A stretch of DNA of 64,000 nucleotides from Melioribacteraceae bacterium (GTDB lineage Bacteria; Bacteroidota; Ignavibacteria; Ignavibacteriales; Melioribacteraceae). The notes beneath the pieces are model-generated. The model was not told the DNA's origin. It searched no databases and worked only from the letters and a program-made list of their open reading frames with translations. Where the stretch lies: assembly GCA_015493615.1 (NCBI GenBank), contig WGCV01000022.1, positions 1-64,000 on the forward strand, written 5' to 3'. The position numbers were made by a program, and so were the translations under genes. Numbering within the stretch: the first letter of the stretch is position 1; each line of letters starts with the position of its first letter. Positions 1-64,000 of the stretch are shown one piece after another.

Positions 1-368
1 CGGAAAGAGAAGTAAGGAGAAAGGAAACTTTTTTCACCCTCATCGATGAGTTTTGTGTATCGGAATATTTTAAAAAAGTGTTGCCCAATTAACCGCCTCT
101 ATTTTATGAAAACAAATTATTGATTTTCTCGGTTATTTGCAAATGAAGAGCGAAAATATTTTGGGCTGAAGATAGTTCGCAGAGTTTGTCTCAACCGCTT
201 TTTGTTAGGGACGGCTTATGAATTAAGAATTAAGAATGAAGAATGACATATAAAGTAGGTTATGCAAAGCCTTCTATATGTTTTTTTGATGCGCAATTCA
301 AAAAATAGGTAGATTCTGAAATTCTATTTTGATATTTTACAACTCAATTTAAAAATAAATTATTACCC
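1..368. other. Intergenic leader region upstream of nqrA
   Basis: No supportable gene is present. The first 15 bases could be the end of an upstream reading frame (it closes with TAA at 13-15), but too little is visible to say. Around 220-248 there is a simple A-rich direct repeat, and at 258-276 a single end of the dispersed element family found elsewhere in this window. The last 90 bases are AT-rich and should hold the nqr promoter; I see no clear -35/-10 pair and no Shine-Dalgarno before the nqrA ATG. Confidence 0.5.
258..276. repeat. Solo terminal repeat of a MITE-like element
   Basis: GGTTATGCAAAGCCTTCTA is the right-hand terminal sequence of the element copies at 47300-47448, 48911-49085 and 59915-60075. 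No matching left end is visible nearby, so this is a truncated copy or a solo end. Confidence 0.6.
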
Positions 369-1721
369 ATGGAAAAATATAAGATTAAGAAAGGACTCGA
401 CATTCCCCTCGCCGGCGCGCCGGAGCAGAAAATAGCCGAGGAGAAGTTTACCTCAAAGTATGCGATTGTCGGGGACGACTATGTCGGGATGAAGCCGACA
501 ATCATTAAGAAAGAAGGCGATTCCGTAAAAAAAGGTGAAGCTCTTTTTACGGCGAAAAAATTCCCCTCCGTTAATTTCACTTCCCCTGTTTCGGGAAAAG
601 TTGTCGCGGTTAACCGAGGCGCCAAACGAAAATTTTTATCGATGATAATCGAAAAGGAAGGAAACGATGAAGTTACTTTCGACTCTTTCCCGCTTGATCA
701 AATAAAATCTCTCGACAAAGAGAAAGCGATGTCCGAGGTGCTTGCTTCGGGACTTTGGGTTGCATTTAAAACGCGCCCGTTTTCCAAAATTGCAAATCCC
801 GAAACTGTTCCTCATTCGATTTTTATCAACATGATGGATACAAATCCGCATGCTCCTTCGATGACTAAAGTGTTGGAAGGAAAGGAAGAGTTTTTCAGAG
901 CGGGCGTTGCCGTAGTTGAAAAATTTACCGACGGCAATATCAATATCGTAAAATCACCGAAAGATAATTTTACGATTGAAGAAAACGAAAAGATAAAAGG
1001 TTTTGAGTTTTCAGGTCCTCATCCCGCCGGATTGCCGGGAACGCACATTCATTTTATCGATCCTGTCGGCTCTAATAAAACCGTTTGGTACATCGACGCG
1101 GAGGATGTGGCTGCAATCGGAGCTTTATTCTTAACGGGGAAACTCGATACTTCGCGCGTGATTTCAATCGCGGGACCGATGGCGAAAAATCCGAGATTGA
1201 TCAGAACTTCGCTCGGAGCGAATGTTTCCGAATTGGTTTCCGGAGAAGCGGATTTGTCTTCCGATGTTAAGGTTATTTCAGGCTCGGTGCTGAACGGAAG
1301 AATCGCCGAAAATGAAGTGGAATATCTGGGACGCTTTCATAAACAGATATCGATATTAAAAGAAGACCGCGAAAAACATTTGCTCGGGTGGGCAATTCCT
1401 ACGCCTAAACTTTTCTCGGTTAAGAATATTCTCCTTTCGGCGCTTACTCCCAAGAAAAAATACAATTTAACAATGGCGTTAAACGGCGGTAAAAGAGCAA
1501 TCGTGCCGATAGGGAATTACGAAGCCGTTATGCCGCTTGATATTCTACCGACATTTTTGTTAAGAATGTTAGCCGTCGGCGACGTTGAAGAGTCCGAAAA
1601 ACTCGGCGCTCTTGAGCTTGACGAGGAAGATTTGGCTCTTTGTACATTTGTCTGCCAATCTAAAATCGAACACGGCGTTAATTTAAGAAATCTATTAACT
1701 ACAATTGAGAAGGAAGGATAG
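369..1721 (+). CDS. nqrA: Na+-translocating NADH:quinone reductase subunit A
   Basis: Soluble cytoplasmic-side subunit of the six-subunit Na+-NQR, which oxidises NADH, reduces quinone and exports Na+. The 450 residues match the usual NqrA length of about 445. The N-terminus (MEKYKIKKGLDIPLAGAPEQ) is typical, and a glycine-rich stretch near residue 220 (PHPAGLPGTHIHFIDPVG) is characteristic. No membrane segment is seen. It is the first gene of nqrABCDEF, and its TAG shares its last base with the GTG start of nqrB, so the two are probably translationally coupled. The family assignment is secure from sequence plus the full conserved gene order. Confidence 0.97.
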   Translation: MEKYKIKKGLDIPLAGAPEQKIAEEKFTSKYAIVGDDYVGMKPTIIKKEGDSVKKGEALFTAKKFPSVNFTSPVSGKVVAVNRGAKRKFLSMIIEKEGNDEVTFDSFPLDQIKSLDKEKAMSEVLASGLWVAFKTRPFSKIANPETVPHSIFINMMDTNPHAPSMTKVLEGKEEFFRAGVAVVEKFTDGNINIVKSPKDNFTIEENEKIKGFEFSGPHPAGLPGTHIHFIDPVGSNKTVWYIDAEDVAAIGALFLTGKLDTSRVISIAGPMAKNPRLIRTSLGANVSELVSGEADLSSDVKVISGSVLNGRIAENEVEYLGRFHKQISILKEDREKHLLGWAIPTPKLFSVKNILLSALTPKKKYNLTMALNGGKRAIVPIGNYEAVMPLDILPTFLLRMLAVGDVEESEKLGALELDEEDLALCTFVCQSKIEHGVNLRNLLTTIEKEG

Positions 1722-2920
1722 TGAGCTTACGTAGTTTTTTTGATAAACATGAAAAAGAGTTTAAGGAAGGAAAACTTAAAAAATATTTTCCTCTCTTTGA
1801 AGCCATAGAAACTTTCCTTTATTCCGGAGGAGAAAACACAAAATCTCCGACATTTGTCAGGGACGCAATTGATTTAAAGAAGACGATGACGACTGTGGTT
1901 ATTGCGCTTCTGCCGGCTGTTTTTATGGCTCTTTATAATACGGGATATCAGATAAATTTGTCCGTCGCTTCTTCGGGCGCGGCTAATCCCGGAACTTGGC
2001 AGGGAAGTTTGCTCGCTTCGCTCGGACTTCCGTTTGACGCCTCGAACTTTTGGAGCGATGTTCTTTTGGGATTTTTCCATTTTCTGCCTCTTTATCTTGT
2101 TACGCTTGTAGCGGGCGGTTTTTGGGAAGTCCTTTTCGCAGTTATCCGCGGGCATGAAATTAACGAAGGCTTTTTTGTAACAAGTCTTCTTTTTCCGCTG
2201 ATTGTTCCCGCCAGCATGCCATATTGGGAAGTGGCGCTTGGAATTTCGTTCGGCGTTGTTTTCGGCAAGGAAGTTTTCGGAGGCGTGGGAATGAACGTTC
2301 TCAATCCGGCTCTTGTCGGACGCGCGTTTCTCTTTTTTGCTTACCCTGCCGCTATTTCGGGCGATAAAGTTTGGGTTGCGGTTGACGGATTAAGCAAAGC
2401 TACTCCTTTGGCAAAATTAGCCGAAGGGGGGTTGGCACACGCCGGAGTAACATGGTGGAATGCCTTTATCGGTTTAATTCCCGGTTCGATGGGAGAAACC
2501 TCAACTTTGGCAATATTAATCGGCGCGGCGTTTCTCCTCTACACCGGAGTAGCATCGTGGCGGATAATGTTGAGCATACTTATCGGAATGGCTGCAATGG
2601 CGTTTACCTTTAACTTAATCGGAAGTTCAACCAATCCCATGTTTGAAGTTACTCCGCTTTGGCATTTTGTCCTCGGCGGATTTGCGTTCGGAACGGTTTT
2701 TATGGCGACCGATCCGGTGAGCGCCGCGGTTACAAAACAAGGTCAGTTCTGGTACGGCTTATTAATTGGAGTGATGGTTGTTCTCGTACGGGTGGTAAAT
2801 CCGGCTTTCCCGGAAGGAATGATGCTGGCAATATTATTCGGAAACGTTTTTGCTCCGATTATCGATAAGATTTTCATAAATGCAAATATCAAAAGGAGAC
2901 AGTTAAGAAATGTCGTCTGA
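1721..2920 (+). CDS. nqrB: Na+-translocating NADH:quinone reductase subunit B
   Basis: Integral membrane subunit carrying a covalent FMN and forming much of the Na+ path. It has 399 residues with about nine to ten hydrophobic segments. The expected flavinylation motif appears as SKATPLA, placing the FMN-linked threonine at T228, equivalent to the threonine near 236 in Vibrio NqrB. ApbE, encoded at 6714-7727, is the enzyme family that attaches this FMN. The start is GTG, sharing one base with the nqrA stop. The 3' end overlaps nqrC by 11 nt. Confidence 0.97.
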   Translation: MSLRSFFDKHEKEFKEGKLKKYFPLFEAIETFLYSGGENTKSPTFVRDAIDLKKTMTTVVIALLPAVFMALYNTGYQINLSVASSGAANPGTWQGSLLASLGLPFDASNFWSDVLLGFFHFLPLYLVTLVAGGFWEVLFAVIRGHEINEGFFVTSLLFPLIVPASMPYWEVALGISFGVVFGKEVFGGVGMNVLNPALVGRAFLFFAYPAAISGDKVWVAVDGLSKATPLAKLAEGGLAHAGVTWWNAFIGLIPGSMGETSTLAILIGAAFLLYTGVASWRIMLSILIGMAAMAFTFNLIGSSTNPMFEVTPLWHFVLGGFAFGTVFMATDPVSAAVTKQGQFWYGLLIGVMVVLVRVVNPAFPEGMMLAILFGNVFAPIIDKIFINANIKRRQLRNVV

Positions 2921-3704
2921 TAGTGTAAAGAAAACGATTGGCGTCGCTTTGGGAGTTTGTGCTGTCGCCTCGATTTTTGTATCGACCGCCGCGGTGGAAT
3001 TAAAGCCTATCCAGGTAGCGAACAAAAAAGCGGATATGGTGCGTAATATTCTTGACGTCGGCGGTTTTGATAGCGAAAGTCCGGACTTTAGTAAAGTGTA
3101 TGAGGAACACATTAAGCCTGAAATTATTAACTTAAAAACAGGCGAGGTTATTCCCGAAGAAAAATATACGAAAGAATTAAATCCCGATGATTTTGATATA
3201 AAATCCCTTGCCGACAGTAAAACTTACGGCGAAGCAATACCTCCGAATGAAGATATTGCCGGAATTAAAAGAATGCCGAAATATATGGTTGTTTATAAAG
3301 TAATCAAGGACGGAAAATTATCTGAGTACATTCTTCCGATTTACGGTAAAGGTTTGTGGTCCACAATGTACGGTTTGCTTGCTTTGGATAAAGATCTTCA
3401 CACGGTTAAAGGACTTACCTTTTACGATCAGGGTGAAACTCCCGGACTCGGTGGCGAGGTTGAAAATCCGAAATGGAGAGCTTTGTGGGTAGGCAAACAG
3501 GCTTACGATTCGACCGGGCGTCCGATTTTGCAGGTGATTAAAGGAAAAGTCAGCGCTAATGATCCCCGTGCAAAATATACTATTGACGGACTTTCCGGAG
3601 CTACATTAACAACTCGCGGCGTAAATAACTTGGTGCATTTTTGGCTCGGGAAAAACGGCTACCTTCCGTATCTGGAAAATTTAAGAGGTAAAAAACATGA
3701 GTAA
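2910..3704 (+). CDS. nqrC: Na+-translocating NADH:quinone reductase subunit C
   Basis: Membrane-anchored subunit with one N-terminal transmembrane helix (about residues 8-30) and a periplasmic FMN-binding domain. The flavinylation motif [10 protein letters not shown] is present, making T232 the probable covalent FMN site. It has 264 residues, normal for the family. The start ATG lies inside the nqrB 3' end, with AAAAGGAGA just upstream as a ribosome-binding site. The gene overlaps nqrD by 8 nt. Confidence 0.97.
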
Positions 3705-4326
3705 AAAACTAAGTTATAAAGAAATTTTGTTCGATCCGGTTTTTAAGAATAACCCGATTGCGCTTCAGATCCTTGGAATTTGCTCGGCTCTTGCCGTTAC
3801 TTCCAAAATGGAAACGGCTGTGGTTATGGCTCTTGCCGTAACTCTTGTAACGGCTTTTTCAAACTTTTTTGTAAGTCTTATTCGCAAGCACGTTCCGAGC
3901 AGCATTCGTATTCTTGTTGAGATGACGATTATCGCATCGCTTGTAATTATTGCCGACCAGCTTATCCGCGCTTTTGCTTTTGAAATCAGCAAACAGCTTT
4001 CGGTTTATGTCGGTTTGATTATTACCAACTGTATTGTTATGGGGCGCGCCGAAGCATACGCTCTGAAGAATCCTCCGGTGGAAAGCTTTTTGGATGGAAT
4101 CGGAAACGGATTGGGATACAGTTTTATTCTTCTTACGGTCGGATTTTTCCGTGAATTGTTCGGATCGGGAACGCTTTTCGGCATATCTATTTTGCCTACG
4201 GTTTCGAGCGGCGGTTGGTACACAACAAACGGTTTGCTTCTAATGCCTCCGAGCGCATTCTTCTTAATCGGATTGCTGATTTGGGTAATTCGCACTTTAA
4301 AACCAGAACAAAGAGAGAGCGATTGA
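3697..4326 (+). CDS. nqrD: Na+-translocating NADH:quinone reductase subunit D
   Basis: Polytopic membrane subunit (about six helices, 209 residues) that forms with NqrE the inverted pair of half-channels holding an intramembrane iron centre. The family motif around [14 protein letters not shown], with the cysteine ligand, is present near residue 112. It overlaps nqrC by 8 nt and ends one base before nqrE. The paralogous Rnf subunit RnfE is the main alternative, but the surrounding nqrA-nqrB-nqrC-nqrF genes fix the assignment. Confidence 0.96.
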
Positions 4327-4327
4327 T

Positions 4328-4939
4328 ATGTTTGAGCATTATCTGAGTTTATTCGTAAAATCTATTTTTATTGAAAATATGGCTCTTGCCTTCTTCCTGG
4401 GAATGTGTACATTCCTCGGAGTTTCCAAGAGAGTTGAAACCGCAATCGGTTTGGGAATAGCCGTCGTTGTCGTTCAGGCAATTACGGTTCCCGTAAATAA
4501 TTTAATTTACACAAATGTCCTGAAAGAAGGCGCTCTTTCGTGGGTTGGTTTACCCGATGTTGACTTGAGTTTTTTGGGATACATAACCTACATCGGAGTA
4601 ATTGCCGCAATCGTACAGATTTTGGAGATGTTTCTTGATAAGTTTGTACCGTCTCTTTATAATGCGCTCGGAATATTTCTCCCACTGATAACGGTAAACT
4701 GCGCAATTATGGGCGGCTCGTTATTTATGGTTGAAAGAAATTATACTTTCGGCGAAAGCGTTGTTTACGGTTTCGGTTCGGGAATCGGCTGGGCTTTGGC
4801 AATTATTGCGCTTGCCGGCATCAGGGAACGATTGAAATACAGTAATCCCCCGAAGGCTTTGCGCGGTTTGGGACTTACATTTATCACGGCAGGTTTAATG
4901 GCTATGGCATTTATGCTCTTTTCGGGAATTCAACTTTAG
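4328..4939 (+). CDS. nqrE: Na+-translocating NADH:quinone reductase subunit E
   Basis: Polytopic membrane subunit, 203 residues with about six helices, partner of NqrD. The iron-ligand regions are visible as [13 protein letters not shown] near residue 25 and [12 protein letters not shown] near residue 122, each with its conserved cysteine. It starts one base after nqrD stops, consistent with stoichiometric co-translation, and is followed after 10 bases by nqrF. Confidence 0.96.
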
Positions 4940-4949
4940 AGGAAAATGA

Positions 4950-6185
4950 ATGGAAGGATTTAGTTTAATAATATTGGGAGTGGCGCTATTTATCATAATA
5001 GTTATCGCTCTTGTATTGATAATTTTACTGGCAAAATCAAAGTTAGTTTCAAGCGGGGAAGTTGAAATTAATATTAATGACGATCCCGAAAAATCTGTAA
5101 AAGTGCCTGTCGGTTCAAAACTTCTTTTTGCCTTAGCCGATAAAGGAATTTACGTTCCGTCCGCATGCGGCGGGCAGGGCACCTGCGGCGAATGTAAGCT
5201 GGTTGTAAAAGAAGGCGGCGGAGATGTGCTTCCGACCGAAAAGGGGAAACTCACCCGGACTCAGATTAGGGAAGGGTACAGACTTTCATGCCAAGTTGCC
5301 GTTAAGCAGAACTTAAAAATTGAGATTCCCGCCGAGATATTTGATATCCGGAAATGGGAATGCACGGTTCGCTCCAACAGAAATGTGGCTACCTTTATTA
5401 AAGAGCTTATTCTCGATTTGCCTGAAGGTGAAAATGTTGAATTCCGCGCCGGAGGATATATTCAGATTGAAGCTCCGCCTCATACGGTTTACTACAAAGA
5501 TTTTGATATTGAAGAGCAGTACAGACCCGATTGGGATAAATTCAATTTGTGGCGTTATGTATCAAAAGTTGACGAGCCGATTGTTCGCGCTTACTCAATG
5601 GCAAATTATCCTCTCGAAAGAGGGATGATAATGCTGAATGTCCGTATTGCAACTCCTCCTCCGAGAATGCCTGACGTTCCTCCGGGACAGATGTCCTCCT
5701 ATATTTTCAGTCTGAAGCCGGGCGATAAGGTTACGATTTCCGGTCCTTACGGAGAATTTTTCGCTCGCGATACGGATAACGAGATGATATTTATCGGCGG
5801 CGGCGCCGGAATGGCTCCGATGCGCTCACATATTTTTGATCAGCTTAAACGCTTAAACAGCAAGCGGAAAATGTCATTCTGGTACGGCGCGCGCAGTCTT
5901 CGCGAAGCGTTCTACGTCGAAGAATTTGACAAACTTCAGGAAGAGCATCCCAACTTTAAGTGGTATCTCGCGTTATCCGAACCCCTTCCCGAAGATAACT
6001 GGACGGGGAAAGTCGGATTTATTCATCAGGTTCTTTACGATACTTATCTTAAAGATCATCCAGCGCCGGAAGATTGCGAATATTACCTCTGCGGTCCGCC
6101 GCTGATGATTAGCGCCGTTACCAAGATGCTTGATGACTTGGGCGTGGAAAAAGAGAACATTCTTTATGATGATTTTGGCAGTTAA
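4950..6185 (+). CDS. nqrF: Na+-translocating NADH:quinone reductase subunit F (NADH dehydrogenase subunit)
   Basis: Electron-entry subunit: NADH reduces FAD, which passes electrons to a [2Fe-2S] centre. It has 411 residues: one N-terminal helix (5-28), a plant-type ferredoxin domain with cluster ligands C73, C79, C82 and C114, a FAD domain with RAYSMAN, and an NADH domain with [11 protein letters not shown]. The Shine-Dalgarno is GAGGAAA. It is the last nqr gene; a hairpin at 6193-6219 follows. Confidence 0.97.
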
Positions 6186-6192
6186 TCAATTT

Positions 6193-6219
6193 GAGCTTGT
6201 GTAAACAAGCTCTTTATTT
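6193..6219 (+). terminator. Hairpin after nqrF, probable terminator
   Basis: An 8-bp perfect stem (GAGCTTGT / ACAAGCTC) with a GTAA loop is followed by a broken T-run (TTTATTT). The weak T-tract suggests partial termination, so read-through into the CBS gene and apbE remains possible. Confidence 0.6.
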
Positions 6220-6239
6220 ATAAATATTTAGGAGTTTAT

Positions 6240-6698
6240 ATGAAAACAGCAGAAGATCTACTGAAAGAAAAAGGGACTGAAATAATTTCCGTAACTCCCG
6301 ATACATTAATTAACGAAGCCGTAAAATTGATGGTTGAGAAAAATATCGGCGGCATAGCAATTAAAGAAGGGGATAAATATGTCGGTATTTGGACTGAAAG
6401 GGATTTACTTCATAATGTGGCGGATGATTCTTACGACTGTAAAATAACTCCCATAAAAGAACTGATGCAAACAAATCTGATTACTGCAAATTATGATGAA
6501 AGTATTTATACTTTAATGGATAAATTTCTCGGTAAAAAACTTCGCCACCTCTTTATCGTAAAGGAAGGAAAAATCATCGGTTTGCTCTCGATTGGCGACG
6601 TAGTTAAAGCAAATCTGAATGAAAAGACAAAAGAACTTGAAGAATTAAACGCCGTATTTAGTTGGGATTATTACGATAACTGGCGTTGGAGAAAATAG
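6240..6698 (+). CDS. Two-CBS-domain protein
   Basis: A 152-residue soluble protein made almost entirely of a tandem CBS pair (Bateman module): CBS1 about residues 8-60 with VTPDTLINEAVKLM and GIWTERDLL, CBS2 about 72-125 with ANYDESIYTLMDKF and GLLSIGDVVK. Such modules bind adenine nucleotides or NAD(H) and regulate partners. There is no catalytic domain, so the target is unknown. It lies between nqrF and apbE, preceded by AGGAGT as ribosome-binding site. A role in sensing energy state for the Na+-NQR is only an inference from position. Confidence 0.9.
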   Translation: MKTAEDLLKEKGTEIISVTPDTLINEAVKLMVEKNIGGIAIKEGDKYVGIWTERDLLHNVADDSYDCKITPIKELMQTNLITANYDESIYTLMDKFLGKKLRHLFIVKEGKIIGLLSIGDVVKANLNEKTKELEELNAVFSWDYYDNWRWRK

Positions 6699-6713
6699 AA
6701 AAGGCGCATTTTT

Positions 6714-7727
6714 TTGAAAAAAACATCTTTATTACTTCTATTTATAACCTTAGTTTTTATTTCATGCGGAAAGCAAAGTTCCGAAGAAGTCGTTCTAACA
6801 GGAAAAACCATGGGAACGACTTATTCCGTTAAGTATGTAAATCCGGCGGAAAAAGTAAATTTATCTCAAATACACATAGAGATAGATTCTGTTCTAAAAC
6901 ATGTAAATATGGAGATGTCCACTTATATACCCAATTCTGAGATTTCGAGATTCAACGCATTTAATAAAACGGAGTGGTTTCCGGTTTCCAAAGACTTTGT
7001 GGTTGTCCTGAGACAGGCAAAATATGTGGCAAAAATCAGCGACGGTTATTTTGACCCCACAATTATGCCGCTGGTTAATCTTTGGGGATTCGGACCGGAA
7101 AAGCGGGACGAAAAAATTCCCACGAGCGCAGAAATAGATTCGGCGAAAAAACTTGTTGATTTTACATTAATTGAAGATAAAATCGATAAGCCGGAAGTGA
7201 GAAAAAAATCTTCGAGTGTTTATCTTGATTTCTCATCAATTGCAAAGGGATACGGAGTAGATAAGGTTGGGGATTTCCTTGAATCTAAGGGAATCGAGAA
7301 TTACCTTGTGGAAATCGGCGGAGAACTTCGCGCACACGGAGTAAAAGCCGATAGTTCGATTTGGCGGGTTGGCGTTGTAAATCCTAATGAAAAGGGAATC
7401 AGCATAGCGCTTAAACTTCACGATTTGAGTATCGCGACTTCGGGCGACTACATGAATTACTTTGAAGTAAACGGAAAAAGGTATTCACATACAATAAATC
7501 CTAAAACGGGCAAACCGATTACTCATAATCTCGCCTCGGTTTCAGTCGTAGATCCTTCATGTATGATTGCCGATGCCTACGCAACAGCATTCGATGTTTT
7601 GGGACCGCAAAAAGGTTTTGCTTTGGCTGAAAGTCTGGATATTCCCGTTTATATGATTATCCGGAAGGGAAATAAATTTGAAGTAAAGATGAATTCCGAA
7701 TTCAAAAAATTATTAGAAGAAAAGTAA
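6714..7727 (+). CDS. apbE: FAD:protein FMN transferase (lipoprotein)
   Basis: Transfers FMN from FAD to a threonine in target proteins, in Na+-NQR the SGAT-type sites of NqrB and NqrC. It has 337 residues. The N-terminus is a lipoprotein signal with lipobox FISC (Cys18), so it acts on the periplasmic face where the flavinylated domains lie. Recognisable family stretches are GKTMGTTYSVKY, DGYFDPTIMPLV, DFSSIAKGYGVD and the C-terminal SVVDPSCMIADAYATAFDVLG. The start is TTG; the positively charged signal residues begin directly after it, leaving no better start. Confidence 0.95.
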   Translation: MKKTSLLLLFITLVFISCGKQSSEEVVLTGKTMGTTYSVKYVNPAEKVNLSQIHIEIDSVLKHVNMEMSTYIPNSEISRFNAFNKTEWFPVSKDFVVVLRQAKYVAKISDGYFDPTIMPLVNLWGFGPEKRDEKIPTSAEIDSAKKLVDFTLIEDKIDKPEVRKKSSSVYLDFSSIAKGYGVDKVGDFLESKGIENYLVEIGGELRAHGVKADSSIWRVGVVNPNEKGISIALKLHDLSIATSGDYMNYFEVNGKRYSHTINPKTGKPITHNLASVSVVDPSCMIADAYATAFDVLGPQKGFALAESLDIPVYMIIRKGNKFEVKMNSEFKKLLEEK

Positions 7728-7739
7728 TTCACCTCTTTT

Positions 7740-8642
7740 TTACGGCGCTTCATGCCCTTTCGACGCTGTCCATAGTCTGTACCACTGTTCGTTAGTCAAT
7801 TCAAGATTAAATGCTTTTGCGGCGTTCCGGATTCTCTTAATTTTACCGCTACCGAGAACAATTACGGGATTAAGCGGTAGTTTAAGAAGCCAAGACAATG
7901 CAATTACATCATATTCCGCTCCGGTTTCCTCTCTTAATTCTCCGAGCACATATCTGATTCTTTCTCCCTTTTCGCTTTTATCGGTAAAAATTCTTCCCCC
8001 TGCCAGAGGCGACCAAACCATCGGTATAATTTTATTCATTTGTAAAAACTCAGAATCGCCGTTTTCGAGATGTTTGAAATTAAAGAGGTTAATCTCGATT
8101 TGGTCAGTCGCAAGTTTAAAGGGAAGGAACGATTGGAGAAGTTCAAACTGGGAACGAGTAAAATTGGAAACGCCGAAATTATTAACTTTGCCGCTGTTTT
8201 TCAGCGATGTGAATGCTTCGGCAACTTCTTCGGCGTTCATCAGATAATCGGGACGGTGAATTAAAAGGAGGTCGAGATAGTCGGTTTTAAGGTTTTTAAG
8301 CGATTTTTCAGCTTCGGCGATAATGTAATCTTTAGTTGTATCGTAGCAGTGAAAGCTGTTTGCGGGACGATTTTTGCTTACGAGTTTTATACCGCATTTG
8401 GTTACAAGCTGTATCTGACTTCGCAGGTGAGAATTTTCACCGAGTATGTTCCCGAATACCGATTCGCACATGTAATCGCCGTAAATGTCGGCATGGTCAA
8501 ACGAAGTAACACCGATTTCAGTTAATTCCTTGATAAAACCGAGCAACTCTTTTCCGCTAAAATTCCATTTAAGCAATCTCCAAAACCCGAGAGAAAGTTG
8601 TGATAATTCCAAGTTGTCGGATATTTTAAGTTTGGGTATCAT
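7740..8642 (-). CDS. Aldo/keto reductase
   Basis: NAD(P)H-dependent carbonyl reductase of the AKR superfamily, closest in appearance to YdhF-type enzymes. Of 300 residues, the catalytic tetrad is visible as D49, Y54 (in DHADIYGDYM), K82 (VTKCGI) and H129 (LLIHRPDYL). The late GVSNFTRSQF and SPLAGGR motifs belong to the family. The substrate cannot be told from sequence. It is convergent with apbE, with only 12 bases between the stops, and 11 bases downstream of the RAYT gene on the same strand. Confidence 0.93.
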   Translation of the reverse strand: MIPKLKISDNLELSQLSLGFWRLLKWNFSGKELLGFIKELTEIGVTSFDHADIYGDYMCESVFGNILGENSHLRSQIQLVTKCGIKLVSKNRPANSFHCYDTTKDYIIAEAEKSLKNLKTDYLDLLLIHRPDYLMNAEEVAEAFTSLKNSGKVNNFGVSNFTRSQFELLQSFLPFKLATDQIEINLFNFKHLENGDSEFLQMNKIIPMVWSPLAGGRIFTDKSEKGERIRYVLGELREETGAEYDVIALSWLLKLPLNPVIVLGSGKIKRIRNAAKAFNLELTNEQWYRLWTASKGHEAP

Positions 8643-8653
8643 AATGGTGAGTC

Positions 8654-9262
8654 CTAATGTCTTTTATTAAAGATTTCTGTTATATTATATGTGTCATCAT
8701 TCCAATTTTCGGGATTATTGATAATATAATTGCAGATTTCTTGATATGATTTTTCATCACGAATGATATGGTCATAAAATCGGGATTGCCATTTGAATTC
8801 CAATATTAATTTGTGTGCCTGTTTTGATACAGCAGATTTATATGAACCAATAATTGATGAAATCGTATTTTTGCCTTGATTCTGAAATCGTTTTTGCCCA
8901 ATTGTTTGTTCCGGTTGTTGTGGTTGTTGTGGTAGAGACAAGGCATGCCTTGTCTCTACATTGTCGTCATCATCATCATTTGTTAAATTTAAAATTCCAT
9001 GAACATGATTGGGCATTACAATAAATTCCCCCAATGCAATATTTTGTGCATGGTTCGGAATTTCAAACCATAAATCATACGCTAATTGACCAATTTCGGA
9101 TAAATTCATTTTCCCGTTATTGATATTTCCGAAAAATTCTTTCCTGTTTGCAGTACAAATGGTAATGAAGTAAGAACCAAACGACCCGTAATCCCACGAT
9201 TGCAACCGTGTTGATGCAATACGATATTTATTTTTGAATTTAGTTGCTTTTTTAGAATTCAT
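8654..9262 (-). CDS. REP-associated tyrosine transposase (Y1/RAYT family)
   Basis: A 202-residue Y1-type HUH nuclease. The HUH motif is H86-V-H88 in VMPNHVHGIL, and the nucleophile is probably Y141 in SIIGSYKSAVSKQAH. The WQSRFYDHIIRDEKSYQEI segment with the following YIINNPENW is characteristic of single-copy RAYT proteins, which process REP hairpins rather than carry their own IS ends. No IS200-type end structure was recognised beside it. The region between HUH and Tyr holds a low-complexity insertion (five Asp, Gln/Pro-rich) including a 28-bp perfect palindrome. Confidence 0.9.
   Translation of the reverse strand: MNSKKATKFKNKYRIASTRLQSWDYGSFGSYFITICTANRKEFFGNINNGKMNLSEIGQLAYDLWFEIPNHAQNIALGEFIVMPNHVHGILNLTNDDDDDNVETRHALSLPQQPQQPEQTIGQKRFQNQGKNTISSIIGSYKSAVSKQAHKLILEFKWQSRFYDHIIRDEKSYQEICNYIINNPENWNDDTYNITEIFNKRH
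8932..8959. repeat. Perfect 28-bp palindrome inside the RAYT reading frame
   Basis: The arms GTAGAGACAAGGCA and TGCCTTGTCTCTAC are exact reverse complements with no loop. The element encodes residues 102-110 (VETRHALSL) of the transposase in frame, in the variable segment between the HUH and Tyr motifs. It has the look of a mobile REP-type palindrome that inserted without breaking the gene. Confidence 0.85.
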
Positions 9263-9518
9263 AACCTGTTCCAGGCGATTAATAGTTGCTCAAAAAGTTA
9301 TAGCTCCTTTTCAAGTAATTCCTATTTTGAATATAAATTAAAATCTACGGAAAGACAAATAGTGAGGAAAAGGGGCGGTTTGATTATTCATACTAAAAAA
9401 GTTTGTTGCATTGTTTTTGAGAAATAATTTCCATTATCCAAACTGATTAACTAATTTCAGAAAAAATCTCAAAAAAAAGATTTGCATTAATATTAAAAAA
9501 GCCATAAATTTGTTGCTC

Positions 9519-9546
9519 TTGAAATTTATATGTTCATAAATATAAT
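9519..9546 (+). promoter_or_regulatory. Sigma-70-type promoter of the tRNA cluster
   Basis: TTGAAA (9519-9524) and a perfect TATAAT (9541-9546) are separated by 16 bases. Transcription would begin about 7 bases downstream, just before the tRNA-Tyr gene at 9556. The 293 bases between the RAYT gene and this tRNA otherwise hold nothing I recognise. Confidence 0.6.
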
Positions 9547-9555
9547 GAAAGTTTT

Positions 9556-9639
9556 GGGCGGACGCCGGAGTTGGAGAGCCGGGGCGGACTGTAAATCCGT
9601 TGGCATACGCCTTTGGGGGTTCGAATCCCTCGCCGCCCA
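9556..9639 (+). tRNA. tRNA-Tyr (GTA)
   Basis: Class II tRNA with a long variable arm. The anticodon loop CTGTAAA is closed by GCGGA/TCCGT; the D stem is CCGG/CCGG and the T loop TTCGAAT. The acceptor stem has one A-G mismatch at its inner end. CCA is not encoded. Confidence 0.93.
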
Positions 9640-9755
9640 CAATGAACTTTTAAGTTCTTTTTATTGAATTTAATTTAACTTTACGACTTTCTCTATTTCT
9701 CAGTCGCAAAAAGTTACGCTAATACCGGGTAAAAGTTAATTTACGCTATTTACAC

Positions 9756-9829
9756 GCGGGAGTAACTCAGTTGGCTAGAGTCACAGCCTTCCAAGCTGTT
9801 GGTCGCGGGTTCGAGTCCCGTCTCCCGCT
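9756..9829 (+). tRNA. tRNA-Gly (TCC)
   Basis: Acceptor stem GCGGGAG/CTCCCGC, anticodon loop CTTCCAA closed by ACAGC/GCTGT, T arm GCGGG-TTCGAGT-CCCGT. The discriminator base is T and CCA is not encoded. Confidence 0.95.
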
Positions 9830-9853
9830 CAACTTTCCCCTATTTGTATTAGC

Positions 9854-9890
9854 AAGAGTGAAAGTAATTTCACTTTCACTCTTATTTTTT
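9854..9890 (+). terminator. Rho-independent terminator between tRNA-Gly and tRNA-Thr
   Basis: A 12-bp perfect stem (AAGAGTGAAAGT / ACTTTCACTCTT) with a 6-nt loop is followed by ATTTTTT. It would separate the Tyr-Gly transcript from the Thr-rpmG-Trp-secE transcript, or attenuate between them. Confidence 0.75.
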
Positions 9891-9892
9891 AT

Positions 9893-9965
9893 GCTGACGT
9901 AGCTCAGTCGGTAGAGCACATCCTTGGTAAGGATGAGGTCACCGGTTCAAGTCCGGTCGTCAGCT
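9893..9965 (+). tRNA. tRNA-Thr (GGT)
   Basis: Acceptor stem GCTGACG/CGTCAGC, anticodon loop TTGGTAA closed by CATCC/GGATG, T arm ACCGG-TTCAAGT-CCGGT. CCA is not encoded. Confidence 0.95.
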
Positions 9966-10017
9966 CTAAGGCAAATGAGCCTTACGCTCGGAAAAATAAA
10001 GTTTTGGAGATTTAAAA

Positions 10018-10185
10018 ATGGCAAAAGCAAAAAACGCAAGAATAAGAATAATTTTGGAAAGCACAGCCGGAACCGGCTACAGATATACTACCACTAAGAA
10101 CAAAAGAAATCATCCTGGAAGAGTTGAGTATAAAAAATACGATCCCGTTATAAGAAAGCACGTGGTTTTTAAGGAAACTAAATAA
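10018..10185 (+). CDS. rpmG: Ribosomal protein bL33
   Basis: Small 50S subunit protein near the E site. It has 55 residues starting [16 protein letters not shown], with the [13 protein letters not shown] stretch typical of L33. No cysteine is present, so this is the zinc-independent (C-) form. It lies between tRNA-Thr and tRNA-Trp, where many bacteria have a tuf copy; here the only tuf in the window is in the str region. The Shine-Dalgarno TTGGAGAT precedes the ATG. Confidence 0.95.
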
Positions 10186-10194
10186 ATTTTTAAT

Positions 10195-10267
<73 letters not shown>

Positions 10268-10289
10268 CAAGCATAAAAAAGGTTAAACG

Positions 10290-10472
10290 ATGAAACAGAA
10301 GATTATCGATTTTTTTAACGATGTAGTAAAGGAAATGAAAAAGGTAACCTGGCCTACAAAAGACGAGTTGATTGAATCAACCAACGTTGTTATTGTAGTA
10401 AGTTTACTTTTTGCTTTATTCACTTACCTTGTTGATATAGCGCTGGTTCAAATGATAAGGGGAATATTCTAA
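10290..10472 (+). CDS. secE: Preprotein translocase subunit SecE
   Basis: Essential small subunit of the SecYEG channel. It has 60 residues: an amphipathic N-terminal helix with the conserved VVKEMKKVTWPTKDEL motif, then one transmembrane helix (about 31-57). This single-span form is normal outside Proteobacteria. The stop codon directly abuts the TTG start of nusG. Confidence 0.96.
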   Translation: MKQKIIDFFNDVVKEMKKVTWPTKDELIESTNVVIVVSLLFALFTYLVDIALVQMIRGIF

Positions 10473-11018
10473 TTGGAAAATTCAGCGGCTAAATGGTATG
10501 TGGTTCGCACATTTTCAGGTCATGAAAACAAGGTTAAAAACCTTATCGAAATGGCGATAGAAGATGATGAATCGCTGCGTGAGAGAATAATCGAGGTACT
10601 TGTTCCCACAGAAAAAGTTTTTGAAGTAAAAGATGGAAAGAAAAGGACTAAAACCAAAAACTTTTTCCCGGGTTATATTTTGCTGCACGCAATAATGGAT
10701 ACTAAGGTTTACGACGTTATCTCGAATACTCAGTCGGTAATGGGATTTTTGGGCAATAAAAACAAACCGATTCCGTTGATGCCCGACGAAGTTAAAAGAA
10801 TTATCGGGAAAATCACAAAGGATCAGGATGTTGAAAGAACGGAAACAATGTTCAGAACCGGCGACTACGTTAAAATAATCGATGGACCTTTCAATAACTT
10901 CTCCGGCTATATTGAAGAAGTGAACGAAGAGAAGATGAAAATGAAAGTTATGGTTTCAATTTTCGGACGAAAAACTCCGGTAGAATTGGATTTTATACAA
11001 GCAGAATTAGAAAAATAA
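10473..11018 (+). CDS. nusG: Transcription termination/antitermination factor NusG
   Basis: Binds the RNA polymerase clamp and couples it to Rho or ribosomal protein S10. It has 181 residues: NGN domain (about 8-115, WYVVRTFSGHENKVK and FFPGYILLHA) and a C-terminal KOW domain (about 127-178, GDYVKIIDGPFNNFSGYIEE). The TTG start follows secE with no gap. Confidence 0.96.
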   Translation: MENSAAKWYVVRTFSGHENKVKNLIEMAIEDDESLRERIIEVLVPTEKVFEVKDGKKRTKTKNFFPGYILLHAIMDTKVYDVISNTQSVMGFLGNKNKPIPLMPDEVKRIIGKITKDQDVERTETMFRTGDYVKIIDGPFNNFSGYIEEVNEEKMKMKVMVSIFGRKTPVELDFIQAELEK

Positions 11019-11039
11019 ATTTAAAAAATAGGTTTAGTT

Positions 11040-11465
11040 ATGGCAAAGAAAATTTCTGGTTACATCAAATTACAAATTCCTGCGGGACAAGCTAATCCTT
11101 CGCCTCCTGTTGGACCTGCTCTTGGTCAGCGCGGCGTTAACATTATGGAGTTTTGTAAGCAATTCAATGCTAAAACAGCCGATAAGGCGGGATTAATTAT
11201 TCCTGTAGTAATTACGGTATATGCTGATAAATCATTTACATTTATTACTAAAACTCCTCCTGCAGCTGTTTTAATAAAGAAAGCGATTAAATTGGATAAA
11301 GGCTCGGGCGAACCGAATAAGAACAAAGTCGGTACAATAACAAGAGCGCAGCTTCAGGAAATTGCCGAAGCAAAAATGCCGGATTTGAATGCAAACGACA
11401 TTGACAACGCAATCAATATGATTGCCGGAACGGCACGCAGCATGGGTGTTAAGGTTCAAGATTAA
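11040..11465 (+). CDS. rplK: Ribosomal protein uL11
   Basis: Forms the GTPase-associated centre stalk base with L10 and 23S rRNA. It has 141 residues, with the proline-rich N-domain ([20 protein letters not shown]) that is the thiostrepton contact, and the C-terminal rRNA-binding domain ending [12 protein letters not shown]. First gene of the rplKAJL group, 21 bases after nusG. Confidence 0.97.
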
Positions 11466-11502
11466 GAGAAAAGATTAATTAAAAAATTTGTTGGTATAGG
11501 AT

Positions 11503-12204
11503 ATGAAAGTTTCCAAAAGAGTTAAAGCGATAAAAGAAAAAGTCGATCTGAAGAAAGAGTATTCTTTAGCCGAAGCGATTGATTTGCTTAAAGAAGTTTC
11601 GAGCGTAAAGTTTGTCGAATCCTTGGATTGCGACATCAGACTCGGCGTTGATCCTCGACATGCAGACCAGATGGTTCGCGGTACGGTAATTCTGCCTCAC
11701 GGAACCGGTAAAACAGTTCGTGTTTTAGTCTTTGCAAAACCGGAAAAAGCCAAAGAAGCTTTAGAAGCGGGCGCCGATTATGCGGGACTTGAAGAATACG
11801 TTGAAAAAGTTAAAGAAGGCTGGACTGATGTTGATGTAATAATTGCAACCCCGGATACTATGGCTGAAGTCGGTAAGTTGGGTCGTATTCTCGGACCTCG
11901 CGGTTTGATGCCGAATCCGAAGGTTGGGACTGTTACAATGGACGTTGCAAAGGCAATCAAAGAAGTAAAAGCCGGTAAAATTGAGTTCCGCGTTGACAAA
12001 ACCGGAATTGTTCATACTTCCTTAGGAAAGTTGAACTTTGAGACTGACAAGCTGGTTGAAAACGTAGCGTCTTTCTTAAAAACAATTATCAGACTGCGCC
12101 CCGCTTCGGCAAAAGGACAATATGTTAAGTCCCTTTACTTAGCAAGCACAATGGGACCCGGACTTAAGATAAACAAAGACGAAGCTTTATCGCTGACTAA
12201 ATAA
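11503..12204 (+). CDS. rplA: Ribosomal protein uL1
   Basis: Mobile L1-stalk protein that helps eject E-site tRNA, and in many bacteria autoregulates the L11 operon. It has 233 residues with the conserved [16 protein letters not shown] segment. The gap to rplK is 37 bases, with no recognisable L1-binding mimic examined here. Confidence 0.97.
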
Positions 12205-12271
12205 GATTACGCACTCATTTACACATATATGCTTCTAAAAAAACTAATAAGAAATTTAACTTAGGTGCAAA

Positions 12272-12793
12272 ATGAATAGAACCGAAAAAGCAGAACAAAT
12301 TGCAGAAATCAAGGAGTTGTTCGAGAACTCCCAGGCGGTCTATTTGGTTGATTACCACGGTATCGATGTGGCGGACATCAGCGAATTGCGTCGTGAGTTC
12401 AGAAAGGAAGAAGTAACCTACAAAGTATTTAAGAATACTTTGGCTAAAAAAGCGATTGAAGAAATCGGCGGTTACGACGAATTTAATGATATTCTGGTTG
12501 GAATGACCGGATTTGCATTTACCGGAGAAAACTTTGTAGCTCCGGCAAAAATCATTAAAAAGTACTTTGACGAGAAGAAAACATTTGCTCTGAAAGGCGC
12601 TTACATTGATTCTACTTTCTACTCAAGCGATAAGCTGGATGTTCTGGCGTCCATGCCCACAAAAGATGAAATTATGGCGAGCATCGTCGGCAGCATAGCG
12701 CAACCCGCTACCGGTATTGTCGGCGCAATAAATGCCGTAATGAGAGATTTGGTAAGCGTAGTTGATCAAATAAGCAAAAAAGAAGCCGCATAA
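12272..12793 (+). CDS. rplJ: Ribosomal protein uL10
   Basis: Stalk base protein that binds 23S rRNA and anchors L7/L12 dimers through its C-terminal helix. It has 173 residues; the N-terminal domain shows YHGIDVADISELRREFR and KVFKNTLAKKAI. The 67 bases separating it from rplA is where an L10 leader would be expected. Confidence 0.97.
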   Translation: MNRTEKAEQIAEIKELFENSQAVYLVDYHGIDVADISELRREFRKEEVTYKVFKNTLAKKAIEEIGGYDEFNDILVGMTGFAFTGENFVAPAKIIKKYFDEKKTFALKGAYIDSTFYSSDKLDVLASMPTKDEIMASIVGSIAQPATGIVGAINAVMRDLVSVVDQISKKEAA

Positions 12794-12831
12794 ATTTTTA
12801 ATAAAGATATTTAAAACAAGGAGAATATAAA

Positions 12832-13212
12832 ATGTCCGATAAGATTGCAGAAATCGTTGAACAAATTAAAGGTTTAACATTAGTTGAAGCCGCCGAATTA
12901 AAAACAGCTTTGGAAGAAGAATTCGGCGTAACCGCAGCAGCCCCTGTAGTAATGGCAGGCGGAGCGGCAGCAGGCGGCGATGCGCCGGCAGCTGAAGAAA
13001 AAACTGAATTTGACGTTGTTTTAGCCGGAATCGGCGACAAGAAAATCAACGTTATTAAAGTTGTAAGAGCGCACACCGGTTTGGGATTGAAAGAAGCTAA
13101 GGAATTAGTTGATTCAGCTCCGAAAGCCGTTAAAGAAGGCGTTTCAAAAGAAGAAGCTGAAAAAATTAAAGCTGATTTGGAAGAAGCCGGAGCAACTGTC
13201 GAGCTTAAATAA
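12832..13212 (+). CDS. rplL: Ribosomal protein bL12 (L7/L12)
   Basis: Multimeric stalk protein that recruits translation factors. It has 126 residues: an N-terminal dimerisation domain, an Ala/Gly-rich hinge (about 38-55, [20 protein letters not shown]) and the C-terminal factor-binding domain with [21 protein letters not shown] strong AAGGAG ribosome-binding site fits its need for higher expression than its neighbours. Confidence 0.97.
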
Positions 13213-13245
13213 GCTTGATTAAAATTACGAATAACATTTAAAAAA

Positions 13246-13289
13246 GTGATAGGATGGAGTAATCCGTCCTATCGCTATATATTTTTTTT
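13246..13289 (+). terminator. Attenuator-like hairpin between rplL and rpoB
   Basis: A 12-bp stem (GTGATAGGATGG / CCGTCCTATCGC, two G-U pairs) with a 6-nt loop is followed by TATATATTTTTTT. Its position matches the known rplL-rpoB attenuator of other bacteria, which lowers polymerase synthesis relative to ribosomal proteins. Confidence 0.7.
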
Positions 13290-13322
13290 AAAGCATAATC
13301 TATTTTTATTTGGAGGTTAGGA

Positions 13323-16300
13323 TTGGACAACATTAAAATAAATCCCAAAAATAAAAGAATTACCTTCTCGACCATTGCTCCTGTCTTAGATATGCCTGAT
13401 TTGTTGGATGTACAACTCCAATCATTTGAGGATTTCGCTCAAATGAGAGTTAAACCCGAAGAACGTGAAAACAAAGGATTGCAGTCGGTATTTTTGGCTA
13501 ATTTCCCGATTTTTGACAATAAAGAGTTTTACAGATTAGATTTTATCAGTTATAATGTTGAAAAACCCCGCTTTTCGCAGGACGAATGCGAAGAACGCGG
13601 ATTAACATATAACGCTCCCGTCAAAGCCAAATTACGTCTTTCAACGCGGGATGATGAAACCGAAGAATACATCAACAGTATTGAGCAGGAAGTTTATCTC
13701 GGTAATCTTCCCTTTATGACTGACAGAGGAACGTTTATTATTAACGGCGCCGAGCGCGTTATCGTTAGCCAGCTGCACCGTTCCCCGGGAGTTGCATTCT
13801 CGCAGACCGTACACCCGAACGGAACGCCAATCTATTCGGCTCGCATTATTCCTTTCCGCGGTTCATGGGTTGAGTTTGCAACGGATATACATCATATCAT
13901 GTATGTTTATATCGACAGAAGGAAAAAATTCCCTGCGACGACATTGCTCAGAGCTTTGGGATATATAAGCGACGAGGAAATTCTTAATATTTTCCAACAA
14001 TCCGTTGAAGTTAAAAGTAAAGATTTAAATTACAGCGAGCATGTAGGAATGCCCGCTCTCGAAGATGTTATCGATGTTAACACCGGTGAAATTTATGTTT
14101 CGAAAAACGAAGAACTTACCGAAGAAATTATCGATAACATTAAAGCTTCCACGGTTGAGAAAGTAAAATTAATTACAACTCCTACCTCATATGAACAAGA
14201 TTTAATACTGAATACATTAAAGAAGGATCCTGCTCAGACGAAGGAAGAAGCTCTTTTTGCCATTTACCGCCAGTTGAGAACAGGCGAAGCGCCCGATATT
14301 GAAACGGCGCAAGGTTTAATCGATAAATTATTCTTTAACGAAAAACGGTACGATCTGGGCGAAGTAGGTCGTTTCAGAATGAACGATAAACTCGGGCTCA
14401 ACATTTCGCTTGATACCACAATCTTAACGATTGAGGATATTATTGCGATAATGAAGAAAATAATCGAGCTTAAAAAGGGAAATATTCCCGTTGACGATAT
14501 TGACCATTTGGGAAACAGAAGAATCCGCACCGTCGGCGAGCAGCTAATGCAGCAGTACAATGTCGGGATGGCGCGTATGGCGAGAACCATTCGCGAAAGA
14601 ATGAACATCCGCGACGCCGAAAATATGCAGCCGCAGGATTTGGTTAACGCAAGAACAATCAGCAGCGTTATTAATGCGTTTTTCGGTACAAACCAGCTTT
14701 CCCAATTTATGGATCAAACCAATCCGCTCTCGGAACTTACGCACAAAAGAAGAATCTCCGCTTTAGGACCGGGAGGTTTAACGCGTGAAAGAGCCGGATT
14801 TGAAGTCCGCGACGTTCACCATACGCATTACGGTCGCCTTTGTCCGATTGAAACTCCCGAAGGTCCGAACATCGGTCTTATTTCCTCTCTGACAATTTAT
14901 GCGAGAGTAAACGATTACGGTTTTATCGAAACGCCCTACCGCAAGGTTATAAACGGCAAAGTTACGAAAAAGGTCGAATACCTGAGCGCCGACGAAGAAG
15001 ATCAGTTTATTATCGCTCAGGCAAACGCACCGATTAACGAAAAAGGGGAGTTTCTGAACGAAAGAGTTAAATGCCGTTTTAAAGGCGAATTTCCGGTCGT
15101 TCATCCCGAAGAAATAAACTATATGGATGTCGCTCCCGCTCAGATTATAAGCGCCGGCGCATCATTAATTCCTTTCCTTGATCATGACGACGCCAACCGC
15201 GCGTTAATGGGATCCAACATGCAGCGCCAAGCTGTTCCGCTTCTGAAACCGGAAGCGCCGATTGTCGGAACCGGAATGGAATATAAATTGGCTCACGATT
15301 CACGCTCCTTAATCCTTTCCGAAGGAAAAGGCGTTGTTGAATATGTTGACGCAAAGAAAATCACAGTAAAATACGATATAGATCCCGACAGCGAAGAAGC
15401 GTTAACAACTTTTGACGAATACAGAACTGTCGATTACCGTCTGATTAAGTTTTCCGGAACAAACCAGGAAACCTGCTTGAACCAGAAACCGGTTGTTAAA
15501 GTCGGTCAGAAAGTAAAAAAAGGGGATGTTTTAGCCGACGGTCATGCAATGGAAAACGGAGAGTTGGCTCTCGGAAAGAACGTTTTTGTAGCATTTATGC
15601 CGTGGCGCGGATATAACTTTGAAGACGCTATTATTATCAGTGAAAGACTTGTTCAAAACGATACCTTTACTTCGATTCATATCGAAGAATTCGAGCTTCA
15701 GGTTCGCGAAACGAAACGGGGACAGGAAGAACTGACAAGGGATATTCCGAACGTAAGCGAAGAAACCACGCGTAATTTGGATGAAAACGGAATCGTGCGG
15801 GAAGGCGCGCTTATCAACGAAGGAGATATTCTCGTCGGTAAAATTACGCCGAAGGGGGAAAGCGATCCTACGCCCGAAGAAAAACTGCTGAAAGCGATTT
15901 TCGGCGATAAAGCGGGCGACGTTAAGGACGCGTCTAAAAAAGCGCCTCCCGGATTGCACGGAATCGTACTTAAAACGCGACTTTTCAGCCGTAAAACAAA
16001 AGATCCGGAAACTAAAAAACGCGAGAAAAAACAGCTTGAAGAACTCGATCGTAAATTTGAGAAATCCAAAGAAGAATACTACGATAAACTGGTTCAGAAG
16101 TTGTACAAGCTTACTTTAGGTAAAACGACTAACGGAATTCACGATCTCGACGGTTCGGTTGTAATTAAAAGCGGAACCAAGATTAAGGAAGGCGTTTTTG
16201 AATCCCTTGAAGACGTTACAAAATTAGATTACAGAACCGAATGGTTCGATGACGAAAAGACAAACGAATACATCACTAAATTATATCGCAGTTATTATGT

Positions 16301-17102
16301 TTCTTTCGCCGAAATGCATGAAACTTACAAACGCGACAAACTGAATATCATCGGCGGCGATGATTTACCCCCGGGAATCGTTCAGCTTGCAAAAGTTTAT
16401 GTTGCCAAAAAACGTAAACTGCAGGTTGGAGATAAGATGGCGGGTCGCCACGGAAACAAAGGCGTTGTCGCCAAAGTTGTGCCGGTTGAGGATATGCCCT
16501 TTACCGAAGATGGAACTCCGGTGGATATTATTCTTAATCCGCTCGGCGTGCCTTCCCGTATGAATATCGGGCAGATTTACGAAACCGTTCTCGGTTGGGT
16601 AGGAAAGCGCTTGGGTTACAAATTTGAAACTCCGGTGTTCGACGGCGCAAAATTCCACGAAATCGAGGAATGGATTAAAGAAGCCGAAATCGGAGAAGGA
16701 AGTAAATCCACGCTCTACAACGGATTAACCGGTGAGAAATTCCATCAGAAAGTTATGACCGGATATATTTACATGCTTAAACTCGGTCATATGATTGATG
16801 ATAAACTTCATGCGCGTTCAACAGGTCCTTATTCGTTAATTACTCAGCAGCCATTGGGCGGAAAGGCGCAATTCGGCGGTCAGAGATTCGGAGAAATGGA
16901 AGTGTGGGCTTTGGAAGGTTACGGAGCATCGCATATTCTTCAGGAAATCTTAACCGTTAAAAGCGACGACGTTCAGGGAAGAGCTAAGATTTACGAAGCT
17001 ATTGTTAAGGGAGATAATATCTCCGAACCCGGCATTCCTGAATCATTTAACGTTCTGATAAAAGAACTTCAGGGATTAGGACTTGAAATTAAACTTAATT
17101 AA
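13323..17102 (+). CDS. rpoB: RNA polymerase beta subunit
   Basis: Catalytic core subunit with the rifampicin pocket. It has 1259 residues. The pocket region is visible as [34 protein letters not shown] in overlapping pieces: [20 protein letters not shown] then [14 protein letters not shown], with sensitive-type residues at the usual positions. Other conserved blocks are [12 protein letters not shown] and [20 protein letters not shown]. The start is TTG with the ribosome-binding site TTGGAGG. Confidence 0.98.
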
Positions 17103-17128
17103 GAATTTTTCTACAAGGAGATAAATCT

Positions 17129-20100
17129 ATGCGATTCGGAGCGCAAGAAAGAAAAGTAAAAGATATAAAAAGCATTACGATCAGCTTGGCGAGTCCCGAC
17201 GATATTTTGTCGCGTTCGCACGGCGAAGTAACAAAGCCCGAAACGATAAATTATAGATCATTTCGTCCGGAAAAAGACGGTTTGTTTTGTGAAAAAATAT
17301 TCGGACCGGTAAAAGACTGGGAATGCGCATGCGGTAAATATAAAGGCATCCGTTACAAAGGAATTGTTTGCGACCGATGCGGCGTTGAAGTTACCCAAAA
17401 AAGCGTTCGCCGCGAAAGAATGGGACATATAGAATTAGCGGTTCCGGTAGTTCATATTTGGTTTTTTAAAGCCCTTCCTTCCAAAATCGGGAATATTATC
17501 GGCTTAAAAACCAAAGAACTTGAAAAAGTAATTTATTATGAATCATATATAGTTATTAATCCCGGTCCGACAGGTTTGAAGAAAAAAGACCTGCTTTCCG
17601 AGGATCAATATTACGAAATCTTAATGTCGCTTCCGCAGGAAAACGAAACTCTCGAAGACGACGATCCTAACAAATTTGTCGCAAAAATCGGCGGAGATGC
17701 GGTACGTACGCTTCTTAAAGAATCCGACGTTGAGGCTCTTTTTCACGAGCTGAAAAACCGTTTGGCTGAAGAAACATCACAGCAGAAAAGATCCGATTTG
17801 CTGAAGCGTTTGAGAGTTCTCGAAGCTTTTCGCGAAAAACCGGGCAAGGTTCCGAATAAGCCGGAATGGATGGTGATGAGCATTATCCCCGTAATTCCGC
17901 CGGAATTAAGACCTTTGGTGCCTCTCGAAGGCGGAAAATTTGCTACAAGCGATTTGAACGATTTGTACAGACGCGTTATCATCCGCAACAACAGATTGAA
18001 AAGATTAATCGACATCAAAGCGCCGGAAGTAATTCTCAGAAATGAGAAAAGAATGCTTCAGGAAGCCGTTGACGCGTTGTTTGATAATTCCCGCCGTTCA
18101 AGCGCGGTTCGCAGCGACGGAAACCGTCCGCTGAAATCATTATCCGATATGCTGAAAGGAAAACAGGGACGATTCAGACAAAACCTTCTCGGTAAGCGCG
18201 TCGATTATTCCGGACGTTCGGTAATCGTCGTTGGTCCGGAGCTGAAACTGCACGAATGCGGTTTGCCGAAAGATATGGCGGTTGAGCTTTACAAACCTTT
18301 TATCATCAGAAAATTGATTGAAAGAGGTTATTATAAAACTGTAAAAAGCGCAAGAAAAGCCGTTGATCGTAAGGAAGATGTTATTTGGGAAATCCTCGAA
18401 AAATTAATCGAAGGACATCCCGTAATGCTTAACCGCGCCCCGACGCTTCACAGATTGGGAATTCAGGCTTTTCAGCCGAAACTTATCGACAGTAAAGCTA
18501 TTCAGCTTCACCCGATGGTTTGTACCGCGTTTAACGCCGACTTTGACGGCGACCAGATGGCGGTTCACCTTCCACTTTCTTTCGAAGCGCAGTTGGAAGC
18601 CACTCTTTTGATGCTTTCAAGTCAAAATATTCTTTCGCCTCAAAACGGAAACCCGATTGTTGTCCCGACTCAGGATATTATCCTCGGAATTTATTATCTG
18701 ACGAAAGTTAACGACGGCGAACTCGGCGAAGGAATGATTTTCAGCGACAAACATGAAGTGCTGCTTGCTTATGATGAAGAAAGAGTTTCGCTGCACGCGA
18801 AAATAAAAGTCCGCATTAACGGAAAAATAATTGACACAACTCCCGGTAGAGTTATTTTTAACCGCATTGTTCCCGAGGAAATCGGGTTTATCAACGAGCT
18901 TTTGGTTAAGAAAAACTTTAGCGGATTGATTTATAAATTATTTACCAAACTCGGTAACGAAAGAACGGCTAAATTCCTTGACGATTTGAAAGATTTGGGA
19001 TACGCATATTCGACCAAAGCCGGTATTTCCATCAGTTTTAGCGATATGATTGTTCCTTCCGTAAAAGAAAAGCTTATTAAGGAATCGAATGAGGAAGTAG
19101 GTAAAATCTTTGACGAATACGAACAAGGTTTGATTACCGACACCGAACGCTACAACAAAATTATTGACGTTTGGACTTACACAACTAACGATATTGCCAA
19201 AGCTCTGATGCTGGAACTTAAAAAAGACAGAAACGGATTTAATCCGCTTCACATGATGGTTGATTCCGGCGCTAGAGGTTCTCAGGAGCAGGTTCGTCAG
19301 TTGGCGGGTATGCGCGGATTGATGCAGAAACCGCAGAAAAACCTTTCGGGACAATCGGGCGCAATTATTGAAAATCCGATTATCGCAAACTTTAAGGAAG
19401 GTCTTTCCGTGTTGGAATACTTTATTTCAACTCACGGCGCGCGTAAAGGTTTGGCGGATACGGCTCTTAAAACAGCAGACGCCGGCTACCTAACGAGAAG
19501 ATTAACAGACGTTGCGCAGGATGTAATTGTATCCGAAGAAGATTGCGGAACGATTCGCGGCGTTTATATTAAAGCGTTAAAAGATGGCGAGCACGAAAGA
19601 GAGCCGCTTGCAGAACGCATAACGGGACGCGTCGCTCAGGAAGACGTTTACGATCCTAAGACCGACGAAATTTATGTTGAAGCGGGCGAGTTGATTACCG
19701 AAGAGATTGCCGAAAGAATCGATGATGCAAATATTGATTCCGTACTGATAAGAACCGTTTTAACATGCGAAGCGGAACACGGAATTTGCGCAAAGTGTTA
19801 CGGACGTAACCTTACGACCGGAAAACTTGTCGAAATCGGCGAAGCCGTGGGAATCGTGGCGGCGCAATCAATCGGCGAGCCGGGAACGCAGCTTACTCTT
19901 AGAACTTTCCACTTGGGCGGCACTTCATCGCATATTGCAAGTCAATCGCAAGTTGAATCTTCCGTCGAGGGATTTGTTCAGTTTGAAAAAGTAAACTTTG
20001 TTGAAAATACCAAAACCGATATTTTCGGAGATACCACTACGGCAAAAGTCGTTATCGGAAGAAGAGGAGCGATTAATATTGTTGATTCCGATAACCGCCA

Positions 20101-21400
20101 GATTAAACGTTACGAAGTTCCTTACGGCGCGGAATTATTGGTCAACGAAGGAGCAAAAGTTAAACCGAAACAGCCGTTATATACGCATGACCCGTATAAC
20201 TCGGTAATCTTAACAGATATTTCAGGACGCGTAAAATTTGTTGATTTGGTGCCCGGAGTTTCCGTAAAAGATCTTTCCGACGCGCAAACAGGTCACGTTC
20301 AGAAGGTTGTTACGGAATTTAAAGATAAAACTTTGACGCCTTCTATTGTTATTATCGCCGAAGACGGAACCGAAAAAGCGTTTAACATGCCGATTGGAGC
20401 TTATCTTTCCGTTGACGAAGATGAAGTTGTTCAAGCCGGTACGGCTTTGGCAAAAATTTCTAAGGAAGCAAGCAAAACGCGGGATATTACGGGCGGTCTT
20501 CCGAGAGTAACGGAATTGTTCGAAGCGCGCAGTCCGCATGAAACGGCTGTAGTGTCCGAAATTGAAGGTATTGTGAAGTTCGGAGCAAGAAAAAGAGGTT
20601 CGCGCGAAATTATTGTCGAATCGTTTGACGGCTCTATTCAGGAAGTTTACAGCGTTCCGATTGGTAAACATACTTTGGTTCAGGAAGGGGATGAAATTCC
20701 CGCCGGCGAAAAAATAACCGACGGACCGATTAATCCTCACGATATTCTGAAAATCAAAGGAACCAACGCGGTTCAGGAATATCTTGTAAATGAAATTCAG
20801 GAAGTTTACCGTTTACAGGGCGTTAAGATTAACGATAAACACATCGAAGTTATCGTTAGACAGATGCTGAAAAAAGTTCGCGTTGTAAGCGCTGGCGATA
20901 CGGATTTCATCGACGAAGACTTGGTTGATCGCGTTAAATTCAATCACGAGAACAACAGAGTTCAAAATATGGTTTACGTTCTCGACCCCGGCGACTCCGA
21001 TTTACGTGTAGGTCAGTTGATTACTCGCGCAAAATTCAGAGAAATCACAAATGACATGAAACGTAAAGAGAAAAAAGTTCCGGAAGTAAGAGACGCCGAA
21101 CCGGCTACTTTTGATAACGTTTTGCTTGGAATTACGCAGGCGGCATTATCAACGGAAAGTTTCATCTCAGCGGCATCGTTCCAGGAAACCACAAAAGTGT
21201 TAACCAATGCGTCTATTCAGGCAAAGGTTGATAATCTGTTTGGTTTAAAAGAGAACGTTGTAATGGGACATTTGATTCCGGCAGGTACAGGATTAAAGAA
21301 ATATAAAGATTTAATCATTGAATTGCCGGAAGAAGAAAAAGAAATTCTCGAAGGCGGAGAAGAGGGTGGCGAAGACTCTCCAGAAGCTGAAGAGAAGTAA
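17129..21400 (+). CDS. rpoC: RNA polymerase beta' subunit
   Basis: Catalytic core subunit, 1423 residues. The N-terminal zinc ribbon is [19 protein letters not shown], the catalytic loop [12 protein letters not shown] carries D471, D473 and D475 for Mg2+, and a second zinc cluster lies near residue 880 ([15 protein letters not shown]). The C-terminus carries an acidic tail rich in Glu and Gly. It starts 26 bases after rpoB behind AAGGAG. Confidence 0.98.
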
Positions 21401-21426
21401 TTTTTCAGATTTTTAAATAACATAAC

Positions 21427-21455
21427 TTGACAAAAACCCTCAATATAGATATATT
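21427..21455 (+). promoter_or_regulatory. Consensus sigma-70 promoter ahead of rpsL
   Basis: TTGACA (21427-21432) and TATATT (21450-21455) have the optimal 17-base spacing and lie 36 bases before the rpsL start. The -10 overlaps the right arm of the hairpin that ends the rpoBC transcript. Confidence 0.65.
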
Positions 21456-21472
21456 GAGGGTCTGAAATTTTT
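21436..21472 (+). terminator. Hairpin between rpoC and rpsL
   Basis: An 11-bp perfect stem (ACCCTCAATAT / ATATTGAGGGT) with an AGAT loop is followed by CTGAAATTTTT. It can act as terminator or attenuator after rpoC; its sequence is interleaved with the promoter at 21427-21455. Confidence 0.6.
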
Positions 21473-21490
21473 GAAAGTGTTGGAGGAATA

Positions 21491-21868
21491 GTGCCTACAA
21501 TTAATCAATTGGTAAGAAAAGGCCGTAAGAACATAACATACAAAAGTAAAGCTCCGGCTTTAGATGGAAATCCTCAGAAAAGAGGAGTTTGCACAAGAGT
21601 TTACACGACTACGCCGAAAAAACCTAACTCGGCTTTGAGAAAGGTTGCGAGAGTTAGATTAACAAACGGAATTGAAGTTACGGCTTATATTCCCGGCGAA
21701 GGTCATAATTTGCAAGAGCACTCAATCGTAATGATTAGAGGCGGAAGAGTAAAAGATCTACCCGGCGTTCGCTATCATATTATTCGCGGAACATTGGATA
21801 CCGCAGGTGTCGCAGAGCGTAAACAGAGCAGATCAAAATACGGTACTAAGAAACCTAAGGCTAAATAA
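21491..21868 (+). CDS. rpsL: Ribosomal protein uS12
   Basis: Decoding-centre protein of the 30S subunit, 125 residues. The streptomycin-relevant segments [18 protein letters not shown] and [10 protein letters not shown] are intact and wild type in appearance. GTG start behind TTGGAGGA. First gene of the str group rpsL-rpsG-fusA-tuf. Confidence 0.97.
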
Positions 21869-21873
21869 AAGTT

Positions 21874-22341
21874 ATGAGAAAGAGAAGAGCAGAAAAACGA
21901 TACATTAAACCGGATCCGAAATTCAATGATGTTTTGGTAGCTAAGTTTATTAATTACATCATGTGGGACGGTAAGAAAAACACAGCACGCGAAATTGTGT
22001 ATGATAGTTTTGATATTATTGAGAAGAAAACTAAAAAGCCTGCTTTAGAAGTTTTTCAGAAGGCGGTACAAAATGTACAGCCCTTAGTTGAAGTAAGAAG
22101 TAGAAGAGTCGGCGGCGCAACTTATCAGGTCCCGATGGAAGTAAGACCTGACAGAAGAATAGCGCTTGCGTTCAGATGGATTAAAAATTACGCCAGAGAT
22201 CGCAAAGACAAATCCATGGCGCAGAAATTAGCGGCTGAGTTATTGGCGGCGTCCAACGGAGAAGGCTCATCAGTTAAGAAAAAAGAAGATACTCACAGAA
22301 TGGCAGAAGCTAATAAAGCGTTTGCTCATTTCAGATGGTAA
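21874..22341 (+). CDS. rpsG: Ribosomal protein uS7
   Basis: Primary 16S rRNA binder that nucleates the 30S head, 155 residues. Conserved motifs are [25 protein letters not shown] and the C-terminal AHFRW. It starts 5 bases after rpsL; in other bacteria S7 represses this operon. Confidence 0.97.
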
Positions 22342-22361
22342 AAGGATGATATTAGGATTAG

Positions 22362-24443
22362 ATGGCTAGGAAAAGAGTAGATATATCGAAAGTTAGAAAC
22401 ATCGGCATCATGGCGCACATCGACGCGGGTAAGACCACAACAACAGAGAGAGTTCTCTATTATACGGGGAAAACCCACCGCATCGGCGAAGTGCATGACG
22501 GCGCCGCTACTATGGACTGGATGGAGCAGGAAAAAGAACGCGGAATCACTATCACAAGCGCGGCAACAACGGCTTATTGGAAAAACCACCAGATTAACAT
22601 CATCGATACTCCCGGACACGTTGATTTTACCGTAGAGGTTGAAAGATCTCTTCGTGTATTGGACGGAGCTATTGCGTTATTCTGCGGAGTCGGCGGGGTT
22701 GAACCTCAGTCCGAAACTGTTTGGAGACAAGCCGATAAATATAAAGTTCCGAGAATCGCATTTGTTAATAAAATGGATAGAACCGGAGCTGATTTTTATG
22801 CTGTAGTTGATGCAATTAAAGATAGATTCGGCGCAAACGCCGTTCCTATCGCGTTACCTATCGGTTCGGGTGATTTATTCGCGGGCGTTATCGATTTGCT
22901 TGATATGCACGCAAGAATGTACAATGACGAAACGCTTGGGGCAACCTTTGAAGATATTGAAATCCCCTCCGATTTGATGCCGATTGCCAATAAATACAGA
23001 ACATTAATGCTTGAAGCCGTATCTGATGTTGACGATACGCTTCTCGAAAAATATTTGGAAGGCGAAGAAATAACAAAACAGGAAGTTGTACGCGTACTCC
23101 GTCAGGCTACTATCGAATTAAAGATAGTTCCTGTGCTGGTTGGTTCTGCATTTAAGAACAAAGGCGTTCAGATGCTTCTTGACGGAGTAATTGATTTTCT
23201 TCCTTCGCCTATTGATGCGGGCAATGTTGCTGCAACGTCGGTTAAGACGGATGAAGAAATTGAAATTAAACCCGCTCTTGACGCTGACTTTACAGGTTTG
23301 GCATTCAAAATTATGACCGACCCCTACGTGGGAAAATTAACTTACGTCAGGGTTTACAGCGGAATGCTGAAAGCAGGTTCTTACGTTTACAACTCCAATT
23401 CCGATAAAAAGGAAAGAATCGGTAGATTGCTGTTAATGCATGCCAATCACCGTGAAGACATGGACGAAGTAAGAACCGGCGATATTGTAGCGATTGTAGG
23501 ATTGAAACATACCCGTACCGGCGATACGTTATGCGGCAATGAAAAACATGCCGTTATGCTTGAGAAAATGGCATTCCCGGAACCTGTTATCCAAATCGCA
23601 ATTGAGCCTAAATCGAAGGCAGACCAAGATAAATTATCTGAAGCATTGGTTAAATTATCAGAAGAAGATCCGACATTTAAAGTAAAAGTTGATGATGAAA
23701 CCGGTCAGACACTCATCAGCGGAATGGGAGAACTTCATCTTGAAATTCTGGTTGACAGAATGAAAAGAGAGTTCAAAGTAGAAGCTAATGTCGGACAACC
23801 TCAAGTTGCTTATCGCGAAACTATTACTAAAGCAGTTGATGCCGAAGGTAAATTTGTCAAACAATCCGGCGGGCGCGGAAAATACGGTCATGTTTTAATT
23901 AAAATGGAACCGAACGAAGCCGGTAAAGGATTTGAATTTGTCAACAATATTGTAGGCGGAGCAATTCCTAAAGAATATATCAATCCCGTTGCCAAAGGAA
24001 TTGAAGAAGCAATGAAAAACGGCGTACTTGCCGGTTACCCAATGGTTGACATTAAAGTTACTTTATATGACGGTTCTTATCATGAAGTCGATTCAGATGA
24101 GTTGTCATTCAAAGTTGCCGGTAGCATGGCGTTCCAAAACGGAGCAAAAAAAGCCGCTCCCGTATTGTTGGAGCCGATTATGGCAGTGGAAGTTACGACT
24201 CCGGAAGAATATCTCGGCGATGTTATGGGAGATTTGAACTCAAGAAGAGGAAAAATCGAAGGATTTACACCGAGAAGAGACGCCCAAGTTATTAAAGCAA
24301 TGGCTCCATTATCCGAAATGTTCGGTTATGCAACAAGATTGCGTTCCATGACACAAGGAAGAGCGATATATTCAATGCAATTTGATCATTACGCCGCGGT
24401 ACCTAAATCCGTTGCGGATGAAATTATTAAATCTGATAAATAA
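22362..24443 (+). CDS. fusA: Elongation factor G
   Basis: GTPase that drives translocation and, with RRF, ribosome recycling. It has 693 residues. The G1 loop is [15 protein letters not shown]2 contains [10 protein letters not shown]3 DTPGHVD, G4 NKMD. Domains II-V are complete, including YRETITK and the domain IV tip GGAIPKEYI. It is the standard str-operon EF-G. Confidence 0.97.
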
Positions 24444-24484
24444 ACAAATAGAGAAAGTTATAAAAAAGTTAAAAGGAGAATTCA

Positions 24485-25693
24485 ATGGCTAAAGAAAAAT
24501 TTGATCGGAGTAAACCTCACGTTAATATCGGTACAATTGGTCACGTTGACCATGGTAAGACTACATTAACCGCCGCTATCACAATGGCATTGGCAAAAAA
24601 AGGTTTATCTGAAGTAAGAACATTCGATTCTATTGATAATGCGCCTGAAGAAAGAGAACGCGGTATCACAATTGCAACCGCTCACGTTGAGTATTCAACA
24701 GCAAATCGTCACTATGCGCATGTTGACTGCCCTGGTCACGCTGACTACGTTAAGAATATGATTACGGGCGCCGCTCAGATGGATGGCGCTATTTTGGTAG
24801 TAGCTGCAACTGACGGTCCTATGCCTCAGACGAGAGAGCACATTTTGTTGGCTCGCCAGGTTGGCGTTCCGAGAATCGTTGTTTACTTAAATAAAATTGA
24901 TATGATGGACGACGAGGAATTAATTGAACTCGTTGAAATGGAATTAAGAGAATTGTTAGACGAATATGAATTCCCGGGAGATGAAATTCCGATTATTCGC
25001 GGTTCCGCTCTAAGAGCATTAGAAGCCGCTTCGGACGAAAGCGTTCCCGCTGACGACCCGAGATTGGATTCAATCTGGGAGTTAATGGATGCAGTTGACT
25101 CTTACGTTCCGCTTCCGGAAAGAGATATTGACAAACCTTTCTTGATGCCTGTTGAAGACGTCTTCTCAATCACCGGACGCGGTACTGTTGCAACCGGTAG
25201 AGTTGAAAGAGGCGAAGTAAAATTGGGCCAGGAAGTTGAATTAATCGGACTCGGAGTTCATAAAAAGACTGTTGTTACCGGTATCGAAATGTTCCGTAAG
25301 GAATTGGATTCAGCAATGGCAGGCGACAATGCCGGTATCCTTATGAGAGGTATCGACAAAAAAGAAATTCAGAGAGGAATGGTTTTGGCGCAGGTTGGCT
25401 CCATTACTCCTCACACAAAATTTGAAGGCGAAGTTTACATCTTGTCGAAAGACGAAGGTGGACGTCATACGCCTTTCTTTAACGGTTACAGACCCCAGTT
25501 CTATTTCAGAACAACCGACGTTACCGGTATAGTTGATTTGCCGGAAGGCACCGATATGGTAATGCCCGGCGATAACGTAAAACTTAAAGTTTCCCTGATT
25601 ACAGAAATCGCTATGGAAGAAGGTTTGCGTTTTGCTATCCGTGAAGGCGGAAGAACAGTTGGCGCTGGCGTTGTAACGAAGATATTTGAATAA
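24485..25693 (+). CDS. tuf: Elongation factor Tu
   Basis: GTPase delivering aminoacyl-tRNA. It has 402 residues, slightly longer than the usual 394-397, with an extra acidic stretch near residue 180-195 ([14 protein letters not shown]). G1 is [11 protein letters not shown]3 [13 protein letters not shown]4 NKID. AAAAGGAG ribosome-binding site. It is the only tuf in the window. Confidence 0.98.
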
Positions 25694-25704
25694 AAACTTC
25701 TTAA

Positions 25705-25740
25705 CCGGGAAAGACTTAGTTCTTTCCCGGCTAAATTTTA
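25705..25740 (+). terminator. Hairpin between tuf and rpsJ
   Basis: A 10-bp perfect GC-rich stem (CCGGGAAAGA / TCTTTCCCGG) with a 6-nt loop is followed by CTAAATTTTA. The T-run is imperfect, so it probably attenuates rather than fully stops transcription into the S10 operon. Confidence 0.55.
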
Positions 25741-25750
25741 GGAGAAAAAA

Positions 25751-26059
25751 GTGGCTGGTCAGAAAATAAGAATTAAACTAAAATCGTACGATCATCAGTT
25801 GATTGACAAATCAACCGAGAAGATTATTAAAACCGTAAAAAGTACGGGAGCGGTAGTATCGGGCCCTATTCCGATGCCTACCAAAAGAAGTGTTTACACT
25901 GTTTTAAGATCTCCTCACGTTGATAAAAAGTCAAGAGAGCAGTTCGAAATCAGGTCACATAAAAGAATAATCGATATTCATAATTCAAATAACAAAACCG
26001 TCGATTCATTAAGTAAATTGGAAATTCCGGCGGGTGTTGATATTGAGATAAAATTATAA
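25751..26059 (+). CDS. rpsJ: Ribosomal protein uS10
   Basis: 30S head protein that also binds NusB and NusG during antitermination. It has 102 residues; the [20 protein letters not shown] and [20 protein letters not shown] motifs are diagnostic. GTG start behind AGGAGA. First gene of the S10 operon. Confidence 0.97.
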
Positions 26060-26071
26060 TTGAGGAAGAAG

Positions 26072-26692
26072 ATGCCTGGTTTATTGGGAAAAAAGATAGG
26101 AATGACGAATATTTACACTGAAGATGGTGTCAATATTCCTGTTACAGCTATTGAGGCAGGTCCTTGTACGGTTACTATTGTCAGAACCGAAGAGAAAGAC
26201 GGATATAATGCGTTACAGATTGGATTTGGTGTAAGAAAGGAAAAACACTTAAATAAACCGCAGATAGCATATTACAAGAAGAATAATTTGCAACCCGCAA
26301 GATATCTGAGAGAATTCCGCAACTTTGATGTTTCAGAATATAAAGTCGGCGATGTAATTACAACCGAAATCTTTACCGAAGGAGAAAAAGTAAAAGTCTC
26401 AGGTAATTCAAAAGGTAAAGGTTTTCAGGGCGTAATGAAACGTCACGGATTCAGTGGAGTAGGCGGAAGAACTCACGGACAGGGCGACAGAGAAAGAGCT
26501 CCCGGTTCAATCGGTCAAAGTTCTTCACCCTCCAGAGTTTTGAAAGGAACTCGTATGGCGGGACGCACAGGTAATGAAAGAATTACTACAAAGAATTTAG
26601 AAGTTGTTAAAATCATTCCTGAGAAGAATATTATTTTTGTTAAAGGCAGCGTGCCCGGCGCTATTAATTCAGTTGTCGAAATTAATAAATAA
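26072..26692 (+). CDS. rplC: Ribosomal protein uL3
   Basis: Early-assembly 50S protein reaching towards the peptidyl-transferase centre. I place the start at the ATG at 26072 (MPGLLGKKIGMTNIY, 206 aa) because GAGGAAGAAG lies just ahead of it. An upstream in-frame TTG at 26060 would consume that ribosome-binding site. The VKVSGNSKGKGFQGVMKRH and HGQGDRERAPGSIGQSSSPS loops are typical. Confidence 0.96.
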   Translation: MPGLLGKKIGMTNIYTEDGVNIPVTAIEAGPCTVTIVRTEEKDGYNALQIGFGVRKEKHLNKPQIAYYKKNNLQPARYLREFRNFDVSEYKVGDVITTEIFTEGEKVKVSGNSKGKGFQGVMKRHGFSGVGGRTHGQGDRERAPGSIGQSSSPSRVLKGTRMAGRTGNERITTKNLEVVKIIPEKNIIFVKGSVPGAINSVVEINK

Positions 26693-26698
26693 GAGAGA

Positions 26699-27328
26699 AT
26701 GATGAAGTTAGAGGTTTATAAAATAGATGGTTCAAAATCGGGCGAAACAGTTGAGTTGACCGATGATATCTTTGCAATTGAACCTAACGACCATGTGATT
26801 TATTTAGCAGTAAAAGCTCACTTAGCGAATAAAAGACAAGGTACGCATAAGGCTAAAGAAAGAAACGAAGTTTCCGGCGGCGGAAGAAAACCTTGGAGAC
26901 AAAAAGGAAGAGGTACCGCAAGAGCAGGTACAACGAGATCTCCTTTGTGGGTCGGCGGCGGAACAATTTTCGGACCTCGTCCGAGAAACTATCGTCAGAA
27001 GTTGAATAAAAAAGTATTGAGATTAGCGAGAAAATCTGCTTACTCATACAAAGCAAAAGCCAATCAGATTATGATTGTAGAGGATTTTGATTTTGAAGCG
27101 CCCAAAACATCGGAATTCAATTCAATACTCAAATCATTGAATCTTGATAATAAGAAAGTTCTTTTGCTTACAAATTCAACAAAAGAAAATGTTTACAAAT
27201 CCGGTAGAAATATTCCTAAGGTGAATATTGTTGAAGCGGAAAAAGCGTCAACTTACGATTTGGTTAATAACCAGGTGTTGGTTATTGAATCGGGCGCAGT
27301 TGAAAAAATTGAAAAAATATTAAACTAA
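26699..27328 (+). CDS. rplD: Ribosomal protein uL4
   Basis: 50S protein lining the exit tunnel; in some bacteria it represses the S10 operon. It has 209 residues. The tunnel loop is present as GGRKPWRQKGRGTARAGTTR with SPLWVGGG following. Two tandem ATGs at 26699 and 26702 are equally possible starts. Confidence 0.97.
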   Translation: MMKLEVYKIDGSKSGETVELTDDIFAIEPNDHVIYLAVKAHLANKRQGTHKAKERNEVSGGGRKPWRQKGRGTARAGTTRSPLWVGGGTIFGPRPRNYRQKLNKKVLRLARKSAYSYKAKANQIMIVEDFDFEAPKTSEFNSILKSLNLDNKKVLLLTNSTKENVYKSGRNIPKVNIVEAEKASTYDLVNNQVLVIESGAVEKIEKILN

Positions 27329-27346
27329 TCGCTGGAAGATTATAAG

Positions 27347-27640
27347 ATGCGTAATATTTTAGTTAGACCATTAATTACAGAAAAGCTCACGGATTTAACC
27401 GAAGCAAACAATCAAGTTGGCTTTGTCGTTAAATATGACGCAAATAAAATAGAAATTGCGAAAGCTATTGAAGATAAATTTGAAGTTGAAGTCGTTTCTG
27501 TAAATACGATGAAGTATAAAGGTAAGGTTAAGACTCAATTTACTAAGAAAGGACGATTTGTCGGCAGAACGCCGCGCTTTAAAAAAGCTATCGTTACTTT
27601 GAAAGAAGGTCAGACTATAGACTTAATTGGTGAAGTTTAG
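27347..27640 (+). CDS. rplW: Ribosomal protein uL23
   Basis: Tunnel-exit protein that docks trigger factor and SRP. It has 97 residues, starting MRNILVRPLITEKLTDL, with the VNTMKYKGK segment and the basic loop towards rRNA. Standard place between rplD and rplB. Confidence 0.96.
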   Translation: MRNILVRPLITEKLTDLTEANNQVGFVVKYDANKIEIAKAIEDKFEVEVVSVNTMKYKGKVKTQFTKKGRFVGRTPRFKKAIVTLKEGQTIDLIGEV

Positions 27641-27656
27641 GCTAGCGGAGAATTAA

Positions 27657-28481
27657 ATGGGAATTAGAAAATTAAAACCAAATACACCCGGAACAAGATT
27701 TATGTCAATCTCCACTTTTGAGGAGATTACAAAAACAACTCCGGAAAAATCATTATTGGCGCCATTAAAAAAATCTGGCGGTCGTAATAATTTAGGTAGA
27801 GTAACTTCGCGCCACAGAGGCGGCGGACATAAAAGAAGATACAGAATTATCGATTTTAAGAGAAACAAATTTGATGTTCCTGCTAAAGTTGCAGCCATTG
27901 AATATGATCCTAACAGAACCGCTAGAATTGCCTTGCTGCATTATGCCGACGGAGAGAAAAGATATATTCTTGCTCCCAACGGACTGAAAGTAGGCGATAC
28001 TGTAGTTGCAGGGGAAGGCGTTGAAATTAAAGTTGGTAATGCCCTTAAATTAAAAGATATGCCTCTCGGAAGTTATGTTCATAATGTTGAACTTAAACCG
28101 GGAAAAGGGGGACAATTAGGTCGCTCGGCGGGAGCTTCGCTTCAGCTTGTGGCAAAGGAAGGGAAATACGGAACTCTTAAAATGCCTTCAGGCGAGGTGA
28201 GATTAATCAGCTTGGAATGCATGGCTACATACGGAGTTATCGGTAATTCCGATCATCTGAACATAAGTCTCGGTAAAGCCGGAAGAAGCAGATGGTTGGG
28301 AAGAAGACCTCATACACGCGGCGTTGCGATGAACCCTGTCGATCACCCGATGGGCGGCGGCGAAGGTAAATCATCCGGCGGCGGTCATCCGGTATCACCT
28401 TGGGGTCAGCCCGCAAAAGGATTGAAAACACGTAAGAAAAATAAAGCTTCTGATAAATTAATTGTGAAAAGAAGAAAATAA
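27657..28481 (+). CDS. rplB: Ribosomal protein uL2
   Basis: Highly conserved 50S protein required for subunit joining and peptidyl transfer. It has 274 residues, with [20 protein letters not shown] and the C-terminal [16 protein letters not shown] loop that carries the functionally important histidine. Sixteen bases after rplW. Confidence 0.98.
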
Positions 28482-28494
28482 ACTAGAGTAGGAT

Positions 28495-28782
28495 ATGCCA
28501 AGATCAATTAAAAAAGGTCCATTTGTAAGTTATAAGTTGTTGAAGAAAGTTCGTGAAATGAACGAACGGAACGAGAAGAAAGTGATTAAAACTTGGTCAC
28601 GGGCAAGCATGATTGTTCCTGAATTTGTCGGACACACAATTGCTGTCCATAACGGAAATAAAATGATTCCGGTTTATATTTCGGAAAATATGGTAGGACA
28701 TAAATTAGGCGAGTTTGCTCCGACGAGAATTTTCAGAGGACACCCGGGAACTAAAGCAGAAAAAGCTGCGCGTAAAAAGTGA
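28495..28782 (+). CDS. rpsS: Ribosomal protein uS19
   Basis: 30S head protein that contacts the intersubunit bridge and S13. It has 95 residues, with [17 protein letters not shown] and [19 protein letters not shown]. Its stop codon lies 14 bases before the preferred rplV start. Confidence 0.97.
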
Positions 28783-28796
28783 TTAGAGGTTTAGAA

Positions 28797-29141
28797 ATGG
28801 AAGCTAAAGCAACACATAAATATATTAAAGTGTCACCTCGCAAAATGAGATTGGTAATTGATCTCATCAGAGGAAAATCCGTAAGCGAAGCGATTGAAAT
28901 TTTGCATTTTCATCCGAAACACGCTTCAGATTATGCGGAAAAAGTTTTGAGATCGGCTGTCGCCAACTTGTTTAATAAAGAAGAAGGCGCAAATGTCGAT
29001 ATGTCAGATTTATATGTAAAAGAAGCTTACTCGAACGGCGGTCCGATGTTGAAAAGGATTCAGCCTGCCCCAATGGGAAGAGCGTACAGAGTAAGAAAAA
29101 GAACTAATCATTTAACTATAGTAGTTGCTACTAAAAGCTAA
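28797..29141 (+). CDS. rplV: Ribosomal protein uL22
   Basis: Exit-tunnel protein, 114 residues from the ATG at 28797 (MEAKATHKYIKVSPRKMRLV). This start is chosen over an in-frame GTG at 28779 because AGAGGT stands at the right distance, and because the earlier start would add residues not typical of the family. The tunnel hairpin PMLKRIQPAPMGRAYRVRKR is intact. Confidence 0.95.
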   Translation: MEAKATHKYIKVSPRKMRLVIDLIRGKSVSEAIEILHFHPKHASDYAEKVLRSAVANLFNKEEGANVDMSDLYVKEAYSNGGPMLKRIQPAPMGRAYRVRKRTNHLTIVVATKS

Positions 29142-29154
29142 GTAGGAGGAATTT

Positions 29155-29796
29155 TTGGGTCAGAAAGTAAATCCGATAGGTTTTAGAGTAGGTGTGATAC
29201 GCGGTTGGGAATCCAACTGGTTTGAATCTAAAAGTTATAAAACAAAGTTAGCTGAAGATAAAAAAATCAGAACCTATATTCGTAAAAGACTGAAAAGATC
29301 CGGCGTATCAAGAATAGTGATTGACAGAACCTCCAAAAATCTTTCGATTACTATACACACTTCAAGACCTGGAGTAGTTATCGGAAAAAGCGGAAAAGAA
29401 ATTGCTCAGTTAGAAGAAGAATTGAAGAATTATTTAAGTAAAGATGTTAAGGTTCAGATCAATGAAATTAAAAGACCTGAATTGGATGCTTATTTAGTTG
29501 CCGAAAATATTGCACAACAGCTTCAAGGAAGAGTGTCGTTCCGACGCGCCATGAAATCGGCAATTCAGAATGCCATGAGAATGGGCGCCAAAGGAATAAG
29601 AATTAAATTAGCCGGAAGACTCGGCGGCGCTGAAATGGCAAGAAGCGAACAATATAAAGAAGGAAGAATTCCCCTTCATACAATAAGAGCAGATATTGAT
29701 TATGCTACAGCTACATCACAAACTATTTACGGTTCGATTGGTGTTAAGGTGTGGATTTTCAAAGGTGAAGTTTACGGTAGAAGAATAAGCGAATAA
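29155..29796 (+). CDS. rpsC: Ribosomal protein uS3
   Basis: mRNA-entry protein of the 30S subunit with helicase-like function. It has 213 residues: a KH domain with [16 protein letters not shown] and a C-terminal domain with [12 protein letters not shown]. The TTG start follows a strong AGGAGGA, which supports it. Confidence 0.97.
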
Positions 29797-29814
29797 GAGT
29801 TCGGAGATAGTTTT

Positions 29815-30231
29815 ATGTTAATGCCAAAAAGAGTAAAATACAGAAAATCTCAGCGTGGAAGAAGAAGAGGAAAAGCGCAGAGAGGCCACAGAATCGCATT
29901 CGGTGAAATGGGATTAAAAGCCTTGGATGCCGCCTGGATTACTTCGCGCCAGATAGAGTCGTGTAGGGTTGCAATTACACGTCGTATGAAAAGAGATGGA
30001 AAAGTTTGGATCAGAATTTTCCCTGATAAACCGGTATCCAAAAAACCTTTGGAAACCAGAATGGGTAAGGGAAAAGGAGCGCCGGAATTCTGGGTAGCGG
30101 TTGTAAAACCGGGCAGAATTATGTTTGAAACAGCCGGCGTCGCCAAAGAGATTCAGCAGGAAGCATTGAAGTTAGCTTCATACAAACTTCCTATCAAAAC
30201 TAAAATTGTAGCGCGACCTGATTATCAATAA
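29815..30231 (+). CDS. rplP: Ribosomal protein uL16
   Basis: 50S protein next to the A-site tRNA elbow. It has 138 residues, with [20 protein letters not shown] and the conserved [18 protein letters not shown]. An ATG two codons inside (29821) is an alternative start giving the common MPKRV N-terminus. Confidence 0.97.
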
Positions 30232-30252
30232 ACGAAGGTTAGAAGGATAAAG

Positions 30253-30480
30253 ATGAAAATCTATGAAATTAGAGAAATGAGTTCTGACGAGATTGTTAGA
30301 AGAATAGCTGAAGAAGAAAAAAACTTAGTTGATTTGAGATTTCAGAACGAGCTTAGAAACTTAACCAATACGGCTAAATTGAAATTAGTAAGAAAAGATA
30401 TCGCAATGATGAAAACCGTATTGAGAGAAAGAGAATTGGAAGCTCTGAAGAACGAGAATAAAAATCAGGAGATAAATTAA
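30253..30480 (+). CDS. rpmC: Ribosomal protein uL29
   Basis: Small helical protein at the tunnel exit. It has 75 residues with two long helices; [20 protein letters not shown] is the recognisable core. Four bases separate it from rpsQ. Confidence 0.95.
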
Positions 30481-30484
30481 GTCC

Positions 30485-30742
30485 ATGGAGACTAGAGGAA
30501 GAAGAAAGACTCGTGTGGGTGTTGTGGTTTCTAACAAGATGGATAAAAGCATTGTAGTTAAAATCGAAAGAAAAGTGAAACATCCTTTATATAAAAAGTT
30601 TTTTAAGATTACTAAAAAAATAATGGCACACGACGAGAAGAATGAAACCGGAATCGGCGATGTTGTAAAGATTATGGAAGTGAGACCGCTCAGCAAAAGC
30701 AAGAAGTGGAATTTGGTAGAAATAATCGAGAAAGCTAAGTAA
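30485..30742 (+). CDS. rpsQ: Ribosomal protein uS17
   Basis: Primary 16S rRNA-binding OB-fold protein. It has 85 residues, with [20 protein letters not shown] and [15 protein letters not shown]. Standard spc-region order. Confidence 0.97.
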
Positions 30743-30767
30743 AGTGCTGAAAAGGAGTTTTTAGAAA

Positions 30768-31136
30768 ATGATTCAACAAGAGACATCATTAGTTGCTGCG
30801 GATAATTCAGGCGCCAAGAAAGTCGTTTGTATTAAAGTGTTAGGCGGCAGCGGCAGAAAATATGCCAGCGTCGGCGATATTATCGTTGTTACGGTAAAAA
30901 CCGCTATTCCTAACAGTAATGTTAAAAAAGGCGAAGTTTCGAAAGCCGTTGTTGTTCGCACCAAAAAAGAGATAAGAAGAAACGATGGTTCATATATTAG
31001 ATTTGATGAAAACGCTGCGGTATTACTTAACAACCAGAATGAACCTCGCGGAACGCGTATCTTTGGCCCGGTTGCCAGAGAACTGAGAGATAAGAAATTT
31101 ATGAAGATTGTTTCATTAGCGCCAGAAGTGCTTTAA
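30768..31136 (+). CDS. rplN: Ribosomal protein uL14
   Basis: 50S interface protein and docking site of ribosome-silencing factor RsfS. It has 122 residues starting [20 protein letters not shown], with [20 protein letters not shown]. The AAAAGGAG site precedes the ATG. Confidence 0.97.
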
Positions 31137-31151
31137 AAGTTGGGATGAACA

Positions 31152-31478
31152 ATGAAAATTAAAAAGAACGATAATGTGATTGTAATTGCAGGAAACTACA
31201 AAGGAAAAACCGGAAAAGTTTTGAAGGTATTTCCCAAGAAGAACAGAGTGATTATCGAAGGCGTTAATATTAGAAAACGTCACACAAAGCCAAACCAGCA
31301 ATATCCTAACGGTGGGATTATTGAAAAGGAGATGCCTATCGATGCATCCAACGTTATGCTGGTTGATCCTAAGACTAATAAGAAAACAAGAGTTGGTTAT
31401 AAGGTGATTGTGGATGATAAGACTGGTAAGAGAAAGAGCGTAAGAATTACTAAAGTAAGTAACGAAATGTTGTCATAA
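31152..31478 (+). CDS. rplX: Ribosomal protein uL24
   Basis: Assembly-initiator 50S protein with a KOW motif ([20 protein letters not shown]). It has 108 residues, normal for the family. Confidence 0.97.
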
Positions 31479-31497
31479 ATTTTAGGGTTTTGTAACA

Positions 31498-32100
31498 ATG
31501 GCAAAGAAAAAAGGTAAAACAGAAGAAGTAAAGAAAGAAGCTGAAGAGAAAATTACTCCGAGAATGTGGACAAAGTACCACGAGGAGATTATCTCGAAGT
31601 TAAAAGAAAAATTTGAATATAAAAATGTGATGGAAGTTCCTCGCCTTGAGAAAATTGTTGTCAATATGGGTGTGGGAAGCGCTGTTCAGGACTCTAAAAT
31701 TTTAGACGAAGCATTGACCGCGCTTACTACAATTACTGGACAAAAACCATCGGTAAGGCAGGCTACCAAATCAATCTCTAACTTTAAGTTAAGGGAAGGG
31801 ATGAAAATCGGAGCGAAAGTTACATTGCGCAACGAACGTATGTATGAATTTCTCGACAGATTAATTACTACGGCTCTGCCGCGAGTAAGAGACTTTAGAG
31901 GAATTCCCGATAAAGCGTTTGACGGAAGAGGAAATTATACTTTGGGAATTAAAGAGCATATAATTTTCCCTGAAATCAATATTGATAAAGTCAACAGAGT
32001 TTTAGGAATGGATATAACATTCGTAACTTCCGCTAAAACGGATAAAGAAGCTTACGAACTTTTATTAGCATTCGGCGTTCCTTTTAAGAAAAAGAATTAA
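31498..32100 (+). CDS. rplE: Ribosomal protein uL5
   Basis: Binds 5S rRNA and the P-site tRNA elbow. It has 200 residues, about 20 more than usual, because of a charged Lys/Glu N-terminal extension ([18 protein letters not shown]) ahead of the normal start region. The core carries [15 protein letters not shown] and [20 protein letters not shown]. Confidence 0.96.
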
Positions 32101-32115
32101 GGTAATAGAAAACTT

Positions 32116-32385
32116 ATGGCAAGAAAAGGATTAATATCAAGAGAAGCAAAAAGAGAAGCATTAGTTAAAAAATATGCTCAAAAAAGAAAAGAATTAAAAG
32201 AACAGGGAGATTGGGAAGGATTACAGAAGTTACCCCTTAATTCTTCTCCTGTCAGATTAAGAAACAGATGCCAGATGACAGGTCGCCCAAGAGGTTATTA
32301 CAGGAAATTTGGAGTTTCGAGATTGGTACTGAGAGAAATGGCTCTGAATGGCGAAATTCCTGGCTTAAAGAAATCAAGTTGGTAA
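32116..32385 (+). CDS. rpsN: Ribosomal protein uS14 (zinc-independent form)
   Basis: 30S head protein, 89 residues. This is the longer C- type: it has a single cysteine (in [18 protein letters not shown]) rather than the two CxxC pairs of the short zinc form. Normal position between rplE and rpsH. Confidence 0.96.
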
Positions 32386-32408
32386 ACGAGAATTAGGAGA
32401 GATAATAA

Positions 32409-32804
32409 ATGCCAGTTACAGATTCGATAGCTGATTATTTAACGAGAATTAGAAACGCTGTTAAAGCCAGAAAAAAATTTGTTGAAATGCCTTCTTCAAA
32501 AATGAAGGAAGGAATTTCAAAATTGTTGAAAGAGACTAACTTTATTACTGATTACGAAGTAATTGAAGATAATAAACAGAACATCCTGAAAATATATTTG
32601 CAGTATATTGACGGAGCGTCTTCAATTCAAGGATTAAAAAGAATCAGTACTCCCGGTTTACGTCAGTACGTTTCAAGCGACTCAATCCCGAGAGTATTAA
32701 ACGGATTAGGTATTGCTATAATTTCGACGTCAAATGGATTGCTAACAGATAAACAAGCACGTGAAAAAGGTGTTGGCGGAGAAGTAATCTGCCACATTTG
32801 GTAA
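32409..32804 (+). CDS. rpsH: Ribosomal protein uS8
   Basis: Primary 16S rRNA binder; represses the spc operon in E. coli. It has 131 residues starting [20 protein letters not shown], and ends with the standard [14 protein letters not shown]. Confidence 0.97.
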
Positions 32805-32823
32805 AAATTTAAGAGGTAGAAAA

Positions 32824-33360
32824 GTGTCTAGAATAGGTAAGAAACCGATAAATATCAAAGATGTGGATGTGAAAATATCCGGACAGGACGTTACCGTAAA
32901 AGGTAAATTGGGCGAGCTTTCTATGACCGCTCATCCGAATATTACTGTTAAAGCTGAAGGAGACGAACTTATAGTTACCCGTCCAAATGACCAGAAAGCA
33001 AATCGTGCGTTACACGGACTGACAAGAGCGTTGCTGCAGAATATGGTTACCGGCGTTTCCGAAGGATTTAAGAAAAGTTTGAAAATAGTCGGCGTGGGGT
33101 TCCGTGCGGAACTTAAACCAAACGGATTGCTCTTAAACGTTGGTTACTCGCACCCGATTTTCTTTATTCCTCCGAAAGAGATAAAGATTGAAGTTACAAG
33201 TCCGACGGAAATTACTATTAGCGGAGCTGATAAAGAGTTGGTTGGTAACGTTGCCGCTAAGATTCGTTCATTCAGAAAACCCGAACCTTACAAAGGTAAA
33301 GGAATTAAGTACAGTGATGAAGTAATTATCAGAAAAGCTGGTAAGGCTGCCGGTAAATAA
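32824..33360 (+). CDS. rplF: Ribosomal protein uL6
   Basis: 50S protein near the sarcin-ricin loop. It has 178 residues: two homologous domains and the C-terminal EPYKGKGIKYSDEVIIRKAG. GTG start behind AAGAGGTAG. Confidence 0.97.
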   Translation: MSRIGKKPINIKDVDVKISGQDVTVKGKLGELSMTAHPNITVKAEGDELIVTRPNDQKANRALHGLTRALLQNMVTGVSEGFKKSLKIVGVGFRAELKPNGLLLNVGYSHPIFFIPPKEIKIEVTSPTEITISGADKELVGNVAAKIRSFRKPEPYKGKGIKYSDEVIIRKAGKAAGK

Positions 33361-33375
33361 AGGAGTTAGATAAAG

Positions 33376-33741
33376 ATGCAAAAAAGAATTTTTAAGAATA
33401 GAAAAAGAGCGCAGAAGAGAGTCAGAAGTCAGGTGCAGGGAACCGCGACAAGACCGAGACTTTCTGTTTACAGAAGCTTGAATAATATTTATCTTCAAGC
33501 AATAGACGATACAACCGGCAAAACTATTGCGGCAGGCTCGAGTTTATCGAAAGAGGTTGCCGACGCCCTTAAAGAAGCAAAAAATAAAGTAGCAAGAGCT
33601 GAAATTGTCGGCGAGTTTGTCGGGAAAAAAGTAATGGAAGCCGGAATTAAGGAAGTGGTTTTCGACCGTGGATGGTATAGATACCACGGCAGAGTAAAAG
33701 CCGCAGCCGACGGCGCGAGAAAAGCAGGATTAAAATTTTAA
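33376..33741 (+). CDS. rplR: Ribosomal protein uL18
   Basis: 5S rRNA-binding protein, 121 residues. The TRPRLSVYRSLNNIYLQAID and C-terminal FDRGWYRYHGRVKAAADGAR motifs are diagnostic. A tRNA-Gln gene begins 6 bases after its stop. Confidence 0.97.
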   Translation: MQKRIFKNRKRAQKRVRSQVQGTATRPRLSVYRSLNNIYLQAIDDTTGKTIAAGSSLSKEVADALKEAKNKVARAEIVGEFVGKKVMEAGIKEVVFDRGWYRYHGRVKAAADGARKAGLKF

Positions 33742-33746
33742 TTAAC

Positions 33747-33817
33747 TGCCGGGTCGTCTAATGGTAGGACTACGCCCTTTGGAGGCGTCTGCAGAGGTTC
33801 GAATCCTCTCCCGGCAG
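33747..33817 (+). tRNA. tRNA-Gln (TTG), inside the spc operon
   Basis: Acceptor stem TGCCGGG/CCCGGCA, anticodon loop CTTTGGA closed by ACGCC/GGCGT, T arm GAGGTTCGAATCCTC, discriminator G. CCA is not encoded. It lies in the same orientation between rplR and rpsE; no promoter or terminator is visible around it, so it must be cut from the ribosomal-protein transcript. Confidence 0.95.
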
Positions 33818-33863
33818 CTAAGATAAGATTTGAAAAGTTGAATAGAAATAATGGAGAAAGAAA

Positions 33864-34370
33864 TTGAGATCTAAAAAAGTTACGATACTTGACGGATTGA
33901 AAGAAAAGGTTGTTCACATAAATCGAGTAGCTAAAGTTGTAAAAGGCGGTCGCCGTTTCAGCTTTAACGCTATTGTTGTTGTTGGCGATGGTAACGGACA
34001 TGTAGGCGTAGGATTAGGCAAGGCTAACGAAGTAACTGACGCAATCTCTAAAGGAATTGACGACGCTAAGAAAAACGTTTATAAAGTTCCCGTCATTAAA
34101 GGAACATTACCTCATCAGATTATAGGTAAATACGGCGCGGGACGCGTACTTCTTAAACCTGCTTCGCAAGGTACGGGACTTATTGCCGGCGGCGGAGTTC
34201 GCGCTGTTTTGGAATTAGCGGGAGTTCAGGATGTACTGACTAAATCATTAGGCTCCAGTAATCCTCATAACCAAGTTAAAGCCACATTAAACGGATTATT
34301 AAGCTTGGTTGATGCAAATACTATGGCAAAAAGACGAAATATGACAGTAACAGAATTGTTTAATTCCTAA
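33864..34370 (+). CDS. rpsE: Ribosomal protein uS5
   Basis: 30S fidelity protein at the mRNA entry. It has 168 residues, with [20 protein letters not shown] and [23 protein letters not shown] start preceded by GGAGAAAG. Separated from rplR by the tRNA-Gln gene and 46 further bases. Confidence 0.97.
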
Positions 34371-34383
34371 ACGAGGTGATTAG

Positions 34384-34581
34384 ATGGCTAAGAAATTAAA
34401 GATTACGCAAACAAGAAGCATTATTGACAGACCTAAAGATCAAAAGAGAACGATTGAAGCGTTAGGTTTAGGAAGACCAAACTATGTAACTATTAAAAAC
34501 GACACTCCGCAGATTAGAGGAATGATAAATAAAGTACAGCATTTGGTTAAGTTTGAAGAAATTGAAGAAGATGAGGCTTAA
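34384..34581 (+). CDS. rpmD: Ribosomal protein uL30
   Basis: Small 50S protein, 65 residues, starting [20 protein letters not shown] with the LGLGRPN motif. The gene abuts rplO with no gap. Confidence 0.95.
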
Positions 34582-35046
34582 ATGGATATCTTAAGTAATT
34601 TGAAATACGCCAAAGGCGCGAGAAAACAGAGAAAAAAAATTGGTAGAGGCGAAGGCACGGGTCGCGGCGGTACTGCAACACGCGGTATGAACGGACAAGG
34701 TTCCAGATCCGGATTTAAGCATCGCGCTTGGTTTGAAGGCGGACAGATGCCTTTGCAGAGAAGAGTTCCGAAAAGAGGATTCAAAAATATTTTCCGCATT
34801 GAATATCAGGCGGTAAATGTATCTTCGTTACAAAAGTTAGTTGATAATAATAAATTAGAAGATAACAAAGTTAACGCAGTTGTTCTTTACAAAAATGGTT
34901 TGATTTCCAAAGCCGCTTCTCCTTATAAAATTCTTGGTAACGGCGAATTATCGGCAAAATTGGAAGTTGAAGCGCATAAATTCAGTGCAAGCGCAAAAGA
35001 AAAGATTGAAGCTGCTGGTGGAACTATTAAAGAGATTGTAGATTAA
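34582..35046 (+). CDS. rplO: Ribosomal protein uL15
   Basis: Late-assembly 50S protein, 154 residues. The Gly/Arg-rich N-terminus (KKIGRGEGTGRGGTATRG, then GFKHRAWFEGGQMPLQRR) is characteristic. Its TAA overlaps the secY ATG by one base. Confidence 0.97.
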   Translation: MDILSNLKYAKGARKQRKKIGRGEGTGRGGTATRGMNGQGSRSGFKHRAWFEGGQMPLQRRVPKRGFKNIFRIEYQAVNVSSLQKLVDNNKLEDNKVNAVVLYKNGLISKAASPYKILGNGELSAKLEVEAHKFSASAKEKIEAAGGTIKEIVD

Positions 35047-36380
35047 TGGGAAAAATACAAGAAACTTTCAGAAATATTTTTAAGATTCACGAGTTAAGGC
35101 AACGAATACTCTATACTTTGGGACTTTTGGTTATTGTTCGAATCGGCGCTCACATAACTTTGCCCGGTATCGATCACCATCTGCTTGCCCAAGCAATGGC
35201 AAACAAAACTTCGGATAACCTCTTCGGGTTGTACGATTTATTTGTCGGCGGAGCATTTTCCAATGCGGCGATTTTTGCTCTCGGTATTATGCCTTACATC
35301 AGTTCCTCGATTATTTTCCAATTGCTGGGAGCTGTTGTTCCTTCTATCCAAAAACTTCAGAACGAAGGGGAAGAAGGCAGGAAAAAACTTACGCAGTGGA
35401 CGAGATACGGAACCGTTCTTATTTCCGCATTTCAGGCTTGGGGCGTAACGATACATCTTAAAAATATTAATATTAACGGAATTTCGATTATTCCACCTGA
35501 AGTTCAAGGTATTTTCTGGACGATTACAACGATTACGTTGCTTGTTGCCGGCACTATCTTTATGATGTGGTTAGGCGAGCAGATAACGGATCGCGGAATA
35601 GGAAACGGAATTTCATTGATTATTACAATCGGTATTATCGACAGATTACCTTACGCTTTGTTGGACGAATATCGTCTCCTCGCGGCTGGACAAAGAAACC
35701 TGGTAATCGAGATTGTAATATTTATCTTGTTGTTCTTCATTGTTGCCGGTATTGTTTTGGTAACAGATGGAACAAGAAGAATTCCGGTTCAATATGCAAA
35801 ACGCGTTGTCGGACGGAAAGTTTACGGCGGAGTTACACAATACATTCCGTTGCGTGTAAATACTGCAGGCGTTATGCCTATCATTTTTGCACAGGCAATT
35901 ATGTTTATTCCGAGTACGGTATTGTCATTCTTCCCGGATAGTGAGTTTTTACAGAGCTTGTCGGGATATTTACAATATACATCGTTTACGTACTCATTTG
36001 TTTACGCATTAATGATTATATTCTTTACATATTTCTATACGGCAATTGCATTTAATCCGCAGGATGTTGCGGAAAATATGAAAAAACAAGGCGGGTTTAT
36101 TCCGGGTATCAGACCGGGTAAGCAGACGTCCGAGTTCATTGATAATATTTTAACAAAGATTACATTACCGGGATCAATCTTCCTGGCGATTATCGCAATT
36201 CTACCGGCGTTCGTATCACGAATGGGAGTATCAGGAAGCTTTGCAAGATTCTTCGGCGGCACAAGTCTGCTGATTATTGTTCAGGTAGCATTGGATACAT
36301 TACAGCAAGTTGAATCTCACTTATTGATGAGACATTACGACGGATTTATGAAATCCGGTAAAATGAAAGGTCGCAAGTAG
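35046..36380 (+). CDS. secY: Preprotein translocase subunit SecY
   Basis: Channel-forming subunit of SecYEG, 444 residues with ten hydrophobic spans. Conserved segments include ALGIMPYISSSIIFQLL, GIGNGISLIITIGI and the cytoplasmic loop FNPQDVAENMKKQGGFIPGI. The next gene is map; adk, which often lies between them, is not here. Confidence 0.97.
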   Translation: MGKIQETFRNIFKIHELRQRILYTLGLLVIVRIGAHITLPGIDHHLLAQAMANKTSDNLFGLYDLFVGGAFSNAAIFALGIMPYISSSIIFQLLGAVVPSIQKLQNEGEEGRKKLTQWTRYGTVLISAFQAWGVTIHLKNININGISIIPPEVQGIFWTITTITLLVAGTIFMMWLGEQITDRGIGNGISLIITIGIIDRLPYALLDEYRLLAAGQRNLVIEIVIFILLFFIVAGIVLVTDGTRRIPVQYAKRVVGRKVYGGVTQYIPLRVNTAGVMPIIFAQAIMFIPSTVLSFFPDSEFLQSLSGYLQYTSFTYSFVYALMIIFFTYFYTAIAFNPQDVAENMKKQGGFIPGIRPGKQTSEFIDNILTKITLPGSIFLAIIAILPAFVSRMGVSGSFARFFGGTSLLIIVQVALDTLQQVESHLLMRHYDGFMKSGKMKGRK

Positions 36381-36388
36381 GCGCTGAA

Positions 36389-37150
36389 TTGATTATAATT
36401 AAAACGAAAAAAGAAATTGATTATATAAGAGAAAGCGCGAAGATTGTAGCGGAAACATTACAGCTTTGCAAAGCGCACGCCAAAGAAGGCGTAACTACTT
36501 GGGAACTTGATAAGATAGCGGAAGATTACATCCGGAGTTGCGGAGCTAAACCTGCTTTTAAGGGATATCCCGAAGGAAGCGATTTGCCGTTTCCCGGAAC
36601 TATCTGCGCATCTGTTAACGAAGAAGTGGTTCATGGAATTCCCGGCGACCGAGCTTTGAAAAACGGCGACATCATTTCAATCGATACCGGAGCTGTTAAA
36701 AACGGCTATTACGGAGACGCGGCTTTAACCGTGGCGGTTGGCGAGATTTCGGAAGAGAAAAAGGCGTTAATGGATGTTACCGAAAAATCCTTATACGCCG
36801 GAATTGACCAAGCACGGGTTGGAAACAGAATTGGCGATATCGGTAATGCAATCGAAGAATATGTAAACAAATACGGTTTTGGAATCGTAAGAGATTTATG
36901 CGGACACGGAGTCGGAAGAGAACTTCACGAAGATCCGCAGATAATGAACTTCGGTAGAAAGCGTACCGGAGCGTTAATAAAAGAAGGAATGACAATCGCT
37001 ATCGAACCGATGATTAACCTCGGAACGTGGCGTGTAAAAGTAAAAAACGACGGTTGGACGATTGTAACGGCGGATGGTAAGCCATCGGCTCATTTTGAGC
37101 ACACGATCGCGATAATCGACGGAAAACCGGAAATATTGAGTAGAGTATAA
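36389..37150 (+). CDS. map: Methionine aminopeptidase, type I
   Basis: Removes the initiator methionine. It has 253 residues; the five metal ligands lie in [16 protein letters not shown] (two Asp), [12 protein letters not shown] (His), AIEPM (Glu) and HFEHTIAI (Glu). TTG start, 8 bases after secY. The stop overlaps infA by one base. Confidence 0.97.
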
Positions 37151-37368
37151 TGGCGAAACAAGAAGCGATAAAAGTAGATGGAGTAGTAACCGAAACATTA
37201 CCGAACGCTCATTTCAGAGTTAAATTGGATAATGGGCATGAAATTATTGCGCATGTTTCAGGTAAAATGAGAATGCATTTTATCAAAATATTGGTAGGAG
37301 ATAAAGTTTCAATCGAGATGTCTCCCTATGATTTAAGTAAAGGTCGGATAACTTATAGGTATAAATGA
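37150..37368 (+). CDS. infA: Translation initiation factor IF-1
   Basis: OB-fold factor that occupies the A site during initiation. It has 72 residues, with [20 protein letters not shown] and the usual C-terminus [12 protein letters not shown]. One-base overlap with map. Confidence 0.97.
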
Positions 37369-37369
37369 T

Positions 37370-37483
37370 ATGAAAGTACGTGCATCAGTAAAGAAAATTT
37401 GCGAGCATTGCAAAGTAATTAAAAGAAACGGCGTTGTAATGGTAATTTGTAAAAATCCAAAACATAAACAACGTCAAGGTTAA
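37370..37483 (+). CDS. rpmJ: Ribosomal protein bL36 (zinc form)
   Basis: Smallest 50S protein, 37 residues ([20 protein letters not shown] is its first half). Zinc ligands C11, C14, C27 and H32/H33-region are visible, so it is the C+ form, unlike the cysteine-free L33 of this genome. It follows infA after one base. Confidence 0.96.
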
Positions 37484-37504
37484 AAGAAATCAGGAGGTTT
37501 TGAA

Positions 37505-37882
37505 TTGGCTCGTATAGCAGGAATTGATTTACCCAAGAATAAGAAAGCATTTATCGGATTAACTTATATTTACGGAATCGGCAGACACACTGCCATGGAA
37601 ATTCTTACCAAGTCCGGAGTTGATCCTGAAAAGAAAATAATGGATTTGACTGAAGAAGAAATTGCTAAAATCAGATCCGTGATGATGGATAACTTCAAGG
37701 TTGAAGGAGCTTTAAGAAGCGAAATTCAACAAAATATCAAACGCTTGATGGATATTGGCGCTTATCGTGGATTGAGACATCGTAGAGGATTACCTGTTCG
37801 CGGACAGAGAACTAAGACAAATTCAAGGACACGTAAAGGAAGAAGAAAGACAGTAGCCGGTAAGAAAAAAGCGGTTAAGTAG
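37505..37882 (+). CDS. rpsM: Ribosomal protein uS13
   Basis: 30S head protein forming bridges to the 50S subunit. It has 125 residues starting [20 protein letters not shown], with [23 protein letters not shown] start behind AGGAGGT, which is convincing. Confidence 0.97.
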
Positions 37883-37908
37883 TAATAATTTAATCAAGGA
37901 GTTTAGAG

Positions 37909-38295
37909 TTGGCTAAGACTACGAAAAAGACAAAGAAAAAAATTCATGTTGATGCGAATGGAGTTGCTCATATAAAAGCATCATTTAATAATGTGCTTGT
38001 AACAATTACGGATATTTACGGCAATACAATTTCATGGTCGTCCGCAGGAAAAAACGGATTCAAAGGTTCGAGAAAGAACACACCGTTTGCCTCGCAGGTA
38101 ACGGCGGAAGACGCAGCTAAAGAAGCGTATGATCTCGGATTAAGAAAAGTTGACGTTTATGTAAAAGGTCCCGGATCCGGACGTGAAGCGGCAATAAGAG
38201 CATTAAATACGGCAGGTTTGCAGATTATGTCTATCAGAGATATAACTCCGATTCCGCACAACGGATGCAGACCACCGAAGAAAAGAAGAGTTTAA
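37909..38295 (+). CDS. rpsK: Ribosomal protein uS11
   Basis: 30S platform protein near the Shine-Dalgarno duplex. It has 128 residues, with [20 protein letters not shown] and the C-terminal [21 protein letters not shown] start behind AAGGAG. Confidence 0.97.
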
Positions 38296-38310
38296 TTAGG
38301 AGAATATTAG

Positions 38311-38937
38311 ATGGCGAGATACACTGGTCCTGTTTGTAAATTATGTAGAAGAGAAAAACAGAAATTGTTTTTAAAAGGAAGTAAATGTCATTCCGAAAAA
38401 TGTCCGTTGGAAATTAAAAATTATCCTCCCGGTGAACACGGAACCGGAAGAAGGATGAAATTTTCCGAATACGGAGTGCAGCTTCGCGAAAAGCAGAAAA
38501 TTAAAAGAATTTACGGCGTACTGGAATCACAATTCCGTACTTATTTTGAAAAAGCCAATAGACAAAAAGGCGTTACAGGCGAAAACCTTATCAAATTGCT
38601 TGAAAGAAGAATGGATAACGTAGTTTTTCGTCTCGGATTTGCTCCTTCAAGGAAAGCTGCGCGCCAAATGATTATTCATAAACACTTCCTTGTAAATGGG
38701 AAAACAGTTAATATTCCTTCTTATTTATTAAAAGCCGGCGACGTTATTTCAGTTAGCGAGAAGAGTAAAAAAATGGATATCATCCATGATACGCTTCGCA
38801 GAACGAAAGATAATCTTTATCCTTGGCTGTTAGTTAACAAAGCTGAACTTTCCGGCGCTTTTAATGAGATACCTGCAAGAGAAGATATCCCGTTGAATGT
38901 AAATGAACAACTTGTTGTTGAGTTGTATTCGAAGTAA
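38311..38937 (+). CDS. rpsD: Ribosomal protein uS4
   Basis: Primary 16S rRNA binder; often represses the alpha operon. It has 208 residues. A four-cysteine zinc site is present near the N-terminus (CKLC, then CHSEKC), so it is the C+ form, followed by the S4 RNA-binding domain ([20 protein letters not shown]). Confidence 0.97.
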
Positions 38938-38958
38938 GATTAAATAAAGAGGAAATAA

Positions 38959-39954
38959 ATGAGTTTAACGTATATTAAAATGCCCGAGCATGTTATTCTT
39001 GAAGAGGCAAGCGCAACGGAAACATTCGGAAGATTCACCGTACAACCTCTCGAAAGAGGTTTCGGCGTAACTCTCGGAAATGCGTTCCGCAGAGTTCTGC
39101 TTTCGTCCTTAACCGGCGCAGCGTTTACCGCAATTAAAATTGACGGCGTTCTTCATGAATTCAGCACTGTTGACGGCGTCGTTGAAGATGTTACGGAAAT
39201 AATTTTAAATTTGAAACAAGTTAAGATGAAAGCAAATGAAAAAAGAAACGGAAAATTTGAAGTTTCTTTTACCGGACCTCACGAACTTACAGCGGGAGAT
39301 TTGGATGAAGCTTGCTCTGACATCGATATATTAAATAAAGATCATCATATTGCCACATTGAACGAAGGAGCCAAACTGACAATGGAGCTTCGTTTCGGTC
39401 TCGGGAAAGGATATGTTCCCGGCAATGCGCAGCATATCGAAGATCAGACTATCGGAATCATTCCGATTGATTCAATTTACACGCCGATTGAAAAAGTTAA
39501 CTATCATGTTGAAAATGTTCGTATCGGCGAAAGCAACGAGTTTGAAAAATTAACGTTGGAAATTACAACCGACGGTTCGATGACCGCAGAAGACGCGTTA
39601 TCGAATGCCGGCATTATATTAAGAGAACATATTAATCTCTTTATTAATTTCGATTTGGAACAGGAAGAAAAAATCGAAGAACCGGAACACGATGCCGAGT
39701 TTGATTCTATCAGGAAAAAACTTCTGACTAGTGTTGACGACTTGGAACTGAGCGTACGTTCTCATAATTGCTTGAGAACCGCTAACATTAAAACGTTAGG
39801 GGAATTAGTTAGTAAAAATGAATCCGAGCTGCTTAAATTCCGCAACTTCGGAAGAAAATCCCTCGCCGAATTATCCGAAATCGTAAAAAATTACAATTTG
39901 GAATTCGGAATGGACGTTGATAAATATCTAAAACCAAAATCTGATGAAAATTAA
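38959..39954 (+). CDS. rpoA: RNA polymerase alpha subunit
   Basis: Assembles the polymerase core and contacts UP elements and activators. It has 331 residues: alpha-NTD (about 1-230, LERGFGVTLGNAFRRVLLSS) and alpha-CTD (about 255-320, VRSHNCLRTANIKTLGEL and FRNFGRKSLAEL). Confidence 0.98.
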   Translation: MSLTYIKMPEHVILEEASATETFGRFTVQPLERGFGVTLGNAFRRVLLSSLTGAAFTAIKIDGVLHEFSTVDGVVEDVTEIILNLKQVKMKANEKRNGKFEVSFTGPHELTAGDLDEACSDIDILNKDHHIATLNEGAKLTMELRFGLGKGYVPGNAQHIEDQTIGIIPIDSIYTPIEKVNYHVENVRIGESNEFEKLTLEITTDGSMTAEDALSNAGIILREHINLFINFDLEQEEKIEEPEHDAEFDSIRKKLLTSVDDLELSVRSHNCLRTANIKTLGELVSKNESELLKFRNFGRKSLAELSEIVKNYNLEFGMDVDKYLKPKSDEN

Positions 39955-39972
39955 GGCTATAAAGGTTAAACT

Positions 39973-40587
39973 ATGAGACATCGCGTTAAAGGCATAAAAT
40001 TAAGTAGAACGGCTAGTCACAGAAAAGCGACGTTACGCGCGTTATCTACAGCTCTGTTGAAACATAAGAAAATTCGTACGACTTTAGCAAAAGCCAAAGC
40101 CACCAAGATGTTCGTCGAACCTTTGATTACCAAAGCTAAAAACGATACGGTTCACGCAAGAAGATTAGTTGCGAGAGAGATACACGATAGAGAAATCTTA
40201 CAAGAGCTTTTTGGTGAAATTATCGAAAAAATCGGCGATAGAAATGGGGGTTATACGAGAATCGTAAAATTGGGCACGCGCCCGGGCGACGGTTCCGATA
40301 TGGCTATTTTAGAGCTTGTTGATTATAACCTCGGCGAAGATGTAAAGCCGAAGAAAAAATCAACAGCAAAAGAAGAACCTAAGGTTGAAGAAACCGAAGT
40401 TGTTGAAGATACAACCGAAGTTAAGGAAGAAGCAAAAGCCGAAGCCGAAGATGCTGAAGTTGTTACTGAAGAAGCGGTTGAAGAAACTGCTCCCGAAGAA
40501 AAAGCTGAAGAAGCAACCGAAGAACCTGAAACTGAAGCAAAAGCCGAAGAAACAGCAGAGGAAGAGAAAAAAGAAGAAAAAGAATAA
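39973..40587 (+). CDS. rplQ: Ribosomal protein bL17 with long acidic C-terminal tail
   Basis: 50S protein at the tunnel exit. The first about 117 residues are normal L17 ([20 protein letters not shown], then [14 protein letters not shown] and [20 protein letters not shown]). They are followed by about 85 residues of Glu/Ala/Lys low complexity, making 204 in all against the usual 115-140. The tail is probably disordered. Last gene of the alpha operon. Confidence 0.96.
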
Positions 40588-40607
40588 TTTCTTTTAACTT
40601 TTTAAGT

Positions 40608-40643
40608 AAAAGAGTAATCGCATGGCGGTTACTCTTTTTTTAT
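40608..40643 (+). terminator. Strong terminator of the ribosomal supercluster
   Basis: A 14-bp stem (AAAAGAGTAATCGC / GCGGTTACTCTTTT, one G-U pair) with a 3-nt ATG loop runs into a T-tract. It lies 20 bases after the rplQ stop. Confidence 0.85.
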
Positions 40644-40801
40644 ATCTAAACCGAATATTATATAGAAGACATTGCATAGTTTGGTAATGCGTTACCCCAA
40701 CGAAAAAGAGTCGGGGTAAATTCTGAATCCCGCAACAAGCGGAATCCGTCACGGCGGATAAAATATTTTACATCTTTATTCAAAAAGGGAACATACCGCA
40801 G

Positions 40802-41380
40802 ATGAAAGCGGAATTTTTTAAATCGGTGCACACATTGTCCCAACTGCCTGAGACGAATAAGCCTGAAATAATATTATGCGGTCGTTCAAATGTAGGGAAA
40901 TCTTCCTTTCTTAACTCGTTTTTCAACCGGAAGAATCTTGCTCAGACGAGTTCAAAACCCGGAAAAACCCGCTCGATTAATTATTTTGACGTTGACGGAA
41001 AATTTTTCTTTGTCGATTTGCCCGGATTCGGTTACGCTAAGATTTCCGAAAGCGAGATAAAACGGTGGCAGCGGCTAATCGAAGGATATATTTTTTCCGA
41101 AAGAAATTTTGCCGCCGCCTTTCATTTTGTGGATAGTCGTCATGGAATGACAAAACTTGATTATCTTCTGCACGATTTTTTACTTGAAAGAAATATCAGA
41201 ATGGTAATAATATTATCTAAAGTTGACAAGCTGAAAATGAACGAGCAGAGAACGGTTAAGAAAAAAATTATTGAAGATTTAGAAGGTACTGTAAGCGAAG
41301 AGAATATTTTCATATACTCGGCTACTAAAAAGACAGGGAAAAAAGAAATTAAAAGCTTTGTTAATTCCTTAATTAAATAA
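40802..41380 (+). CDS. engB: Ribosome biogenesis GTP-binding protein EngB/YsxC
   Basis: Essential GTPase for 50S assembly. It has 192 residues, with the P-loop GRSNVGKSS at 27-35, G3 DLPG with FGYAK following, and G4 SKVDKL near residue 140. The start ATG gives the family N-terminus with FFKSVHTLSQLP. The 158 bases before it hold a small GC hairpin but no clear promoter. Confidence 0.95.
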   Translation: MKAEFFKSVHTLSQLPETNKPEIILCGRSNVGKSSFLNSFFNRKNLAQTSSKPGKTRSINYFDVDGKFFFVDLPGFGYAKISESEIKRWQRLIEGYIFSERNFAAAFHFVDSRHGMTKLDYLLHDFLLERNIRMVIILSKVDKLKMNEQRTVKKKIIEDLEGTVSEENIFIYSATKKTGKKEIKSFVNSLIK

Positions 41381-41439
41381 TGAATTTTATTAAAACTTTT
41401 ATTATACTAAAAGTTTGAAAAATAACTACTTTAGCCCGA

Positions 41440-43305
41440 ATGCGTATTAACAAAAAAAGTAAAAAAAGAATCGGCTTTTTTTCATTGGTCCCTTTATTTA
41501 CGACTATCCTGATAGTTGTTGATGATTTGACCATAAGAATTATTACGGGCGTTATACTTGTTATTTACGTCGGGTTTATTATTTTTCTCCGAGATTCCCT
41601 TAAAGAAGAGGGCTTTGACAGAGTGGAGGAAAAACTTAACCGGGAGCCTGTAAAATTAAAACCGGAAAAATTTCTTGATGAGGATGGCGAATTTGACACG
41701 GGCGAGGAAGGATTTAAGATTGTTAATAAAACTTCCACGGCTATGGATATTCCTCTAAGCGGAGCCGAAGAAGAAGAGAAAGTTTTAACTCCCGAAGCGA
41801 TTAAACTCTACAATGAGATCATCTCCGAAAATCTGCCCGAAGATGTAGGCGACGACGAGGAATTTGAAGCTTTACTTAAAAAAATTCTTCATGTTATCAA
41901 GGATAGTCTTGCCGTTCATTCCGCGCTTTTTTATATCTACAATCCCAACACCGAAAAAATTTCATTGAGAGATTTTATTTCCGCCACAGTCGATATAACC
42001 GCGCGGAAATTTGATTTGCAGAACGATGTTCTCAGCAAGATAGTGCGGGAGAAAGAGCCTCAGATTTTACTTAATATTTCTCCGGTTTCAGAAGCGGATA
42101 ATATTCGTTACTATTCGCATCCGCAGGGAATCAAAAGTTTTTGCGGAGTGCCGTACGAATACAGCGGGCAGCTTATCTTGATATTGGCAATCGATTCCAA
42201 AAGTCCGGAAGAGTTCGGGATAGAAACGACATATATTTTGGGAAGATATATCAGAATTATTGCGACGCTGATTTCCCTTTTTGAGGAAAGGCATTCGGAA
42301 TCGGTTAACGAAAACAGATTAAAAGCCTTGCTGAAAGCGGTTTCGCTCCAGCGGAATTTCAAGAACATAAAGGAACTCGGCAATTACATTTCCGCGGTTG
42401 TCGAAGGAATGGTCGATTGGGATTTCTTTACTTTTATTATTTATGATTTGAAAGAGAAGAAATATAAGATAAGCAATGTTTCTATCAAGAAGGAAAGCTT
42501 AAAGTACGTAGGAGAAAATCTGGAGATTGACGAGAAGAACTCAATTGTCGGAAAAATTTTGAAAAGCGGCGAACATGTTTACGTTCCGGATTTATCAGTT
42601 TCCCAGGCGCCCCGTTTTTCTTCTTCGGAAGATATTTCGTCGGACGGCTCGTTCTTAGCAGTTCCGTTGATTTACGAAGGACATAATTTCGGGATTGTTA
42701 CTTTCGAGCTTTTGCGTAAGGATAAATATAATTCCGGAGACGTGCTTTTTCTCAAAAAGGTTTTTCATCTTTTCGCTTATTATATTCAATGTTACTCGAG
42801 CCAGAAGTTTTTGCAGTCCTTAATTTCCGTTGATGTGGAAACGGGCGTTCTGAATAAAAAGCATTTCCTTAAACAGCTTGGAAACGAACTTAAAAAAGAT
42901 AAGCTGATGAAAATCGGAAGCGCGCTTGTCCTAATCAAGATTGATGAATTTATGGATGAGGATTCCCTCTTTGAGAAGGGATTTGTTACGAAAGTTGTCC
43001 GTTTGATTTCACAAATGATTGTAAAAGAAACTACCGAGCTAAACATTATCGGAAGACTCCACGAACGCGTATTCGGGATATATTTTTATAACTCGGATTT
43101 AAATGATGTTACGGTTTGGGCGCAGAAACTCCGTACGTTGATTGCGCGTGAAAGCTTGCCCGTTCTTTCAAAACAGAAAAACTACACTGTTTCAATCGGG
43201 ATTGTTTCCACAAAGGAGAAAGAAAGCGTTGAAGACGTTATTGCCGACGCCGAAATGGCGTTATCGAAAGCGATAAAAGAAGGCGGCAATAAAGTAGTAA
43301 GTTAG
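41440..43305 (+). CDS. Membrane GAF-domain protein with degenerate GGDEF domain
   Basis: Predicted signalling protein, 621 residues. The N-terminus has two hydrophobic spans (about 9-50). A Glu-rich linker follows, then two GAF-like domains (about 130-280 and 290-440), and a C-terminal domain with the fold pattern of a diguanylate cyclase (DVETGVLNKKHFLKQLGNEL, later YTVSIGIVSTKEKES). The GGDEF signature is replaced by HERVF at 541-545, so cyclase activity is unlikely; ligand binding or a scaffold role is more plausible. The ligand is unknown. Confidence 0.8.
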   Translation: MRINKKSKKRIGFFSLVPLFTTILIVVDDLTIRIITGVILVIYVGFIIFLRDSLKEEGFDRVEEKLNREPVKLKPEKFLDEDGEFDTGEEGFKIVNKTSTAMDIPLSGAEEEEKVLTPEAIKLYNEIISENLPEDVGDDEEFEALLKKILHVIKDSLAVHSALFYIYNPNTEKISLRDFISATVDITARKFDLQNDVLSKIVREKEPQILLNISPVSEADNIRYYSHPQGIKSFCGVPYEYSGQLILILAIDSKSPEEFGIETTYILGRYIRIIATLISLFEERHSESVNENRLKALLKAVSLQRNFKNIKELGNYISAVVEGMVDWDFFTFIIYDLKEKKYKISNVSIKKESLKYVGENLEIDEKNSIVGKILKSGEHVYVPDLSVSQAPRFSSSEDISSDGSFLAVPLIYEGHNFGIVTFELLRKDKYNSGDVLFLKKVFHLFAYYIQCYSSQKFLQSLISVDVETGVLNKKHFLKQLGNELKKDKLMKIGSALVLIKIDEFMDEDSLFEKGFVTKVVRLISQMIVKETTELNIIGRLHERVFGIYFYNSDLNDVTVWAQKLRTLIARESLPVLSKQKNYTVSIGIVSTKEKESVEDVIADAEMALSKAIKEGGNKVVS

Positions 43306-43485
43306 AAAAATCTTTAATCTTGAATATCGACTGGGAAAATCGCCGGTTTATCGGGGAAATGATTTAACAGTCAAAAAGTATAGAGAGGAAAATCAGCTTA
43401 AATCATAAATAATCTTATTAATCAGCGTACGGTTTTGTTAATTAACTGAGAATGGATTAATTGATAAGGATATAATTTTAACGAT

Positions 43486-44649
43486 ATGAATAATTTTATA
43501 ATTATAGTTTTGGACGGCGTCGGAGCGGGCGAAGCTCCGGACGCAGATAAATACGGAGACGCCGGAAGCAACACTTTGGGCAATATTGATAAATTTGTCG
43601 GCGGACTTCAGCTTCCGAATCTCGGAAAATTCGGGCTTGGGAATATACTTCCGCTGCAAGGCGTTCCACCGGAAACCGCGCCGCTTGCTTCGTACGGAAA
43701 GATGAGGGAAGTTTCAACCGGAAAAGATTCCACAAGCGGTCATTGGGAAATCGGCGGACTGAAAGTTGAGATAGATTTTCCCTACTACCCCGGCGGATTC
43801 CCGGAAGAAATAATTAATCTTTTTCTAAAAAAAACCGGACTTAAAGGAGTTCTCGGAAATAAGCCCGCGTCCGGAACCGAGATAATTAAAGAACTCGGAG
43901 ATGAGCATGTTAAAACCGGATTCCCGATTGTTTACACTTCCGCCGATTCTGTTTTTCAGATTGCCGCGCACGAGGAAGTAATTCCGTTAGAAAGACTTTA
44001 CGAGATTTGCGAGATTGCCAGGAACGAAGTTCTGGTCGGGAAAAATTCTGTGGGCAGAGTAATTGCCCGTCCGTTTGTCGGGACATCGGAAAATTACACG
44101 CGGACTACTAACCGCCGTGATTTTTCAATCGATCCGCCGAGCGACACGATTTTGGATTACGCACAGAAAAGCGGAATTGAAACCGTAGCGATTGGGAAGA
44201 TTAACGACTTGTTTGCCCACCGCGGAATTTCATTCGGCATTAAAACAAAATCGAACGCCGAAGGAATTGAAGCCACAATAAAAATGAGCAAAGAGAAAAA
44301 AAGCGCGTTTATTTTTACTAATCTTGTTGATTTTGACGTTTACTACGGACACCGGGACGACCCGGTCGGTTTTCATAAAGCGCTGCAGGAATTTGACGCA
44401 AAACTCCCGGAGATTGTTGAAACGCTTGACGAATCCGACGCGCTTGTGCTGACTGCCGATCACGGCAACGACCCGACTACGCCCAGCACCGATCATTCGC
44501 GCGAATATGTTCCGCTCCTTTATTACAGAAAAGGAAAACCCGGGAAAGATTTAGGCACGCGCGAAACTTTTTCGGATGTCGCTCAGACTGTCGCTCATTT
44601 TTTTAAGATAAATAACGATTTGCAAGGAATCAGTTTCCTGTATGGATAA
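43486..44649 (+). CDS. deoB: Phosphopentomutase
   Basis: Interconverts ribose-1-/deoxyribose-1-phosphate and the 5-phosphates in nucleoside breakdown. It has 387 residues of the alkaline-phosphatase superfamily. The metal site at the start is [20 protein letters not shown], the phospho-acceptor region [10 protein letters not shown] and the late metal site [20 protein letters not shown]. First gene of a tightly packed string; its 3' end overlaps the next small gene by 8 nt. Confidence 0.96.
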
Positions 44650-44785
44650 AACGGAAATCAAAAATATAATTGTGGAAAAGCAAAAGCTCCCCGAAGATGT
44701 GGTTGAGAAATTTCTTAAAACAAAGGGGAAATTGAAAGTTACTCCGGAGATAAAGAAGATAATTGAAGAAATTGAAAAAAATTGA
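44642..44785 (+). CDS. Small 47-aa hypothetical protein, possible antitoxin
   Basis: ATG at 44642 lies inside the deoB end and the frame closes with TGA at 44783-44785. The product is highly charged and helical in pattern ([20 protein letters not shown] to its C-terminal [10 protein letters not shown]). It overlaps deoB by 8 nt and the following PIN-like gene by 23 nt, so it is most likely translated in coupling with both. I recognise no domain. A small acidic/basic protein directly overlapping a PIN protein suggests an antitoxin-like partner, but no ribbon-helix-helix or AbrB motif is visible. Confidence 0.6.
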
Positions 44786-45164
44786 GTTTTTATCGGAAAC
44801 CGATATTATTATCGAACATCTAACAATGGCGCAAACGGAAGAACTTTCCGCATTGGAACTGGCGATGACAAAAGGCGTTCTTTACACTACTGTTCTTAAC
44901 GCTGCGGAGATTAAACTTCTTGCCGCGGATTCCGATAATGAAAAATGCATTAATGATATTCTTTCTTCGCTGCATATTCTCGGATTGCATTACAGATATT
45001 CGGCGTATGTAAATGAGTTTTATCCCGTTATGAAGAATGTGCGCGACGCTTTGTTTTGCGTTACGGCAAAAATTAACAAATTGCCCATTTTAACGGACAA
45101 GCCCGAAAAATTTATAGATACGGGATTGCAGGTTTTAACAACAGAAGATTTGAGGAAGTTATGA
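44763..45164 (+). CDS. PIN-domain-like protein
   Basis: A 133-residue protein with the acid pattern of PIN ribonucleases: D14 (SETDIIIEHL), E49 (TTVLNAAEIKLL), D95 (MKNVRDALFCVTAK) and D112 (LPILTDKPEKF). VapC toxins have this size and arrangement. The start is TTG; a second in-frame TTG three codons later is possible. It overlaps the 47-aa gene by 23 nt and the first EutN/CcmL gene by 4 nt (ATGA). Whether it is an active toxin or a structural relative cannot be told here. Confidence 0.75.
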   Translation: MKKLKKIEFLSETDIIIEHLTMAQTEELSALELAMTKGVLYTTVLNAAEIKLLAADSDNEKCINDILSSLHILGLHYRYSAYVNEFYPVMKNVRDALFCVTAKINKLPILTDKPEKFIDTGLQVLTTEDLRKL

Positions 45165-45460
45165 TATTAGGACGAGTTATCGGAACGGTTTGGTCAACGA
45201 GAAAAGATGAAAAACTCGTCGGATCAAAATTTTTAATTGTCCGCCAGCTTAATCTGGATTACACTCCGAAAAACAGTTTTGTCGTCGCCGTTGATTCTGT
45301 TGGCGCGGGAGTTGGCGAGGTTGTTTTATTCGCTCAGGGAAGTTCGGCGCGCCAAACAACCTTAACAAAAAATAAACCCGTTGACGCTGTGATTATGGCA
45401 ATAGTCGATAAGCTCGATATTTCCGTAAAGGATAAAGAAAAGGAAGTTGCGGCGGAATGA
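45161..45460 (+). CDS. EutN/CcmL-family microcompartment vertex protein (BMC-P) 1
   Basis: Pentameric proteins of this family cap the vertices of bacterial microcompartments. It has 99 residues; the family core is clear: MILGRVIGTVWSTRKDEKLV, VAVDSVGAGVGEVVLFAQGS and the late VDAVIMAIVDKL. A short Lys/Glu tail follows. It starts in an ATGA overlap with the PIN-like gene and ends in an ATGA overlap with a second EutN/CcmL gene. No hexamer shell (BMC-H/T) or core enzyme gene is present nearby. Confidence 0.93.
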   Translation: MILGRVIGTVWSTRKDEKLVGSKFLIVRQLNLDYTPKNSFVVAVDSVGAGVGEVVLFAQGSSARQTTLTKNKPVDAVIMAIVDKLDISVKDKEKEVAAE

Positions 45461-45729
45461 ATCTCGGGCGCGTAATAGGAACAATTTGGGCGACAAAAAA
45501 GTATGAAGCGTTAGAACATCAGAAGATGCAGCTGCTTCAGCCCTTAAAATTTAATTTGGAAAAAGACGGCGACCCGATAATTGTTGTCGATACAATCGGC
45601 GCGGGGCCCGGCGAAGTGGTTTTTTATATAACATCCAGCGAAGCAGTAATACCGATGGACGTCGATATGGCTCCCGTAGATGCGGCAATTGTTGGGATAG
45701 TTGACAGCATAAATATTGAAAATAATTAG
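45457..45729 (+). CDS. EutN/CcmL-family microcompartment vertex protein (BMC-P) 2
   Basis: Second pentamer-type protein, 90 residues (MNLGRVIGTIWATKKYEALE, VDTIGAGPGEVVFYITSSEA, VDAAIVGIVDSI). It is clearly paralogous to the preceding gene yet divergent, so the pair may form mixed pentamers or alternative vertices. Four-base overlap upstream; 9 bases to the sigma factor downstream. Confidence 0.93.
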   Translation: MNLGRVIGTIWATKKYEALEHQKMQLLQPLKFNLEKDGDPIIVVDTIGAGPGEVVFYITSSEAVIPMDVDMAPVDAAIVGIVDSINIENN

Positions 45730-45738
45730 GAGGTAACT

Positions 45739-46593
45739 TTGAAAATTACCAAGCAATTTACTAACCGTGAAAGTCAATCACTGGATAAGTATTTGCAAGA
45801 GATAGGGAAAGTGGATTTGTTGACTCCGGATCAAGAAATTGAATTGGCAATAAAAATAAAAAAGGGAGATCAGCGCGCGCTTGATCAGCTCGTTAAAGCA
45901 AATCTCCGTTTTGTGGTTAGCGTTGCTAAACAGTATCAAAACCAAGGTTTGTCCCTCGGTGATTTAATAAACGAAGGCAACCTCGGATTGATAAAAGCTG
46001 CAAAGCGTTTTGATGAAACAAGAGGCTTTAAGTTTATTTCTTATGCGGTTTGGTGGATTCGACAATCGATTCTGCAAGCGCTTGCCGAACAATCCCGTAT
46101 TGTTCGTCTTCCGCTGAACAGAGTCGGTGCGTTAAATAAAATCGGGAAAGCGTACAGCAATCTGGAACAGGAGTTTGAACGGGAACCGAGCGCAAGCGAA
46201 CTTGCAAAAGAACTCGATATGGATCCGAGCGAAGTGGCGGATACGCTGAAGATTTCCGGCAGACATGTTTCGATGGACGCTCCTTTTGCGCAGGGCGAGG
46301 ATAATCGTCTGCTCGACGTTTTAACAAACGACAAACAGCCGCCGCCCGATCAGAAGTTGATGGAAGATTCGCTCCGGAATGAAATTGAAAGAGCGCTTTC
46401 GACATTGACCGAAAGGGAAGGAGAAGTAATTAAACTTTACTTCGGATTAAATAAGGAACACTCTTTAACGCTTGAAGAAATCGGTGAAAAATTTAATCTT
46501 ACGCGTGAAAGAGTAAGACAAATTAAGGAAAAAGCAATCCGCAGACTGCGGCACGCTTCAAGGAGCAAGAACTTAAGAGCTTACTTGGGCTAA
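45739..46593 (+). CDS. rpoD: Primary-type RNA polymerase sigma-70 factor (RpoD/SigA)
   Basis: Promoter recognition subunit, 284 residues. It has region 1.2 ([20 protein letters not shown]), region 2 with the core-binding and -10 helix ([39 protein letters not shown]), region 3, and region 4 with the -35 HTH ([20 protein letters not shown]). Region 1.1 is absent, as is usual for the housekeeping sigma of the Bacteroidota/Chlorobiota group. TTG start behind a perfect AGGAGGT. It is the sixth gene of the deoB string, an unusual location. Confidence 0.93.
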
Positions 46594-46594
46594 A

Positions 46595-47290
46595 ATGCTC
46601 AAAATAGCATTAAGATATTTTCTGGGAGGAATTATTCTCGCGCTTATAGCGGGAGGATGTTCCTCCTCTTCATATCAATCGAGATACGACAAAAAAACTC
46701 CACCGCAAGAAAAACCCGCAAAAAAAGTCCGGTTCTCATCGGAAAACGATTACGTAACAGAGAAGAAAGAAGATACGGCGGTTAAACATTATTCCAATCC
46801 GGCGAACGGCAGCTCCGAATTTGATGAAGAACCTGTTGAAGAATATAAAATTGACGTTAAGTCGTTTGCCAAAAAATTTAATCACATTAAGGAGATGAGC
46901 GCGGCTCTTACTCCTCGCGAAAAACTTCTTTTTGAAGTGATTAAGTATGTTGAAACGCCTTACCAGTACGGAGGAAATTCTCTTAACGGAATCGACTGTT
47001 CGGCGTTTACGCAGAATGCTTTTGCGCACGCGCTTAATGCTAAACTTCCGAGAACCGCAAAGGAGCAGTTCGAAATGGGAACGGATGTGCCGGATATTGA
47101 ATCGCTTAAGTTCGGGGACTTAATTTTTTTCAATACAACTGCGAGAAGCTATCCGGGGCATGTGGGAATTTATTTGGGAAATTATCTTTTTGTACATGCA
47201 AGTCAGTCGAAGGGCGTTAAAATCTCATCATTAAAAAGCGCATACTACCGCACAAGGTTTATCGAAGGAAGGAGAATTTACAAGTTTTGA
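46595..47290 (+). CDS. NlpC/P60 peptidoglycan hydrolase, lipoprotein
   Basis: Cell-wall endopeptidase anchored as a lipoprotein. It has 231 residues: signal peptide with lipobox IAGGC (Cys22), a Ser/Lys-rich linker to about residue 105, then the NlpC/P60 domain. The catalytic Cys135 is in GIDCSAFTQNAF, the first His in PGHVGIYLG and a further His in FVHAS. It begins one base after the sigma-factor stop. Confidence 0.93.
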   Translation: MLKIALRYFLGGIILALIAGGCSSSSYQSRYDKKTPPQEKPAKKVRFSSENDYVTEKKEDTAVKHYSNPANGSSEFDEEPVEEYKIDVKSFAKKFNHIKEMSAALTPREKLLFEVIKYVETPYQYGGNSLNGIDCSAFTQNAFAHALNAKLPRTAKEQFEMGTDVPDIESLKFGDLIFFNTTARSYPGHVGIYLGNYLFVHASQSKGVKISSLKSAYYRTRFIEGRRIYKF

Positions 47291-47299
47291 TATATAAGG

Positions 47300-47448
47300 A
47301 GGCTTTGCATAACCCCTTTTCGTCATTGCGAACTCCGATGTTTTTTATCGGAGTGTGGCAATCTTCCATATTTTGGATGGTTCTTTTGAGATAAAACTCC
47401 TCAAAATAACTTAACTATAATTTTTTTGAGGTTATGCAAAGGCTTCTA
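47300..47448. mobile_element. MITE-like element, copy A
   Basis: About 149 bp bounded by AGGCTTTGCATAACC on the left and GGTTATGCAAAGGCTTCTA on the right, which are inverted copies. The interior carries a second hairpin (ACTCCGAT / ATCGGAGT) with CGTCATTGCGA next to it, and no gene. It shares its ends with the copies at 48911 and 59915 but has a different interior. Confidence 0.75.
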
Positions 47449-47530
47449 CAAAATTCTTCTAAAAAAAATGCTTGGATATTTCATTTAAAAAGATTTCATT
47501 TGATTTACTTTTTTGGAGAAATAAATTAAT

Positions 47531-48349
47531 ATGAAAAAATTAATATTAGTTTTAATGGTTTTAAGCGCGGTCAATATTTTCGGACAAGTTTCGGGAATTT
47601 CCGCTTCAAAGCTTTCCAATTATTGTACCGATCCTGTTCCGCAGAATACTTTTGAATTTGAGCCATCAATATATATTAATTTTTCCGAAGGTTATTATAT
47701 TTCAAGTTCACGGTTTAATTCTTTTCTTCCCGGTAAAGATAGTCTTAATACGGCATCCGATTTGTTTTTCAGGTTTACTTACGGAGCGGCAAAAAATCTT
47801 GAAATAGGATTTACCGTACCCTCCTCGATGAGCAATATAGGATTTGGCGCGAAATATAAAATTCCTTATTCATTTGATAAAAACACATCATTCGGCGCTT
47901 TGGCGGGATTGAATCTCCCTTTGGGCAACAGAGGATACAGGTTATCGGGAAAAAGCGATGTGAGCGAACTTTTCACTTATGGAGTAGCCGGAGGATTAAT
48001 AATTTCGCACTTTTTTACCGATGATTTTTCGGTTGATATTAATGCCGTCGCGCAGAAAAATTTCCCTTCCTGCACGGCTTCGGATTTTAATTCTTCCGGA
48101 ATTTTTGCCGGAGCGGATTTCGGATATTACTTCGTTAAAGGCATTCAGGCGATAATCGGATTTAATTACTCAGCGTTAAGTTTTAACGCTCCCGATTTAG
48201 ACCAAAGCTCGCTTCTGCTTAATGCCGGCGTTACTATTGAGCGGGCGAAAGATTTTATTATCGTGTTGAATACGCCGGTAACAATTTTCGGAGAGAATGT
48301 TGACAAAACCTACGGATTCGGTTTTGCGCTGACAACTGCACTCCACTAA
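47531..48349 (+). CDS. Putative outer-membrane beta-barrel protein
   Basis: A 272-residue secreted protein of unknown function. The N-terminus is a Sec signal peptide (MKKLILVLMVLSAVNIFGQ, cleavage after Gln19 region). The rest alternates short Gly/aromatic-rich beta stretches such as FRFTYGAAKNLEIGFTVPS, GAKYKIPYSF and FGALAGLNLPLG, and ends in FGFALTTALH, a pattern of small transporter-like beta barrels. No specific family is recognised. It stands alone, 82 bases after element copy A, with the ribosome-binding site TTGGAG. Confidence 0.7.
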   Translation: MKKLILVLMVLSAVNIFGQVSGISASKLSNYCTDPVPQNTFEFEPSIYINFSEGYYISSSRFNSFLPGKDSLNTASDLFFRFTYGAAKNLEIGFTVPSSMSNIGFGAKYKIPYSFDKNTSFGALAGLNLPLGNRGYRLSGKSDVSELFTYGVAGGLIISHFFTDDFSVDINAVAQKNFPSCTASDFNSSGIFAGADFGYYFVKGIQAIIGFNYSALSFNAPDLDQSSLLLNAGVTIERAKDFIIVLNTPVTIFGENVDKTYGFGFALTTALH

Positions 48350-48390
48350 GTTTTGTTAGAGTAAAGAGAATATTACGACCTTATCGGTAA

Positions 48391-48618
48391 AATTCCTGTT
48401 ATTTCCGGCAGAATTTACTGTCAGATGTTCTAAAGTCTTTTAATAATAAGGATTTCAGAGATTCTATTTCATATTCAACTTTTAATTCCTTTGAATCCGC
48501 CTTGTCCGAGTTAGAATATGCAAAAACGTATGATAATTATATAGGCGATATGCTTTGGGACTTGCTCCGTAGGAGCGATACAAAACAAATACGATATCTG
48601 ACACTTGGTAGAGAGTAG
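48391..48618 (+). pseudogene. Possible decayed gene fragment
   Basis: A 75-codon open frame without a usable start reads as plausible protein (NLLSDVLKSFNNKDFRDSIS, further on SALSELEYAKTYDNYIGDML). It runs into the inverted repeat at 48564, which supplies its last residues and stop. No family was recognised, and chance openness is possible. Confidence 0.3.
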
Positions 48619-48635
48619 TGTCGCTCCTACGGAGC
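48564..48635. repeat. 18-bp inverted repeat
   Basis: GCTCCGTAGGAGCGATAC (48564-48581) and GTGTCGCTCCTACGGAGC (48618-48635) are reverse complements with one mismatch; each arm contains a smaller palindrome (TCCGTAGGA-type). This is the style of dispersed extragenic palindromes. Confidence 0.75.
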
Positions 48636-48841
48636 TAATAGATAATGGCGCGCTCTTTATTACAAAGGTAACGCTCCTCAGGAGCTGCTTCCTTTTTATA
48701 GAATTTAAAACAACCTCTTTGATGTGTTGACACGAGACACAATCTGACCGGATGGAGTATGAAATAATATCTAATTCTATTATCTTATCTATGGTTTATG
48801 TCCTTGAAACCTTATCGGTATATTTATGTTTGTTTTTTCGC

Positions 48842-48857
48842 AGATTGCAAGCAATCT
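48842..48857. repeat. Short palindrome, REP-like
   Basis: AGATTGCAAGCAATCT is a perfect 7-bp stem with a 2-base centre, embedded in CGC...ACGC context. Confidence 0.5.
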
Positions 48858-48910
48858 ACGCTACAGAAAACGTTTTGATATTCGAGTTTTTGGAGCGGAA
48901 GAATTTCTAA

Positions 48911-49085
48911 TAGAAGGCTTTGCATGACCCCGTAAAATGTCATTCTGAATGGAGCGAAGCGAAATGAAGAATCTCAAAACCGGTAATTATACCGAATTTA
49001 GAGATATTTCGGGCGGTTTCCACTCCTCCGCCTTGGCGGATTGGCGGACTCAATATGACAAATTTAGGTTAAGCAAAGCCTTCTA
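48911..49085. mobile_element. MITE-like element, copy B
   Basis: A 175-bp element with ends TAGAAGGCTTTGCATGACC and GGTTAAGCAAAGCCTTCTA (inverted, two mismatches). The interior contains GTCATTCTGA / TCAATATGAC and CTCCGCCTTGGCGGA palindromes and no gene. About three quarters of it matches copy C at 59915-60075 almost exactly. Confidence 0.8.
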
Positions 49086-49118
49086 ATAATAATTTACGGA
49101 CAAATAATCCGCTTGTTT

Positions 49119-51920
49119 CTACGCGCTTGCCTTAATCGCCTCCAATATTTTGCTTCTGAACTCCGATAAATCCACCGGCTTGGAAAATACATGCTTAACT
49201 CCCTGAGTCTTCAGCATCGTCGCTTCTTTCGGTGAAATTTTTCGCGTCAGAACAATAACGGATGGTTTGATTTTTTTCTCGTTTGTTTTCAGAAACTCGA
49301 GCAAATTAAATATCGAATAATTTTCAATGTTGGTTTCGGACAAAATCAAGACCGGGGCTTTTTCCGAAATTATCCGTTCGATCTCCTCTTTTTCCTTTGC
49401 CGTTTCAATAATAAATTCTGGAAAAAGTGATTTGATTAACTTTGAGTAAAGAAGCAAATCGGTTTGGTTTTCATCCGTAAGCAATATTAAGGATGAAGAA
49501 ATCGGAATGGTAAAAATAAACTTCGTCCCTTCTCCCAGTTTACTCTCAACTTTTATTTCGCCTCTGTGCTTTTTGATTATTTCGGAAACAAGGGAAAGAC
49601 CCAGCCCCGTGCCTTTTTCGCCCGCCGTTCCGAGATTTGTAAATTTGGAATCGGGACGGAAAAGTTTGGGAATATCCTCCTCGCGGATCCCCGTTCCGGT
49701 ATCAGCGATAGTAACCTCAATTACATTCGAGTTCTCCGGTTTTCTTGCTGTTATGGAAATCGAATCGCCCGCTTTAGTGAATTTAATCGCGTTTCCGAGC
49801 AAATTATTAAAGACTTGTGAAAGGAGATTTTTATCTGCGTGTACAAAATAATTTCTGTCGATTTCAGATGAGAGATTAACTCCTTTTTTCATTGCAGTTC
49901 CCTGCAGCATCGCGAGCGAATTTTGCGCGACTTCCGAGAGAGAAAGCTTTTCCGGATTGAATTGAATTCTTCCGGTTTGGAGGCGCGTCCAATCAAGAAG
50001 CGAATTTACCAGTTTCAGCATTGTGTTGGACGAATCCTGAATGTACTGAATGTACTCCCTTCTTTTTTCTTCAGGCAGAGTGTTGTCGTTAAGAAGCAAA
50101 TCCGTAAAACCGAGCACCGAGCTGAAAGGCGTGCGCAAATCGTGCGAAATAATCGAGACGAATCTGTCCTTAGCGTTGTTCATCGCTTCTAATTCATCAA
50201 CTTTTTGCTTCAGTTCTTCCTGACGGCTCATCAGCGAAGTAACGTCTTCCAACGATGCAAAAATTTCAACGGCGTTCCCTTCGGAATCCCGCTTTACTTT
50301 GATGATTTCGCGCAGCCAAATTATTTTGCGGTTTTTGGTTATTACGCGGAAGAGCAATTCTTTTTCGGATAATGCTTTGTTTGAATAAAATAAGCGCAAT
50401 TCACGGATTAGCTCTTTTTTGTCGTTGGGATGTATTAACTTTAGCCACAACTTGGGATTGCGGTTCAGTTCGCCGGATGAATAACCGATTATTTTTTCGC
50501 TGTTGTCCGAGTAAACGGGCGGAGTAAATCTTCCGTTTATTTTTTTTGATTGCCAGAAAAACTCGGTTATGTTTTCCGCCAAATCATTATATCTTTTCTC
50601 TAATTCTTCCGATTTTATCTTTTCTTTAATTCGTTCCGTCTCATCCGAAATGCCGAGATAGTAGCCGTCGCTTCCTTTTACAACATGTCCGAAGAAAACT
50701 CTGCCGTTTCTGTCGAAGGAAAATGAGGACTCGGTTGGAGGAAAAAGTTCATCATGGTTTACGGGAATTACTTTTTCGATGCCGCTTTTTTTATCTCCGA
50801 AGATTTCTTCTGCAAGAAGATGATTTTCACTCAGCTCAAGTAATTCCCCTTTGGTATTATATTTTATGATGATGTTTTTTCTGTAAAAGAGCTTTTTCAG
50901 AACATTAAGTTTTTCCCCTAATTTTTCAATTTCGTTTTTCGGTTCCGTAATATCGAAGAACTCGGCGAGAAGAAGGGAACTGCTTTTGTCAAACTTTTTT
51001 AATTGAACCTTAAATTGTTTTCCTGAGACTTTAATTTCAATTTTGCGAACGGCGTCAATATCAGTGGAGAATAACACCTCCGAAATTAATTCGTTTGTTA
51101 TTTCAGGAACAATCCGCTCAATTTTACTTTTCTTCGCGGTGTTTTTCCCAAAAAGGGAAGAAACAGAACTGTTGGCAAACTCAATTCCCCCCTCAGAATT
51201 AATCAGAAAAACCGGAAAATAAACCGAATTTAGTACCGAGTGTGAAAGCTGAGCCGCCTTGAGCCGGTTCTTCAGATTTTTCTTTTCGCTAACTTCAGCA
51301 GTAACGTTTTTCAGCGAGATAAAAATCAGCTCGTTTCCTTTATCTTTTAAGATTACAGGCTTGTAAGCGATATTAAAGTATTCTCCTTTCTCCGATTCGA
51401 TTAAAAAGTTGTTTTCCTTAATTGCTTTTATTATCGCTTCTCCCGGGATTATTGCCTCGAATTCCGTGTTTGAAGAGTAAATAATTTTGCCTTCTTTATC
51501 GGCGAGGCAGTAAAAATCGGAAACCGCGGAAATAGCGTCTTTAAATTGTTTCGTTCGGAGAATGCTCTCCTCGTGCGTTTCCGCCGCAACAATCAAATCC
51601 TCGAAAAGGAGAAGCGCGCCGGTAAATTTACCCTCTTCGCTAACGGGAACTCCTTTAACTATTACGGATAAAAACTTTCCGAGAATCTTTTTGTCGAATT
51701 CAATTTCCTTTTCGAAAGGAATTAATTTCTTAAGATTTTCTATTTCTTCCTCGAGTCCGGCGGAAATAGCTTTTATTTCGTTTACCGGACTGTTTAAAAG
51801 ACCATCTTTACTGAGACGAAAAAATCTCTCGAACTGGAAAAAAGTGTCGTTAACGAAAACGATGTTCAAATTTTCGTCAAGTGTAATAATGCCGACCGGT
51901 AGTTTATCTAATATATTCAA
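49119..51920 (-). CDS. Multi-PAS hybrid histidine kinase with a degenerate receiver domain
   Basis: Cytoplasmic two-component sensor kinase, 933 residues without membrane spans. Four or five PAS-like domains occupy about residues 1-560; the last is the clearest (FWQSKKINGRFTPPVYSDNS, then SLEDVT). The dimerisation domain carries phospho-acceptor H593 (SIISHDLRTPFSS); the ATPase domain shows NLLGNAIKFTKAGD, ADTGTGIREEDI and GTGLGLSLV. The C-terminal receiver-like domain (about 815-933) has Glu862 (LILSETNIEN) where the phosphorylated Asp should be, but retains the Thr (VIVLTRK) and Lys (FSKPVD) positions. The signal is unknown and no response regulator is adjacent. Confidence 0.9.
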   Translation of the reverse strand: MNILDKLPVGIITLDENLNIVFVNDTFFQFERFFRLSKDGLLNSPVNEIKAISAGLEEEIENLKKLIPFEKEIEFDKKILGKFLSVIVKGVPVSEEGKFTGALLLFEDLIVAAETHEESILRTKQFKDAISAVSDFYCLADKEGKIIYSSNTEFEAIIPGEAIIKAIKENNFLIESEKGEYFNIAYKPVILKDKGNELIFISLKNVTAEVSEKKNLKNRLKAAQLSHSVLNSVYFPVFLINSEGGIEFANSSVSSLFGKNTAKKSKIERIVPEITNELISEVLFSTDIDAVRKIEIKVSGKQFKVQLKKFDKSSSLLLAEFFDITEPKNEIEKLGEKLNVLKKLFYRKNIIIKYNTKGELLELSENHLLAEEIFGDKKSGIEKVIPVNHDELFPPTESSFSFDRNGRVFFGHVVKGSDGYYLGISDETERIKEKIKSEELEKRYNDLAENITEFFWQSKKINGRFTPPVYSDNSEKIIGYSSGELNRNPKLWLKLIHPNDKKELIRELRLFYSNKALSEKELLFRVITKNRKIIWLREIIKVKRDSEGNAVEIFASLEDVTSLMSRQEELKQKVDELEAMNNAKDRFVSIISHDLRTPFSSVLGFTDLLLNDNTLPEEKRREYIQYIQDSSNTMLKLVNSLLDWTRLQTGRIQFNPEKLSLSEVAQNSLAMLQGTAMKKGVNLSSEIDRNYFVHADKNLLSQVFNNLLGNAIKFTKAGDSISITARKPENSNVIEVTIADTGTGIREEDIPKLFRPDSKFTNLGTAGEKGTGLGLSLVSEIIKKHRGEIKVESKLGEGTKFIFTIPISSSLILLTDENQTDLLLYSKLIKSLFPEFIIETAKEKEEIERIISEKAPVLILSETNIENYSIFNLLEFLKTNEKKIKPSVIVLTRKISPKEATMLKTQGVKHVFSKPVDLSEFRSKILEAIKASA

Positions 51921-52069
51921 TTCTATGTTCTTCGTTTATTATAATATTCAATTGTTTTATGCAAATTTTGTTCCGAAAAATACCCTCCGGAAACGCCATT
52001 TTTTATCAATCTGAGTGCATCGAAATGAGATTTAGTATTAAAAACACACAGTTAAATAGTTGTTAGTAA

Positions 52070-52198
52070 TCGGAAGTTAACGCCGGTTCTCATACGGTTA
52101 ATTTTAATGCTTCGGAATTAGCCGGGGGCGTCTATTATTATGAGCTTAACGTCAATGATAAGTTTATACAATCTAAAAAAATGATGCTGTTGAAATAA
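52070..52198 (+). pseudogene. Remnant of a type IX secretion C-terminal sorting domain
   Basis: A 42-codon open frame preceded by a stop and ending at TAA reads AGSHTVNFNASELAGGVYYY and closes with KKMMLLK. This is the consensus shape of the Por/T9SS C-terminal sorting domain (GxHxVxxxxxxLxxGVYxYxL ... xxKKMxLxK). The rest of the protein is missing upstream, so it is a truncated remnant. It implies the lineage uses a type IX secretion system. Confidence 0.7.
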
Positions 52199-52249
52199 AT
52201 TGTAGAAGAAAAATCCCCGATTCGACAGATTCTTTTCCCCCTTTCAATT

Positions 52250-52480
52250 AATGCGGAAGCAATGTTGTCAACTTAAGAGTTTTTTTCAATTAACCCATTG
52301 CTTCAGCAATGGGATTAGAACGTAAAAGAAATGACGTTAAACCGGTTTACCGGTTTCATTTACCTTTCGGCATATAAACCGGTGAACCGGTTACAGCAAT
52401 TGTGGTTTTCCTTTTACCCACTGATGAATCAGTGGGTTAATGAGAATGAGTTTTCCTTAAGCTGACAACATTGCCGCATT
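52250..52480. repeat. 231-bp nested palindromic element with four internal hairpins
   Basis: The outer arms at 52250-52277 and 52456-52480 are inverted copies (AATGCGG, then CAATGTTGTCA and CTTAAG in both, with one 3-nt indel and one mismatch). Inside are four hairpins: CCCATTGCTTCAGCAATGGG (52294-52313), AAACCGGTTTACCGGTTT (52339-52356), AACCGGTGAACCGGTT (52377-52392) and an ACCCACTGAT/ATCAGTGGGT stem (52416-52437). No gene. It resembles REP/BIME clusters that RAYT transposases act on. Confidence 0.75.
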
Positions 52481-52909
52481 TTGCGGGGATTAGCGAACTG
52501 TGTTACAATAAACTGTTTGCCAGCTGAAAGTTCCGATTGAAAAAATTTCTAATGACAATATTAAGTTTAAATTCTCTAAAGTCCTTTATTTGTAGGGCTT
52601 CTATAGATTATTCTTTTTGTCTCGGATTGGTCAAGTCGGGAAATTTAATAAACAATTTATATCCCTTTTTTTGAAAGTAGAATTTTACAACTATAATTTT
52701 TTGGAATATAATTTAAGAATAACGCTATCTGAATTTTGAGCAAACAGGAAAGCGAACATAAATTATAAAAATAATTTCCGAAAAACTGCTTTGAAAAAAT
52801 CCAAAAACATCGTACATTTAAAAAATTAAAAGAGAGGCGAATTTTAATGAGGGATATAAGTTGAAAGTAATCCCGGAAATATTTTATTCCACTATCCGCG
52901 AGGGAATCC

Positions 52910-53089
52910 ATGATTAAAGCAATTAGGGAGATTGGAGAATACGCTCTTGCAAGAAGCGGGAAAAGCGTTGAAAATCCTCTTGAAATTTTAGTTGATAATC
53001 CGGCAAACCGGCAAACGAGAAATATTCTTTTTATCAAAGTTAAAAGCGAAGGCGAAAATCTTTTTATAAATTTTAATTATAAAATCTAA
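52910..53089 (+). pseudogene. Orphan N-terminal fragment of a cas8b (TM1802/Csh1) gene
   Basis: ATG at 52910 opens a 59-residue frame beginning MIKAIREIGEYALARSGKS and continuing NPLEILVDNP and ILFIKVKSEGENLFINF before a TAA. This matches the expected N-terminus of TM1802-type Cas8b proteins, including the IGEY motif; the intact cas8b starts 8 bases downstream with its own IGEQ equivalent. The fragment is about 43% G+C in a hand-counted 60-base line, against 25-30% in two lines of the intact cas8b. It could still be translated as a short peptide. Confidence 0.65.
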
Positions 53090-53097
53090 GGATTGCT

Positions 53098-55026
53098 ATG
53101 CTTAATTCATTATTACAAATAGGGGAACAATTATTTAATTCGGACGATTATGGTCCAAATTATCTCATATTCTATGAGCCAAAACTTAATAATAAGAAAG
53201 AACATCACTATGTTCTCGAAATAGTAATTAATTGCGACGTAGGAAAAATTATTATTGATAAATCGCAATTAAAAAATTATGATAAACAAGCCTACATAAA
53301 ACTAAAAAATTTAACTCTCAGCGGTAATACTAAAAAATTTTATGTAACGGCATCTTTCGATAAAATCAAGCAAATTGCAATTTCATTTTGGGGTAAAAAT
53401 TTTGACGGAAAGTCACAACTTTTGGAAGAAATTAACAATGTATCGCCTGAATTAGATGATTCGATTTTTGTAAATGCGATAAAATGTATCTCCGAGTTAC
53501 CAGAATTTTCAGGTGTTTTTGATAAGAAAATCATTAACGAAAAAATTAATCTTGCAAAAAACGAAGAAATAGTTCTAGTTACCGTCGCCATAATAAATAG
53601 CGAACTTGGAATAACGCAGTCTGTTAATCTCGGAGCGTTAGAAGGTTACGCAGAATTCCTTGAAAAAAAATTATTATCAACAGACGGCGGTAAAAAAGGA
53701 ATTAACTATGTAAACGGAGCATTTTCAGAAAATGTTGATACGCCTCAATTTTTAAGCAGATATAACCTGAATTATTTGTTTGTTACAACAACCGTCAATT
53801 CCCTTAATAATTTTAAGAAGAAGAACGCAAAGAAAAATTATCAAATTGATACGACAGCCAAATTTTACTTGGAAATCGCATCTAAATACGTATTAAACAA
53901 CTTGCGAACAACGATTGCGGGATTACAGACGGTTATCGTTCCGCGTTTTTCGCCTAAAACGGAAATCGACTTTCTATCGTTAGAACCTAAAATTTCAAAT
54001 AAAATAGACATTGCTTTTACATATAAAGATTTTAGCGAGGAAATTGACGTAAATATCGGCGACGAAGTAGATGAAAATATTTTTTGGGTAAATTTTATAA
54101 CATTTGACTCCGGTCAAAAGAAATATTTTAAGATTTATAATCAAATTACCGACGTTCCTTATTTCCGGTTTCTCAGTATTATTGGAGCTTTCAAAGAAGC
54201 CGGAAATCAATTGTCAAATTATAATAAAGGATTAAGAAATTTCAATTTATACGGATTTTACAAATCAATTCCCGTTAATAAGTCAAAGTCAAACTCAAAA
54301 AATATTAACAAGGCGTTTCTGTTAATACAAGACATTTTGGGAAATAGAAAAATTGACGCATCTGATTTATTCGAAAGTTATTCCGAATTAGTTAGAGCGT
54401 ATTATTATAAAAGAACCGGCGCTTATTCAAACATTAGCGACTTCGGCAAAGATAATTTTGATTACAGAGTAAATGACGCGGTTTTCGCGTACTTAACAAT
54501 TTTTAACGCTTTAATGAAACTCGGAATTTTAGATAATCATAATTTTAATAAAACAAAGGAGGCAACAATGCTTACTGAAAGTCCAAATGATTTCGGAGAC
54601 AAAATCGAAGAGTTTTTCAAAAAAATGGGCTACTCAAATGCGCAAAAAGCTTTATTCTATCTCGGTAGAATGCTAAACGCAATTGCATATCAACAAAGCG
54701 AAAAAAATCACAAAAGCAAGCCAATTCTTAATAAGTTGAATTTTAACGGAATGGACAAAAAGGAAATAATCGATCTTCAATACGATTTATTTGAAAAGGC
54801 GAGGCAATACGGCATTGTTGATAAAATCGAATTTGATAACGCAAGATTTACAGAATATTTTGAATACAACAACTGGAATTTGAAACCCGAAGAATCGCTA
54901 TTTTTTATTTTATCAGGTTATTCCTTCGGGCTATCCGTTGCAAATAAAAAAGTAGAAAATTCAGACAGCCAAGTAGAAGAAGAAATTAACGATGAACAAC
55001 AATTATTTATTAATAAGGAGAACTGA
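53098..55026 (+). CDS. cas8b: Type I-B Cascade large subunit Cas8b (Csh1/TM1802 family)
   Basis: Large subunit that recognises the PAM and holds the R-loop in type I-B Cascade. It has 642 residues, Lys/Asn-rich and without membrane spans; the N-terminus (MLNSLLQIGEQLFNSDDYGP) and the C-terminal helical region (KIEEFFKKMGYSNAQKALFY, later FFILSGYSFGLSVANKK) fit the TM1802 family. Family identity rests mainly on these ends and on position upstream of cas7 and cas5. The last 152 codons can be translated separately (see the Cas11 entry). The gene is markedly AT-rich. Confidence 0.85.
   Translation: MLNSLLQIGEQLFNSDDYGPNYLIFYEPKLNNKKEHHYVLEIVINCDVGKIIIDKSQLKNYDKQAYIKLKNLTLSGNTKKFYVTASFDKIKQIAISFWGKNFDGKSQLLEEINNVSPELDDSIFVNAIKCISELPEFSGVFDKKIINEKINLAKNEEIVLVTVAIINSELGITQSVNLGALEGYAEFLEKKLLSTDGGKKGINYVNGAFSENVDTPQFLSRYNLNYLFVTTTVNSLNNFKKKNAKKNYQIDTTAKFYLEIASKYVLNNLRTTIAGLQTVIVPRFSPKTEIDFLSLEPKISNKIDIAFTYKDFSEEIDVNIGDEVDENIFWVNFITFDSGQKKYFKIYNQITDVPYFRFLSIIGAFKEAGNQLSNYNKGLRNFNLYGFYKSIPVNKSKSNSKNINKAFLLIQDILGNRKIDASDLFESYSELVRAYYYKRTGAYSNISDFGKDNFDYRVNDAVFAYLTIFNALMKLGILDNHNFNKTKEATMLTESPNDFGDKIEEFFKKMGYSNAQKALFYLGRMLNAIAYQQSEKNHKSKPILNKLNFNGMDKKEIIDLQYDLFEKARQYGIVDKIEFDNARFTEYFEYNNWNLKPEESLFFILSGYSFGLSVANKKVENSDSQVEEEINDEQQLFINKEN
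54568..55026 (+). CDS. cas11b: Predicted Cas11b small subunit from an internal start in cas8b
   Basis: An in-frame ATG at codon 491 of cas8b is preceded by AAAGGAGG with 5-base spacing, the best ribosome-binding site in the locus. It would give a 152-residue helical protein (MLTESPNDFGDKIEEFFKKM at its start), the size of Cas11 small subunits. In type I-B, I-C and I-D systems independent translation of the small subunit from within the large-subunit gene has been demonstrated; here it is inferred from the site. Confidence 0.8.
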   Translation: MLTESPNDFGDKIEEFFKKMGYSNAQKALFYLGRMLNAIAYQQSEKNHKSKPILNKLNFNGMDKKEIIDLQYDLFEKARQYGIVDKIEFDNARFTEYFEYNNWNLKPEESLFFILSGYSFGLSVANKKVENSDSQVEEEINDEQQLFINKEN

Positions 55027-55027
55027 A

Positions 55028-56053
55028 ATGGGAGAAATTATTAAAAACAACTCGGATTTTTTGTTTCTTTACGAAGCGATTCTTTCAAATCCAAACGGCG
55101 ATCCCGATCAAGAAAACCGCCCGAGAATGGATTACGACACAAAAACAAATTTGGTTACGGATGTCAGGCTAAAAAGATTTATTCGGGATTATCTAAGCGA
55201 TAACGGCGAAGAAATTTTTGTTGATATGGAAAGCGATTCCAAAGTTTCAATGGACACCAAAATGCAAATTGAAGTGAACAAAATTCTTTCAAAAGAAGAA
55301 AATGTTGATGCAATATTTGAAGGATATCCCGAATTAAAAGAGAAATTTTTACACTTATTGCCACAAGTGCAAAACGGACTTTTTGACGAAGAGAAAAAAC
55401 ATGAAATATTTAAAAATGTCAAAAAAGATAAAGAACTCTCAACCTTTATTTTAATACAACTTGTAAAAAAATACTTTATTGACGTTAGAATGTTTGGCAG
55501 CGCTTTTGCGGTGGAAGGATTTAAAAAACCGTTCACCGGGGCAATTCAAATAAATTGGGGTTATTCTTTACATCCTGTTGAATTGGTTAAATCGGATACT
55601 ATCGTAACTATTATGAACGACGAGGAAAGCACTTTCGGTAAGGATTATAGGCTCTATTACAGCTTAATAGCCTTTAACGGAACTATTAACAAAAATGCCG
55701 CTAAGACTACCGGACTTATGGAAAAAGATAAAGAAAAATTTATCGATGCGGTATGGAACTCTATCCCGTCAAATCCTACTCGTTCGAAACTCAATCAATA
55801 TCCGAAATTATATTTGGAGATTGTTTATAATGAGAATTTTTCGAACGGTTATTTCGGAGATCTAAGACAATATATTAATGTAAACGTTAAGAAAAATGAA
55901 AGCGGCGAGGAAGTCAGCATTAGAAAGTTTTCCGATTTGGAGCTTGATTTCAGCCCTCTTGTGAATTTAATAAAAGAAAACAAAGGCGAAGACAAACCAA
56001 TTAAAAAAGCAATAATAAAAACAAGTCAAGATATTAAATTAAACTTGGATTAA
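55028..56053 (+). CDS. cas7: Type I-B Cascade backbone protein Cas7 (Csh2)
   Basis: Forms the helical filament on the crRNA spacer. It has 341 residues from the ATG at 55028, chosen because AAGGAG stands 7 bases upstream and the family N-terminus begins with FLFLYEAILSNPNGDPDQEN. An earlier in-frame ATG (54992) would read through the cas8b end. Further family stretches are DVRMFGSAFAVEG and FTGAIQINWGYSLHPVE. It starts one base after the cas8b stop. Confidence 0.93.
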   Translation: MGEIIKNNSDFLFLYEAILSNPNGDPDQENRPRMDYDTKTNLVTDVRLKRFIRDYLSDNGEEIFVDMESDSKVSMDTKMQIEVNKILSKEENVDAIFEGYPELKEKFLHLLPQVQNGLFDEEKKHEIFKNVKKDKELSTFILIQLVKKYFIDVRMFGSAFAVEGFKKPFTGAIQINWGYSLHPVELVKSDTIVTIMNDEESTFGKDYRLYYSLIAFNGTINKNAAKTTGLMEKDKEKFIDAVWNSIPSNPTRSKLNQYPKLYLEIVYNENFSNGYFGDLRQYINVNVKKNESGEEVSIRKFSDLELDFSPLVNLIKENKGEDKPIKKAIIKTSQDIKLNLD

Positions 56054-56055
56054 CT

Positions 56056-56838
56056 ATGGAAATCTTAACTTTCGATATTGTCGGTAAATTTGCCCATTTC
56101 AGGAAGTATTACTCAAACTCTACGGCATTATCGTTTACGTTGCCACCGAGAACAACCGGTATGGGAATACTTGCGGGAATGCTCGGGAGGGAGAAAGATT
56201 CATATTATGAAGACTTTTCGTCCGATAAATTAAGAATTACCGTTTCGCTTCTTACTTCCGTAAAGAAATCTTTTCACAGATTGAATTATTTGAAAATCGA
56301 AGGTGAAAAAGATTTCAGGGGTGGACACAAAGACGGCCATGTTCAAACTCCGTTTGAAGTTGTAACGCCAATTGATTTACGAAAAGGAACGCTAAAATAT
56401 CGCGTGTTTTTATCTTATTTTGAAAACGGCAAAGACGTTTTTCAACAAATAAAAGATAAAATAACGCAGCGCGATTTTCATTATTCGTTATCGTTGGGAA
56501 CGGCGTTTTTCGGAGCGACGATTGTAAATCCGCATTTTTACTCCGACGATAAAATAACTGAAAAATATTCCGAAGACAAACTTGTTGAATTTGATTCTTC
56601 CGTCGATAGCGAAAAAGTTGGCAACATTGCTTTTGATGCCAACGAAGTAAAAGATTTTGTGATTGAAGAGGAACAATTGCCAGCCGATTTTAAGGAAAAT
56701 TTCGATAGGGAAGTCGTGAAATTTATCAGAGTTCTTTTTATCGACGGCGGGAAAAAATTACCTGTAAAATATACAGGTAAATACTATTCAATAAATAATG
56801 AACAAGGGAACGTAATTAACATTGCTTTTTGGGAGTAG
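56056..56838 (+). CDS. cas5: Type I-B Cascade protein Cas5
   Basis: Caps the 5' handle of the crRNA. It has 260 residues of the Cas5h type: the N-terminal RAMP strand and glycine motif are FDIVGKFAHFRKYYSNSTAL, then PPRTTGMGILAGMLG. HDGHVQTPFEVV-like and YFENGKDVFQQIKDKI segments follow. Two bases after cas7, overlapping the spacing region of cas3. Confidence 0.9.
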   Translation: MEILTFDIVGKFAHFRKYYSNSTALSFTLPPRTTGMGILAGMLGREKDSYYEDFSSDKLRITVSLLTSVKKSFHRLNYLKIEGEKDFRGGHKDGHVQTPFEVVTPIDLRKGTLKYRVFLSYFENGKDVFQQIKDKITQRDFHYSLSLGTAFFGATIVNPHFYSDDKITEKYSEDKLVEFDSSVDSEKVGNIAFDANEVKDFVIEEEQLPADFKENFDREVVKFIRVLFIDGGKKLPVKYTGKYYSINNEQGNVINIAFWE

Positions 56839-56840
56839 AG

Positions 56841-59216
56841 ATGTTCTACTCCCATTCTAAAAAAATTTCCGAGAACGAATACTTCGGCGTAAAAACAATA
56901 GCCGAACATTCCGCGAACGTTATCAAAAACTCGCTGGATTTATTTTCCAAACAAGTTAATTCCCAAAATTTCTCAAACGACGAAATCACCGAGTTAATTT
57001 CCACCATTGCCAAATTGCACGATTTGGGGAAATATACTCCTGATTTTCAAAATTATCTCTTAAAAAAGGACGATTATGACAACGAACTGAAAAACCACGC
57101 TCGAATAGGCGCTTTTGTCGCGTTCAATTCTCTGATTAATAAGTCGTTCCAAATGGCGTTTATCGCGTATTTTATAATTAAGAATCATCATTCCAATCTT
57201 AAAAAATTAATGGACGACACTTTCATTAGAAAGGACAGAACCGACCTTGCTTTCTTATCTGAAACATTTAGCAAACAAAAGGAAAAGTTAATCGGACTAA
57301 CAATGGAAATTGAACAAGAATTGAATTTTCAGAATTTGTCCGATTTTCTTGCGCTCCCTTTTGAATTTTCAAGTATGTCGCAAAAAGAGATAAGAAAAAA
57401 CGTGAAAAAATTATTTATCCAGTCCAAAAATTGTGAAAACTACTTTCTGATAAATTATGTTTTTTCAATTTTAATTGAATCGGATAAAATAGACGCATCG
57501 GGTAACATCATTTACAAAAGGAAATCATTAGATAAGAATTTGGTCGATAACTATATTAATTATAATTTTCGAAATACAGATAACTTAAAATCCGAAATAA
57601 GGAGAAACGTAAAAAATTTTGTCAACGAAATAGACTTGAATAAAGATAAAATTTTTACTTTAACCGCGCCAACGGGAATTGGGAAAACATTAACCGGGCT
57701 TGATTTTGCGCTTGAATTACGCGAAAAAATTTCCAGAACAACAGGCGAAATTCCTCAAATTATTTATTCGTTGCCTTTCGTAAACATAATTGAGCAAGCA
57801 ATCGACGTTTATAATAGAGTCTTTGAAGATAAAGCAAAAATTTTAGTTCACTACCAAAATTCTAACGGCGAAATAAATTCATCCGTCGATTACGCACAGA
57901 GTTTAATGTTATTGGAAACTTGGCAATCCGATATAATCATAACTTCGTTCGTCCAATTAGTTGAAACCATAATAACCAATAAAAATAGAGCGATTAAGAG
58001 ATTTTCACATCTTGCAAACGCAATAGTAATTTTAGATGAAATTCAAGCGATAGAAATCGAAAAGTTGCCTCTAATCGGTTCGGTTATTTATTATTTGTCA
58101 AAATTATTAAATACAAAATTTTTGTTAATGACAGCGACAAAACCTTACATTTTTGAATTAGCCGAAAATTTGGTGAATGAAAAAATTAACGCCGTTGAAC
58201 TTTTGCCTAATCACAAACGGATATTCAACTTATTTAAGAGAACCAAAATAATTTCAGAGATAAACAAAACTCTTGAAGATGAAGATTTTATTAATCTGTT
58301 TTTCGAAAAATGGGACGGAAAGTCTTCCGCCCTTATAGTCTTAAACACTGTTAACAGATCTTTGTGTATATACAAAAAGTTAAAAGAAATATTAGATAAA
58401 AACGAAATTGATAATCCCATTTTTTATTTATCAACCAATATTTTGCCCGCTCACAAATTGGAAATTATCAATAAAATCAAAGCGTCTCTCAAGAACGGCG
58501 AAAATCCAATCTTAGTTTCAACGCAAACTGTTGAAGCCGGCGTTGATATTGATTTTGATATTGCTTTCAGGGATATCGCTCCGATAGATTCAATTGTTCA
58601 AGTCGCCGGAAGAGTTAATCGTTACGGGGAAAAAGCAAATTATTCCAAAGTTTATATTATAAATTTCGGCGATTGCAAAAAAATATACGGAAGCATTGTC
58701 GAAAATATTGTGAGCGCAATTTTGCAAAAAGTAAAAGAAATTCCGGAAGAAAATTATTTAGACCTCATAGAAGAATATTTTCTTGAAATAAAAAATAGAG
58801 TCGGCGAGTACGCCCTTGATAAGTCAAAAGCAATCTGGGACGCAATTTGTAAATTAAATTATACGAGTTTTTCGGATGATGAAATTAGTATTTCTTCATT
58901 TAAATTAATCGACGATAAAATAAATTACATTCAGGTTTTTATCGAATACGACGAAAAAGCATCAAATGCCTTAAAAATATTCAACGATTATTTACTTGGC
59001 GAACGAAGTAAAGAAGATTACCAAAAAATAAAATCGATTTTTTATTCGTACGTATTAAAAATTCCCAAATACTATATTGAATTAGTAAATTACCTTACAA
59101 TACAAAACACGGAAGTTTATTTAATTGACAAAGAAATGAAAGACGATTATTATGATTATAATTTCGGATTTAAAAGAACAATTTGCGAAACTGAATCACA
59201 GATTGAATTTATTTAA
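56841..59216 (+). CDS. cas3: CRISPR-associated nuclease-helicase Cas3
   Basis: Degrades target DNA after Cascade binding. It has 791 residues from the ATG at 56841, preferred over an in-frame TTG at 56829 that would overlap cas5. The HD nuclease domain is complete: H23 (AEHSANVI), H60-D61 (LHDLGKYTPD), then NHARIGA and KNHHSN. The SF2 helicase shows APTGIGKT with K282, ILDEIQ with D399, VSTQTVEAGVDIDF and QVAGRVNRYG. Both activities should be functional. Confidence 0.95.
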   Translation: MFYSHSKKISENEYFGVKTIAEHSANVIKNSLDLFSKQVNSQNFSNDEITELISTIAKLHDLGKYTPDFQNYLLKKDDYDNELKNHARIGAFVAFNSLINKSFQMAFIAYFIIKNHHSNLKKLMDDTFIRKDRTDLAFLSETFSKQKEKLIGLTMEIEQELNFQNLSDFLALPFEFSSMSQKEIRKNVKKLFIQSKNCENYFLINYVFSILIESDKIDASGNIIYKRKSLDKNLVDNYINYNFRNTDNLKSEIRRNVKNFVNEIDLNKDKIFTLTAPTGIGKTLTGLDFALELREKISRTTGEIPQIIYSLPFVNIIEQAIDVYNRVFEDKAKILVHYQNSNGEINSSVDYAQSLMLLETWQSDIIITSFVQLVETIITNKNRAIKRFSHLANAIVILDEIQAIEIEKLPLIGSVIYYLSKLLNTKFLLMTATKPYIFELAENLVNEKINAVELLPNHKRIFNLFKRTKIISEINKTLEDEDFINLFFEKWDGKSSALIVLNTVNRSLCIYKKLKEILDKNEIDNPIFYLSTNILPAHKLEIINKIKASLKNGENPILVSTQTVEAGVDIDFDIAFRDIAPIDSIVQVAGRVNRYGEKANYSKVYIINFGDCKKIYGSIVENIVSAILQKVKEIPEENYLDLIEEYFLEIKNRVGEYALDKSKAIWDAICKLNYTSFSDDEISISSFKLIDDKINYIQVFIEYDEKASNALKIFNDYLLGERSKEDYQKIKSIFYSYVLKIPKYYIELVNYLTIQNTEVYLIDKEMKDDYYDYNFGFKRTICETESQIEFI

Positions 59217-59246
59217 TTTCATTAACCACTAACAAAAAACAAAACT

Positions 59247-59909
59247 ATGCAAATACCTTTAGCTTACGTAAAGTTTCCGGAAGTTCAGTTACATCAGCAT
59301 TACGGGCATAAATTACGCGGATATTTCGGGAACTTGTTTAAGGAAAAATCTCCTTTGCTCCATAACCATTACGACGACGGCAGATTGCGTTACGCTTATC
59401 CTCTTGTGCAATATAAAGTTATCGATAATGTGCCGATGCTTGTCGGGTTCGGAGAAGGCTCGGAGCTTTTAATTGAATTGTTTACCCGGATTAAGAGACT
59501 TGAATTGGGCAATTTTGTGGTGAATATATATTCAAAAAATTTAAAGAGAAAAATTTACGAACCGGAAATATCGAAGGAGAATTTTAATCGTTACAAGTTT
59601 AAATCGTTGTGGATGGGCTTAAATCAAAACAATTTTAAAAAGTTCTCGTTATTGCTGCCGGGCGATGAACAAACACTATTTTTGTCGAATATTCTTGTAG
59701 GAAATATTTTAAGTTTTTTTAAAGGCGTCGGTTATAAAGCGGAGGGAAAAATCAGCGCGCTTCCCAAAGTAGAGGCAAAAACCACAATGTTTAAGAATAA
59801 TAAAATGACGGCGTTTTCAGGGGAGTTTTATACTAACGCGGTTTTACCGGATTACGCGGGTCTCGGGAAGTCGGTTTCGCGAGGATTCGGGACGATTAAA
59901 AGTTTTTAG
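59247..59909 (+). CDS. cas6: CRISPR RNA endoribonuclease Cas6 (Cas6b-like)
   Basis: Cuts the repeat in pre-crRNA, leaving the 8-nt 5' handle. It has 220 residues. Candidate catalytic histidines H39 and H41 lie in LLHNHYDDG, a position and HNH spacing like the active histidines of archaeal Cas6b; the C-terminal glycine-rich loop GLGKSVSRGFGTIKSF is typical. It lies 30 bases after cas3 and is the last gene before the repeat-filled gap. Confidence 0.88.
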   Translation: MQIPLAYVKFPEVQLHQHYGHKLRGYFGNLFKEKSPLLHNHYDDGRLRYAYPLVQYKVIDNVPMLVGFGEGSELLIELFTRIKRLELGNFVVNIYSKNLKRKIYEPEISKENFNRYKFKSLWMGLNQNNFKKFSLLLPGDEQTLFLSNILVGNILSFFKGVGYKAEGKISALPKVEAKTTMFKNNKMTAFSGEFYTNAVLPDYAGLGKSVSRGFGTIKSF

Positions 59910-59914
59910 TTTAT

Positions 59915-60075
59915 TAGAAGGCTTTGCATAACCCCGTAAAATGTCATTCTGATCCTCCGCCAAGGCGGAGCGGAAGAAGAATCTCAAAACCGGTAATTAT
60001 ATCGAATTTAGAGATATTTCGGACGGTTTCCACCGTCCTCAATATGACAAATTTAGGTTGTGCAAAGGTCTCTTA
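59915..60075. mobile_element. MITE-like element, copy C, between cas6 and cas1
   Basis: A 161-bp element with left end TAGAAGGCTTTGCATAACC and a degraded right end GGTTGTGCAAAGGTCTCTTA. The interior nearly matches copy B (GTCATTCTGA, AGAATCTCAAAACCGGTAAT, GAGATATTTCGG, GACAAATTTAGG). It begins 6 bases after the cas6 stop. Confidence 0.8.
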
Positions 60076-60107
60076 TAATTTATGAGTTTACTAAAGAAAG
60101 GTCTAAA

Positions 60108-60210
60108 AACCGTTGAAACGGTTGCAATGTATAATAAGCATTCTATTAGCCCACGACTTAAGTCGTGGGTTAGCAATAACATAGAGAAATCAGTAACCGC
60201 TTCAGCGGTT
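60108..60210. repeat. REP-like hairpin block between cas6 and cas1
   Basis: Three hairpins in a row: AACCGTTGAAACGGTT (60108-60123), the perfect 20-bp palindrome CCCACGACTTAAGTCGTGGG (60150-60169) and AACCGCTTCAGCGGTT (60195-60210). They alternate AACCG-type and CCCA-type palindromes, as in the element at 52250-52480. Confidence 0.75.
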
Positions 60211-60272
60211 TATAAATTTTTGAATTTGAACATAATCACCTTTTTTAAGTAGGCTCATATATACTAAAATCA

Positions 60273-60290
60273 TTTCACCTTAAAGTGAAA
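60273..60290. promoter_or_regulatory. Possible operator-like inverted repeat ahead of cas1
   Basis: TTTCACCTTAAAGTGAAA forms an inverted repeat of TTTCAC/GTGAAA, and the half site GTGAAA recurs at 60301 and in TAGTGAAACA just before cas1. This is a candidate regulator site for the cas1-cas2-cas4 unit; no regulator is identified. Confidence 0.3.
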
Positions 60291-60347
60291 CGCCTTTTGG
60301 TGAAATAATTGAATAAATTATAGTGAAACAACAACAGCGGGAAAACG

Positions 60348-61385
60348 ATGATTTTATCAATCGACACTTACGGCGCTTACCTTCACGTAAAGGACGATAT
60401 GTTTGAAGTCCGCATAAAAAAAGAAGATGAAACAATCAGGAGAAAAATTGCGCCTGCAAAATTAAACGCAATTCATCTTTCCAAAGGAGTAAGCTTAAGC
60501 GTTGACGCAATCGAACTTGCCACGATGCACAACATTGAAATTCTTTTTATGCAGTTTGAAGGAACGCCTTACGGAAGGGTTTGGTCGAGTAAGCTCGGAA
60601 GCACTACAAAAATCAGAAAAAGCCAACTTATCGCAAGCGTAACAAATAGCGGAACGGAGTTCGTAAAGGAATGGATTGTCGCTAAAATTTCCAATCAGAA
60701 AGATTTTCTTAAAAAGCTGAAAAAACACAGGGAGGATAAAGCGGCGCTTTTTGTAAGCGCGATAAACAAAATCGAAAAAAAAGCGGACTCGGTTAAAAAA
60801 CTATCCGGAATCAATATTTATGAAATTGCCGATGAATTACGCGGCTATGAAGGTTCGGCGGGAAAAGAGTATTTTCGAGTTTTGGGACAAATACTTTCCG
60901 AGGAATACCGGTTCGACAGCCGCTCGTTTCGTCCCGCAAAAGATCCGTTTAATTCATTTCTTAACTATGCTTACGGCGTGCTTTATTCTAAGATTGAACG
61001 CGCTTTATTGATTGCGGGCGTCGATCCCTATCTCGGTTTTCTGCATCGGGACGATTATAACCAGAAATCGATGGTGTTCGATTTTATCGAGCCGTACAGA
61101 GTTTGGGCGGACGAAACGGTTTTTAAACTCTTTTCCGCCAAAAAAGTAAATAAAAGTCATACGGAAAAAATTTCCGGAGGATTTTCATTGAATAAAAACG
61201 GAAAAATATTGCTAATGGAATCAATAAATAAATTTATGGAAGAAGATAAAGTAAAATACAAAGGGCGGAATCAGTCAAGAAACAACATTATTCAGTTAGA
61301 CGCGCATTCGTTTGCCGCCAAACTGATTAAGAAAAAATTAAAACCGGAGGATATAGAAAATTATGATTTGCTGGGTGATGTATGA
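60348..61385 (+). CDS. cas1: CRISPR integrase Cas1
   Basis: Metal-dependent integrase that inserts new spacers. It has 345 residues. The catalytic residues are visible as E168 (GYEGSAGKEYF), H233 (LGFLHRDDYNQ) and E248 (FDFIEPYR). Type I-B-like sequence (MILSIDTYGAYLHVKDDMFE). It heads a separate cas1-cas2-cas4 unit and overlaps cas2 by 23 nt. Confidence 0.96.
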   Translation: MILSIDTYGAYLHVKDDMFEVRIKKEDETIRRKIAPAKLNAIHLSKGVSLSVDAIELATMHNIEILFMQFEGTPYGRVWSSKLGSTTKIRKSQLIASVTNSGTEFVKEWIVAKISNQKDFLKKLKKHREDKAALFVSAINKIEKKADSVKKLSGINIYEIADELRGYEGSAGKEYFRVLGQILSEEYRFDSRSFRPAKDPFNSFLNYAYGVLYSKIERALLIAGVDPYLGFLHRDDYNQKSMVFDFIEPYRVWADETVFKLFSAKKVNKSHTEKISGGFSLNKNGKILLMESINKFMEEDKVKYKGRNQSRNNIIQLDAHSFAAKLIKKKLKPEDIENYDLLGDV

Positions 61386-61653
61386 CATCAAAGACGATAG
61401 GGCAAGAACGAAGATTTCGAAAGCTTGCGAAAAAGCGGGACTTAACAGAGTGCAGTATTCGGTTTTTCTCGGAACGCTTGAAAAGTCTTTTTTAGATGAG
61501 TTGCAGATAAGAATCGAGGAATTGATAAATGCGGAAAAAGATTCGGTTTATATATTCCCGATGAGCAAAAACGAACTTAGGGAAACCGTTTTATTGGGGC
61601 AGGCGTTCGATAAAAAAATGATTACCGATGAAGTAAAACAATTATTTATGTGA
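61363..61653 (+). CDS. cas2: CRISPR adaptation protein Cas2
   Basis: Bridges the Cas1 dimers in the adaptation complex. It has 96 residues with a ferredoxin fold: MICWVMYDIKDDRARTKISK carries the conserved Asp8, then LNRVQYSVFLGTL. The ATG at 61363 gives a normal N-terminal strand; a later ATG at 61378 would delete it. It overlaps cas1 by 23 nt. Confidence 0.95.
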   Translation: MICWVMYDIKDDRARTKISKACEKAGLNRVQYSVFLGTLEKSFLDELQIRIEELINAEKDSVYIFPMSKNELRETVLLGQAFDKKMITDEVKQLFM

Positions 61654-61660
61654 GAAATAA

Positions 61661-62248
61661 ATGGAAACGGAAAGTTTATCGATAACGCCCTCGCATATTA
61701 TCGAATATTTGTATTGTCCGCGATACATTTATTTTATGTATGTGCTTTCAGTTCCTCAGCGCGAAGAACTTTACTATAAAGCAATGAAAGGAAGAGAAAT
61801 TCATCAGAGGAAAACAGTTGTAAATCCGGAGTATTTGAGGAAAAAAATAAAAGTAATTTCAAAGGAAGTCGAAGTGTATTTGACCGGAAAAAATTTGCGG
61901 GGCATTGTTGACGAGGTATTGTTTTTATCTGATGGAACGGCAAGTCCGCTTGACTATAAATTTGCTCGCTACAATGAGAGAATTTACAAAACTTACCATA
62001 CGCAAGCGCATTGTTATGCTAAGTTAATAATGGAAAATTATAAAGTGGGAGTAAAAAAAGCGTTTCTTGTATTTATCCGGAGTAAGAATAAAGTGGTTGA
62101 ATTCGATATAACAGATAAGGGAATAGCGAAAGTAGATTTATATATCAATGAAATCGGCGAAATAATCGAGAATAACAGATTCCCGAGAGGAACAAGCTCA
62201 AAATCGAAATGCCTTACCTGTACATATCGGAATATTTGTGTCAGATAA
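61661..62248 (+). CDS. cas4: CRISPR adaptation nuclease Cas4
   Basis: RecB-like, Fe-S nuclease that trims prespacers and selects the PAM. It has 195 residues. The cluster ligands are C19 (YLYCPRYIYF) and C184, C187 and C193 (KCLTCTYRNICVR); the RecB nuclease motifs are GIVDEVLFLSDG and PLDYKFARYNE, then TYHTQAHCYAKL. It is placed after cas2, whereas most type I-B loci have cas4 before cas1. Confidence 0.95.
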   Translation: METESLSITPSHIIEYLYCPRYIYFMYVLSVPQREELYYKAMKGREIHQRKTVVNPEYLRKKIKVISKEVEVYLTGKNLRGIVDEVLFLSDGTASPLDYKFARYNERIYKTYHTQAHCYAKLIMENYKVGVKKAFLVFIRSKNKVVEFDITDKGIAKVDLYINEIGEIIENNRFPRGTSSKSKCLTCTYRNICVR

Positions 62249-62449
62249 TATTTTTCCCGCATGCAAATTTATTGAAGAAATCGGTTATCTATTTTGTAAG
62301 TGATTGAGAAAAAAGAAGTTGCGGAGAAAAATTTTTCGGAAGAACTTAATTTTACGCGAAAAATCAAATCAAAAACCTGTTATTATATTTAATTTAAAAT
62401 TACTATTTTTGCTTAAAGTATTTGAAATAAACGGCTTATATCGCGGGCT
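62249..62449 (+). promoter_or_regulatory. CRISPR leader
   Basis: About 200 AT-rich bases between cas4 and the first repeat, with A/T tracts near 62340-62410 and no gene. Its position upstream of repeat 1, with the repeats ending in ATTGAAAC on the distal side, identifies it as the leader. No single promoter is certain. Confidence 0.7.
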
Positions 62450-64000
62450 GTTTTTGAATGAAGTCCAATAAAACAAGGATTGAAACTTGCGGGAATAGAC
62501 CGGAAAACGGCGTCCGTCAACGGGTTTTTGAATGAAGTCCAATAAAACAAGGATTGAAACTATGCATCGGCAGATTATGGGCGTAAAAGACCCAAAGTTT
62601 TTGAATGAAGTCCAATAAAACAAGGATTGAAACTTGCGGGAATAGACCGGAAAACGGCGTCCGTCAACGTTTTTGAATGAAGTCCAATAAAACAAGGATT
62701 GAAACCGACAGAGACCGTTTTTGAGACTTACACAAGCGTCGCGTTTTTGAATGAAGTCCAATAAAACAAGGATTGAAACTGGTCGTGTGATTGAAGTTCT
62801 ATCGTAGCATTACGCAGTTTTTGAATGAAGTCCAATAAAACAAGGATTGAAACCGGATGTTGATGTGCGTTCCATTTTCGATTGCTGTTGTTTTTGAATG
62901 AAGTCCAATAAAACAAGGATTGAAACAGGAGAGAGGAAAAGGAGAGAGAAATGAAAAGAATTGTTTTTGAATGAAGTCCAATAAAACAAGGATTGAAACT
63001 GGATAAGGGGAAAGCCTATATCGAAGCGATAAGAGTTTTTGAATGAAGTCCAATAAAACAAGGATTGAAACTTTTTCATCTCCTCTCTCAAGGATCCGAC
63101 GCTATCAAGTTTTTGAATGAAGTCCAATAAAACAAGGATTGAAACTACAACTTTTTAAGCTCTAATGGCTGATTGGAGTTTGTTTTTGAATGAAGTCCAA
63201 TAAAACAAGGATTGAAACTCCGGTGTTAAGTGGCGTTTTTCTATTGGCAGAAGTGTTTTTGAATGAAGTCCAATAAAACAAGGATTGAAACGTGTTAATA
63301 ATTCAGTTTAGTGGTAGTTTTCGGCACTGTTTTTGAATGAAGTCCAATAAAACAAGGATTGAAACAAATTGAGGTTCATAAGTTCAGAGACAATGTCGTT
63401 TGTTTTTGAATGAAGTCCAATAAAACAAGGATTGAAACGAAAGGGCTGCGTATTCTTCGCTTGCCGTCCAAAAGGTTTTTGAATGAAGTCCAATAAAACA
63501 AGGATTGAAACAACCACGCAAAGAAAAGCGGAATCCAATCGTTTTCTGTTTTTGAATGAAGTCCAATAAAACAAGGATTGAAACCCCATACAGAACAATG
63601 GTAAGCCGCACCGGAAGTTGTTTTTGAATGAAGTCCAATAAAACAAGGATTGAAACTCCAATGCCTTTAACTCAGCCTCTACAGCCGCAATGTTTTTGAA
63701 TGAAGTCCAATAAAACAAGGATTGAAACCGGCTGCTTGATAAGTGTCATAGAACCAGCCGCCTAGTTTTTGAATGAAGTCCAATAAAACAAGGATTGAAA
63801 CTTGATTATCTGCAAAATGCCTTTGAGCTTCCGGAGGTTTTTGAATGAAGTCCAATAAAACAAGGATTGAAACATCTCGGCGTTTGCCTCTTTTTTCTCC
63901 TCGTATTTGTTTTTGAATGAAGTCCAATAAAACAAGGATTGAAACATAGAAAATGGAATTGATTCTTTTTTTATTTGGTTTGTTTTTGAATGAAGTCCAA
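62450..64000 (+). CRISPR. Type I-B CRISPR array, at least 22 repeats, continues past the window
   Basis: The repeat is 37 nt, from GTTTTTGAATGAAGTCC to AATAAAACAAGGATTGAAAC. Twenty-one full copies, all apparently identical, begin at 62450, 62524, 62597, 62669, 62743 and so on to 63909; the 22nd (63982) is cut by the window end. The 21 spacers are 35-37 nt. The terminal ATTGAAAC would be the 8-nt crRNA 5' handle, so transcription is on the plus strand. Spacer 1 (62487-62523) and spacer 3 (62634-62668) are near-identical. Repeats show no degeneration, which fits an active array. Confidence 0.99.

What the first reader, a model, noticed from the sequence alone, without database searches (positions are those of the whole stretch)
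52910..53097. Orphan cas8b N-terminal piece directly upstream of the intact cas8b
The 59-residue frame matches the start of TM1802-type Cas8b and stops 8 bases before a complete, much more AT-rich cas8b. The simplest story is replacement of an ancestral cas8b (perhaps with neighbouring effector genes) by recombination, leaving the old 5' end. Spot counts of single lines give about 43% G+C in the fragment, 42-45% in cas6 and cas1, but 25-32% in cas8b and cas3. cas7 and cas5 lines are 42-48%, so a clean four-gene swap is not proven.
Basis: partly seen in the sequence, partly recalled or inferred. Interest (0 to 1): 0.6.

Follow-up and report, generated by a model that had tools for sequence, protein, structure and literature searches.

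The report
Scar of a swapped CRISPR module
A bacterium swapped the four target-destroying genes of its CRISPR immune system for a distant relative's set, and the first 59 codons of the discarded gene still sit in front of the new one as a small open reading frame that a sister species also keeps.

Summary
Window 52910-53089 (+) encodes 59 aa that match the first ~50 positions of Cas_TM1802/Cas8b, and a complete cas8b starts 8 bases later. The replacement story holds up when tested. Trees and topology tests show that cas8b, cas7, cas5 and cas3 form one imported block, grouping with distant members of the phylum. cas6, cas1, cas4 and the CRISPR repeat stayed with the host genus and family (Melioribacteraceae). 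The fragment belongs to the discarded type: 47% identity to an Altarchaeum Cas8b and 71% over 31 residues to a family member's cas8b start, with no real match to the intact cas8b beside it. This is a four-gene in situ exchange whose 5' breakpoint lies inside the old cas8b.

New here: a sister species has the same arrangement, the frame stayed open with fewer amino-acid changes than chance (P about 0.003), and the leader before it is strongly conserved. I infer that the old promoter, leader and first codons were kept as the translation entry point of the new operon. Effector-module exchange is known; the retained, constrained scar is the unusual detail.

The parts
52790..52820 (+). Candidate promoter of the operon: TTTG-N19-TACATTTA (resembles the Bacteroidota-type TTTG...TAnnTTTG), same spacing in sister species G004
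   Evidence: Sequence and comparison; consensus scan also gives TTGAAA-16-TACATT here. Consensus match only.
52847..52948 (+). Strongly conserved leader plus first 13 codons of the fragment: 3 differences in 102 nt from G004, against 19 in the next 129 nt. Contains two short frames (5 codons from 52847; 18 codons from TTG 52861, stop TAA 52915-52917) that overlap each other and the fragment start
   Evidence: Fisher P 0.003; no RNA fold signal, no Rfam family over threshold
52910..53089 (+). Relict 5' end of the ancestral (Altarchaeum/G062-type) cas8b, 59 codons, now a separate small frame; its stop overlaps the cas8b ribosome-binding site (TAAGGA)
53098..55026 (+). cas8b of the imported effector module (642 aa, intact)
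   Evidence: tree and AU test
55031..56053 (+). cas7 of the imported module
56056..56838 (+). cas5 of the imported module
56829..59216 (+). cas3 of the imported module; the 3' breakpoint lies between here and cas6 (30-nt gap)
59247..59909 (+). cas6b, host-family lineage (retained)
60348..62248 (+). cas1, cas2, cas4, host lineage (retained adaptation module)
   Evidence: cas2 tree unresolved; cas4 resolved to the genus only
62450..64000 (+). CRISPR array; continues to contig position 64820 (33 repeats of 37 nt); repeat closest to family member G021

Best explanation
In an ancestor shared by this bacterium and its sister species G004, the effector genes of a resident type I-B operon (cas8b-cas7-cas5-cas3) were exchanged in place for those of a distant type I-B lineage. 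cas6, cas1-cas2-cas4 and the array stayed. The 5' breakpoint fell inside the old cas8b, after about codon 55, and the 3' breakpoint fell between cas3 and cas6. (These steps are shown by comparison.) The old promoter, leader and first 59 codons now precede the new genes. Inferred: the 59-codon frame is translated and acts as a leader cistron. Ribosomes start at the old, conserved start site, stop at the TAA that overlaps the cas8b Shine-Dalgarno sequence, and re-start 8 bases downstream on the new cas8b. This would explain why the frame stayed open and constrained while its product, an N-terminal helix plus beta hairpin of a vanished protein, probably has no role in the new effector complex. 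Confidence is 0.85 for the exchange and its scar, about 0.4-0.45 for the leader-cistron part.
For: Fragment is a Cas8b N-terminus. It scores 50.8 bits/47% with Altarchaeum Cas8b, 35.4 bits with family member G021's, and 13.9 bits with its own intact neighbour over a 10-residue chance stretch. Same-family genome G062 has a cas8b start 71% identical over 31 residues. Trees: window+G004 cas7, cas5 and cas3, and window cas8b, fall with G099/G165/G226 and G043 (support 99-100 for cas8b, cas7 and cas3; for cas5 100 with G099/G165/G226, 87 with G043), while cas6 (97/95), cas1 (98/98) and cas4 (96/97) fall with genus or family members. AU tests reject the family clade for cas8b/7/5/3 (all p < 1e-5) and the donor-like clade for cas6 (p 0.0016), cas1 (p 5e-6) and cas4 (p 0.02). 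Repeat is 33/37 identical to G021, against 27/37 for G099 and 25/37 for G226. Donor-type genomes G099 and G226 show no such frame directly upstream of cas8b. Sister G004 has the same fragment, 8-nt gap and cas8b start. 8 amino-acid changes among 20 substitutions against 13.8 expected (P 0.0026; codons 14-56 alone P 0.008). dN/dS 0.26, CI 0.10-0.67. Leader 3/102 against 19/129 changes.
Against: No genome held here shows the ancestral intact cas8b in this genus: G002's contig begins at cas6, and G001 and G003 show no match to Cas8b, the fragment or Cas6. The closest relative within the family (G062) is cut off at a contig end. The selection test rests on two species and about 60 codons, and dN/dS (0.26) is higher than for the other cas genes (0.03-0.10), so constraint is relaxed. 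Translation and coupling are not shown. The leader also contains conserved short frames with no explanation.
Confidence: 0.85

Rival explanations
1. Inert debris: the exchange happened as described, but the 59-codon frame has no role and is simply decaying slowly.
For: dN/dS 0.26 is higher than in the other cas genes, and the 3' end of the frame diverges most, with a 9-nt indel. The chance of no stop arising by drift alone is 0.63, so an open frame by itself is weak evidence.
Against: Amino-acid changes are rarer than expected (P 0.003; P 0.008 without the first 13 codons), the indel is in frame, and the stop overlaps the cas8b Shine-Dalgarno in both species.
Confidence: 0.35
2. The fragment arrived together with the effector module: the break happened in the donor lineage, whose module was then transferred whole.
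For: Fragment and cas8b share low G+C (32% and 31%).
Against: The fragment's closest relative is in the host family (G062, 71%). Donor-type genomes G099 and G226 lack it (G165's contig holds only 95 bp upstream).
Confidence: 0.08
3. Duplication or truncation of the resident cas8b itself (a partial tandem copy of its own 5' end).
For: Position directly upstream of cas8b; both begin with an IGE-type motif common to Cas8b N-termini.
Against: Fragment matches the neighbouring Cas8b far worse (13.9 bits) than Altarchaeum (50.8) or G021 (35.4) Cas8b; the profile of the intact type scores it 2.1 bits, that of the other type 23.7.
Confidence: 0.02
4. A dedicated small protein made from a Cas8b N-terminal region, with a function of its own (for example binding Cas5 or crRNA, or regulating the complex).
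For: Reading frame constrained between two species.
Against: Known in only two species. In the Altarchaeum Cas8b model the region is a helix plus a beta hairpin, not an obviously closed domain. No other free-standing copy was found in 391 class genomes, 146 relatives, or by pattern scans of the GTDB and viral contigs.
Confidence: 0.1

Closest known systems
In situ effector-module exchange next to a fixed cas6/adaptation module (Koonin & Makarova 2019, PMC6452270; [quoted passage not shown]
   Same: cas6, cas1-cas2-cas4 and the array stay, effector genes are replaced by a distant variant of the same subtype; trees of the two modules conflict
   Different: Here the 5' breakpoint lies inside the discarded cas8b and left a 59-codon frame that two species keep; I found no paper describing such a retained scar, in a library that lacks most subscription journals
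Cas8b of the TM1802 family (PF09484): Candidatus Altarchaeum locus L048 and Melioribacteraceae G062/G021
   Same: Fragment aligns to its first ~50-60 residues
   Different: The remaining ~90% of the protein is gone
Translationally coupled leader cistrons in bacterial operons (own knowledge)
   Same: Short frame whose stop overlaps the next gene's Shine-Dalgarno, 8 nt from its start codon
   Different: Would be derived from a discarded homologous gene; coupling not tested

Membership tests
Cas8b N-terminus (PF09484 Cas_TM1802) | Profile match over the curated cut-off, starting at position 1 | tested here: met
   25.9 bits against cut-off 25.1, positions 1-49; G004 copy 30.2 bits. In the six-frame search the window copy scores 23.0, so the margin is thin
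Cas8b N-terminus (PF09484 Cas_TM1802) | Complete large subunit (~600 aa) | tested here: not met
   59 aa only; it is a relict, not a working Cas8b
In situ effector-module exchange | Effector-gene trees conflict with cas6/adaptation-gene trees | tested here: met
In situ effector-module exchange | cas6/adaptation genes and repeat stay with the host lineage | tested here: met
   cas6, cas1, cas4 trees and repeat 33/37 to G021; cas2 unresolved
In situ effector-module exchange | A close relative still carries the old module at the same site | tested here: inconclusive
   Family members G057 and G021 carry other modules with the same cas6 lineage, but no genus member with the old module is held
Translationally coupled leader cistron | Short frame ending within the next gene's ribosome-binding site, conserved | tested here: met
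   TAAGGAtnnnnATG-type junction in both species
Translationally coupled leader cistron | Translation of the leader drives translation of the next gene | not testable with these tools
   Needs reporter fusions or ribosome profiling

The most novel reading that the evidence does not exclude
After the swap, the truncated start of the old cas8b was kept by selection as a leader cistron (or small protein) that sets expression of the foreign effector genes, so that module exchange works by capturing the resident promoter and translation start.
Probability: 0.4. Interest if true: 0.5.

Novelty: new member of a known kind. Interest (0 to 1): 0.4.

Why it matters
Effector-module exchange is usually inferred from conflicting trees alone. 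Here the breakpoint itself is visible as a sequence scar in two species, which most simply dates the event before their split and shows that the incoming genes were placed under the old promoter and leader. If the frame is a leader cistron, it suggests how foreign CRISPR effector genes can be put to use at once after a swap.

Tried and rejected
The G+C argument: the fragment is as AT-rich as cas8b. Self-duplication of cas8b: rejected by N-terminal profiles. Frameshifted single cas8b: rejected, because the intact gene covers the profile from 1 to 601. Cas-operon self-repression by a CRISPR-like guide aimed at the leader: no spacer or degenerate repeat matches above shuffles. Structured RNA in the leader: fold z-scores 0.1-0.2, no Rfam match over threshold. 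Copies of the fragment on plasmids or viral contigs: none (the plasmid hit was a chance match in a secretion gene). Copies of the leader in other genomes: only G004; other hits are 22-44 nt chance matches. PDB by sequence: no match to the intact Cas8b; the model of Altarchaeum Cas8b resembles type I-C Cascade large-subunit chains, which fits the family but says little about the fragment.

Full report
WHAT IS THERE. The frame 52910-53089 (+) is real: 59 residues, ATG start, TAA stop, 8 bases before the ATG of cas8b at 53098. It matches the first 49 positions of the 602-position Pfam model Cas_TM1802 with E 5.7e-6, and two PADLOC Cas8b models from position 1. The neighbour covers the same Pfam model from 1 to 601 (E 3.4e-50), so it is complete and needs nothing from the fragment. 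Downstream lie cas7, cas5, cas3, cas6b, cas1, cas2, cas4 and an array of 33 repeats from 62450 to contig position 64820. Apart from the fragment this is an ordinary type I-B operon.

The fragment is 32.2% G+C with GC3 25%, against 30.8% for cas8b, 33.2% cas7, 36.4% cas5, 31.0% cas3, 38.3% cas6, 38.8% cas1, 37.8% cas2, 35.2% cas4 and 39.5% for the histidine kinase upstream. The fragment is not compositionally set apart from cas8b.

WHO THE FRAGMENT IS. The genome belongs to Melioribacteraceae: the sister-genus record is titled so, and the family sits in Ignavibacteriales. Against the intact cas8b beside it, the fragment gives 13.9 bits over a 10-residue chance stretch. Against Candidatus Altarchaeum Cas8b it gives 50.8 bits (47% over 53 columns), and against family member G021 35.4 bits. 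A profile of the intact cas8b's own type scores it 2.1 bits; a profile of the other type scores it 23.7. In family member G062 a cas8b start at a contig end is 71% identical over 31 residues. The fragment is therefore the start of a different Cas8b from the one now present.

WHAT WAS SWAPPED. I built trees of each Cas protein with the loci found in relatives and in the phylum. Cas8b, Cas7, Cas5 and Cas3 of the window (and Cas7, Cas5, Cas3 of sister G004) fall with G099 (same order), G165 and G226 (same phylum) and, more deeply, G043 (same family). Family members G021 and G057 carry quite different effector proteins; G057's are 49-65% identical to Altarchaeum's. Cas6 and Cas1 of the window fall with G002 (same genus) and with G021 (and G057 for Cas6); Cas4 falls with G002. 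Topology tests reject the family clade for all four effector proteins (p < 1e-5 each) and reject the donor-like clade for Cas6 (0.0016), Cas1 (5e-6) and Cas4 (0.02). Cas2 is unresolved. The CRISPR repeat follows the retained side: 33 of 37 positions shared with G021, against 27 with G099 and 25 with G226. Its limits lie just after the first ~55 codons of the old cas8b and between cas3 and cas6. Because G043, a family member, also carries a deep branch of the imported type, such modules have probably moved more than once in this family.

THE SISTER SPECIES. G004 (same genus, 84% identity in the fragment) has the same arrangement: a 62-codon frame, stop, 8 bases, and a cas8b start of the same type (MLNSLLQIGEQL...), before the contig ends. 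The flanking histidine kinase and the other cas genes diverge to a similar degree (dS 0.35-1.03), so the arrangement was most simply inherited from a common ancestor. Two differences matter. First, within the first 56 codons there are 20 substitutions but only 8 amino-acid changes, against 13.8 expected (P 0.0026; without the first 13 codons P 0.008). dN/dS over the whole frame is 0.26 (bootstrap 0.10-0.67), looser than other cas genes (0.03-0.10). Second, the leader from 52847 and the first 13 codons differ at 3 of 102 positions, while codons 14-56 differ at 19 of 129 (Fisher P 0.003). The stop of the frame overlaps the cas8b Shine-Dalgarno (TAAGGAT) in both species, although the frames differ in length by three codons.

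HOW IT MOST LIKELY WORKS. Shown by comparison: an exchange in place, with the old 5' end kept. Inferred: the old promoter (TTTG-N19-TACATTTA at 52790-52820, same in G004), leader and start codon still begin the operon's expression, and the 59-codon frame carries ribosomes to the new cas8b start. I put this leader-cistron reading at about 0.4-0.45 and plain debris at about 0.35. A separate small protein is less likely, since in a model of the Altarchaeum Cas8b the region is a helix and a beta hairpin, not an obviously closed domain (mean pLDDT 75).

AGAINST WHAT IS KNOWN. Koonin and Makarova (PMC6452270) describe this class of event: the adaptation module with the array and/or cas6 stays fixed and the effector genes are shuffled in situ. 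The 2025 classification lists it as a recurrent trend (PMC12669027). The event is therefore a new example of a known kind. A scar that preserves the breakpoint inside the discarded gene and is kept by two species was not found in the papers searched, but the library lacks most subscription journals.

LIMITS. No genus member with the old module is held; G002's contig starts at cas6, and G001 and G003 show no match to Cas8b, the fragment or Cas6. The selection test uses one pair of species. Expression is not tested.

Noticed in passing
window 52259-52474: A ~215-bp palindromic element with 19-nt near-perfect terminal inverted repeats; some 20 near-full-length and further partial copies in this genome (70-88% identity), absent from the same place in sister G004. 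Looks like a MITE-type family that inserted upstream of the operon.
   Followed up: partly
window 52847-52917: Leader with two overlapping short frames (5 codons; 18 codons LKVIPEIFYSTIREGIHD) that chain into the fragment by stop/start overlaps; the 18-codon frame has a single, synonymous change from G004. No homologue, RNA fold or spacer match found.
   Followed up: partly
window 62487-62523 and 62634-62668: The first and third spacers of the array are the same sequence over their first 30 nt, i.e. a duplicated spacer at the cas-side end of the array.
   Followed up: no
window 52340-52440 (-): Sub-threshold Rfam LOOT RNA match (24.4 bits against 46.4 needed) inside the palindromic element; probably an effect of the palindrome.
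   Followed up: no
L111 (G002:C119) 1-663: Contig of a third species of the genus begins exactly at the cas6 start codon, i.e. at the module boundary; may reflect strain variation in the effector module in that sample, or chance.
   Followed up: no
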